Of a stretch of DNA of 41,964 nucleotides, positions 1 to 41,964 are shown one piece after another. The stretch spans positions 1 to 41,964 of the forward strand of contig JAPPHD010000021.1 of NCBI GenBank assembly GCA_028821125.1. The letters are read 5' to 3'. The stretch comes from Gammaproteobacteria bacterium (lineage in GTDB: Bacteria; Pseudomonadota; Gammaproteobacteria; Pseudomonadales; Azotimanducaceae). Numbering within the stretch: the stretch's first letter is position 1; each line of letters starts with the position of its first letter. The translations under genes were made by a program, and so were the position numbers. The notes below the pieces were generated by a model. It had not been told where the DNA came from and made no database searches. It was given only the letters and a program-made list of their open reading frames with translations.

Positions 1-60
1 TCCGCTTGGCGTGCCGGATGTCCGTACCGCATGCCCGCTCTCGGAGCCGGATCGAAGGAT
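1..60 (+). repeat. Family A hairpin element, copy A1 (left part outside window)
   Basis: This is the right-hand part of the intergenic hairpin element that recurs at 22334-22570 and 41791-41964. Positions 1-11 match the end of the family loop (TCCGCTTGGCG). Positions 12-42 match the 31-nt right arm with four substitutions. The following GATCGAAG is shared with copy A2. The left arm lies before base 1. The element ends about 30 bases from the stop codon of bfr, so it sits downstream of that gene. No AT-rich tail is seen after it, unlike copies A2, B1 and B2; it was either lost or never present. Confidence 0.75.
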
Positions 61-90
61 TTGCTCCGCAGAAGCAGCAATTCCCTCGAA

Positions 91-567
91 TCAATCCCCG
101 TGCATCTGCGACTGGATGTAGTTCTCCTGGCCGACCTTGTCGATGAGTTCGAGCTGCGTCTCCAGCCAGTCGACGTGCTCCTCTTCGGAGTCGAGAATAC
201 CGCGGAAGAGCCGACGGGAAACATAGTCCCCGTTTGCTTCGCAGAAGGCGATGGCTTCCCTGAGATTCGGCATCGCGTCCATCTCCAGGCCCAGGTCGCA
301 TTCCAGCATCTCCCGGGTGTGCTGCCCGATCCGGAGCTTGCCGAGGTCCTGCAGGTTGGGCAGGCCTTCCAGGAACAGGATGCGCTCGGTGAGCGCCTCC
401 GCATGCTTCATCTCGTCGAAAGATTCCTCACGCACCTTGTGGGCCAGCCTGCGCAAGCCCCAGTCCTCGAACATCTTGGCATGCAGGAAGTACTGGTTGA
501 TGGCGGTCAGTTCGTTCTTCAGCACGCTGTTGAGATGAACGACAATGTCCTTGTGCATCGGCTGCAT
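91..567 (-). CDS. bfr: Bacterioferritin (haem-binding ferritin)
   Basis: This gene encodes a 158-residue bacterioferritin, an iron-storage 24-mer that oxidises Fe(II) at a di-iron centre and holds mineral iron in the cytoplasm. The ferroxidase ligands known from E. coli Bfr are visible: Glu19, Glu52 and His55 (in DEMKH), a Glu in NLREAI, and Glu and His in SEEEHVDW. Met53 matches the haem ligand Met52 of E. coli, so this should be a haem-binding Bfr rather than a plain ferritin. The frame is open upstream to 627, but the ATG at 567 matches the usual family N-terminus and length. It is divergent from bfd (745-930), whose product releases iron from Bfr in other bacteria. A hairpin repeat lies just past its 3' end. 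Confidence 0.96.
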   Translation of the reverse strand: MQPMHKDIVVHLNSVLKNELTAINQYFLHAKMFEDWGLRRLAHKVREESFDEMKHAEALTERILFLEGLPNLQDLGKLRIGQHTREMLECDLGLEMDAMPNLREAIAFCEANGDYVSRRLFRGILDSEEEHVDWLETQLELIDKVGQENYIQSQMHGD

Positions 568-641
568 GATCAGGCCCCGGCTGGTTTTCGAAAACGGAAG
601 AATGCCATCCCCGAATCGCAAAAACAACCCTAACCTATTGA

Positions 642-670
642 TTTATATTGAAAATTATTCGCTTTTGCAA
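642..670 (-). promoter_or_regulatory. Candidate bfr promoter with a Fur-like site in the spacer
   Basis: On the minus strand TTGCAA (665-670) and TATAAA (642-647) are separated by 17 bp, upstream of bfr. Positions 649-663 inside the spacer read TGAAAATTATTCGCT on the plus strand. That matches 10 of 14 defined positions of the 7-1-7 Fur consensus. Iron control by Fur is inferred from this and from the gene's function; it was not tested. Confidence 0.45.
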
Positions 671-705
671 ATCGTCATTCGTTGGCGATTGCGATGCATA
701 CGCCC

Positions 706-735
706 TTGCTATCGAGAATCGTTTTTGTTTACACT
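706..735 (+). promoter_or_regulatory. Candidate bfd promoter / Fur-box region
   Basis: TTGCTA (706-711) and TACACT (730-735) are 18 bp apart just before bfd. The sequence between them contains GAGAATCGTTTTTGTTTAC, which resembles common gammaproteobacterial Fur sites. The predicted transcript start would be only a few bases before the ATG at 745, so the -10 call is weak and the true promoter may lie further upstream. bfd is repressed by iron through Fur in other bacteria, which fits. Confidence 0.35.
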
Positions 736-744
736 ACGCGCCTC

Positions 745-930
745 ATGTACGTTTGCCTGTGCAGAGCCGTAACCGACACCGAGATTCGCGAGGCCGCGAA
801 CAGCGGCACCCACGATCTCGAGGGCCTGAACGATGCACTGGGTGTCGGCGCCAACTGCGGCTCCTGCCGCGAAACCGCCCAGGCAATCATCGACGAGCAT
901 CTGGCCGAGGCGATCTCCTACGCCGCCTGA
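745..930 (+). CDS. bfd: Bacterioferritin-associated ferredoxin
   Basis: A 61-residue [2Fe-2S] protein with the Bfd cysteine pattern: CLC near residues 4-6 and CGSC about 32 residues later. In other bacteria Bfd binds bacterioferritin and passes electrons to the mineral core so that iron can be released under iron starvation. I chose the ATG at 745 because MYVCLC is the standard family start; the frame is open to 682 but the extra residues do not fit the family. The gene is divergent from bfr, and the space between them carries candidate Fur sites. It runs convergently towards gap, whose stop is at 971. Confidence 0.93.
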   Translation: MYVCLCRAVTDTEIREAANSGTHDLEGLNDALGVGANCGSCRETAQAIIDEHLAEAISYAA

Positions 931-970
931 ACCCGCGCCGTAACGGCTTCCGATCCGGGCGGACCCGTGC

Positions 971-2443
971 TCAGAACCCCTGCTCTTCCACATCCTGCGG
1001 AATCAGGGGATAGGAAATCCCCGCCCACTTCTGCACCACCCGGATCACCTGGCAGGCGTAGCCGAACTCGTTGTCGTACCACACGTACAGAACCACCCGG
1101 TTGTCCTTGGCGAGCGTCGCCCCGCCATCGACGATGCAGGCGTGGCGGTTGCCGACGAAGTCGGACGACACCACGTCGGCGGCTTCCGTGTAGTCGATCT
1201 GCCGCTGCAGGCCCGAATGCAGGGAGGCGTTGCGCAGAAAGTCGTTTACCTCCGCGACGCTCACGTCGCTGGCCAGGGTAAGATTGAGAATCGCCAGGGA
1301 GACGTTCGGCGTCGGCACCCGGATGGCATTGCCGGTCAGCTTGCCCTCGAGTTCGGGGAGCAGTTGGGTCACGGCGGTCGAGGCGCCGGTTTCGGTGATC
1401 ACCATGTTCAGCGGCGCACCCCGGCCGCGCCGGTTCTTCTTGTGATAGTTGTCGATCAGGTTCTGATCGTTGGTATAGGCATGCACCGTTTCCATGTGCC
1501 CGTGCACGATCTCGAATCCCGTGTTGACGGCCTTGAGTACCGGCACGATGGCGTTGGTGGTGCAGGATGCGGCGCCGAGCAGTACATCGTTCTGGTTCAT
1601 CATCGAGGAATTGACCCCCGAGACGATGTTCTTGATCGTTCCCTTCGCCGGGGCGGTGAGCAGCACCCTGGCCGTGCCCCTGGACTGCAGATGCTGACCC
1701 ATGCCCGGCTCATCCCGCCAGGCGCCGGTGTTGTCGATGACGATGGCGTTGTGGATGCCGTGGCGTTCGTAGTCGATCCGGTCGGGGCGGTCGGCGTAGA
1801 TCACCCGGATGACATTGCCGTTGGCGATGAGGCAACTGTTCTCTTCATCGACCCTGAGGGTGCCCAGGAAGGCCCCGTGCACCGAGTCGCGCCGCAAGAG
1901 CGCCGCCCGTTTCATCAGATCGTTGGGCCCGCCCTTGCGCACGACGATGGCTTTCAGCCGCAGTTGGTGGCCACCGCCGGTTTTCTCGATCAAAAGGCGC
2001 GCGAGCAGCCTGCCGATGCGGCCGAAACCGTACAGCACGATGTCCTGGGGTTTCTCCAGCGGCGGGACGGCCCGGCCGATCACCTGCGCACATTCGCGCT
2101 TCACGAATTCCATCGGCGTGATGCTGCTGCCGTTGCCGGACTCCTCCATGAACAGGGTGGCGAGCTTCCCCACATCGATGTGCGAGGGCCCGAGATCAAG
2201 CTGCGAGAGCGCCTCGCAGATCGGGTAACTCTCGAACTCCGACAGTTCGTTGTGCGCCACCTGCCGAACGTAGCGGTGCGTCTTCATGATCTGGATGACG
2301 CTCTGGTTGTAAAGCGCCCGGCCGTAGCAGTAGCTCACCACGTTTTTTCGGTAGAGACGCCCGATAATCGGGATCATCGCCTCGGCCAGCGCTTCGCGCT
2401 CTTTCCAGTCGGGAAAATAGTCGTCGAGACTCGGTAGGGCCAC
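971..2443 (-). CDS. gap: Glyceraldehyde-3-phosphate dehydrogenase, long form
   Basis: Encodes a 490-residue phosphorylating GAPDH, which interconverts glyceraldehyde-3-phosphate and 1,3-bisphosphoglycerate in central carbon metabolism. The Rossmann motif GFGRIGR is at 139-145 and the catalytic cysteine is Cys294 in ASCTTN. The C-terminal signature WYDNEFGY is present. The enzyme carries about 130 extra N-terminal residues compared with classical GAPDH of about 335. This long form is known in Pseudomonas next to mfd, as here. It is often regarded as gluconeogenic, but the sequence alone does not prove direction. The start is GTG at 2443, preceded by GAAGGA. A good sigma-70-type promoter lies just upstream, so it is probably transcribed separately from korB. 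Confidence 0.93.
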   Translation of the reverse strand: MALPSLDDYFPDWKEREALAEAMIPIIGRLYRKNVVSYCYGRALYNQSVIQIMKTHRYVRQVAHNELSEFESYPICEALSQLDLGPSHIDVGKLATLFMEESGNGSSITPMEFVKRECAQVIGRAVPPLEKPQDIVLYGFGRIGRLLARLLIEKTGGGHQLRLKAIVVRKGGPNDLMKRAALLRRDSVHGAFLGTLRVDEENSCLIANGNVIRVIYADRPDRIDYERHGIHNAIVIDNTGAWRDEPGMGQHLQSRGTARVLLTAPAKGTIKNIVSGVNSSMMNQNDVLLGAASCTTNAIVPVLKAVNTGFEIVHGHMETVHAYTNDQNLIDNYHKKNRRGRGAPLNMVITETGASTAVTQLLPELEGKLTGNAIRVPTPNVSLAILNLTLASDVSVAEVNDFLRNASLHSGLQRQIDYTEAADVVSSDFVGNRHACIVDGGATLAKDNRVVLYVWYDNEFGYACQVIRVVQKWAGISYPLIPQDVEEQGF

Positions 2444-2485
2444 TTGAAATCCTTCTATCGAGGGGGATGCTGCGGAGTCGCGCGC

Positions 2486-2513
2486 ATTATAGTTTGAAAC
2501 CCGGGCGGGACAA
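2486..2513 (-). promoter_or_regulatory. Candidate sigma-70 promoter for gap
   Basis: On the minus strand there is a perfect TATAAT (plus-strand positions 2486-2491) and a TTGTCC -35 (2508-2513) with a 16-bp spacer, about 45 bp before the GTG start of gap. It lies in the short gap between korB and gap. Confidence 0.55.
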
Positions 2514-2549
2514 TCGCCAAACGGCCCGTCAAAGGAAGAGAGTAGGGGT

Positions 2550-3605
2550 TCAGCGAAAGCTCTGGTTGACCTGCTCGAGCGCCGCTGATCCGGGGCAAAG
2601 TTCTGCCTCGGTCAGGCCGTTCAGCGGCACGTCCACCGTATCCAGGATCTCGTGGCAATCTGCCGCGTCCGGGTCGACGTACAGGAGCCCGGTCACGACT
2701 TCGCCCTTTTCCTGGTAGCGCTGCACTGTCTCCAGCGCGCCTACCCGGTCGTGCACGTCGTAGTCGCCGTTGAGTTTGTGCAGGCGCAGTGTGGAACCAT
2801 CCGGCATCGGCACGTCTTCCGTGGCGCCGGGGTCGTAGTGGGCCGTGATTTCCTCGCCCGGCGGATAGAAGTCCGCATGCACGAAGGGGCCGCTGTGGCC
2901 GCGCACGTAGTCGAAACTCTTGGTGGACCCGTTGTGGTTGTTGAAGGCGACGCAGGGCGAGATGACGTCGAGAAACGCCATGCCGTGATGCTTCAGGCCG
3001 GCCTTGATCAGCGGTACCAGTTGCGCCTTGTCGCCGGAAAAGCTGCGCGCGACGAAGCTTGCGCCGATCTGCAGGGCCATGCTCACCAGGTCGATGGGCT
3101 CGTAGAGGTTGGGAACGCCCTTCTTGCTGGTGGAGCCACGGTCGTTGGTGGCCGAGAACTGGCCCTTGGTGAGCCCGTAGGTGCCGTTGTTGTCGACGAT
3201 GTAGAGCATGTTGATGCGGCGCCGCACGATGTGGGCGAACTGGCCGAGGCCGATGGAGGCGCTGTCGCCGTCTCCGGAGACGCCGATGAAAAAAAGGTCG
3301 CGGTTGGCCAGATTGGCGCCGGTGGCCACAGACGGCATGCGCCCGTGTACTGAGTTGAAGCCATGGGACTTGTCCAGGAAATAGCTCGGCGTTTTCGATG
3401 AGCAGCCGATACCGGACATCTTCGCGAAGCGGTGCGGCGGCAGCGCCATTTCCGCGCAGGCCTGCACCACCGCGGCGCTGACGGAGTCGTGGCCGCAGCC
3501 CGCACAAAGCGTCGAGACCAGGCCTTCGTAGTCGCGCCGGGTGAGCCCTAGCTCGTTCACCGGCAGTTGCGGGTGGTGGATTCTCGGCTTGGCGACGAAC
3601 GTCAT
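2550..3605 (-). CDS. korB: 2-oxoacid:ferredoxin oxidoreductase, beta (TPP) subunit, KorB type
   Basis: Encodes a 351-residue beta subunit that binds thiamine pyrophosphate. The substrate is most likely 2-oxoglutarate, which would be oxidatively decarboxylated to succinyl-CoA with reduction of ferredoxin. CAGCGH (34-39) and Cys68 in GIGCSSK are [4Fe-4S] ligand regions of the family. The TPP/Mg motif is GDGD at 111-114, followed by VDNNGTYGLTKGQ. The start overlaps the stop of korA as ATGA, showing translational coupling. Whether the substrate is 2-oxoglutarate, pyruvate or a branched-chain 2-oxoacid cannot be settled by eye. KorAB is my preferred call from overall resemblance and the fused gamma-alpha partner. 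Confidence 0.88.
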   Translation of the reverse strand: MTFVAKPRIHHPQLPVNELGLTRRDYEGLVSTLCAGCGHDSVSAAVVQACAEMALPPHRFAKMSGIGCSSKTPSYFLDKSHGFNSVHGRMPSVATGANLANRDLFFIGVSGDGDSASIGLGQFAHIVRRRINMLYIVDNNGTYGLTKGQFSATNDRGSTSKKGVPNLYEPIDLVSMALQIGASFVARSFSGDKAQLVPLIKAGLKHHGMAFLDVISPCVAFNNHNGSTKSFDYVRGHSGPFVHADFYPPGEEITAHYDPGATEDVPMPDGSTLRLHKLNGDYDVHDRVGALETVQRYQEKGEVVTGLLYVDPDAADCHEILDTVDVPLNGLTEAELCPGSAALEQVNQSFR

Positions 3606-5425
3606 GAGCGCACCTCCGTCAGGCGCGGCAGTTTCCGCGCCTTGAAATGTTCCAGCACCTGGGAGTGGATGTCCTCGGCCGAAATCGAGAGCCCCGCGTA
3701 GTAGCGCACGGCGACGAGTTTCGCCGGGTCGACGTCGCCTTCGTTGATCAGCAGGGTGCGCATCTGCGAATCGCGGTTCTGGTCTACCACGAACACCAGT
3801 TCGTGGCGGCGGATGAACTGCCAGACCTCATCGCCGAAGGGGAAGGCGCGGATGCGCATGCGGTCGAGCCCCACCCCGTCGGCCTGCAGCATGTGCAGGG
3901 TTTCGTCCATGGGCATGGCGCTGGTGCCGTAATAGATGATGCCCGCCTTGCGGCCGTTGTCGTGAATTTCGGGTTTCGGCATCAGCCTGGCCGCGGTGGC
4001 CCATTTCTCGAGCAGACGGTCCATGTTGCGTTGGTAGGCGTCCGCATCCTCCGTATAGCGCGCATACTCGTCCCGGGAGGCGCCGCGGGTGAAGAAGGCG
4101 CCCCGCTCCGGGTGCGTGCCCGGCAGGGTGCGGTAGCCGATGGCGTCCCCGTCGACGTCGAGATAGCGCCCGAAGTCCTGCGCCTCCTCGAGCTCTTCCG
4201 CGTTCAGCACCTTGCCGCGGTCGTAGCTGCGCCCGTCGTCCCAGGCCAGCGGCTCCGACATTACCGGGTTCATGCCCAGGTCGAGATCGCTCATCACGAT
4301 GACGGGGGTCTGCAGGCGGTCGGCGAGATCCAGCGCATCGGCGGCCAGGTCGAAGCATTCCCTCGGCGTCGACGGGAACAGCAGCGGATGCCGCGTATCG
4401 CCGTGGGACGCGTAGGCCGCGGCCAGGAGGTCGCCCTGCTGGGTGCGAGTGGGCATGCCCGTGGACGGACCCACCCGCTGGATGTCGAACAGCACCGCCG
4501 GAATCTCCGCAAAATAGGCCAGGCCCAGGAACTCCGACATGAGCGACACGCCCGGGCCGCTGGTGGCGGTGAACGCGCGGGCTCCGTTCCAGGCCGAGCC
4601 GATGACGATGCCGATGGCCGACAGCTCGTCTTCGGCCTGGATGACGGCGAACTTCTTTCGCCTGGAGCCCTTGTCGATGCGCATTCCGTTCGCATAGCGC
4701 TCGAACGCCTCCGCCATGGAAGTGGACGGCGTGATCGGATACCAGGCGCACACCGTCGCGCCGCCGTACAGGGCGCCCAGGGCGGCGGCGGTGTTGCCCT
4801 CGATGAATATCTTGTCGCCCACCGCATCGGAGCGGCGCAACTGGTACTCGATGGGGCCGTTCAGGTAGTCGAGCGCGTACTGACGCCCGATCTCCAGCGC
4901 ATGGATATTCGGCTGGATCAGGTCGTCCTTGCCCTTGTACTGGGTGGCCACCATGCCGGTGATGACGTCGAAGTCGATGTTCAGCAGGGCCGAGAGCGCC
5001 CCGAGATAGACGATGTTCTTGAACAGGCCGCGCTGTTTCAGGTCGGTGAATTCCGGCTGCAGCAGGGCCGCGATCGGCATGCCGATCTCACGGATGTCGC
5101 TGCGCATGAGGTCCGCGCCGAGCGGCTTCGTGTTGTCGTAGAAAAGATAACCGCCCGGCTTGATGCTCGCGACGTCCTCGGCGTAGGTTTCGGCATTCAT
5201 GGCCACCATGATGTCGACCCCGTCCCGGCGGCCGAGGTGGCCCGCTTCGTTCACGCGCACGTCGAACCAGGTGGGCAGCCCCTGGATGTTCGACGGAAAG
5301 ATATTGCGCACCGCAACCGGCACCCCCATGCGGAAGATCGCCTTGGCGAACATGCCGTTGGCGCTGGCCGAGCCCGAGCCGTTGACGTTGGCGAAACGGA
5401 TGACGAAGTCGTTGTAGGTCACCAT
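3602..5425 (-). CDS. korA: 2-oxoacid:ferredoxin oxidoreductase, fused gamma-alpha subunit, KorA type
   Basis: A 607-residue subunit in which an N-terminal gamma domain (about 1-190, starting with VIRFANVNGSGSASANG) is fused to the alpha domain (pyrimidine-binding and domain II regions; YPITPSTSMAEAFE, then QAEDELSAIG and TSGPGVSLMSEF). Together with KorB it forms the TPP enzyme that couples 2-oxoacid decarboxylation to ferredoxin. I chose the ATG at 5425 because the family N-terminus begins there; the frame continues upstream only as an antiparallel-free shadow of the previous gene. It follows the flavoprotein gene by 23 bp and overlaps korB by ATGA. Three 11-bp direct repeats sit immediately before its start codon. 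Confidence 0.88.
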   Translation of the reverse strand: MVTYNDFVIRFANVNGSGSASANGMFAKAIFRMGVPVAVRNIFPSNIQGLPTWFDVRVNEAGHLGRRDGVDIMVAMNAETYAEDVASIKPGGYLFYDNTKPLGADLMRSDIREIGMPIAALLQPEFTDLKQRGLFKNIVYLGALSALLNIDFDVITGMVATQYKGKDDLIQPNIHALEIGRQYALDYLNGPIEYQLRRSDAVGDKIFIEGNTAAALGALYGGATVCAWYPITPSTSMAEAFERYANGMRIDKGSRRKKFAVIQAEDELSAIGIVIGSAWNGARAFTATSGPGVSLMSEFLGLAYFAEIPAVLFDIQRVGPSTGMPTRTQQGDLLAAAYASHGDTRHPLLFPSTPRECFDLAADALDLADRLQTPVIVMSDLDLGMNPVMSEPLAWDDGRSYDRGKVLNAEELEEAQDFGRYLDVDGDAIGYRTLPGTHPERGAFFTRGASRDEYARYTEDADAYQRNMDRLLEKWATAARLMPKPEIHDNGRKAGIIYYGTSAMPMDETLHMLQADGVGLDRMRIRAFPFGDEVWQFIRRHELVFVVDQNRDSQMRTLLINEGDVDPAKLVAVRYYAGLSISAEDIHSQVLEHFKARKLPRLTEVRS

Positions 5426-5458
5426 TTCAGGCACTCTTCGGGCACTCTTCAGGCACTC
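5426..5458 (-). repeat. Three 11-bp tandem direct repeats at the flavoprotein/korA junction
   Basis: On the minus strand the unit GAGTGCCYGAA occurs three times without gaps and ends directly at the korA ATG. The outer units are identical and the middle one differs at one base. The stop codon of the upstream flavoprotein gene lies inside the first unit on the coding strand. The repeat also sets what little ribosome-binding sequence korA has (GAAGAG). Confidence 0.9.
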
Positions 5459-7245
5459 GCCTCTCCCGCATAGGACCCGAGCTGGGGAATGTGCACCACG
5501 GAACGCTGCATGTCCCAGGCATTGGTGGGGCAGCGCTCGGCGCAGAGACCGCAGTGCAGGCAGAGGTCTTCGTCCTTGACCATCACCCTTTCGGTGGGAA
5601 GCGGCCCTGAAACGTACAGGTCCTGCTCGGTGTTCTGCGCCGGAGCCATCAGCCGCTGCCGCAGGTCTTCTTCCTCGCCGTTCGCGGTGAAGCTGATGCA
5701 GTCCATGGGGCAGATGTCCACGCAGGCATCGCACTCGATGCACAGCCGGTCGGTGAACACCGTCTGCACGTCGCAGTTCAGGCAGCGCTGCGCCTCCCGC
5801 GCGCCGAGGCGCCTGTCGAAGCCGAGTTCCACCTCGATCTTGATGTTGCCGAGCGACTGCTTCTTGTTCGCGTGGGGCACCAGGTAGCGGGCGGAGGGGT
5901 CGTGCTCCGCATCGTAGCTCCACTCGTGCAGGCCCATCTTGGTGCTGACGAGGTTGACGCCTTCCGGCGGGCGGTCTGCCTTGAGGTCCTTGCCCTGGCA
6001 GAGCAGGTGGATGGAGATCGCCGCCTGGTGGGCGTGCGCCGACGCCCAGATGATGTTCTCGGGCCCGAAGGCGCTGTCGCCGCCGAAGAACACCTTGGGA
6101 TGGGTGGACTGCAGGGTCACCTCGTCGAGCAGCGGGCAGTCCCACTTGTCGAACTGGATGCCGGCGTCGCGCTCGATCCAGGGGCAATGGTTTTCCTGGC
6201 CGATGGCCATGAGGATCTTGTCGGCTTCCAGAAAAACGTCCGGCTCGCCGCTCGGCACGTACTTGAGGCGCCCGTTCTCCCCCTCCACCGGCTTGACGCA
6301 ACCGAAAACCACGCCCTTGAGCTTGCCGTTCTCGTGCACGAACTCCTTGGGCGGCCGGTTGTTGACGATGGGAATGCCCTCGCGCATGGCGTCTTCCTTT
6401 TCCCACTCCGATGCCTTCATCACCTCGAACGCCGAACGCACCACCACGGTGACGTTTTCGGCGCCGAGGCGTTTCGACGTGCGGCAGCAGTCCATGGCCG
6501 TGTTGCCGCCGCCCATGACGATGACCTTGCCCGCGATGGAATTCCTGTGACCGAAGGCGACGCTCGCCAGCCAGTCGATGCCGATGTGGATGTGCTCGTC
6601 GACTTCCGCGCGCCCCGGCAGGTCGAGGTCGCGCCCGCGCGGCGCGCCGGTGCCCACGAAGTAGGCGTCGTAATCCAGGGCCAGCATGTCCTTCATGCTG
6701 GTGATCTCGTAGCCGAAGTGGCATTTCACGCCCATGTCGAGGATGAGGTCGACCTCCTCTTCGAGCACGTCCGCGGGCAGGCGAAACGCCGGGATCTGGC
6801 TGCGCATCATGCCGCCGCCGGCCGGGTCTTTCTCGAACATGTGCACTTCGTAGCCGAGCGGCAGCAGGTCGCGCGCCACCGCCAGGGATGCGGGCCCGGA
6901 ACCCAGGAGCGCGATGCGCTTGCCGTTCTTCCTGGTGGGCACGGGCGGCATGTAGGGAGTAATGTCGCCCTTGTGGTCTGCCGCCACCCGTTTCAGCCGG
7001 CAGATGGCCACCGGTTTCTCTTCGGTGCGCACGCGCCGGCAGGCGGGTTCGCAGGGCCGGTCGCAGGTGCGGCCCAGAATGCCCGGGAAGACGTTGCTGT
7101 CCCAGTTGAGCATGTAGGCTTCGGTGTAGCGTTCCTGGGCGATCAGGCGGATGTATTCCGGCACGGGGGTGTGCGCGGGGCAGGCCCACTGGCAGTCAAC
7201 CACCTTGTGGAAATAGTTCGGGTCCAGGACGTTGGTCGGCTTCAT
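5449..7245 (-). CDS. GltD-like FAD/NAD(P) oxidoreductase with two C-terminal [4Fe-4S] clusters
   Basis: A 598-residue iron-sulfur flavoprotein that heads the kor operon. The N-terminal cysteine region (CQWACPAHTP, then CDRPCEPACRR) matches the GltD / dihydropyrimidine-dehydrogenase type cluster domain. The FAD site is GSGPASLAVARDL and the NAD(P) site is GGGNTAMDC. The last 100 residues hold two ferredoxin motifs, CIECDACVDICP and CLHCGLCAERCP. The layout suggests electron transfer between NAD(P)H and ferredoxin, linking KorAB to the nicotinamide pool; this role is inferred from context. The start is set at the ATG at 7245, which gives the family N-terminus; the frame is open to 7311. The gene lies 23 bp upstream of korA and is divergent from mfd. 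Confidence 0.86.
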   Translation of the reverse strand: MKPTNVLDPNYFHKVVDCQWACPAHTPVPEYIRLIAQERYTEAYMLNWDSNVFPGILGRTCDRPCEPACRRVRTEEKPVAICRLKRVAADHKGDITPYMPPVPTRKNGKRIALLGSGPASLAVARDLLPLGYEVHMFEKDPAGGGMMRSQIPAFRLPADVLEEEVDLILDMGVKCHFGYEITSMKDMLALDYDAYFVGTGAPRGRDLDLPGRAEVDEHIHIGIDWLASVAFGHRNSIAGKVIVMGGGNTAMDCCRTSKRLGAENVTVVVRSAFEVMKASEWEKEDAMREGIPIVNNRPPKEFVHENGKLKGVVFGCVKPVEGENGRLKYVPSGEPDVFLEADKILMAIGQENHCPWIERDAGIQFDKWDCPLLDEVTLQSTHPKVFFGGDSAFGPENIIWASAHAHQAAISIHLLCQGKDLKADRPPEGVNLVSTKMGLHEWSYDAEHDPSARYLVPHANKKQSLGNIKIEVELGFDRRLGAREAQRCLNCDVQTVFTDRLCIECDACVDICPMDCISFTANGEEEDLRQRLMAPAQNTEQDLYVSGPLPTERVMVKDEDLCLHCGLCAERCPTNAWDMQRSVVHIPQLGSYAGEASA

Positions 7246-7453
7246 GACGGCTCTGGCAGGCTGTTTGTGGCGGCAAATCCCATCCGTTGCCTGCGCCTTT
7301 GTTTCGCACACGCGTTCGCGAGCGGCACTTTACCGGTTTGCCGCCCGTTTAGGAAGCGCGAGCAGGGCGCAACTCCTTGATTTGCCAGCCTCGCTAGAGA
7401 CGGTGATCGCGGGTAGAATACGCCGCTCGCCCAGCGCAGCAGTCCGATCGTTC

Positions 7454-10400
7454 ATGGATTCCCGCCTCGCCGAAAAACTCCCCACGGAGCCCGGTCAACG
7501 TCTGATCTGGGACAACGTCTTCGGCGCCGCGGGAGGCTACCTGGCCGCACAGGCGGCCGCGGCTCACGACTCGCTGGTGCTCATCGTCGCCAACGATGCG
7601 GAGGACGCGGTTCGCTGGCAGGACGAAATGGCCTTTTTCTCAACCGGCGGAGAAGGCGGAGTCGTCCATTTTCCGGACTGGGAGACGCTGCCGTATGACG
7701 TCTTTTCCCCCCATCCGGACATCGTTTCCGAGCGGCTCGCAACGCTCCGCTCCCTGGCGCGGCTGCGACGGGGCGTACTGATCGTTTCCGTCACCGCGCT
7801 GATGCAGCGCCTGACGCCGCCCGAGTACGTGGAGTCGCAATCGTTCGAACTGGCTGCCGGCGACGTATTCGATACCCACACCGAACGCGCGCGGCTGGAA
7901 GCCGCCGGCTACACCGCCGTGGAAACGGTTGAGAACCGGGGCGAGTTTGCCGTTCGCGGCTCTCTCATGGATATCTTTCCGGCGGGCGCCGGGGCCCCGA
8001 TCCGCATCGACATGCTCGACGACGAGATCGAGTCGCTGCGCCTGTTCGACCCGGACACCCAGCGCACCGTCGAACGGTTGCCCGCCATACGCATGCTGCC
8101 GGCCAAGGAGTTCCCCCTCGACGATGCCGCCATCGCCCGGTTCCGCAATCGCTGGCACGAGACCTTCGATGTGGATGTGCGCTCCTGCAGCGTCTACAAG
8201 GACGTTTCCGCCGGCATCCCTCCGGGCGGCATCGAATACTACCTGCCGCTGTTCTTCGACGGCCTGGCCACCCTGTTCGACTATCTGCCGCAGGGCACGC
8301 TGGTTATGCATCGCTCGATCCTCGGCGATGCCGCGGAGCACTTCCGCAAAGACATACACAGCCGCTACGAAAGCCTCGCCTACGACATCGAACGACCCAT
8401 CCTTCGGCCCGACGCCCTGTTCATCACTCCAGACCGCCTGCATGAGCGGCTCCGCGCTTATCCGCGCATCTCGCTCCACGAGCGGCAAAGGCCCGGTGCG
8501 CGCCGCCGCTCGCGGATGTTGCCGGACCTCGAAGCCAACGCGAGGCTGAAGCAGCCGGCGCAATCGCTCATCGATTTCGTGACCGCCAACCGGTCCGCGC
8601 GCTTCCTTTTTACGGCGGAGACCGCCGGGCGCCGGGAAGTGCTGTCCGAATTCCTGGCCCGGGCCGGAATCCGCGCGGAGGGCTTCCCGGACCTGTCGGA
8701 CTTTCTGGCGGGCGACGCACCGTGCGGCATCGCCACCGCACCCCTGCACCAGGGGCTCTGGGCCGACAGGCTGATACTCGTCACGGAAAGCCAGATCTTC
8801 GGCCACCGGCCCACCGGCGAGCGGGTGAGCGGCGCCCGGGTGGTCGACCCGGACCAGATCGTCCGCGACCTCTCGGAACTCTCCTCCGGCGCCCCCGTCG
8901 TCCATCTGGAGCACGGTATCGGCCGCTACCTGGGCTTGCAGACGCTGAGCGTCGACGGCTACGCCAGCGAATTCCTGACGCTGGAGTACGCCGGCGGCGA
9001 CAAGCTGTACGTGCCGGTCACCTCCCTGCACCTCATCACACGCTACACCGGCGCCGGCGACGACGCCGCGCCGCTGCACCGGCTCGGCTCGGACCAGTGG
9101 GAAAAGGCCAAGCGCCGGGCCGCCGCCAAGGCCGTGGATGTGGCCGCCGAACTGCTGAACATCCACGCCCGCCGGGCCGCCCGGGAGTCGGTCCCCCTGG
9201 CGTTCGAGCGTGCCGAGTACGAGCGCTTCGCGGCTCGGTTTCCCTTCGAACTGACCGAGGACCAGGCCCGGGCCATCGATGCCGTGGTCGACGACCTGGC
9301 CTCCGAGAAGGCCACCGACCGGCTGGTGTGCGGCGATGTGGGGTTCGGCAAGACCGAGGTTGCCATGCGCGCCGCGTTCGCCACCGTGCTGGCCGGCAAA
9401 CAGGTGGTCGTGCTGGTGCCGACGACGCTGCTCGCCCAGCAGCACCTCGACACCTTCACAGACCGGTTCGCCGACTGGCCCGTGCAGATCGAGGCGGTCT
9501 CCCGGCTGCGCACCGACCGCGAGACGGAAGCCATTCGCGAGCGCATGCAAAGCGGCCGGCTCGACATCCTCATCGGCACGCACAAGCTCCTCGGGCCGTC
9601 GTTCCGTTTCAACGATCTCGGCCTGGTGGTCATCGACGAGGAACACCGCTTCGGGGTCCGCCAGAAGGAGCGGCTGAAAGCGCTGCGGGCGGAAGTGGAC
9701 GTGATCACCCTCACCGCCACGCCCATTCCCCGCACATTGAACATGGCCATGAGCGGCATCCGGGATCTCTCCATCATCGCCACGCCGCCCGCCCGGCGCC
9801 TGTCGATCAAGACGTTCATCCAGGAGAAGCGCAACCACATCGTCCGTGAGGCGATCAACCGGGAACTGATGCGCGGCGGGCAGGTCTTCTACGTGCACAA
9901 CGAGGTTCGCACCATCGAACGGGCTGCCGAACAGGTGGCCGAACTCGCGCCGGCCGCCCGCATCGGCATCGGCCACGGCCAGATGGCCAAGCGCTCGCTT
10001 GAGCAGGTAATGAAAGACTTCCACCAGCGCCAGCTCAACGTGCTGGTGTGCACGACCATCATCGAAAACGGCATCGACATCCCCAACGCCAACACCATCG
10101 TCATCGACCGGGCCGACAAGTTCGGGCTCGCCCAGCTTCACCAGTTGCGCGGCCGGGTGGGCCGTTCGCACCGCCAGGCGTACGCCTACCTGCTGACACC
10201 GCACCCGAGCGCCATGACCGCCGATTCCGTGAAGCGCCTGGAAGCGGTGCAGGCGGCGGGCGACCTCGGCATCGGGTTCGCGCTGGCCACCCGCGACCTG
10301 GAGATCCGGGGCGCGGGCGAACTGCTCGGCGAAGAGCAGTCCGGCCAGATCGAGTCCATCGGCTTCTCGCTCTACATGGAACTGCTGCGCCGGGCGGTGA

Positions 10401-10924
10401 GCGCCATTCAGGCCGGCCAGGTCCCCAACCTCGATGCGCCGCTCGAGCCGGTCGGCCAGGAAGTGAACCTGCACTGCTCCACGCTGATCCCCGAAGACTA
10501 CCTGCCGGATGTCCATACCCGGCTCCTGATGTACAAGCGCATCGCCAACGCCGTCACGGCTGCCGACCTCGAAGCCCTGCAGGTGGAAATGATCGACCGG
10601 TTCGGGCTGCTGCCCGTGCCGCTCAGGCAACTGTTCCGCGTGACCGAACTCAAGCTCAGGCTGAACCGGCTCGGCATCGTGAAATTCGATCTGGGCGAAC
10701 GGGGCGGCCTGGTGACGGTGGGCGAGAACACGATCATCGACCCCTCCGCAGTCGTCGCCCTGGTGCGGCGGGAAGGCGCCGCCTATCGAATGGACGGCGC
10801 TTCCCGGCTACGCGTCGTCAAGGCGCTGCCAGACCTGAAGGACCGTTTCGCGTTCGCCGAGCAACTGCTTGAGGCGCTGGCGCCGGGGGAAGCCTTCAGC
10901 GGGCATCTCGCCGCGGGCGGATGA
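7454..10924 (+). CDS. mfd: Transcription-repair coupling factor Mfd
   Basis: A 1156-residue DNA translocase that displaces RNA polymerase stalled at lesions and recruits UvrA. It has a UvrB-like N-terminal half, the RNA polymerase interaction region around VVHLEHGIGRYLGL, and RecG-like helicase motifs: GDVGFGKTEVAMRA (Walker A), DEEH (Walker B), TLTATPIPRTLNMAMSG, and QLRGRVGRS. Length and order match E. coli Mfd (1148 residues). I start it at the ATG at 7454 because the open upstream frame has no resemblance to the family. A TAGAAT at 7414-7419 could be a -10 box. The 208 bp before it are shared with the divergent kor operon; I see no further clear signal there. It is followed at once by the CsiV-like gene, as in Pseudomonas. 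Confidence 0.98.
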   Translation: MDSRLAEKLPTEPGQRLIWDNVFGAAGGYLAAQAAAAHDSLVLIVANDAEDAVRWQDEMAFFSTGGEGGVVHFPDWETLPYDVFSPHPDIVSERLATLRSLARLRRGVLIVSVTALMQRLTPPEYVESQSFELAAGDVFDTHTERARLEAAGYTAVETVENRGEFAVRGSLMDIFPAGAGAPIRIDMLDDEIESLRLFDPDTQRTVERLPAIRMLPAKEFPLDDAAIARFRNRWHETFDVDVRSCSVYKDVSAGIPPGGIEYYLPLFFDGLATLFDYLPQGTLVMHRSILGDAAEHFRKDIHSRYESLAYDIERPILRPDALFITPDRLHERLRAYPRISLHERQRPGARRRSRMLPDLEANARLKQPAQSLIDFVTANRSARFLFTAETAGRREVLSEFLARAGIRAEGFPDLSDFLAGDAPCGIATAPLHQGLWADRLILVTESQIFGHRPTGERVSGARVVDPDQIVRDLSELSSGAPVVHLEHGIGRYLGLQTLSVDGYASEFLTLEYAGGDKLYVPVTSLHLITRYTGAGDDAAPLHRLGSDQWEKAKRRAAAKAVDVAAELLNIHARRAARESVPLAFERAEYERFAARFPFELTEDQARAIDAVVDDLASEKATDRLVCGDVGFGKTEVAMRAAFATVLAGKQVVVLVPTTLLAQQHLDTFTDRFADWPVQIEAVSRLRTDRETEAIRERMQSGRLDILIGTHKLLGPSFRFNDLGLVVIDEEHRFGVRQKERLKALRAEVDVITLTATPIPRTLNMAMSGIRDLSIIATPPARRLSIKTFIQEKRNHIVREAINRELMRGGQVFYVHNEVRTIERAAEQVAELAPAARIGIGHGQMAKRSLEQVMKDFHQRQLNVLVCTTIIENGIDIPNANTIVIDRADKFGLAQLHQLRGRVGRSHRQAYAYLLTPHPSAMTADSVKRLEAVQAAGDLGIGFALATRDLEIRGAGELLGEEQSGQIESIGFSLYMELLRRAVSAIQAGQVPNLDAPLEPVGQEVNLHCSTLIPEDYLPDVHTRLLMYKRIANAVTAADLEALQVEMIDRFGLLPVPLRQLFRVTELKLRLNRLGIVKFDLGERGGLVTVGENTIIDPSAVVALVRREGAAYRMDGASRLRVVKALPDLKDRFAFAEQLLEALAPGEAFSGHLAAGG

Positions 10925-11000
10925 CGGACGTCCGCCCGATTCCCGCGAACAGGGGGCGCCGGTCAGCCAGACCGCGCCACGGCTCCCGTTGAGCGGCCGA

Positions 11001-12398
11001 ATGGAGGGCGTTCCGGACCCCCTCGCCGGGCCAGGCCCACATCGCGAGGGATACCGCGCACGCCGACGGCATCGCTACCGGTTTATGGTTGCCGGCGCAC
11101 TCTGCACCCTGGCATCGGCGGTGCCCGCGCGGGCCGACGATCGCCTGGATGCATTGACCGAAAGCTGGTTCTCCATCGAGGCGATTGTCTTCCAGCGGGC
11201 CGAAACTTCGACGGCAGACGGCCCGGAACACCTGTACCGCACAGATTCCCGAAGCGTTCCGGCCGGCATCCGTTCGATTGCCGCCGATGCGCCAGGCAGC
11301 GCTTACCGCCTCAGCCCCCTGACTGCCGCGACCCTGCGGTTTCCCACCCTGTCGCTCAACTGCCCCGGGGCGCAGGACGCTTCCCCGTATCGATCGGCCG
11401 GCATTCCCGCCTGGTACCCGCGCTCATTGCGCAACGGCAACCTGCTGTCGAACCCTGTGCCGGGGCTGGTAACGCCCGATCCCGCAAGCGAACTCCCCGG
11501 CGGAGCGGCGACTCCGGCACCGGTCAGCGAGGAGCCCGGGGCATACGGCCAGCTCGTCAACGAGACCGGGGCCCAATTGCTCAACGGGCTGCCATACGAC
11601 GCCTGCACACCCGCCGGATCGGAAATCGGCGGTCCGAACGGTACGGGGCCGGATATCGACGCTCCGACCGATCGCGGACCCGCGATCGACACGGCGGATG
11701 CATCCGGTTCCAGGTTCCAGGCGGGGCACCTCTGCCCCCCGGTATCCTTCGACATCCCGGTGGCCCCCTCGCAGTCTCGTCCGTTGTGCGGCCCGCCGCC
11801 GGGGCGGCCCCCACCGGCCATCGAACCCACGCTGGAACCCCATCCCCTGCTCGACTGGCTGAACGCCGCGCGCCGGTTTGAATCCCGGCTTCGTGCCGAC
11901 AGCTACCGGACAGCCACACGCGGCACAATCCTGCGCCGGGAGGCAAACCGCATCCGCAATGCCCCCCAACTGCGCTTGTTGTGGCATGGCCGCTGGACTC
12001 AGCCGGTGCCACCGCGGAGTGCGCCCGAACCGCTGCTGATCCAGGCCGGCCGGCGCAACGACGGCGTGCATGAACTGGAAGGAACCGTCGACATCACGCT
12101 GGGCCGCTACCTCCACTTTCACGCTCAACTGTGGTGGGTCAGCCCCCGGAAAGCCCCGAACGCGAAGGGTGCGTCCCCGTCGTCCGTCCCGAATGGGGCG
12201 GAGAGCGGCTCGCACGCGCAATCTCCCGAAGGCGCCGAATACATGGTCCTGCGGGAAAGCCGGGTGATGCGCAGCGGCACCCTGCACTACCTCGACCATC
12301 CGGTTCTCGGGGTCCTGGTCCGGGCCGACCCGGTGACCGCGCCCGGCTGGCTGGCCGATGCCTCAGCCGCTTTCGAGTCCGAGCAGGGCGGCGATTAG
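11001..12398 (+). CDS. CsiV-like secreted protein (putative peptidoglycan-binding)
   Basis: A 465-residue exported protein. A signal peptide is visible: basic n-region RARRRHRYRF, hydrophobic core, then SAVPARA before the mature DDRLDAL. The mature N-terminus (WFSIEAIVFQRAE) and the C-terminal block (YLHFHAQLWW, then YMVLRESRVMRSGTLHYLDHPVLGVLVR) fit the CsiV family, known in Shewanella as a peptidoglycan-binding partner of SmpA/CsmX-type envelope functions. Between them lie about 200 residues rich in Pro, Gly, Asp and Ala, of low complexity and with no domain I recognise. The ATG at 11001 is preferred because a start at 11085 would remove the basic n-region; neither has a strong ribosome site. 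Gene order mfd-csiV-MTIP is as in Pseudomonas. Its 3' end overlaps the convergent MTIP gene by 36 bp. Confidence 0.75.
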   Translation: MEGVPDPLAGPGPHREGYRARRRHRYRFMVAGALCTLASAVPARADDRLDALTESWFSIEAIVFQRAETSTADGPEHLYRTDSRSVPAGIRSIAADAPGSAYRLSPLTAATLRFPTLSLNCPGAQDASPYRSAGIPAWYPRSLRNGNLLSNPVPGLVTPDPASELPGGAATPAPVSEEPGAYGQLVNETGAQLLNGLPYDACTPAGSEIGGPNGTGPDIDAPTDRGPAIDTADASGSRFQAGHLCPPVSFDIPVAPSQSRPLCGPPPGRPPPAIEPTLEPHPLLDWLNAARRFESRLRADSYRTATRGTILRREANRIRNAPQLRLLWHGRWTQPVPPRSAPEPLLIQAGRRNDGVHELEGTVDITLGRYLHFHAQLWWVSPRKAPNAKGASPSSVPNGAESGSHAQSPEGAEYMVLRESRVMRSGTLHYLDHPVLGVLVRADPVTAPGWLADASAAFESEQGGD

Positions 12399-13106
12399 CC
12401 GTCCGGCGCCGGCAAGCCCGGCCGCCCGATCCTTCTCCAGCGCCGCCAGATCGATGCGGGTCGGGTCCGGACCGCGGCCCGCCGCGGGATTGACGACGAT
12501 ACAGACACCCAGAACGGGCAGGCCCAGTTCCCGGGCCAGGCCTACTTCGGGCATCGCGGTCATGCCCACCAGCGTGCAGCCGTCCCGTTCCAGGCGGTCG
12601 ATCTCCGCCGCCGTTTCCAGCCTCGGCCCCTGGGTGCAGCCGTAGACGCCGCCGAGGGCGGGACGCAGCCCGATTCGTTCGGCCGCCTCCGCGGCGGCGA
12701 GACGCAACCCGGCATCGAAGGGCTCGGTAAAGTCAACATGCCGGCCTCCCGACTCATCGAAGGTGTGTGCCCGCCCCCAGGTATAGTCGATGACCTGGTG
12801 GGGAAGCACCAGATCGCCGGGCACAAGCCCCGGATCGATGGATCCCACCGTGTAGGTCGCCGCGACCCGCTCCGCTCCCATCTGTTTCAGCAGCCACAGG
12901 TTCGCGCGGTAATTGACGGCGTGCGGCGCAAGCCCGCGCGGCTCGCCGTGCCGCGGGAGCCCGATGAGTCTGCCCGCACCGAGATTTCCCGCGCGCACCG
13001 GGCCCGCTGCGGGACCGTACGGCGTTTTCAGCGAGCGATCCGTGACGGGAAGCGCGTCGATCAGCGGCAGGCCGCCGGACCCGGTAATCAGCGCGGTCGC
13101 GGTCAA
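12363..13106 (-). CDS. S-methyl-5'-thioinosine phosphorylase (MTAP/PNP family)
   Basis: A 247-residue nucleoside phosphorylase that cleaves methylthioinosine (or methylthioadenosine) to a free base and methylthioribose-1-phosphate, in purine and methionine salvage. Visible family blocks are ITGSGG at the start (usually GGTG or GGSG), PRHG, PHQVIDYTWGR, CTQGPRLET, GMTAMPE and the substrate-loop NPAAG. NPAAG and the gene order behind mfd and csiV match the P. aeruginosa MTIP, so I favour methylthioinosine over methylthioadenosine. The start is TTG at 13106, overlapping the stop of the upstream hpt gene as TTGA. That agrees with the family N-terminus; the longer open frame to 13316 does not. Its 3' end runs 36 bp into the convergent csiV-like gene. 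Confidence 0.87.
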   Translation of the reverse strand: MTATALITGSGGLPLIDALPVTDRSLKTPYGPAAGPVRAGNLGAGRLIGLPRHGEPRGLAPHAVNYRANLWLLKQMGAERVAATYTVGSIDPGLVPGDLVLPHQVIDYTWGRAHTFDESGGRHVDFTEPFDAGLRLAAAEAAERIGLRPALGGVYGCTQGPRLETAAEIDRLERDGCTLVGMTAMPEVGLARELGLPVLGVCIVVNPAAGRGPDPTRIDLAALEKDRAAGLAGAGRLIAALLGLESG

Positions 13107-13684
13107 CGCTGCCGTTCCAGGTCTTCCGGCAACGCATGGATGGCAGGCAGGTTGCGCCAGTATCCCCGATAGTCCATACCACAACCGAACAGGTACCGGT
13201 CGGGACATTCCAGCCCCGTAAAGTCTATATCCACGGCCTCGTTCCGCGGCGTCTTCTTGCGCACCAGCACCGTTGTCCAAACCCGGGCGGCGCCCTCGGC
13301 CCGGGCCCAGTCGCACACGGCCTTCAACGTGTCACCATCGTCGAGCACATCATCGACAACAAGCAGTTCCCGGCCTGCCGGATCATGGGCCGGCTTCGCC
13401 ACCCAGGTCAGCGGACCGCCCCGCGCGTAATCGCCGTACCGAGCCAGGTGGGCGTATGCGAGTTCAAGCGGAAAGTGCAGTCGCGAAAGCAACCGCCCGC
13501 AATAGACGAGACCGCCGTTCATGATGCAAAGCACCAGCGGGTTGGCGTCCCTGAGCCTTAGCGTTACCCGAACCGCCATGCGGTCAATCGCACGCGTGAC
13601 CGCCCCGGTGTCAATCACCAGTTCCGCCCGGCGCCGTGCATCCAGCACATCTTCCGGCGTACCGCTCAATTCACGACGCTTCAT
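13103..13684 (-). CDS. hpt: Hypoxanthine-guanine phosphoribosyltransferase
   Basis: A 193-residue purine phosphoribosyltransferase that joins hypoxanthine or guanine to PRPP to give IMP or GMP. The PRPP-binding signature LLVVDDVLDDGDT is at about 107-119. CIMNGGLVYCGRLLSRL (53-69) matches the pyrophosphate loop, and PDRYLFGCGMDYRGYWRNLP near the end is typical of the HGPRT C-terminus. Overlaps of ATGA with the MscS gene upstream and TTGA with MTIP downstream show tight coupling. The pairing makes biochemical sense: MTIP frees hypoxanthine, which this enzyme recaptures. Close relatives are annotated hypoxanthine-guanine phosphoribosyltransferase; base preference is not proved here. Confidence 0.9.
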   Translation of the reverse strand: MKRRELSGTPEDVLDARRRAELVIDTGAVTRAIDRMAVRVTLRLRDANPLVLCIMNGGLVYCGRLLSRLHFPLELAYAHLARYGDYARGGPLTWVAKPAHDPAGRELLVVDDVLDDGDTLKAVCDWARAEGAARVWTTVLVRKKTPRNEAVDIDFTGLECPDRYLFGCGMDYRGYWRNLPAIHALPEDLERQR

Positions 13685-14745
13685 CCCTCGGCCATGTGCA
13701 GGGTTCTGGTGGGAAAGGCGATCTCCGCGCCGTGACCTTCGATAATGTCGGCGATCCTGAACAGGACATCCTGCTTGATGGCATGGAAGTCCTCCCACAC
13801 CACCGTCTTCGTAAACGTGTACACGAAAAAATCGAGCGATGAGGGCCCGAAGGTCACGAAGTTGACCATCAGGGTGCGCGACGTGTCGATGGCCGAGTGG
13901 TTGCGGAGCATGTCCTCCACGTCGCGGACTATGGCGGGCAATACCGCAACGTCGTCGTAGCGAACGCCGATGGTCTCGTAGATGCGGCGGTTCGACATCC
14001 TTGACGGGTTCTCGACGGTGAGGCTGGTGAACGTGGAGTTGGGCACGTACAGCGGCCGCTGGTCGAACGTGCGAATGCGCGTCAGCCGCCAGCCGATGTC
14101 CTCGACGGTGCCCTCGATTTCCTGGTCGGGGGAGCGGACCCAGTCGCCCACGGAGAACGGCCGGTCCAGGAAAATCATCAGCGCCCCGAAGAAGTTGGCG
14201 AGCAGGTCCCGGGCGGCGAAACCGATGGCGATGCCGCCGATGCCGCCGAAGGCGAGCACGCCGGCTATGCTGAAGCCGAGCGCCTGCATCACCAGCAGCA
14301 CACCGGTGATGATGACGGTGGCGCGCAGCAGCTTGCTGATGGCATGGGCGGTGGTCGGGTCGACGCCCCGTTCCCGGCGATACCCCGCATCGCCCAGGTG
14401 CCCGTCGACGAAACGGATGAACCGCAGGGCGAACCACACCAGAAGCCAGATGACGGCGACGTCCCGGGCACGCCCCACGTATTGGAAAACCTCCGCCTGG
14501 GCCTGGCCGCCGACGATCTGGGCCGCCCAGCTCACCCCCATCACCCACACGCCCATGCCCAGCGGCTTGCGCAGCGCTTCCACCAACGCGTCGTCGTAGA
14601 GGTTGCGGGTTTTTTCCGTTTGCCGCGCGAAGCGGTCCATCATGATCTTGGCGGCGTAGCGGACTACCGCGGTGGCGAGCACCACCAGGAATACCTGGGC
14701 GATCCAGGTATGTTCGCTGGTCAGTCGTGCCAGGTCTTGCAGCAT
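13681..14745 (-). CDS. Mechanosensitive ion channel, MscS family
   Basis: A 354-residue inner-membrane channel of the MscS superfamily, which opens under membrane tension to protect against hypo-osmotic shock. About four hydrophobic segments precede the pore helix region (SIAGVLAFGGIGGIAIGFAA), which has the Gly/Ala-rich pattern of TM3 in MscS. It is followed by DLLANFFGALMIFLDRPF, VGDWV and the beta domain GTVEDIGWRLTRIRTFDQ with VPNS. The C-terminal alpha/beta domain is present. The ATG at 14745 with an upstream GGAG is preferred over the longer frame to 14901, which would run into the lexA operators. It is the first gene of an operon with hpt and MTIP. Confidence 0.92.
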   Translation of the reverse strand: MLQDLARLTSEHTWIAQVFLVVLATAVVRYAAKIMMDRFARQTEKTRNLYDDALVEALRKPLGMGVWVMGVSWAAQIVGGQAQAEVFQYVGRARDVAVIWLLVWFALRFIRFVDGHLGDAGYRRERGVDPTTAHAISKLLRATVIITGVLLVMQALGFSIAGVLAFGGIGGIAIGFAARDLLANFFGALMIFLDRPFSVGDWVRSPDQEIEGTVEDIGWRLTRIRTFDQRPLYVPNSTFTSLTVENPSRMSNRRIYETIGVRYDDVAVLPAIVRDVEDMLRNHSAIDTSRTLMVNFVTFGPSSLDFFVYTFTKTVVWEDFHAIKQDVLFRIADIIEGHGAEIAFPTRTLHMAEG

Positions 14746-14859
14746 GGAACGGGCTCCGGCGATCGGGGGGAATGCGGCTTGCGCGAACGCGGGATTGTAG
14801 CAGCGAAGGGCGCCGGAGACTCCGAGCGTAAAACGCGGGGCTGTGCAAACGGATCGATA

Positions 14860-14875
14860 CTGTATACAATTCCAG
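14860..14875. promoter_or_regulatory. LexA (SOS) box 1
   Basis: CTG-N10-CAG with an AT-rich core (CTGTATACAATTCCAG), matching the gammaproteobacterial LexA operator. It lies 38 bp upstream of lexA and 115 bp from the divergent MscS gene. Confidence 0.85.
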
Positions 14876-14879
14876 ACAT

Positions 14880-14895
14880 CTGTATATTCAATCAG
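14880..14895. promoter_or_regulatory. LexA (SOS) box 2
   Basis: A second CTG-N10-CAG operator (CTGTATATTCAATCAG), 20 bp downstream of the first, start to start. That is close to two helical turns, so two LexA dimers could sit on the same face. Paired operators before lexA are known from E. coli and give autoregulation. Confidence 0.88.
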
Positions 14896-14912
14896 GTCCA
14901 AGGCTGAAAGAC

Positions 14913-15512
14913 ATGGAAAACCTCACCGCCAGGCAGGCCCAGGTTCTCGATATCGTGCGCCGGCATATCGTGGAAACCGGGTATCCGCCGACCCGGGCAG
15001 ACATCGCCAACGAACTCGGCTTCAAGTCACCAAACGCGGCCGAGGAGCACTTGCGGGCCCTGGCCAGAAAGGGCGCCATCGAGATGGTTCCCGGCACCTC
15101 CCGGGGCATTCGGCTGCCCGAGGAGCAGGGTCTGCCCGTCATCGGCCGGGTCGCCGCCGGCAGCCCCATTCTCGCGGAAGAACACATCGAAGACCGGGTC
15201 GACCTGCCCGCCGATTTCTTCCGTCCGCGGGCGGACTTTCTGCTGCGGGTCAAGGGCGACAGCATGATCGGCGCGGGCATTCTCGACGGCGACCTGCTGG
15301 CCGTGCACAAGACGCCCGAAGCGCACAACGGCCAGATCGTGGTCGCCCGGGTCGATGAGGACGTCACCGTCAAGCGCTTCCAGCGCACCCGCAACCGGGC
15401 ACGCATCAGCCTGCTGCCGGAAAACGACGACTACGCACCCATCGAAGTCGATCTGCGGGAACGGGAATTCGCCATCGAAGGCCTGAGCGTAGGGATCCTG
15501 CGCCGCACCTGA
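14913..15512 (+). CDS. lexA: LexA SOS repressor
   Basis: A 199-residue repressor that binds SOS boxes and cleaves itself when RecA filaments form on damaged DNA. The N-terminal winged helix-turn-helix (about 1-70) includes [10 protein letters not shown] and [11 protein letters not shown]. The self-cleavage site is Ala82-Gly83 in VAAGSP. The catalytic Ser117 lies in GDSM and Lys154 in VTVKRF. Two LexA boxes lie at 14860-14875 and 14880-14895. It points away from the MscS-hpt-MTIP operon and towards topA, as lexA and topA are close together in Pseudomonas too. No cell-division inhibitor gene follows it here. Confidence 0.97.
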
Positions 15513-15513
15513 T

Positions 15514-15531
15514 CAAGCGCGGCAACGCTTG
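15514..15531. terminator. Small hairpin between convergent lexA and topA
   Basis: CAAGCG and CGCTTG form a perfect 6-bp stem with a 6-base loop, just past the lexA stop. There is no T-run on either side, so a factor-independent terminator is only a weak call. Confidence 0.25.
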
Positions 15532-15586
15532 TGTCGGAAGCCGGGCTCCTGGAGTACGTCGTTGCTGGTCGCCGGAACGCGAATTG

Positions 15587-18307
<2,721 letters not shown>

Positions 18308-18366
18308 GGACTCTCCAAATGGTGAGCGGGATTCGCGCAGCGATTCGAACGCGCGAAAGCGGCGCG

Positions 18367-18396
18367 TTTATACGGCGAGGGCAAAAGAGCTGTCAA
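18367..18396 (-). promoter_or_regulatory. Sigma-70 promoter of topA
   Basis: On the minus strand a perfect TTGACA (plus-strand positions 18391-18396) and TATAAA (18367-18372) are separated by 18 bp, about 60 bp upstream of the GTG start of topA. The 150-bp gap between topA and the preceding small gene holds nothing else I can identify. Confidence 0.7.
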
Positions 18397-18457
18397 GAAT
18401 TTGCGGCTTGGATTTGTGTGCGAAAAAGCCCAATAGCAGTGTCAGACATATTCCTTT

Positions 18458-19012
18458 TTAGCTGTCCGTTTCGGTCAATCGCCGGGTCAGTTCCGCATCG
18501 ATCGCGATCAGCTTCTCACCCATCGCGACCAGCGACTTCCTGAGCGCCCCGACCGTCTCGCCGTTGGCAGGGAAACGTTCGAGCCAATAGCAGGCAAGCC
18601 TCCCGCCGTCCAGTTCCAACGCGACGGCATCTCCCGGCAGGCCGGCCAACAGCGGCTCCAATGCCGGCAGCACGTCCGGCGCTGCCGGCGCTTCCCGTTC
18701 GGAGTCGAACTGCCAGCCGGTGCGTTCCGAGCGCAGGAGCCGCCACGGCCCCAGGTGTTCCAGCCTGGCGCGCAGCGGCATTGCATAGGAAACGCTGTCG
18801 TGAACCGGTGCGCGCCGCTCCCCGCCGGCGCTCACCAACTCCTCGGCGGGGGCGTCGAGATTGCGCACGGAGTTCAGCTCCACCACCAGGCCACACCGCC
18901 GGGCTTCGAGCCGGAGTGCGGCCAGGCGCCGGTCCTTCCGTGTAGGCGCAAGATACAGAACCGGCCCGACGACCAGCCCCAGCGCAAGCAGAATGACGAT
19001 CCATGCCACCAT
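18458..19012 (-). CDS. Small membrane-anchored protein of unknown function upstream of topA
   Basis: Encodes 184 residues. A single hydrophobic segment at about 3-22 (WIVILLALGLVVGPVLYLAP) followed by TRKDRR suggests an N-terminal anchor with the rest in the cytoplasm. The soluble part is rich in Leu, Ala, Arg and Glu, has no cofactor or catalytic motif I can identify, and ends with a charged helix. Hypothetical proteins of similar layout sit by topA in Pseudomonas, so it may be the counterpart; that is inference from position. The ATG at 19012 has AAGGAG about 12 bases upstream, somewhat far. It is divergent from usp. Confidence 0.72.
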   Translation of the reverse strand: MVAWIVILLALGLVVGPVLYLAPTRKDRRLAALRLEARRCGLVVELNSVRNLDAPAEELVSAGGERRAPVHDSVSYAMPLRARLEHLGPWRLLRSERTGWQFDSEREAPAAPDVLPALEPLLAGLPGDAVALELDGGRLACYWLERFPANGETVGALRKSLVAMGEKLIAIDAELTRRLTETDS

Positions 19013-19047
19013 CGCGTTCTAGTGCTCCTTCCCACAGGACACCAGCC

Positions 19048-19077
19048 TTGAGCGTACCCCGGCTTGGAGTGTATCGT
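19048..19077 (+). promoter_or_regulatory. Candidate promoter of usp-slt-tatD
   Basis: TTGAGC (19048-19053) and TATCGT (19072-19077) are 18 bp apart, 27 bp before the GTG start of usp. Each hexamer matches its consensus at four of six positions. Confidence 0.35.
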
Positions 19078-19104
19078 CAGTGCCGGGTCAAGTGGAGGCG
19101 CGGC

Positions 19105-19560
19105 GTGTCGGCCTATCGGCGCATACTGTTGGCAATAGACCTTACCGAGGAATCGACGCAGGTCGCCGCGTGCGCCACGGCACTCGCGAATGCGTTCGGC
19201 GCGGAACTGCACGTCATTCACGTCATCGAGCCTCTGAGCCTGGCCTACGGCGGCGACATCCCCATGGACCTGTCTTCCGTTCAGGAACAGATTCACGAAC
19301 AGGCCAAATCGCACCTCGCCGAGTTCGCCAACGGGCTCGGCGTTCCCGCGGAGCGCCAATACCTGATCTTCGGGCGCCCGGAAAGCGAAATCCACCGGGT
19401 GGCGGAATCCGGCGCCATGGACCTCGTCATCGTCGGCAGCCACGGCCGCCACGGGCTGGCGCTGTTGCTGGGTTCCACGGCCAACGGCGTGCTGCACGGG
19501 GCCAGTTGCGACGTACTCGCCGTTCGAGTCGGAGCATCCGGAAACCAGGCCCAAGGCTGA
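19105..19560 (+). CDS. Universal stress protein, UspA family
   Basis: A 151-residue cytoplasmic single-domain Usp. It begins with the family strand YRRILLAIDL and ends with VIVGSHGRHGLALLLGST, close to the ATP-binding pattern G-2x-G-9x-G(S/T) but with eight spacer residues instead of nine, so nucleotide binding is uncertain. The GTG at 19105 is preceded by GGAGG with a 6-base gap, a strong ribosome site that fixes this start over the open frame from 19003. It is separated from slt by 2 bp, so the two are co-transcribed. Its target is unknown. Confidence 0.9.
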   Translation: MSAYRRILLAIDLTEESTQVAACATALANAFGAELHVIHVIEPLSLAYGGDIPMDLSSVQEQIHEQAKSHLAEFANGLGVPAERQYLIFGRPESEIHRVAESGAMDLVIVGSHGRHGLALLLGSTANGVLHGASCDVLAVRVGASGNQAQG

Positions 19561-19562
19561 GA

Positions 19563-21515
19563 ATGCGAATTTCCGCATCGACCGGCCGACGGTCGGCCGC
19601 CGCCGTATTGGCGGCGTTTCCGTTCGCGCTCTGCCTCGGAGTGGCCGACATCGGCAACGCGGCGGCCGCAACCCTGTACGAACAGCGGCAACTTTACCGG
19701 CAGGCGGTGGACCACGTTCGTACCGGACGCATCACCGCGGCCCGGAAGATTCAAGAACAGCTCGACGGCTATCCCCTGCAGCCCTACATCACCTATCACG
19801 AGCTGCGCCTGCGCCTGTCACGCCTCACGCCCGACCAGGTCAACCGTTTCCGGCATGAGCATCCCGACATACCCGGCGCGCACCGCATCTACCGGCAGTG
19901 GCTCGTAAAGCTGGCCGCAGGCCGACAATGGCAGGCCTTTCTGGACAACTACGAACCCGCCGCCCCCGGGGAGCCGCTCGCCACGGAATTGCGATGCCTT
20001 TATCTGCGCGCGCTCTACAACACGGGCCAGCGGGAACTGGCGTTGAACGGCGTGGCTCCGGTATGGACGGCCGGACAGTCCCAACCCAAAGCCTGCGACC
20101 CGATGTTCCAGGTATGGCAGAGCAGCGGCCTCGACCAGGACACCGCCTGGCGCCGCCTCAGGCTCGCCATTGAGGCCAACGAACGGCAGCTTGCCCGCTA
20201 CCTGCAGCGCTTCTTCTCCGGCGACCACAAGCCCTGGGCCCAGTCCTACTACAACGTGCACGTCAATCCGGCCTCGGTCCGGCGAACCAGCCGGTTCCGC
20301 ACGGACACTCCCCTCTCCCGGGAGGTCATCGCCCATGGCCTGCGTCGCCTGGCGCCCCGGGATGCAGAGGCCGCGCGCGATGCCTGGGCCAGCTACAGGA
20401 CGACGCACAGGTTCAGCGAGGCCGCACGGCGCGCCCTCACCGCACGTATCGATGTCGAACTGGCGCGCACGGGCCTGCTGGACGATGCACGCACCTCCGA
20501 CATCGTGGCGTCCACCGCCGCCGACTTCGCCGAAGCCTACCTGCACCGGCGCAACTGGGCGTTGCTGTCGGCCTGGATCGAACGGCTGCCGGACAAGCAG
20601 CGTTTCGAAGAGAAGTGGCAATACTGGCTGGCGCGCGCCCTGACGAAAACCCACGAGGCCAGTGACCGGGCCCGGCTCGCCTACCAGGCGCTGGCCGGCA
20701 AGCGCTCCTACTACGGCTTCCTGGCCGCCGACCGCATCGGCCAGGCGCCACAACTGAACTTCAAGCATCGGCCCGATGCCGGCGGGTTCGACAAGGTGCG
20801 GCAACTGCCCGCCATCGCCCGGGCAACCGAACTGTTTGCGGTGGGCGACGAGGTGAACGCCCAGCGCGAGTGGATGGCCATGCTGCCGAGGCTCACGCCC
20901 GAGGAGCAGAGCATGGCCGCCTACCTGGCCAAGGACCTCGGCCGCCTGATACTGGCGATTCGCACCGCCAATGAAACCGGTCAGCGCAATCACCTCGACG
21001 TGCGATTCCCGATCGATCACACGCCCACCTTCCAGCAGACCAGCCACGCCACCGGCATCCCCCTGCCGATGCTGCTCGCCTTCGCCCGCCAGGAGAGCAT
21101 TTTCAACCGGCACGCCCGGTCCACCGCCGACGCCAGGGGCGTCATGCAGATGCTGCACAGCACCGCCCGCTACGCCGCGCGCCGCGCCGGCATGCCGGCG
21201 CCTTCCGCGACCGACCTGTACGACCCGACAGTCAACATTCCCCTGGGCGGGCACCACATCGCCTTCCTGCTCAGGCGCTACGACCAGTCGCTGCCCCTGG
21301 CCGCTGCCGCCTACAACGCCGGAGAATCCCGTGTCGCCAAGTGGCTGAGGGACGCCGAAGGCTGGCCGATGGATGTGTGGATCGAAACCATTCCCTTCAA
21401 GGAGACCCGCAACTACGTGAAGAACGTGCTCTCCTTCAACCAGGTGTACAGCCAGATGCTCGGTCAGCCCCAGCCCATGCTGCGAGCCCACGAAGCCTTC
21501 GTGCCCCCACGGTGA
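19563..21515 (+). CDS. slt: Soluble lytic murein transglycosylase
   Basis: A 650-residue periplasmic enzyme that cleaves peptidoglycan glycan strands to form 1,6-anhydromuramyl products. A signal peptide of about 36 residues ends near GNAAAA. A long alpha-helical superhelical domain follows, then the lysozyme-like catalytic domain with Glu511 in FARQESIF, GVMQML, and AAAYNAGESRV. The length is close to E. coli Slt70 (645). It starts 2 bp after usp and overlaps tatD by GTGA. Confidence 0.95.
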   Translation: MRISASTGRRSAAAVLAAFPFALCLGVADIGNAAAATLYEQRQLYRQAVDHVRTGRITAARKIQEQLDGYPLQPYITYHELRLRLSRLTPDQVNRFRHEHPDIPGAHRIYRQWLVKLAAGRQWQAFLDNYEPAAPGEPLATELRCLYLRALYNTGQRELALNGVAPVWTAGQSQPKACDPMFQVWQSSGLDQDTAWRRLRLAIEANERQLARYLQRFFSGDHKPWAQSYYNVHVNPASVRRTSRFRTDTPLSREVIAHGLRRLAPRDAEAARDAWASYRTTHRFSEAARRALTARIDVELARTGLLDDARTSDIVASTAADFAEAYLHRRNWALLSAWIERLPDKQRFEEKWQYWLARALTKTHEASDRARLAYQALAGKRSYYGFLAADRIGQAPQLNFKHRPDAGGFDKVRQLPAIARATELFAVGDEVNAQREWMAMLPRLTPEEQSMAAYLAKDLGRLILAIRTANETGQRNHLDVRFPIDHTPTFQQTSHATGIPLPMLLAFARQESIFNRHARSTADARGVMQMLHSTARYAARRAGMPAPSATDLYDPTVNIPLGGHHIAFLLRRYDQSLPLAAAAYNAGESRVAKWLRDAEGWPMDVWIETIPFKETRNYVKNVLSFNQVYSQMLGQPQPMLRAHEAFVPPR

Positions 21516-22342
21516 TCGATGTCGGCGCGAACCTGCTGAACGGGCAGTTCCGCGGCGACCTGCACGCGGTGCTGGCACGCGCGAGGCAGGCCGGCATCGA
21601 ACACATCGTGGTCACCGCAACGAGCCTGGATGACGCCCGGGCCGCGAAGGAACTGTGCGCCATGCATGCGGACCTCTCCTGCACCGCCGGCGTGCACCCG
21701 CACCTGGCAAAGGATGTCGAGCCGGGCTGGCGGGAACGGTTGCTGGAACTCGCGCGGCATCCCTCAGTGCGCGCGATCGGCGAGACGGGCCTCGATTTCA
21801 ACCGCAATTTCTCCCCCCCCGAACAGCAGCGCCACGTGTTCTGCAAACAGATCGAGGTTGCCGGCGAACTCGACATGCCCCTGTTCGTACACGACCGCGA
21901 CACCGACGGCGCCGTCCACGAGGAACTCGCCGAATTCCGGGGCCCGCCCGAACAGGTGCTCATCCACTGTTTCACCGGCACCGAAGAAGACCTGAAACGT
22001 TACCTGGATGCAGGCTACTCGATCGGCATCACGGGTTGGCTCTGCGATTCCTCCCGCGGCGAGGATCTGCGCCGCCTGGCGCCCGGCATCCCCCTTGACC
22101 GCCTGCTCATTGAGACGGACGCCCCGTTCCTGTTTCCCCACGGCGCCGCGCCACCAACCGGCCGGCGTCGGCGCAACGAACCCTGTCTGCTGCCCTTCAT
22201 CGCCAAAACCCTGGCCCACCTTTACGGGCTGCCGGTGGAAGAACTCGTGCGTCACACCACAGCCAACGCGCGACGTTTTTTCAGGCTGGACACGCCACAA
22301 CAAGGGGTCCAGCGGGTTTTTCCCCAGCGGCATGGGCGCTGA
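21512..22342 (+). CDS. tatD: TatD-family metal-dependent deoxyribonuclease
   Basis: A 276-residue TIM-barrel hydrolase of the TatD family (amidohydrolase fold; 3'-5' exonuclease/DNase in E. coli). It starts VIDVGANL, like E. coli TatD, then TAGVHPH, IGETGLDFNRNFS, LFVHDRD, IHCFTGT, GITGWLCD and LIETDAPFL. The GTG at 21512 overlaps the slt stop as GTGA. It is about 16 residues longer than E. coli TatD. Its stop codon lies within the left end of hairpin element A2, so the last few codons may have been created or altered by that insertion. It is not near any tat translocase genes. Confidence 0.92.
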   Translation: MIDVGANLLNGQFRGDLHAVLARARQAGIEHIVVTATSLDDARAAKELCAMHADLSCTAGVHPHLAKDVEPGWRERLLELARHPSVRAIGETGLDFNRNFSPPEQQRHVFCKQIEVAGELDMPLFVHDRDTDGAVHEELAEFRGPPEQVLIHCFTGTEEDLKRYLDAGYSIGITGWLCDSSRGEDLRRLAPGIPLDRLLIETDAPFLFPHGAAPPTGRRRRNEPCLLPFIAKTLAHLYGLPVEELVRHTTANARRFFRLDTPQQGVQRVFPQRHGR

Positions 22343-22570
22343 CGCGCAGGGAACAGAACCACGCTGGGAGAGAGCAGGTGTGCGGTGCGGGTATCCGGCA
22401 CCTTTAAAGCACCCCTGCGCCCTCGAATTCCACGACAACGCGTCCGCTTGGCGTGCCGGATACCCGTACCGCATACCTGCTCTCGGCGTCTGATCGAAGA
22501 GGCTGTTTCAAATTCGATTGAATCTAAAATATATAATAAAAACAATTAGTTGTAGTTTTTTCCATGAAAG
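22334..22570 (+). repeat. Family A hairpin element, copy A2, with AT-rich tail
   Basis: The left end (22334-22369) matches copy A3. The left arm is 22370-22400, the loop 22401-22453 and the right arm 22454-22484. The arms are 31 nt and pair with two G-U positions if the plus strand is transcribed. The loop differs from that of A3 at only two positions. The tail (22485-22570) is very AT-rich, contains TATAAT at 22532-22537, and ends TCCATGAAAG, as in element B2. The whole 325-bp stretch between tatD and the C39-like gene is this element plus 97 bp (22571-22667), which hold only short GC-rich repeats and the ribosome site GGGGG. The element may supply a promoter for the downstream operon, though no convincing -35 is seen. 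Confidence 0.85.
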
Positions 22571-22667
22571 CCCGAGCGCCGGGGTCCACTTCTGGCATAC
22601 TTTGCCGGCGCGCCGGCGCCGATAGCGAACCTTGCGCCGGTTTCCATGTCGACAAATCGGGGGATTG

Positions 22668-23636
22668 ATGCAGGCGTCCTTTCGCTTCGGCGACGAGGAA
22701 TCCGCCGACCTTTACCCGCTGAGGGTAAGCACGGCCCGGATCTGGACGGTCTCCGGCGGGAAAGTGGCGGCGTCGATTCCCGTCCCACCCTGTCCCCGCC
22801 AACACATACTGGTACCAAGCGTTTCGGTACCCGGTTTGCAGGCGGGTTTCCACTGTGCACTGGAAGTCGACAGCGACCGCTGGTCGCTGCAGCCGGTCGC
22901 TGCCCGTCCGGCAAAAGAAGGCGCTGGTCCGACCCGCAAGGCAAGCAAAACCACGTCGGTCGAGCGGACCGGCGGAGACCCGGTCAGCACCCACATCGAT
23001 TGCTTCCACACCGAGCGCGACCTGCCCGAGAGCCGGCTCCTGGTGCGCCTCGCCTGCCGGGAACCGCCCCGCCGATATCTGGTGACGGTTACCCTGCGCC
23101 CGCTACTGATCGACCCGCAGGCCCCGGCGCAAACGCATGTCATGCTCGAGCAGCCCCCGGCCATCAGCCAGATGCGGGGCCCGCCGGCCATTGGCAAGCG
23201 CATCTGCTCGCCGACGGCCCTGGCCATGGCATTGCAGGCGGCGCGCCCGGGCATCGACTGGATGTCCGTGGTGGAAGCCTGCCACGACGGACGGTTCTAT
23301 GGCTCCTGGCCGCTGGCGATACAGTGTGCCGGCCGGCACGGCCGTCTCGGGGCCGTGGAAGCCGTCACATCCTGGCGCCCCGTGCTCGAGGTGCTCCGGG
23401 CTGGTTCGCCGGTTGTCGCAAGCATCCGGTTCGGCCGCGGCGAACTGCCCGGCGCGCCGCTTCCCGAGACCGGGGGCCATCTGGTGACGGTTTACGGCAT
23501 CGACGGCGAGGAGGTATTCGTCTGCGACCCGGCGGCTCCGGACCACGATTCGGTGCCGCGCCGCTACGGACTCCGCGCCTTTACCGCCGCCTGGATGCGC
23601 CATCGGGGCGCCGCCTACTTTCTGGCGCCGTCATGA
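22668..23636 (+). CDS. C39-like cysteine peptidase family protein
   Basis: Encodes 322 residues. The C-terminal 150 form a papain-like C39_2-type domain: Cys180 in KRICSPTALAMAL, His271 in GGHLVTVYGI and Asp287 in CDPAAP make a plausible catalytic triad. The N-terminal 150 residues are beta-rich by eye and unassigned. I see no signal peptide and no ABC transporter, so it is not a standard bacteriocin-processing transporter. The ATG at 22668 has GGGGG four bases upstream; the frame is open to 22632. It overlaps the next gene as ATGA and leads a five-gene coupled operon. Substrate unknown. Confidence 0.82.
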   Translation: MQASFRFGDEESADLYPLRVSTARIWTVSGGKVAASIPVPPCPRQHILVPSVSVPGLQAGFHCALEVDSDRWSLQPVAARPAKEGAGPTRKASKTTSVERTGGDPVSTHIDCFHTERDLPESRLLVRLACREPPRRYLVTVTLRPLLIDPQAPAQTHVMLEQPPAISQMRGPPAIGKRICSPTALAMALQAARPGIDWMSVVEACHDGRFYGSWPLAIQCAGRHGRLGAVEAVTSWRPVLEVLRAGSPVVASIRFGRGELPGAPLPETGGHLVTVYGIDGEEVFVCDPAAPDHDSVPRRYGLRAFTAAWMRHRGAAYFLAPS

Positions 23637-23848
23637 AGTATCTCGCCGGGTTCCTGCTGCTCACCGCCGGATCGGCGCTGACCACGGCGGGCCTGGCCAT
23701 GTGGCACGACCAGGCGTTCGCCTTTTCCGGGCTTTGGACGCTGAGCGGCGGCCTGCACCCGATCTTCGTCCTCATCGTTGGCATCGCGATGATTCCACCG
23801 GCATTATGGGAAATCTTCCTCCTGGAGAATCGCCCGCGCGATGAATGA
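23633..23848 (+). CDS. Small two-helix membrane protein
   Basis: A 71-residue protein with two hydrophobic segments: about 3-24 (YLAGFLLLTAGSALTTAGLA) and about 44-66 (PIFVLIVGIAMIPPALWEIF), joined by a loop with Trp and Phe. It starts ATGA-overlapped with the C39-like gene and overlaps the next gene by 8 bp (ATGAATGA), so translation of all three is probably coupled. No family recognised; a partner or anchor for its neighbours is possible but unproved. Confidence 0.75.
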   Translation: MKYLAGFLLLTAGSALTTAGLAMWHDQAFAFSGLWTLSGGLHPIFVLIVGIAMIPPALWEIFLLENRPRDE

Positions 23849-24371
23849 GTTTCGCGTCTACCTGCGTCCGGTATCGAGACGAGACCGGGACGAGTTCATC
23901 GCGGCCATGCGTGACAGCGCTCCCCTGCACAACCCCTGGATCATCTCCCCCACCAGCCGGGAAATGTTCAACGCCTACCTGAAACGGGTGGAGCGCCACG
24001 ATCACGACGGGCTCCTGGTCATCGACAAGGCGTCCGACGCCATCGCCGGATGCATCAACATCAACAACATCATCCGGGGCACCTTTCTCAGCGCAACCCT
24101 CGGCTACTACGTCACCGCCGCATTCGCCGGGCGCGGCTACATGCGGGAAGGGCTGGCGCTCGCCGTCGAACACGCATTCCGCAACCTGGGCCTGCACCGC
24201 CTCGAAGCCAACATCCAGCCGGAGAACCAGCGCTCCATCGAGCTCGTGAGGCGCTGTGGTTTCCGCAAGGAAGGCATCTCTCCCCAATACCTGTTCATCG
24301 CCGGCGCCTGGCGGGATCACGAGCGCTGGACCCGCCTGGACAGCCGCCCTTCGCTGCATCCCGCATCGTGA
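23841..24371 (+). CDS. GNAT N-acetyltransferase, RimJ/RimL type
   Basis: A 176-residue acetyl-CoA-dependent acetyltransferase. The RimJ/RimL subgroup pattern is visible: YLRPVSRRDRDEFI at the start, LGYYVTAAFAGRGYMREGL (acetyl-CoA loop, GRGYM), then LHRLEANIQPENQRSIELV and CGFRKEG. RimJ/RimL proteins acetylate ribosomal protein N-termini, but many relatives act on small molecules or antibiotics; the substrate here is unknown. The start overlaps the small membrane gene by 8 bp and the stop overlaps the S9 peptidase gene by GTGA. Confidence 0.9.
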   Translation: MNEFRVYLRPVSRRDRDEFIAAMRDSAPLHNPWIISPTSREMFNAYLKRVERHDHDGLLVIDKASDAIAGCININNIIRGTFLSATLGYYVTAAFAGRGYMREGLALAVEHAFRNLGLHRLEANIQPENQRSIELVRRCGFRKEGISPQYLFIAGAWRDHERWTRLDSRPSLHPAS

Positions 24372-26269
24372 GCGCCGAAGCCGCCAATCGAGCCGCTCCG
24401 CCGTCCCCGATTACGCCGGCCAGAGTCGCCGAAGCCACGGCGACGGTGGGCGAGCCCAGGCTCTTTGAAGGCGCGCTCTACTGGGTCGAAAACCGGCCGG
24501 CGCAGGGAGGCCGGGTAACGCTCTTGAGGGCTGAGGGCGAATCGGCCAGGGAGTTGACGCCGGAACCCTACAACGTGCGCAGCCGGGTGCACGAATACGG
24601 CGGGGCGGCCTACCTTCCCACACGCGATGCGGTGTATTTCGTCAATGCAAGAGACCAGAACATCCATGCGATCGACGGCACCGGCGCGATCCGCCCGCTC
24701 ACCGACTCCGGGCCCGGCATACGGTACGCAGACCTCTGTGCCGACCCCGGCCGCAATCGGGTCATTGCCGTGACTGAAATACACCGGGACGGGCAGCATC
24801 CGCTCAATGCGCTGGCCGCCGTTTCCACGGAAACGGGCGAGGCATCCATACTGCACCAGGGCTGCGATTTCTACGCATCGCCCGCCCTGTCTCCCTCCGG
24901 AAGCGAGCTTCTCTTCCTCGCCTGGGACCACCCCAACATGCCCTGGGACGGGACGCAGCTACTTCGCGCGCGCCTGGACGGCCCGGACATGGGGCCCGTT
25001 ACCGTCGTCGCCGGAGGTGCACGGGAGTCCGTATTGCAACCGTCCTGGCTCGACGACGGATCGGCGCTGTACTTGAGCGACGCCGGCGGCTTCTGGAACC
25101 TGTACCGCGTCGACCGGGACGGCGCCCGTGCCGTCCTCGAGGAAGACGCCGAGTACGCCGGCCCGCCGTGGCTGTTCGGCAACCGGGACTACGCCGCCCT
25201 GAACGAACGCTTCGTCGCCGCCCGGCGCCAACGCCGGGGGGAGCAGAGCCTGGTGCTGATCGACCTGGAAACGGGATTTGCCAGCCCGTTGCCGGATACC
25301 TGCGCGGAGTACAGCCACCTGTCCGCCGACGGCAACAGGCTCTATTTCCTCGGTTCCCACGCGGATGCCACCGGCGAACTGGCTCGCTACGATGCGGGCT
25401 GCGGGAGCCGTACTCCGCTGGTGCCGGGGCCGCCTCTCCACTTCGACACGGAGTGGCTCAGCCGGCCGCGCCACATCGAGTACCGCACCAGGGACGGCGG
25501 CCGCGCCTACGCCTGGCTGTACCTCCCCTCGAACCGCGCCCGGTCCGGCGGCGGCAAGCCCCCATTGCTGGTGACCACCCACGGCGGGCCCACCGGGGCC
25601 GCATCGCCCGCACTGCGCCTGCCGCTGCAGTTCTACACCAGCCGCGGCTGGGCGGTGGCGGACGTCAACTACCGGGGCAGCACCGGCTACGGCAGGGAAT
25701 ACCGCGATGCCCTGAAGGGGAAATGGGGCGAACTCGACGTGACGGACTGCGTGGATGCCGTCAACCATCTCATCGCCGAAGGGCTGGTCGACCCGGCGCG
25801 CATCGCCATTCGCGGCGGCAGCGCCGGCGGTTACACGACCCTGCGCGCCCTGACCACGCAATCCGTGTTCCGGGCCGGCGCCAGCCACTACGGCATAGGC
25901 GACCTGGCGGCCCTGGCCGACGACACCCACAAGTTCGAGTCGCAGTACCTCATGGAACTCGTCGGGTCGCGCGAAACGTTGGTCGAGCGCTCGCCCATCC
26001 ATCATCTGGACGGGTTCAATTGCCCGGTTATCTTCTTCCAGGGGTCGGAAGACAGGATCGTGCCGCCGAACCAGGCCCAGTCGATGGTCGCCGCCCTGAA
26101 CACGAAGGGCATTGCGGTTGCCTATCTGGAGTTCCCGGGCGAGGGCCACGGCTTCCGGGAGGGTGCCAACATCGCCAGGGCCATCGGCTCCGAGTACGCT
26201 TTCTTCTGCCGGGTATTCGACATGCCCGTCGATGAAGACCTGCCCGATGTCAGGATAGAAAACCTGTGA
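24368..26269 (+). CDS. S9-family (prolyl oligopeptidase-like) serine peptidase
   Basis: A 633-residue enzyme with an N-terminal beta-propeller (about 20-370) and a C-terminal alpha/beta-hydrolase domain. The catalytic triad is Ser485 in GGSAGGY, Asp562 in GSEDRIVPP and His594 in GEGHGF. It resembles the dipeptidyl aminopeptidase/acylaminoacyl-peptidase branch of S9. No signal peptide is seen, so it is probably cytoplasmic. The GTG at 24368 overlaps the GNAT stop as GTGA and its own stop overlaps the ligase gene as GTGA. An acylaminoacyl-peptidase beside an acetyltransferase is suggestive, but the specificity is not proved. Confidence 0.92.
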
Positions 26270-27216
26270 GCGGCACCCGTCACGTTGCCGTCCTGCAGGG
26301 GGGCACCTCCCGCGAAGCCGGGGTTTCCCGGGTTTCCGCCTCGGGCGTGGCCGAAGCGCTCGGCTCCCTGGGTCATCGCGTCAGCCTTATCGAACTCGAT
26401 CGAAAGGCGCCGGACCAACTCGGCCGGCTGCGCCCGGACGTGGTCTTTCCCGCACTGCACGGCCCGCCCGGTGAAGACGGCACCGTCCAGGGGCTGCTGG
26501 AAACGCTGGAGCTGCCCTATGTCGGCAGCGGCGTCCGCGGCAGCGCGCTGGCCATGGACAAGGCGGTCGCAAAGTCCGTCTTCCGGCGCGCCGGCCTGCC
26601 GGTTGCCGACGACCTGCTGATTCCGGCAACCATGTATGCCCGGGAAGCCGCGGGAACCATTCGGGGCGCATTCGGAGACAGGGTGGTGATCAAGCCCGTC
26701 TGCCTGGGCAGCGCCATCGGCGTGATGCGGTTGCCCAACGGCGGCGACCTGGAAGAGCCCCTCACACAGGCACTGGAATTCGGCGACGTGCTCGTGGAGC
26801 CGTTCATTACCGGCAGGGAGATCACCGTCGGCGTCCTCGACCTGCACGGCGAGGCCCCCGAAGCCTTTCAGGTCATCGAGATTCGCACCGCCCTTGACGA
26901 GTGGTACGACACGGTGAACCGGTACAAGCCCGGGGCCAGCGAGCACGTGCTGCCGGCCCCGCTGCCGGAGCCGGTGACGCGCGACCTGCAAAGGATTGCC
27001 CTGGGCGCCCACCAGGCCCTGGGCCTGAGGGATCTTTCCCGTGCGGACTTTCTCCTCGACGACAACGACGCGATCACGCTGCTGGAAGTCAATTCGATGC
27101 CCGGCATGACCCCCACGAGCCTCTACCCGGACGGCGCCCGCGCCCGGGGGCTCGAGTTTCCCGCTCTCCTCGATGCCTTGATCGAGAGCGCGATCCGGCG
27201 CGGGACATCTCTGTAG
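26266..27216 (+). CDS. ddl: D-alanine--D-alanine ligase family (ATP-grasp)
   Basis: A 316-residue ATP-grasp ligase. The N-terminal lobe shows [16 protein letters not shown] and [10 protein letters not shown]. The substrate/ATP regions show [44 protein letters not shown] and [14 protein letters not shown]. The metal site is [15 protein letters not shown]. The length fits Ddl. The GTG at 26266 overlaps the S9 peptidase stop. It sits outside any mur/fts cluster and is coupled to two peptidase genes and an acetyltransferase gene, so it may be a second Ddl or a dipeptide ligase with another role. D-Ala-D-Ala formation is what the family predicts. Confidence 0.87.
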
Positions 27217-27242
27217 CCCGCAGCAGGGGCGCGGGCGGCTAC
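27213..27242. terminator. Bidirectional hairpin between convergent ddl and amtB
   Basis: GTAGCC and GGCTAC bracket an inner CGC/GCG pairing, with one bulge. The stem contains the stop codons of both ddl (27214-27216) and amtB (27239-27241). No T-run follows on either strand. Confidence 0.4.
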
Positions 27243-28522
27243 AGGTCGTAACCCCGCTCGTTGTGCATGACGAGGTCGAGGCCTTCCACCTCTTCGTCGG
27301 CTTCGACCCGGTTGCCCAGGATCGCGCCAGTGACCTTGAGAATGACGAAGGTCGCGATTGCCGTGTAGCCCAGCGTCGCCAGCACGGCAATGACCTGCAC
27401 GCCGAACTGGCTGCCCATGGTGGCGCCTTCGGTGGCGTAGCCCTGGCCGCTGAAGACGCCGAGCGACGTGCCGGCGAACACGGCCGTGAGCAGCATGCCC
27501 AGGGAGCCGCCGACACCGTGGACGGGGAATACGTCCAGGGAATCGTCGATCCTGAGCTTGCGCTTGATGAAGATGGTGGCGACGAAGCAGACGAAACCGG
27601 CCGACAGCCCGATGATCAGGGCGCCCGCCGGCCCGACGAACCCCGAAGCGGGCGTGATGGTGCCGAGGCCCGCCACCATGCCGGTTACCGCGCCCAGGGC
27701 GCTCGGCTTGCCGAAGCGCACCCACTCGCAGACCATCCAGGTAAAGGCGCCGGCGGAGGCCGAGATATGGGTTACCAGCATGGCCATTGCGGCGTCGCCG
27801 TTGGACGCCAGGGCGCTGCCGCCGTTGAAGCCGAACCAGCCGACCCATAGCATTCCGGCGCCCGCGATGGTGAGGGTCATGTTGTGCGGGGGCATGGCGT
27901 GATCGGGGAAGCCGTTGCGGTTGCCGAGCACCATGGCCGCCACGATGGCAGCCGTCCCGGCCGTGATGTGTACGACGGTACCGCCGGCGAAGTCCATCGC
28001 CCCCATTTCACCGAGCCAGCCGCCGCCCCACACCCAGTGGCAGATGGGCGCGTAGACCAGCAGCATCCACAGCGCCGCGAAGGTGAGCATGGCGGAAAAC
28101 CGCATTCTTTCCGCGAAGCCGCCCACGATGAGCGCCACGGTGATGATCGCGAAGGTGAGCTGGAACAGCGAGAACGCCGATTCGGGAATGCTGCCGCTCA
28201 GGGTGTCTTCCTGAATGCCGCCGAGAAAAACATTGCTCAGGCCGCCCACCAGCGCATTGCCTTCCGAGAACGCCAGGCTGTAGCCGACGATCAGCCAGAG
28301 TATCGACACCACGCAGGTAATGGTGAAGCACTGCATCAGGACGCTCAGCACGTTCTTGCTGCGCACGAGGCCCGCATAGAACAGGGAAAGGCCCGGTATG
28401 GTCATGAACAGCACCAGCGCCGCGGATGTCAGAATCCAGGCGGTATCCCCCTCGTTCAGCGTGTCGGCGGCCGCGGGTGCGGCAAGCGCCAACAGGCCAA
28501 CAGCCAGTATCCAGCGTCTCAT
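27239..28522 (-). CDS. amtB: Ammonium transporter AmtB/Amt
   Basis: A 427-residue trimeric inner-membrane ammonium channel. A signal peptide ending PAAADT is followed by about 11 hydrophobic segments. The conserved pore histidines are present in GGTVVHITAG and FPVHGVGGS. The ammonium-site region AFSLFQLTFAIITVALI and the C-terminal tail EVEGLDLVMHNERGYDL are those of Amt proteins that bind GlnK. No glnK gene is adjacent in the window. The ATG at 28522 is the obvious start. It converges with ddl. Confidence 0.96.
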   Translation of the reverse strand: MRRWILAVGLLALAAPAAADTLNEGDTAWILTSAALVLFMTIPGLSLFYAGLVRSKNVLSVLMQCFTITCVVSILWLIVGYSLAFSEGNALVGGLSNVFLGGIQEDTLSGSIPESAFSLFQLTFAIITVALIVGGFAERMRFSAMLTFAALWMLLVYAPICHWVWGGGWLGEMGAMDFAGGTVVHITAGTAAIVAAMVLGNRNGFPDHAMPPHNMTLTIAGAGMLWVGWFGFNGGSALASNGDAAMAMLVTHISASAGAFTWMVCEWVRFGKPSALGAVTGMVAGLGTITPASGFVGPAGALIIGLSAGFVCFVATIFIKRKLRIDDSLDVFPVHGVGGSLGMLLTAVFAGTSLGVFSGQGYATEGATMGSQFGVQVIAVLATLGYTAIATFVILKVTGAILGNRVEADEEVEGLDLVMHNERGYDL

Positions 28523-28804
28523 CGTGTATTTCCCTCGCTATTGCATCAAAAGAGGCCTGTCATCCGGACCCCTTGTTCGCGGGTCGGGATGTCGAACGTG
28601 TCGAATTCGCATCCATTCACCGCTGTCCAGTCGAACTGGGGCATCGCCGCGTCAGTGCAACGCGGGCGCAAGCCCTCCCACCGGGCAGATTACTCAATGT
28701 GCCGCGTGGCCGCCAGCCCGGGATGGGTGTGATGTCAAAACAATGCTGCCGGCGATGCGTGACCGTCACCGCCAGGCGCATGCCGGCGCCTGCCGGCAGG
28801 AAAA
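28523..28804. other. Intergenic region between amtB and pyrD
   Basis: These 282 bp lie upstream of amtB and downstream of pyrD (both minus strand). On the minus strand TTGCGC-N5-TTGCA at 28656-28671 resembles a sigma-54 site but lacks one of the two essential -24 guanines. TGCCGGC and GCCGGCA (28781-28798) form a 7-bp hairpin without a T-run and may end pyrD. I see no gene here. Confidence 0.3.
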
Positions 28805-29818
28805 TCAGGGGGCGACGGCGGCAACCGAACCCACCAGCCCGGGCCCGCGATAGATCAATCCGGTATAGACCTGCACCAGCGAGGCGCCGGCCAGCAGCAT
28901 CGCTTCGGCGTCCGCTGCCGACATGACGCCACCGGCGCCGATTACGGGTATGCGCCCGTCCAGGATTTCATCGAGCATCGTCACCGTTCCCCGCGCCAAC
29001 GCCTTCAGGGGCGCCCCGCTCAGCCCCCCCGCCTCCCCGCCATGGCGCATGCGGCGCACCACCGGGCGTGAAACGGTCGTATTGGTCGCGATGACACCCT
29101 CCACCGCAAATTCGACCAGTTCGCGGGCAACGGCCTCCAGGCCCTCCGGATTCAGGTCCGGCCCGATCTTTACCGCGATGGGAACGTGGCGGCCGTGCCG
29201 CGCCGCAAGCAGGGCCTGCCGCTCCTTCAGGGCGCCAAGCAGCCTTCGCAGCGGATCCCGTCCCTGCAGCGACCGCAGCCCCGGGGTGTTGGGCGAGGAA
29301 AGGTTGACGGCCAGGTAATCCGCATATTCGTAGAGCGTATCCATGCACGCCACGTAGTCGCGATGCGCATCTTCAATGTCGGTATCGCGGTTCTTGCCGA
29401 TATTGATACCCAGCCGGGCCGTTCCCAGCCCCCCGCCCTCCCGCAGGCGTGCGAGCCGCCCCGCCATCGCGTTCATGCCGTCGTTGTTGAACCCCATGCG
29501 GTTGATCAGCGCCTCCGCCATCGGCAGGCGGAAGAGCCGCGGCGACGGATTGCCGGGCTGTGCCCGTGGCGTGACGGTACCCACCTCGATGTGGCCGAAT
29601 CCGAGCCTAGCGAGCCCGGCAACCGCTTTGGCATCCTTGTCGAGGCCCGCCGCAAGCCCGACGCAGTTGGCGAACTCGATGCCCATAACCTCTCTCGGCG
29701 CGCCTGCGTGCCCGCCTGTCCCCGGCAGCGCACCCCAGATTTGCAACGCCGAGATTGCGACGCGGTGAGAGGTTTCCGGGCCAAGCAGGAACAGCAGGCG
29801 CCGCACCAGTCCATACAT
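28805..29818 (-). CDS. pyrD: Dihydroorotate dehydrogenase (quinone), class 2
   Basis: A 337-residue flavoenzyme that oxidises dihydroorotate to orotate in pyrimidine synthesis with a quinone as acceptor. The class 2 N-terminal membrane helices (MYGLVRRLLFLLGPETSH) are present. FMN and substrate blocks follow: GLAAGLDKD, EVGTVTPRAQPGNPSPRLFR, NRMGFNN, GINIGKN, NLSSPNTPGLR with the class 2 catalytic serine, ATNTT, GGLSG and GAGGV. The ATG at 29818 gives the E. coli-like N-terminus and length (336). It is divergent from the MoxR/Bat operon, with element B1 between. Confidence 0.96.
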   Translation of the reverse strand: MYGLVRRLLFLLGPETSHRVAISALQIWGALPGTGGHAGAPREVMGIEFANCVGLAAGLDKDAKAVAGLARLGFGHIEVGTVTPRAQPGNPSPRLFRLPMAEALINRMGFNNDGMNAMAGRLARLREGGGLGTARLGINIGKNRDTDIEDAHRDYVACMDTLYEYADYLAVNLSSPNTPGLRSLQGRDPLRRLLGALKERQALLAARHGRHVPIAVKIGPDLNPEGLEAVARELVEFAVEGVIATNTTVSRPVVRRMRHGGEAGGLSGAPLKALARGTVTMLDEILDGRIPVIGAGGVMSAADAEAMLLAGASLVQVYTGLIYRGPGLVGSVAAVAP

Positions 29819-29939
29819 CAGTGCGGGCTCCCTACTCGCGGCCAACGGCTATCGGATCAGTCAAGTTCACCCTCGGTAAGCAACGTTTTGTTGAGCTGGG
29901 GCATCCTCAGTTAGAGCGCAACCGAATGCCGGAATTGAA

Positions 29940-29966
29940 ATTATCGCCCATTCCGCGCGGTGTTAA
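29940..29966 (-). promoter_or_regulatory. Candidate pyrD promoter
   Basis: On the minus strand GATAAT (29940-29945) and TTAACA (29961-29966) are 15 bp apart, about 120 bp before the pyrD ATG. The hexamers are good but the spacer is short. Nothing else is recognised in 29819-30014. Confidence 0.3.
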
Positions 29967-30014
29967 ACTACGCGGCCGCGAATTTCGATGAGAATCCCCC
30001 CGGCGAGACGGAAC

Positions 30015-30231
30015 GAGGACGTGGAAGGAAAAACGCCGAATCTAGGGAAAGAGTTCGTATGCGGCGCTTCCCTTTCGGCGCGTTAAGCTCGTCTGAGAAC
30101 CTTGAATGCAGCAGGATGATGTGGCCGTGCGCCGAAAGGGAAGCGCCGTATGCGAACTCGCTGTCGCGACTGACGATGTTACGTCAAACAATATTTCTAT
30201 AAAATCAAAGGCTTGAATATTGTTCCATGAA
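30015..30231 (+). repeat. Family B hairpin element, copy B1
   Basis: The left end from GAGGACGTGG (30015) matches copy B2. The left arm is 30051-30081, the loop 30082-30128 (47 nt) and the right arm 30129-30159. The 31-nt arms differ at two positions, both G-U if the plus strand is transcribed. After the right arm, CTGACGAT and an AT-rich tail run to CCATGAA (30225-30231), aligned throughout with B2. The tail holds TATAAA at 30198-30203, a possible -10 for the downstream operon. The final ATG is in frame with moxR. Confidence 0.85.
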
Positions 30232-30244
30232 GGCAGAAGCAACA

Positions 30245-31216
30245 ATGGACGGCATAGCCGGCGGTACGCAGGACAGCGTAAGAACAGTCGCCGACTGGCT
30301 TTCGGGCCGCATCATCGGCCAGGAGCGGCTGCTGGAGCGGTTGATGATGGCGCTCCTGTGCGGCGGCCACCTGCTGGTGGAAGGGGCGCCCGGGCTCGCC
30401 AAGACGCGCGCGATCAAGGAACTGGCAAGCGCCGTGGTGGGGGATTTCCACCGCATCCAGTTCACGCCCGACCTCCTGCCGAGCGACGTGACCGGCACCG
30501 AGGTCTACCGCCCCGAAGACGGCTCCTTCCAGTTTCAGCACGGGCCGGTATTCCACAACCTGCTGCTGGCCGACGAGATCAACCGGGCCCCCGCCAAGGT
30601 ACAGTCGGCGCTGCTCGAAGCCATGGCCGAACACCAGGTGAGCTTCGGGCGCGAGACCTTCCCGCTGCCCGACCTGTTCCTCGTCATGGCGACCCAGAAC
30701 CCTATCGAGCAGGAAGGGACCTACCCGCTTCCCGAAGCGCAACTCGACCGTTTCCTGATGCATGTCAGGGTCGACTATCCCGACAGTACCGCCGAGGCCG
30801 GTATCCTGCGCCTGGTACGAGAGGAAACGGCCGTGCGCGGAGATGCCCCGAGCCCGCCAGCACGCTTGGGCGAACCCGTGATATTCGCCGCCCGCCGCGC
30901 CATTCTCGGCCTGCACATGGCCGAGCCCGTCGAGCGATACATCGTCGCCCTGACCATGGGTTCACGGGAGCCGTCGAACGAACTGGCCGGCTGGATCGAT
31001 TACGGGGCAAGCCCCAGGGGAACCATTGCGCTCGACCTGTGCAGCCGGGCGCTGGCCTGGCTCGACGGGCGGGATTTCGTGACCCCCGACGACGTGCAGA
31101 ACGTGGTCCACGACGTGTTCCGACATCGCCTGATCCTCTCCTTCGAAGCCGAAGCCCAGGGTGTAACGGCCGACGATGCCATCGATGAACTCATCCGCCA
31201 GGTCGCGGTCCCCTGA
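30245..31216 (+). CDS. MoxR-family AAA+ ATPase
   Basis: A 323-residue AAA+ chaperone-like ATPase. Walker A is GAPGLAKT, Walker B LLLADEIN, and the sensor region is MATQNPIEQEGTYPLPEAQLDRF. MoxR proteins are thought to help mature or activate partners that carry von Willebrand A domains, and this gene starts an operon with three such candidates. An in-frame ATG lies at 30227, but it belongs to the conserved end of repeat B1 and has no ribosome site. The ATG at 30245 has AAGG about 11 bases upstream and is my choice. Confidence 0.93.
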   Translation: MDGIAGGTQDSVRTVADWLSGRIIGQERLLERLMMALLCGGHLLVEGAPGLAKTRAIKELASAVVGDFHRIQFTPDLLPSDVTGTEVYRPEDGSFQFQHGPVFHNLLLADEINRAPAKVQSALLEAMAEHQVSFGRETFPLPDLFLVMATQNPIEQEGTYPLPEAQLDRFLMHVRVDYPDSTAEAGILRLVREETAVRGDAPSPPARLGEPVIFAARRAILGLHMAEPVERYIVALTMGSREPSNELAGWIDYGASPRGTIALDLCSRALAWLDGRDFVTPDDVQNVVHDVFRHRLILSFEAEAQGVTADDAIDELIRQVAVP

Positions 31217-31235
31217 CACGGGCCGCGAGGCGCCG

Positions 31236-32129
31236 ATGCTGTGCGGCGCCTACGCGAGCCTGAACGACCTGCTGGCCATTCGCTATCGCCCGTCGCTCAG
31301 TGCTCCTCGAACGGCGATACGGCATGGCGTGAGGGCGGGCGCGCGCCTGTCCAAACTGCGCGGGCGCGGCATCGATTTCTCCGAGGTCAGGCTGTACCAG
31401 CCCGGCGACGACGTCCGCACCATCGACTGGCGCGTCACGGCACGCAAGAACAAACCGCACACCAAGGTGTTCCGCGAAGAACGCGAACGCCCCACACTGG
31501 TGGTGGTCGACCAGACCCAGAGCCTGTTCTTCGGCAGCAGGGCGCGGCTGAAGTCCGTGGCCGCCGCCGAGTTCGGCGCCATCGCGGCCTGGCAGGCGCT
31601 GGCCGGCGACGACCGGGTGGGAGGGCTGATTATTGGCAACTCCGCCACGCTGGCACACAAGCCCCTGCGCAGCGTGAGAACCGTCGTCCGGCTGCTGTCG
31701 GACCTGGCCGCATGCAACGCCGCGCTCAGCCGCACCAGCCGCCTTGAATCGGACTCCCGTTTCCGGGACAGCCTGGTCAAGATCAGGCGTCTCGTGCACA
31801 CCGGCTACCGCGTGCTGGCGATATCGGATTTCCTGACCGCCACCGATGCCTGGCAGGACACGCTGCGCGCGCTGGCGAGGCACAACCAGGTCACCCTGAT
31901 TCGCCTTTCGGATCCTCTGGAACGGGAATTGCCGCCCGCACAGCGCTACACCGTGACCGACGGCGCCGCGCGCTGGCAGTTTCATGCGGGCAATGCCGGC
32001 CTCAGGCGCCGCTACGCCCGTCGCCACGAGCGCCGCGAGGCAGACCTGGCCTCGTTCGCCGCCGCCTACATGATCCGGTACCTGCCCTACGCCACGGACG
32101 AACCGGCGCTGCCGGGGGACTGGCTCTGA
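31236..32129 (+). CDS. DUF58 domain protein
   Basis: A 297-residue protein of the DUF58 family, which has a VWA-like fold and regularly follows moxR. The signature GRGIDFSEVRLYQPGDDVRTIDWRVTAR (split here over about residues 47-75) is present, followed by VFREERERPTLVVVDQTQS. The ATG at 31236 has GAGG five bases upstream. The stop overlaps the next start by one base (TGATG). It probably acts with MoxR and the Bat proteins at the inner membrane. Confidence 0.88.
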   Translation: MLCGAYASLNDLLAIRYRPSLSAPRTAIRHGVRAGARLSKLRGRGIDFSEVRLYQPGDDVRTIDWRVTARKNKPHTKVFREERERPTLVVVDQTQSLFFGSRARLKSVAAAEFGAIAAWQALAGDDRVGGLIIGNSATLAHKPLRSVRTVVRLLSDLAACNAALSRTSRLESDSRFRDSLVKIRRLVHTGYRVLAISDFLTATDAWQDTLRALARHNQVTLIRLSDPLERELPPAQRYTVTDGAARWQFHAGNAGLRRRYARRHERREADLASFAAAYMIRYLPYATDEPALPGDWL

Positions 32130-32632
32130 TGGGAGAGGATCTGCTGCAACAGCTTCGCGACATCCACCTGCCGCCGGAACCCGGCTGGTGGCCGCCGGCC
32201 ATCGGCTGGTGGCTGCTCGCAATGGTTCTGGCCGCTGCGATTGCGTGGCTGATGTGGCGGCTCGCCGCCCGCTGGCGCCGATTCGGGCCGGCCCGAACGG
32301 CCCGGTCGCTCTACCGTGGGATTTCCGCCGATCTCGGCGCCGGCGCCATCTCGCCGGTGCAATACGTGCATCTTACCGGCGAACTGCTGAAACGTTTCGC
32401 CATCCACGGATCGAAAGACCTCGCCATGGCGCCCGAGTCCGGCGACGCCTGGCTGCGCTATCTCGACGAACGATACGGGCAACCGGCTTTTTCCCGGGGT
32501 CCGGGCCGGTGCCTCGGCACCGACCGCTTCCGCCGCGGCCAGGAGCCCGACACGGCGTTTCTCGACGGCCTGGTCAACCGCTTTTTCGCCCGGGAGTGCG
32601 CCCGCTGCTGGCGATTCGGAGCAGCCTCGTGA
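32129..32632 (+). CDS. DUF4381 membrane protein
   Basis: A 167-residue protein starting MGEDLLQQLRDIHLPPEPGWWPPAIGWW, which is characteristic of DUF4381, followed by one membrane helix (about 29-46) and a basic cytoplasmic tail. DUF4381 proteins sit between DUF58 and VWA genes in MoxR/Bat operons; no biochemical role is known to me. It overlaps both neighbours (TGATG upstream, GTGA downstream). Confidence 0.82.
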   Translation: MGEDLLQQLRDIHLPPEPGWWPPAIGWWLLAMVLAAAIAWLMWRLAARWRRFGPARTARSLYRGISADLGAGAISPVQYVHLTGELLKRFAIHGSKDLAMAPESGDAWLRYLDERYGQPAFSRGPGRCLGTDRFRRGQEPDTAFLDGLVNRFFARECARCWRFGAAS

Positions 32633-33633
32633 TCGAGTGGATCTGGCCGTACGCCTTTGCCCTGGCGCCGCTGCCGTTCCTTGCGCGCCGCTTGTGGCGA
32701 TCCGTCGTCGAGACACAGGCGGCGCTGACGGTGCCCAGCCTGGATGCATTTCAACTTCACGCCGATACGAAGGGCGAACGCCCGGCGCGGCGTTTTCCCT
32801 TTCGAATGCTGCTGCTGTGGGCCATATGGCTGGCGCTGGTGACAGCGGCCGCACGGCCCCAGTGGACCGGCGAACCCGTGCTGCTTCCGACTTCCGGACG
32901 CGACCTCATGCTCGCCGTCGACATTTCAGGAAGCATGGGTACCGAAGACATGGAACTCGGCAGCCAGCTTGTCGACCGCCTGGTGGTGGTCAAGTCGGTG
33001 GTCGCCGATTTCATCGGGGCGAGGCAGGGCGACCGCATGGGCCTGATCCTGTTCGGTACCAACGCCTACCTGCAGGCGCCCCTGACCTTCGACCTGCAGA
33101 CGGTGGATCGCCTGCTCATGGAAGCGCCCGTCGGCATCGCCGGCGGCAAGACGGCCATCGGCGACGCCATCGGCCTGGCGGTGAAGCGGTTGCGCCAGCG
33201 CCCGAAGAGCGACCGGGTCCTCATCCTGCTGACCGACGGCGCCAACAACGTCGGCGAAGTCGCGCCGGACAAGGCGGCGGAACTTGCCGCCGGCGAAGAC
33301 ATCCGCATCTACACCATCGGTGTGGGCGCCGACGAGATGCGCATGCCCAGCATCTTCGGTTCCTTCGGTTCGCGCATCGTCAACCCCTCCGCCGACCTCG
33401 ACGAGGAGACCCTGAGCCACATCGCCGGGACCACCGGCGGACGTTACTTCCGCGCCCGTAACACTCAAGGGCTCACGGAGGTTTACGCCATCATTGACGG
33501 CCTGGAACCCGTAGAACAGGATCCTGAGACGTACCGTCCCGTCGCTGCCCTGTACCATTGGCCGATGGGGCTCGCCTGGCTGCTGGCCTGCGGGCTGCTC
33601 CTGCTGGACTTCCGGAGCGCCGGGCGTGGCTGA
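32629..33633 (+). CDS. batA: VWA-domain membrane protein, BatA type
   Basis: A 334-residue protein with an N-terminal membrane hairpin (about 5-20 and 60-80), a von Willebrand A domain, and a C-terminal membrane helix (about 310-328). The metal-site motif is DISGSMGTED, with the further T and D positions in GGKTAIGDAIG and LLTDGANN. Bat proteins were first linked to aerotolerance in Bacteroides; their molecular role is unsettled. The GTG at 32629 overlaps the upstream stop. Confidence 0.9.
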   Translation: MIEWIWPYAFALAPLPFLARRLWRSVVETQAALTVPSLDAFQLHADTKGERPARRFPFRMLLLWAIWLALVTAAARPQWTGEPVLLPTSGRDLMLAVDISGSMGTEDMELGSQLVDRLVVVKSVVADFIGARQGDRMGLILFGTNAYLQAPLTFDLQTVDRLLMEAPVGIAGGKTAIGDAIGLAVKRLRQRPKSDRVLILLTDGANNVGEVAPDKAAELAAGEDIRIYTIGVGADEMRMPSIFGSFGSRIVNPSADLDEETLSHIAGTTGGRYFRARNTQGLTEVYAIIDGLEPVEQDPETYRPVAALYHWPMGLAWLLACGLLLLDFRSAGRG

Positions 33634-35371
33634 AATTTTTCAGGACTTCCACTTTCTCCGGCCCTGGTGGCTGCTCGCGGCCGTTCCGGCGGTCTGGCTG
33701 GGGGTGCGGTGGGCGAGGCGCCGCACCGCCGCCTCCCACTGGGAGGAAGCGGTGGAGCCGGAACTGCTGCCTGTACTCCTGGAACCCGCCCGGAACGCTG
33801 CGGGGCACCGGCTGGGCTGGCTGCTCGCACTCGGCCTGCTGGTCGGCGCCACGGGCCTTGCGGGCCCCACCTGGCAGCGCCTGCCGCAACCCGTCGAACA
33901 GAAGAACGACGCGCTGGTCATCCTGTTCGACCTGTCGCTGTCCATGTACGCCGAAGACCTCTCCCCCTCCCGGCTGGTGCGCGCCAAGCACAAGATCGCC
34001 GACGTGCTGCGCCGGCGCGACGAAGGGTTCACCGCCCTGGTGGCCTACGCCGGCGATGCGCACACCGTGGCGCCCCTCACCGACGATACCCGCACCATCG
34101 AGAACCTGCTGAATGCCCTGGGCCCCGAGATGATGCCCGTGTTCGGCAGCCATCCCGGAGCGGCGATGGAACTCGCCCACAAGCTGTTCGAGAACGCCTA
34201 CATGGACCAGGGCCGCATCCTGCTGGTCACCGACGGCATCGACCGGCTGGCCGAAGTTACCGACTTCAGCAATTTGAATTTTCCGGTTTCCGTTCTGGGC
34301 ATCGGCACGCCCGAGGGCGCCCCCATTTCCCTGGATTTCGCAAACCAGCCCGGCAGCCTGCTGAAAAACCAGCAGGGAGAAACCGTCCATGCCCGCCTCG
34401 ACCGGGAACGGCTCGATGCGGCCGCCCGGCTCTGCCACGGCCGCTACCGCACCATCGCCCTGGGCGATGCCGACATCGACCATCTGCTCGCGGCACCGCT
34501 GCCCCGTGACAACGCCACCATCGAGGTGGAACGCGAGTTCGACACCTGGTCGGACGCCGGATTCTGGGCCGCGCTGGCACTCCTGCCCCTGCTGCTGCTC
34601 GGCTTCCGGCGCGGCCTGCTCGCCTGCCTGGCGCTGACCCTGCTGCCCCTTCCCGCCGAAGCGGGCTTCTGGGACGACCTGTGGCAGCGGCGGGACCAAC
34701 AGGCACTCGAGGCACTCGAACAGGGCGACCCCGCCAGGGCAGCCGAACTGTTCAGGGACGACTCCTGGCGAAACGCGGCCGATTACAGGAACGAAAACTA
34801 CGGGCGCGCCGCCGAGGGCTGGGCAGCCCGAGCGAAGGCCGAACCCGCGGACAGCCACTACAACCTCGGCAACGCCCTGGCCCGCCTCGGCGATTTCGAA
34901 GCCGCCATCGCCGCCTACGGCCGGGCGCTAACCGCCGATCCGGGCAACGAAGACGCCGCGTTCAACAAGTCCCTGCTGGAGCAACTCCAGCAGCAACGCC
35001 AGCAGGCGTCCGACCAGGACAACCGGGAACAGCAGAACGACGGTGCCAGCAACCCGGAAAACTCCCGGCAGCCCCAGGGCGGCGCCTCGGACGAGCAGCA
35101 GCCCGACGAACAGCAGGAGTCCTCCGCACAGCAACCGAACGAAGGCGAACAGCAGCAAGCTCAGGACGAGCAGTCGCAAGAGGGCACCCAGGCGCAGCAG
35201 ATGCAGGCGCGGGAGGACGACGCCACCCGCGACGAACAGCGCGAAGCCCTCGAACAATGGCTGCGCCGCGTACCCGACGACCCCGGCGGACTGCTGAGGC
35301 GCAAGTTCGAGTACGAAACCAACCTCCGCGCCCGCCGCGGCGAACAACCTCAACCGGGGAAGATCTGGTGA
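33626..35371 (+). CDS. VWA-TPR fusion protein, BatB-BatC type
   Basis: A 581-residue fusion. The first 345 residues are BatB-like: N-terminal membrane helices, a VWA domain with DLSLSM as the metal-site motif, and helices near 312-345. Residues about 345-450 are TPR-like (AGFWDDLWQRRDQQALEALE, then SHYNLGNALARLGDFEAAI), as in BatC. Residues about 450-545 are very rich in Gln, Glu, Asp and Ser, and the end is basic. BatC is often a separate gene; here it is joined. The GTG at 33626 overlaps batA by 8 bp, and the stop overlaps batD by GTGA. Confidence 0.9.
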   Translation: MAEIFQDFHFLRPWWLLAAVPAVWLGVRWARRRTAASHWEEAVEPELLPVLLEPARNAAGHRLGWLLALGLLVGATGLAGPTWQRLPQPVEQKNDALVILFDLSLSMYAEDLSPSRLVRAKHKIADVLRRRDEGFTALVAYAGDAHTVAPLTDDTRTIENLLNALGPEMMPVFGSHPGAAMELAHKLFENAYMDQGRILLVTDGIDRLAEVTDFSNLNFPVSVLGIGTPEGAPISLDFANQPGSLLKNQQGETVHARLDRERLDAAARLCHGRYRTIALGDADIDHLLAAPLPRDNATIEVEREFDTWSDAGFWAALALLPLLLLGFRRGLLACLALTLLPLPAEAGFWDDLWQRRDQQALEALEQGDPARAAELFRDDSWRNAADYRNENYGRAAEGWAARAKAEPADSHYNLGNALARLGDFEAAIAAYGRALTADPGNEDAAFNKSLLEQLQQQRQQASDQDNREQQNDGASNPENSRQPQGGASDEQQPDEQQESSAQQPNEGEQQQAQDEQSQEGTQAQQMQAREDDATRDEQREALEQWLRRVPDDPGGLLRRKFEYETNLRARRGEQPQPGKIW

Positions 35372-37041
35372 AGCTGCCTGAAGCGCTCATCGCCGCCGTT
35401 GCGCTGACCCTGGCGACAATCGCCCAGGGCGCGGATGCCGCCGTGCAGGCCCGGGTAGATCCCCCCGTCGTGGAAGAGATGGAAACGGTTCGGCTCACCC
35501 TGCGGGTGGACGGCGGCAACCAGGCGGAAGGCCTGGACCTGAGCGCCCTGGAGGGTGATTTCGAGGTGCTGGGCACCAACACCTCCAGCCAGTTCCAGAG
35601 CATCAACGGCCAGGTGCGGAGCTGGGTGGAATACCAGGTCAACCTGCGTCCCAAGCGCGCCGGCACCCTGGAGATTCCGCCGCTGTCCATTGCCGGCCAG
35701 ACCAGCGCCCCACTGAGCGTCAGGGTGCGACCGCTCGCCCCCGAAGTCCGGCAGACTATCGACCGGATGGTGTTCTTCGAGGTGGAAGTCTCGCCCAATC
35801 CCGTCTACGTGCAGGCCCAGGCGCTGATGACCCGGCGTCTCTACTATGCGAGCGGCGTACAGATCTACAGCGACCTGCCGGGCGTACCCGACATCCCCAA
35901 CGCGGTGGTCATACCGGTGGGCGAAACCCGCTCCACAACCGAAGTGCGCCCCGAGGGCCGCTACGGTGTACTCGAGCAACGATACGCCATCTTCCCTGAG
36001 CAGAGCGGCTCGCTGGTCATCCCAGAGATCTCCGTGACCAGTTCCGTACGGCTCACCAGCAGCGGCAGAACGCGTCGGTCGGGCATCCGGGTCAGCACAC
36101 CGGAGATCCGTCTCGACGTGCTGCCGGTGCCCGCTTCGTATCCGGCCGACCGGCCCTGGCTGCCCGCCAGGCAGGTATCCTTGACCGATACCTGGGAACC
36201 TGCCGGCCTGTCGTTCGACCTCGGCGAGCCGGTGCGGCGCACCCTGACCGTGAACGTCGCGGGAAACACCGGTTCCTCGATCCCTCCCGTCGCGCTGGAG
36301 CTGCCCGGAGACGCCTTCAAGCAGTATCCGGAACCCGTCGGCATCAGCGAAGAGACGGTGGCCTCCGATGTGGTGGGCACCCGCGAACAGGCCTATTCCA
36401 TCGTCCCTGTCGCACCCGGAGTGCTGCAACTGCCGGAAATCGGCCTCACCTGGTGGGACACGGCGAACGGCCGCGTACGCATAGCCTCGGCGCCCGGGGA
36501 GCGGGTTCGCATCGTGGGGGATCCCATCGCCGCACCCGAATCCGCCGCAACGGGCGGCATCGCGGAGGCGGTGCCCGCGCAGCCGGCGGCACAACCGCCC
36601 ACGGCAGCAGGCGAACCCGCCAACCCCTATCCCCCCTGGCTGATCGGGTTGACGGCGTTCGCCTTCTGCGGCTGGGCGGCCACCTGGCTGAGAATGCGGC
36701 GCCGCTCCTCGGGAGCGGCCGCGCCGCATACCGACCCACGGCGCGACGCCTCATGGAAAGCGCTGCTCGCCGCCTGCCGCGGCGGGGATGCAAAGGTCAT
36801 GCGCGACGCCTGGATCGGGCATCTCGGGGTACTCTGGAACGCGGCGCCGGACCGCACGGTCGCAACGATCCGGCGTCATCCCGAGGGGAGAGCGCTGCTC
36901 GATGCGCTGAACCGGTCGCTCTACGCGGCCGGTGCGGCCGATCCCCCCGATGGGGCGAAGATCATCGAAGCCACGCGATCCATGCTCGAACCCGTGCACA
37001 AGCGCCCGCCGCACCCGCTGCCGGAACTGTACGCGCACTGA
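35368..37041 (+). CDS. batD: BatD family protein
   Basis: A 557-residue exported protein. A signal peptide ends near QGADA. Long beta-rich periplasmic repeats follow (VQARVDPPVVEEMETVRLTL, then FEVLGTNTSSQ and VEYQVNLRPKRAGTLEIPPL). A single C-terminal membrane helix at about 418-438 precedes a cytoplasmic helical tail. This is the BatD/oxygen-tolerance layout. It completes the moxR-DUF58-DUF4381-batA-batBC-batD operon. The GTG at 35368 overlaps the upstream stop, and it converges with pepN. Confidence 0.88.
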   Translation: MKLPEALIAAVALTLATIAQGADAAVQARVDPPVVEEMETVRLTLRVDGGNQAEGLDLSALEGDFEVLGTNTSSQFQSINGQVRSWVEYQVNLRPKRAGTLEIPPLSIAGQTSAPLSVRVRPLAPEVRQTIDRMVFFEVEVSPNPVYVQAQALMTRRLYYASGVQIYSDLPGVPDIPNAVVIPVGETRSTTEVRPEGRYGVLEQRYAIFPEQSGSLVIPEISVTSSVRLTSSGRTRRSGIRVSTPEIRLDVLPVPASYPADRPWLPARQVSLTDTWEPAGLSFDLGEPVRRTLTVNVAGNTGSSIPPVALELPGDAFKQYPEPVGISEETVASDVVGTREQAYSIVPVAPGVLQLPEIGLTWWDTANGRVRIASAPGERVRIVGDPIAAPESAATGGIAEAVPAQPAAQPPTAAGEPANPYPPWLIGLTAFAFCGWAATWLRMRRRSSGAAAPHTDPRRDASWKALLAACRGGDAKVMRDAWIGHLGVLWNAAPDRTVATIRRHPEGRALLDALNRSLYAAGAADPPDGAKIIEATRSMLEPVHKRPPHPLPELYAH

Positions 37042-37043
37042 GC

Positions 37044-37058
37044 GGCCGGGGCCCGGCC
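37044..37058. terminator. Hairpin between convergent batD and pepN
   Basis: GGCCGG and CCGGCC form a 6-bp GC-only stem with a 3-base loop in the 25 bp between the two stop codons. No T-run is present. Confidence 0.35.
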
Positions 37059-37066
37059 ATTGGCGA

Positions 37067-39742
37067 TCAGCCCGACCGCCGATCGTCCAGGCTCTTGCTC
37101 ACCACCTCGAAAACATCCCGGGAAATCCCGCGCGGCTCGTCCGCAACCGCGCGAATCTGCCCGAGCGCCGCCTTCATCAGCGCCTGCCGCCCCGCATCGA
37201 ACTTGCGCCAGCGAGTGAGCGGAGTCAGAAGCCGGGCGGCAACCTGCGGATTTTCGGCGTCGCGCTCGATGACGCGCTCCGCCAGGAAGGTGTAACCCGA
37301 ACCGTCGGCCGCGTGAAAATTGCGGTTGTTGCGCAGGCTGAAGGCGCCGTACAGGGAGCGGATCTTGTTCGGGTTCCTGACATCGAAAGCCGCGTGCCGC
37401 TCCAGTTCCGCGACGGTTCCTGCGCCGTTCAGCGGACTGACCGCCTGAACCTGCAACCACTGGTTCACCACCAGGGCTTCCCGCCGCCAACGCTCGTGGA
37501 ATCCCGCCAGCAATTCGGCCTTCGAAGGATGCGTCGGACTGTCGGTGATCTCGGTCAGCGCCGCCAGCCGGTCGGTCAGGTTGTCCGCGGCTTCGAGGTG
37601 ACTCGTGAGCAGGTCGTGGGCCGACTCCCCGAGCGCAAGGGCCAGGTAGCCGAGCGCCAGGTTACGGGCTCCCCGGCGGGCCATGCCCGCATCGTCGGCG
37701 ACACAGGGCCCCTCGGGAGCGTTGGCTTCGTAGAGCCTGAGCCAGCCATCGCGCAGTTTTTCGGCAATGGCGCCTTTCAGCGCGTCCCGTGCGCCGCAGA
37801 TCCCCTCGACATCAACGGTCTCCGCCGACTCGAACAGGTACTCCTCGGATGGTAGCGTCAGCATGCCGTTCAGCATCAGCTTTTCTTCCGGACCCCGCGC
37901 GGCGATGGCCTCCTCCACAAGACCGGCGAACAGGTCGAGCAACAGATCGCTCACCGGCGCGCCCCCCCTGATCGCACGCAAATCTTCCTCGAGCAGGCTC
38001 TGCAGGGCATCCCAGCGGGCGAACCCGTCCCGGTCATGGCGCGCGAGCGCCGCCAGCGCCGTCGCCGGCCGGTCGCATTCGATACGCACCGGCGCGGAAA
38101 AGCGGCGCAAAAGGCTCGGCAGCGGCTCCGCGCGCAGGCCCCCCAGCGAAACGGTCGCCGCCGCGTCCCGGACATGGACGAGCAGGCTGGAACCGCGCCG
38201 TTCCCACTGAGCATCGCTGTGCACCTCGAGCCGCTCGTCGACCTGTTCCTCGCCGCTAATCCCTACCAACCCGATCAGCAAGGGAATGTGGAACGGCTCC
38301 TTGACCGGCTGCCTCGGCGTCGCGGGACAGGACTGCCCGATCGCCAGCCGCAGCGCTCCGTTCTCCCACGCGGTGCCGATGCGCAGCACCGGCGTGCCCG
38401 CCTGCGAATACCAGCGCCGGAACTGCGCAAGGTCGATGCCGTTGGCCTCCTCCATGGCGACGACGAAATCCTCGGTGGTCACGGCCTGCCCGTCGTGCCG
38501 CTCGAAGTAGAGATCGGTACCCTTGCGGAACCCCTCCTCGCCCACCAGGGTGCGGATCATGCCCACCACCTCGGCGCCCTTCTCGTAGACGGTGGCGGTG
38601 TAGAAATTCGATATCTCCATGTACGAATCCGGCCGCACCGGGTGCGCCATGGGTCCGCTGTCCTCGGCGAACTGCCGGGATCGCAGGTCCGTCGCATCCT
38701 CGATACGCTTGACCGTACGCGAGTGCATGTCGGCGGTGAACTCCGCATCCCGGAAGACCGTGAACCCTTCCTTCAGGCTGAGCTGAAACCAGTCGCGGCA
38801 GGTGACCCGGTTGCCCGACCAGTTATGGAAGTACTCATGGGCGATGATCGCTTCCACGCGCAGGTAGGCCTCATCCACCGCGGTATCCGGCGAGGCCAGC
38901 ACGCAGGAGGTGTTGAACACGTTCAGGCCCTTGTTCTCCATGGCGCCCATGTTGAAATCCTCGACCGCCACGATCATGTAGATGTCGAGGTCGTACTCGC
39001 GGCCGAAGCGCTCCTCGTCCCAGCGCATGGCCCGTTTCAGGGCGCCCATGGCGAATCCGCACTGGCCGATGTTGTGCGGCTCCGAGTAGATGCGCAGTTC
39101 CACGTCGCGGCCGCTGGCCGTGGTGAACGTATCGGTCATGAGCGCCAGGTCGCCGGCCACCAGGGCAAAGAGGTAGCTCGGCTTGGGAAACGGGTCCCGC
39201 CAGGTCACCCGGCGCCTTCCGTCCGCCTCGCTCTCCTCGATGAGATTGCCGTTGGAGAGCATCACCGGAAACCGCGCGGAGTCGGCGACGATGGTGGTGG
39301 TAAACCGGGAAAGGATGTCGGGCCGGTCCTGGTAGTAGGTGATCTTGCGGAAACCCTCGGCTTCGCACTGCGTGCAGTACATCGAACCCGAGCGGTACAG
39401 CCCTTCGAAGGCGGTGTTCTCTTCCGGCACGATGCGGGTGACGATGGAGAGTTCGCAGGACGGCGGCAGGCCAAAGAGTTCCAGCGACCGGTCGTCCACC
39501 CGGTATTCGTTGCCCGACAGCGGCCTGCCGTCGACGGCCACCGAGACGAATTCCAGTTCCTCGCCGTCGAGCACCAGGGGCGCCTCCCCGGCGGCCTGCC
39601 CGTCGCGCCGCACCCGCAACCGCGACCTCACCTCGGTGACGCCGTCGCGGATATCGAATTCCAGGTGTGTCTCCTCCGTCTGCCAGTCGGGCGGCCGGTA
39701 GTCCTTGAGATAGATCGTTCTCGGGGCTGCATCCTTGGCCAA
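37067..39742 (-). CDS. pepN: Aminopeptidase N (M1 zinc metallopeptidase)
   Basis: An 891-residue cytoplasmic aminopeptidase that removes N-terminal residues from peptides. The exopeptidase motif GAMEN (about 266-270) and zinc site HEYFHNW with the distant Glu in SLKEGFTVFRD are present, and the whole protein aligns by eye with E. coli PepN (870). I set the start at the TTG at 39742: AAGGAG lies six bases before it and the protein then begins MAKDAAPRTIYLKDYRPPDW, as in the family. A longer reading from a GTG at 39802 (911 residues) has no ribosome site and adds 20 residues unlike PepN. It is divergent from the XdhC gene. Confidence 0.95.
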   Translation of the reverse strand: MAKDAAPRTIYLKDYRPPDWQTEETHLEFDIRDGVTEVRSRLRVRRDGQAAGEAPLVLDGEELEFVSVAVDGRPLSGNEYRVDDRSLELFGLPPSCELSIVTRIVPEENTAFEGLYRSGSMYCTQCEAEGFRKITYYQDRPDILSRFTTTIVADSARFPVMLSNGNLIEESEADGRRRVTWRDPFPKPSYLFALVAGDLALMTDTFTTASGRDVELRIYSEPHNIGQCGFAMGALKRAMRWDEERFGREYDLDIYMIVAVEDFNMGAMENKGLNVFNTSCVLASPDTAVDEAYLRVEAIIAHEYFHNWSGNRVTCRDWFQLSLKEGFTVFRDAEFTADMHSRTVKRIEDATDLRSRQFAEDSGPMAHPVRPDSYMEISNFYTATVYEKGAEVVGMIRTLVGEEGFRKGTDLYFERHDGQAVTTEDFVVAMEEANGIDLAQFRRWYSQAGTPVLRIGTAWENGALRLAIGQSCPATPRQPVKEPFHIPLLIGLVGISGEEQVDERLEVHSDAQWERRGSSLLVHVRDAAATVSLGGLRAEPLPSLLRRFSAPVRIECDRPATALAALARHDRDGFARWDALQSLLEEDLRAIRGGAPVSDLLLDLFAGLVEEAIAARGPEEKLMLNGMLTLPSEEYLFESAETVDVEGICGARDALKGAIAEKLRDGWLRLYEANAPEGPCVADDAGMARRGARNLALGYLALALGESAHDLLTSHLEAADNLTDRLAALTEITDSPTHPSKAELLAGFHERWRREALVVNQWLQVQAVSPLNGAGTVAELERHAAFDVRNPNKIRSLYGAFSLRNNRNFHAADGSGYTFLAERVIERDAENPQVAARLLTPLTRWRKFDAGRQALMKAALGQIRAVADEPRGISRDVFEVVSKSLDDRRSG

Positions 39743-39820
39743 TGGTTTCTCCTTGAGGGAATCCGATTCAATGAACAGTTTTTCCGGGCGTCGAACGGAC
39801 ACGAGGTGAAGGACACCGCA

Positions 39821-39848
39821 TGGACGGGTACGCGAACCGGCTTATAAT
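39821..39848 (+). promoter_or_regulatory. Candidate promoter of the XdhC-MocA genes
   Basis: A perfect TATAAT (39843-39848) follows TGGACG (39821-39826) with a 16-bp spacer, 40 bp before the ATG at 39889. Confidence 0.5.
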
Positions 39849-39888
39849 TCGCTGCGTGGTGTAACGCAACCAGCCGGTAAACCTTCTC

Positions 39889-40890
39889 ATGCAAGCCGTC
39901 GACAATGAAGTGCTGAACCAGGTGAACGCCTGGCTCGATTCCGGGCGGCGTTGCTGGCTCGCGACCGTGGTGCAGACCTGGGGGTCTTCGCCCCGGCCGG
40001 TGGGTTCGCTGTTCGCCTGCGACCCGGACGGCCATGTCGTCGGCTCGCTGTCCGGCGGGTGTGTCGAGGACGACCTGCTCGAGAAACTGCAGCGCGGCCA
40101 ATTGGCCGACCGATACGCCCAGTTCTTCCAGTACGGCATTACCGCGGAAGAGACGGAGAAGCTCGGCCTGCCCTGCGGCGGCCATCTTTACGTGGTTGTC
40201 GAGCCGCTCGATCCGACGGAGGTGTACCGGGCGCATTTCCATCACCTGCGCGATCGACTGGAAGCGCGGCGGACCGTCCGCCGCCGGGTGGACCTGAAAC
40301 GGCGCAGTTTCGATCACGTCGATGTCGACATCTACGAACCGCTGGCCTGGGACCCGGGAACCGAGGTGCTGGAACACACCTACGGGCCGCGCCAGCAACT
40401 GTTCATCATCGGCGCCGGCATGGTCTCCAAGTACCTGGCCGAACTGGCGCAGAAGCTCGACTACGAGGTCACGGTGTGCGACCCGCGCGAACACCTGCTG
40501 AACGACTTCAACGTGCCCGGGGTGCGGCTCGTCAACGACATGCCCGACGACGCGGTAAGGGCTTACGCCGACGACCCCTCGTCGGCCATCGCCGCCCTCA
40601 CCCACGACCCGCGCATCGACGACATGGGCATGATGGAAGCGCTCAGAACGGATGCCTTCTACGTCGGCGCCATGGGCTCGGCACGCACCTCCGCGAGCCG
40701 CCGGGAACGGTTGCGGGCGCTCGAACTCAGCGAGGCGGAAATCGCCCGGCTGCACGCCCCCATCGGCCTGCCCATCGGCAGCAAGACACCCCCGGAAATA
40801 GCGGTTGCGGTGATGGCGGAGATCCTCGCCATACGGGCCGAACAGGCAGCGGCGAGCCGGCGGCAACTCGCTCGGGCCGCCGCCGGCTGA
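39889..40890 (+). CDS. XdhC/CoxI-family protein
   Basis: A 333-residue protein of the XdhC/CoxI family, which binds molybdenum cofactor and helps insert it, usually in its sulfurated form, into xanthine dehydrogenase or CO-dehydrogenase type enzymes. The N-terminal block GSSPRPVGSLFA and LSGGCVEDDLL, the Rossmann motif FIIGAGMVSKYLAELA, ALTHDPRIDD and YVGAMGSARTSASRRERL are family marks, as is PIGLPIGSKTPPEIAVAVMAEI. It is followed closely by a MocA-type nucleotidyltransferase. No molybdenum hydroxylase gene is visible in the window. Confidence 0.92.
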   Translation: MQAVDNEVLNQVNAWLDSGRRCWLATVVQTWGSSPRPVGSLFACDPDGHVVGSLSGGCVEDDLLEKLQRGQLADRYAQFFQYGITAEETEKLGLPCGGHLYVVVEPLDPTEVYRAHFHHLRDRLEARRTVRRRVDLKRRSFDHVDVDIYEPLAWDPGTEVLEHTYGPRQQLFIIGAGMVSKYLAELAQKLDYEVTVCDPREHLLNDFNVPGVRLVNDMPDDAVRAYADDPSSAIAALTHDPRIDDMGMMEALRTDAFYVGAMGSARTSASRRERLRALELSEAEIARLHAPIGLPIGSKTPPEIAVAVMAEILAIRAEQAAASRRQLARAAAG

Positions 40891-40895
40891 AGCCC

Positions 40896-41468
40896 TTGAC
40901 CGGCCGCCCTGCCGCCGGCGCCGTGATCCTGGCGGCGGGGGAATCCACACGTTTCGGCAGCGACAAGCGCAGGTTTCGCCTGGCTGACGGGCGAACCATG
41001 CTGGAAACGACAATTGCGGTTTATTCGGGCGTATTCGAGGAGATTTTGCTGGTGCTCAAAATCGCCGACAAGGCCTGGGCATCCAGGCTCGACAAGGTAC
41101 AGTTGGTGTACGCCAGGGACGCAGCCCTTGGCATGGGTCATTCCCTGGCTGCCGGTGTGGGGGCCGGCCGGCACCTCGATTTCCTTTTCGTTGCCCTGGC
41201 CGACATGCCCGATATCCAGGCCGATACCCTGATGCGCCTGAAGGACGCCATGGCCGGCCCCGAATCCATTGTCCAACCCGCCTACCGCGGAACGCCGGGG
41301 CACCCCGTCGGGTTCGGCCGCGCCCACTTCAATGAACTCCGGCGCCTAACCGGCGACCTGGGCGCCAGAGGAGTGGTCCGGGCACATGGCGAAAGTACCC
41401 TTCGCATCGAGGTGAACGACCCCGGTGTGCTGAAGGATTACGACGTGCCGACCCGAGCCGACACCTGA
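40896..41468 (+). CDS. MocA/MobA-type molybdenum cofactor nucleotidyltransferase
   Basis: A 190-residue nucleotidyltransferase. The signature LAAGESTRFGSDKR near the start, ALADMPDI (metal-binding Asp) and PAYRGTPGHPVGF match the MocA family, which attaches CMP (or GMP in MobA) to molybdenum cofactor. Pairing with XdhC favours MocA, giving the cytidine form used by CO-dehydrogenase-like hydroxylases. The start is uncertain: TTG at 40896 is chosen, with CTG at 40887 (overlapping the XdhC stop as CTGA) as the alternative; neither has a clear ribosome site. Confidence 0.85.
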   Translation: MTGRPAAGAVILAAGESTRFGSDKRRFRLADGRTMLETTIAVYSGVFEEILLVLKIADKAWASRLDKVQLVYARDAALGMGHSLAAGVGAGRHLDFLFVALADMPDIQADTLMRLKDAMAGPESIVQPAYRGTPGHPVGFGRAHFNELRRLTGDLGARGVVRAHGESTLRIEVNDPGVLKDYDVPTRADT

Positions 41469-41533
41469 TTGCGGAGCCGGTCTGTCGATTGATTTATGCC
41501 TCCAAACAACCAAGTTTCGCCTGGCGCCCGGAT

Positions 41534-41769
41534 GAGGACGTGGAAGAAACAACGCCGAATCTCGGGAAAGGGTTCGCATGCGGCGCTTCCCTTTCGGCGC
41601 GTTAAGCTCGTCCGAAAGCCTCGCGTCTTGCTGAATGCCTTGCGTACAGCAAAAAAAGAGGCCGTGCGCCGAAAGGGAAGCGCCGCATGCGAACTCGCTG
41701 TTGAGACTGACGATATTAGTTCAAATAACTTTTTCTTTAAAATCAAAAAATTAAGTTTTGCTCCATGAA
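41534..41769 (+). repeat. Family B hairpin element, copy B2
   Basis: Matches B1 from GAGGACGTGG to CCATGAA. The left arm is 41570-41600, the loop 41601-41665 (65 nt, diverged from B1 and partly A-rich) and the right arm 41666-41696. The 31-nt arms pair completely with one G-U. The AT-rich tail ends TCCATGAAAG (41762-41771), like A2. It lies downstream of the MocA-type gene, and element A3 follows within about 20 bp. The 65 bp before it (41469-41533) hold nothing recognised. Confidence 0.85.
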
Positions 41770-41790
41770 AGTTCCCAACCCGGCCGGCCG

Positions 41791-41964
41791 GGACGCTGAC
41801 GCGCAAGGAACAGAAACCCGCTGGGAGAGAGTAGGTGTGCGGTGCGGGTATCCGGCACCTTTAAAGCACCCCTGCGCCCTCGAATTCCACGAAAACGCGT
41901 CCGCTTGGTGTGCCGGATACCCGTACCGCATACCTGCTCTCGGTGTCGAGTCACTGGTATTATG
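41791..41964 (+). repeat. Family A hairpin element, copy A3 (right end outside window)
   Basis: Starts like A2 with GG.CGCTGACGCGCA. The left arm is 41827-41857, the loop 41858-41910 and the right arm 41911-41941. The loop and right arm are almost identical to A2; the left arm pairs with three G-U positions. After the right arm, GGTGTC is shared with A2 in part, and then the window ends before any tail could be seen. Confidence 0.85.

Follow-up and report, generated by a model that had tools for sequence, protein, structure and literature searches.

A long hairpin recurs along one gammaproteobacterial contig, raising the question of what kind of sequence it is and how it reached its sites. 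The stretch analyzed here (the window) is 41,964 bases long and belongs to assembly G000, whose 193 contigs total 5.28 Mb (completeness, 97.3%; contamination, 2.45%). The first-pass annotation had described three near-identical copies outside genes and proposed recent spread or strong constraint; it did not foresee that the hairpin is just one part, the core, of a bigger modular element, nor that some copies lie on start codons. We consider it probable (about 0.65) that the hairpin, core A, is the core of a small, non-autonomous, modular mobile element inserted 3′ of CATG, with the copies at start codons forming mRNA leaders.

Copies and architecture of the element

A profile of core A matched all three copies in the window, the first by its right-hand part (Table 1). 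Their reported positions therefore stand, but three is the count of the window alone: the DNA fetched from G000 holds at least 38 full A cores (34 distinct; spanning at least 113 of 115 positions), together with 47 full cores of a second hairpin, B (39 distinct; at least 107 of 109 positions), two of which lie in the window. A genome search that took the 237-base copy as its query returned 80 match rows, several of which are one copy read on both strands (40 of 180 candidates were scored). For the left end (LE), the count in G000 is at least 99, a sequence-only LE model having matched 99 of 99 scored candidates. The copies have unrelated flanks and are spread over dozens of contigs; thus, a single segmental duplication, which the annotation had named as grounds for abandoning its reading, cannot explain them. 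Many are found at contig ends, since repeats are expected to break an assembly. In line with the annotation, which did not recognize the copies as REP, BIME, ERIC, or a known riboswitch, a scan of the window against Rfam 15 gave no match at the gathering score, and the seven sub-threshold matches at E ≤ 1 were all microRNA hairpin models far below their cut-offs.

The whole element measures approximately 245 to 258 bp and comprises a 49-nt LE, a long-hairpin core, and an AT-rich right end (RE), with no gene of its own. Complete A copies always read CATGNRAG-(5 nt)-AACCCGGCGCGCCGGGACGCTGACGCGCAAGGAACA (the LE, as a consensus from an alignment of 34), approximately 14 nt, the hairpin, and the RE, which ends in AATCAA....TTGAA..TTGTTCCATG. 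The same LE and RE also flank core B, which is 109 nt long and has a different 32-bp stem; overall, their content is A, B, or a nested hairpin C, and some of them enclose nothing. Among 139 LE rows over all genomes, a set that includes contig-end rows and weak or reverse-strand matches, 48 go with B, 45 with A (one with both), 12 with C, and 44 with none of the three. By eye, there are no terminal inverted repeats beyond CATGRAA on the left versus TTCCATG on the right. No sigma-70-like promoter was found around A2.

These ends redraw the copies in the window. A3 begins at 41764 rather than 41791, while A2 is devoid of the first 27 nt of the LE. The right part of A2 is the RE module, which A3 would also show had the contig not ended. 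Likewise, the description “outside genes” was loose, for A2 holds the stop codon of a TatD gene (open reading frame [ORF] 21341 to 22342) and other copies abut start codons. Tandem copies that share one CATG, as B2 and A3 do, are frequent; they were flagged at 22 of 98 left ends and 16 of 70 right ends by a rule that misses some of them.

Table 1. Element parts located in the window
Feature	Position	Strand	Basis
A1, 3′ part of core A (core positions 74-115), cut by contig start; RE not recognizable	1..42	+	
A2, LE remnant (LE positions 28-49), holding the TatD ORF stop (ends 22342)	22334..22355	+	
A2, core hairpin A, 32-bp stem and 51-nt loop	22370..22484	+	
A2, AT-rich RE, ending in TTTTTTCCATG; CATG 22563-22566, then host AAAG 22567-22570	22485..22566	+	
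B1, degenerate LE of a core-B element	29993..30030	+	profile match
B1, core hairpin B, 32-bp stem and 45-nt loop	30051..30159	+	
B1, right end, ...TTGTTCCATG; a 329-aa MoxR-type AAA ATPase ORF starts at its ATG (30227)	30160..30229	+	
B2, left-end remnant of a B element, in tandem before A3	41524..41551	+	profile match
B2, core hairpin B, longer-loop variant	41572..41696	+	profile match
B2, right end; its CATG (41764-41767) doubles as the beginning of the A3 LE	41697..41767	+	
A3, complete left end, CATGAAAG...GGAACA	41764..41812	+	profile match
A3, core hairpin A	41827..41941	+	profile match
A3, right end, beginning only, cut by contig end	41942..41964	+	

Several variants of this architecture were observed. 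Some A loops contain a nested hairpin C (GGGTCGCCACCGGTCGGGCGCAGCCC...), whose position varies and which goes with loss of part of A (L058, L060, L061, L073, L131, L144, and L151). At three contig ends (L150, L156, and L159), another sequence (...GTAAGCGTTCGGTCGTCCCGTGACGG...) follows LE position 43. The RE of many G000 copies, and of two copies from relatives (L087 and L088), often contains TTATGTTAAAT or TTATGTCAAAT. These motifs resemble the XerD half of a dif site, but a complete dif-like site did not turn up.

As RNA, the 115-nt core A is predicted to fold into one stem of at least 32 pairs (−78 kcal/mol), which corrects the 31-nt arms given before. We aligned 33 A cores from G000 with four from G008, a genus mate, and found 98.3% of stem cells paired and both partners changed in 13 of 32 pairs, against a mean of 3.4 in shuffles, which do not keep relatedness. 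None of 500 shuffles reached any of five measures, and slid structures gave two to four pairs; the G000 cores alone gave six two-sided pairs. In the B stem (33 cores), 98.6% of cells were paired and 11 cells were changed on both sides versus 2.4 in shuffles (0/500, as for the score), with no excess of two-sided pairs (2 of 32 versus 1.6; 288/500 shuffles). Cells with G·T versus A·C stood at 77:7 in A and 79:2 in B, where a single always-G·T pair supplies 33 of the 79, leaving 46:2 without it. Since G·T pairs hold in RNA or single-stranded DNA of this strand and become A·C on the other, the LE-to-RE strand is either constrained or more deaminated, and deamination of cytosines biased toward one strand may account for part of the excess. 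The A loop bases are conserved in another species too. As for the ends, the LE contains a conserved palindrome, but the small hairpins proposed for it find no covariation support; a candidate RE hairpin, CAAN..NTTG, was discarded as inconsistent.

Borders, empty sites, and start codons

Element borders follow a single pattern: host CATG, the element, ending as above, and then host NRAG. At 54 right ends with no following element, CATG was present at 96 to 100% per base, followed by N (C, 59%; A, 30%), R (98%), A (96%), and G (98%), after which there was no consensus. Over 76 left ends, the four bases of CATG reached 76, 92, 96, and 99%, preceded by a weak TGTTC that may be inflated by unflagged tandems. 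These statistics, drawn from 98 left and 70 right ends, provide the sharp borders that the first-pass annotation had listed, next to many copies and empty sites, as signs of a mobile element. CATG itself is present at both ends of the element, whereas the two NR dinucleotides agree in 7 of 32 elements versus 9.2 expected; therefore, there is no duplication beyond CATG. The simplest reading is that the element inserts 3′ of CATG in a host CATGNRAG and ends in its own CATG.

Empty sites were found at two genes. For an A copy at ilvC (L015), ilvC and the preceding gene were matched in all eight genus mates, in which the matched flanks lie 46, 47, 49, 50, 75, 107, 118, and 155 nt apart, compared with 300 nt in G000; the element matched none of the eight ilvC contigs of these mates. 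In G000, the sequence reads GGGAGGAATGAAC-ATG to the left of the element and ATGAAAGTTTATTAC to the right, while relatives read, e.g., AACAGGATTGACC-ATGCAAGTCTATTACGAC, and the G000 gene resumes with ATGAAAGTTTATTACGAT after the element. For a B copy at a crotonase gene (L097), four relatives (G002, G006, G007, and G008) start with ATGAAAGTGGAATC (ATGAAAGTGG), sharing the same ATGAAAG, and carry no element in the preceding 90 nt; here only the gene side could be aligned, the relatives offering no match to the left flank of L097. The crotonase gene of G003 is also free of the element and has a different start. Both insertions lie exactly on the start codon, and a second ATG stands at the right end of the element.

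Among 18 ORFs that begin at the ATG of the RE and were picked for length, 15 have a Pfam domain (10/10, 4/7, and, in the window, 1/1). In eight of them, encoding HyuB, an epimerase, IlvC, PanC, crotonase, Ham1/RdgB, a GspI-like type II secretion pilin, and LptC, the domain begins at residue 2 to 15; therefore, the ATG of the RE is the true start there. The start-codon insertions are a list of cases and not an enrichment: by ORF length, 14 of 40 RE ends versus 16 of 55 other CATGNRAG sites, a background that includes ATGs inside genes, gave a P value of 0.66. Some copies leave no gene at the RE. Of the elements that have an ORF of at least 100 aa at the RE, 3 of 8 show a Shine-Dalgarno-like motif left of the LE; of those without such an ORF, 3 of 15 do.

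How could a gene work with such an insertion? An enzyme acting in trans would place the element 3′ of a CATG, and where that CATG holds a start codon, the element would become a long mRNA leader in the sense direction. The stem of approximately 32 bp, as modeled, would fold in the mRNA between the old ribosome site and the gene; by analogy with Correia transcripts, it is probably an RNase III processing site. The AU-rich RE, ending in a fresh ATG, would then let the gene be translated again. If so, the copies form a dense natural set of long hairpins between the ribosome site and the frame of working genes (ilvC, panC, lptC, rdgB, and crotonase), and the element-free orthologues in relatives make it testable how the cell tolerates a double-stranded leader of this length on a needed mRNA.

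A more elaborate possibility is that the element captures start codons, landing on CATGNRAG and taking over the gene's ribosome site and ATG, so that ribosomes unwind the hairpin, stop, and restart by translational coupling. In A elements, the frame from the left ATG does cross the LE and the hairpin into the RE over 68 to 80 codons, stopping 8 to 11 nt before the duplicated ATG of the gene in 6 of 10 rows (one without an ATG); 4 of 10 do not fit. The B frames stop after 33 codons in six of nine rows. We regard this scheme as rather doubtful; were it true, insertion on a start codon would be nearly harmless and the hairpin a tunable switch. Also against it, the loop shows no codon-position bias (10, 4, and 7 variable sites at codon positions 1, 2, and 3), for which reason a coding function for A was rejected as well.

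Relatives and known repeat families

Among 58 relatives' genomes, five gave matches to the A query, G000 itself included; G002, G006, and G008 have cores, and G014 has only 24 nt of the LE. A degenerate pattern of the loop found seven stretches in named records, four in SB0675_bin_3 and three in Pseudomonadales p16x65bins.14, both of which we take to be sponge-associated metagenome-assembled genomes. The LE is present in G006, G007, and G008, in G014 (another genus), and weakly in G087 (a third genus); a search with the LE model had hits at E ≤ 0.01 in 6 of 61 family genomes, of which G067 contributed three marginal ones. Contigs of G014 and G008 are broken at LEs. Elements of 127 to 131 nt that consist of LE and RE with no long hairpin occur in G007 and G008 (L087 and L088), and in G006 and G007, the LE and RE surround another hairpin, D (L085 and L093). 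As the ends occur with other cores or with none, ends and cores are separable. Plasmids, phages, and viral contigs gave no match to A; viral contigs also gave none to an LE pattern, and plasmids none to B.

Cores A and B are probably old relatives, judging from the A-like core of G002, which has its apical loop in common with B (0 of 1,000 shuffles as good); the link is weaker through three other cores (2, 19, and 365 of 1,000). Within G000, homology between A and B is not visible (633/1,000 shuffles as good). The A-like cores of G008 (L037, L038, L040, and L043) are without LE and RE, and their outer arms differ yet stay complementary. In G007, an 87-nt unit, CATGGAAGCCCTTAGC...TTTGTTC, occurs at the same junction in tandem with LE-RE elements (L087, L093, and L096), as does a 20-nt mini unit.

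The element appears to be a new family of small non-autonomous repeats, similar to BOX and Correia elements, with BOX and ERIC compared by description only. Literature searches found no paper naming this LE/RE hairpin family, which says little. To our knowledge, the enzyme that moves BOX-like modular repeats is unsettled, and the common ends and swappable cores described here offer a handle for finding it. As described in PMC3049150, the BOX elements of streptococci have constant ends of approximately 50 nt, interchangeable inner modules, and approximately 100 copies per genome, fold when transcribed, and can form reading frames. The present element likewise has constant end modules around variable inner ones; in contrast to the tandem boxB units of that account, it carries one hairpin of approximately 110 nt, A or B, which is swapped.

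The Correia elements of Neisseria (CREE/NEMIS), as PMC2649163, PMC2229807, and PMC10969869 present them, are small, non-autonomous, and located 5′ of genes; RNase III is reported to bind and cleave the hairpin of their transcripts (PMC2649163 and PMC10969869), and they have terminal inverted repeats of approximately 24 bp, TA termini, and a target duplication (PMC2229807). Our element can also abut an ATG and carries a long predicted transcript hairpin, but it has neither such TA-bounded terminal repeats nor a duplication beyond CATG; its inverted repeat is internal, and its ends are CATG-NRAG and TTGTTC-CATG. It resembles miniature inverted-repeat transposable elements (MITEs) in being short, non-coding, and multicopy, with empty sites, but not in terminal inverted repeats or target-site duplication.

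Repetitive extragenic palindromes (REPs) and their RAYT (TnpA-REP) proteins are a further point of comparison; from what is given in PMC3733652, PMC8266576, and PMC6006769, REPs are palindromes of 20 to 40 bp with a GTAG/GTGG or CGTC tag at the foot. Much like the present element, they are numerous, lie between genes, encode nothing, may be moved in trans, and occur nested and in clusters. The present element differs in its 115-nt core, whose A stem alone has 32 bp, in being untagged in 33 of 34 cores, and in that G000 shows no RAYT. ERIC and the Rickettsia palindromic elements presumably differ from it in sequence. They share with it, by the descriptions in PMC10969869 and PMC2229807, the character of palindromic repeats of approximately 130 to 150 bp that enter transcripts and genes.

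What may move the element, and other explanations

Two kinds of helper enzyme could be guessed at: a single-stranded-DNA (HUH) enzyme would fit the tetranucleotide rule, without the enzyme itself or end hairpins, and a recombinase would fit the tandem junctions. Under the first, the element would move in the manner of IS200/IS605 or REPs, with its hairpins as folded DNA, an HUH transposase in trans, and CATG both as the target tetranucleotide to its left and as the last four bases of its right end. As in IS200/IS605, the tetranucleotide flanks the left end and a similar one closes the right end, with no target duplication and no terminal inverted repeat, a pattern that agrees with the HUH rules as described in PMC6006769; the fold is also strand specific, and a RAYT-type Y1 protein is encoded in G002, G006, and G008, the three genus mates with A-like cores. 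Yet a search for Y1 transposases (PF01797), positive in 5 of 14 control genomes, gave no match at E ≤ 0.001 in the incomplete assembly of G000, nor was Y1_Tnp found in G007, G014, or G087 despite their LEs. No cognate transposase with the same ends was found: neither A nor the LE matched next to any of the three RAYT genes. GTRG precedes the stem by at most 8 nt in 1 of 34 cores and CGTC in 0 of 34, and the hairpins proposed inside the LE lack covariation. Moreover, orientation relative to GC skew is weak and opposite to lagging-template insertion (36 of 94 positive), and the conserved host NRAG right of the site is not needed by this mechanism. We see single-strand transposition as possible, if unlikely, and have set aside the Y1 proteins as partners, as there is none in G000 and those of G002, G006, and G008 adjoin, by eye, hairpin D.

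G002, G006, and G008 each encode a single 215-aa RAYT-like Y1 protein (L197, L198, and L199) with GGAGCGAGGGCGTCCCGCCCTCG hairpins on its flanks. This hairpin is the D of L085 and L093, located between LE and RE, i.e., a REP inside a modular element.

Somewhat less probable, in our view, is that a site-specific recombinase, tyrosine or other, recognizes the CATG-NRAG junction as its short attachment site, so that head-to-tail tandems with one shared CATG arise. The flagged tandem copies with their single CATG and the doubled NRAG of element and host would fit a crossover site, and G000 encodes a multicopy tyrosine recombinase (Pfam Phage_integrase; 23 matches to its first 66 aa), some copies of which join an LE. 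However, the joint is at LE position 43, not at CATG, and is seen in either orientation, and L176, an intact copy, does not adjoin an LE. We therefore rejected this integrase as the autonomous form of the element and read its copies as islands that landed in the LE.

Could the hairpin instead be a cis-regulatory RNA, a riboswitch- or attenuator-like leader kept for regulation, with mobility secondary? Conservation of the loop bases across species, stem covariation, and positions at gene starts in mRNA sense would all agree with such a role, but the flanking genes have no common theme, copies occur in tandem and nested, cores are swapped between the same ends, and some copies have no gene to regulate at the RE; we consider it very unlikely. 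Finally, for all the fragmentation and contamination of the assembly and the many copies at contig ends, we give practically no weight to chance, segmental duplication, or an assembly or binning artefact, which is refuted by the ilvC locus lying in genus-typical synteny and further opposed by the unrelated flanks on dozens of contigs and the related cores in other species. Mobility of a modular element, the preferred reading, also bears out the proposal of recent spread or strong constraint, through its 38 full A cores, borders, empty sites, and constrained stem.

The islands themselves carry a P4-like tyrosine integrase and join the LE right after position 43 (GACGCGCAA), or the remaining part of the LE, in both orientations (L139, L143, L157, L162, L174, L177, L178, and L185; L017, L058, and L175). 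The LE repeat seems to serve as a landing site for these integrase islands.
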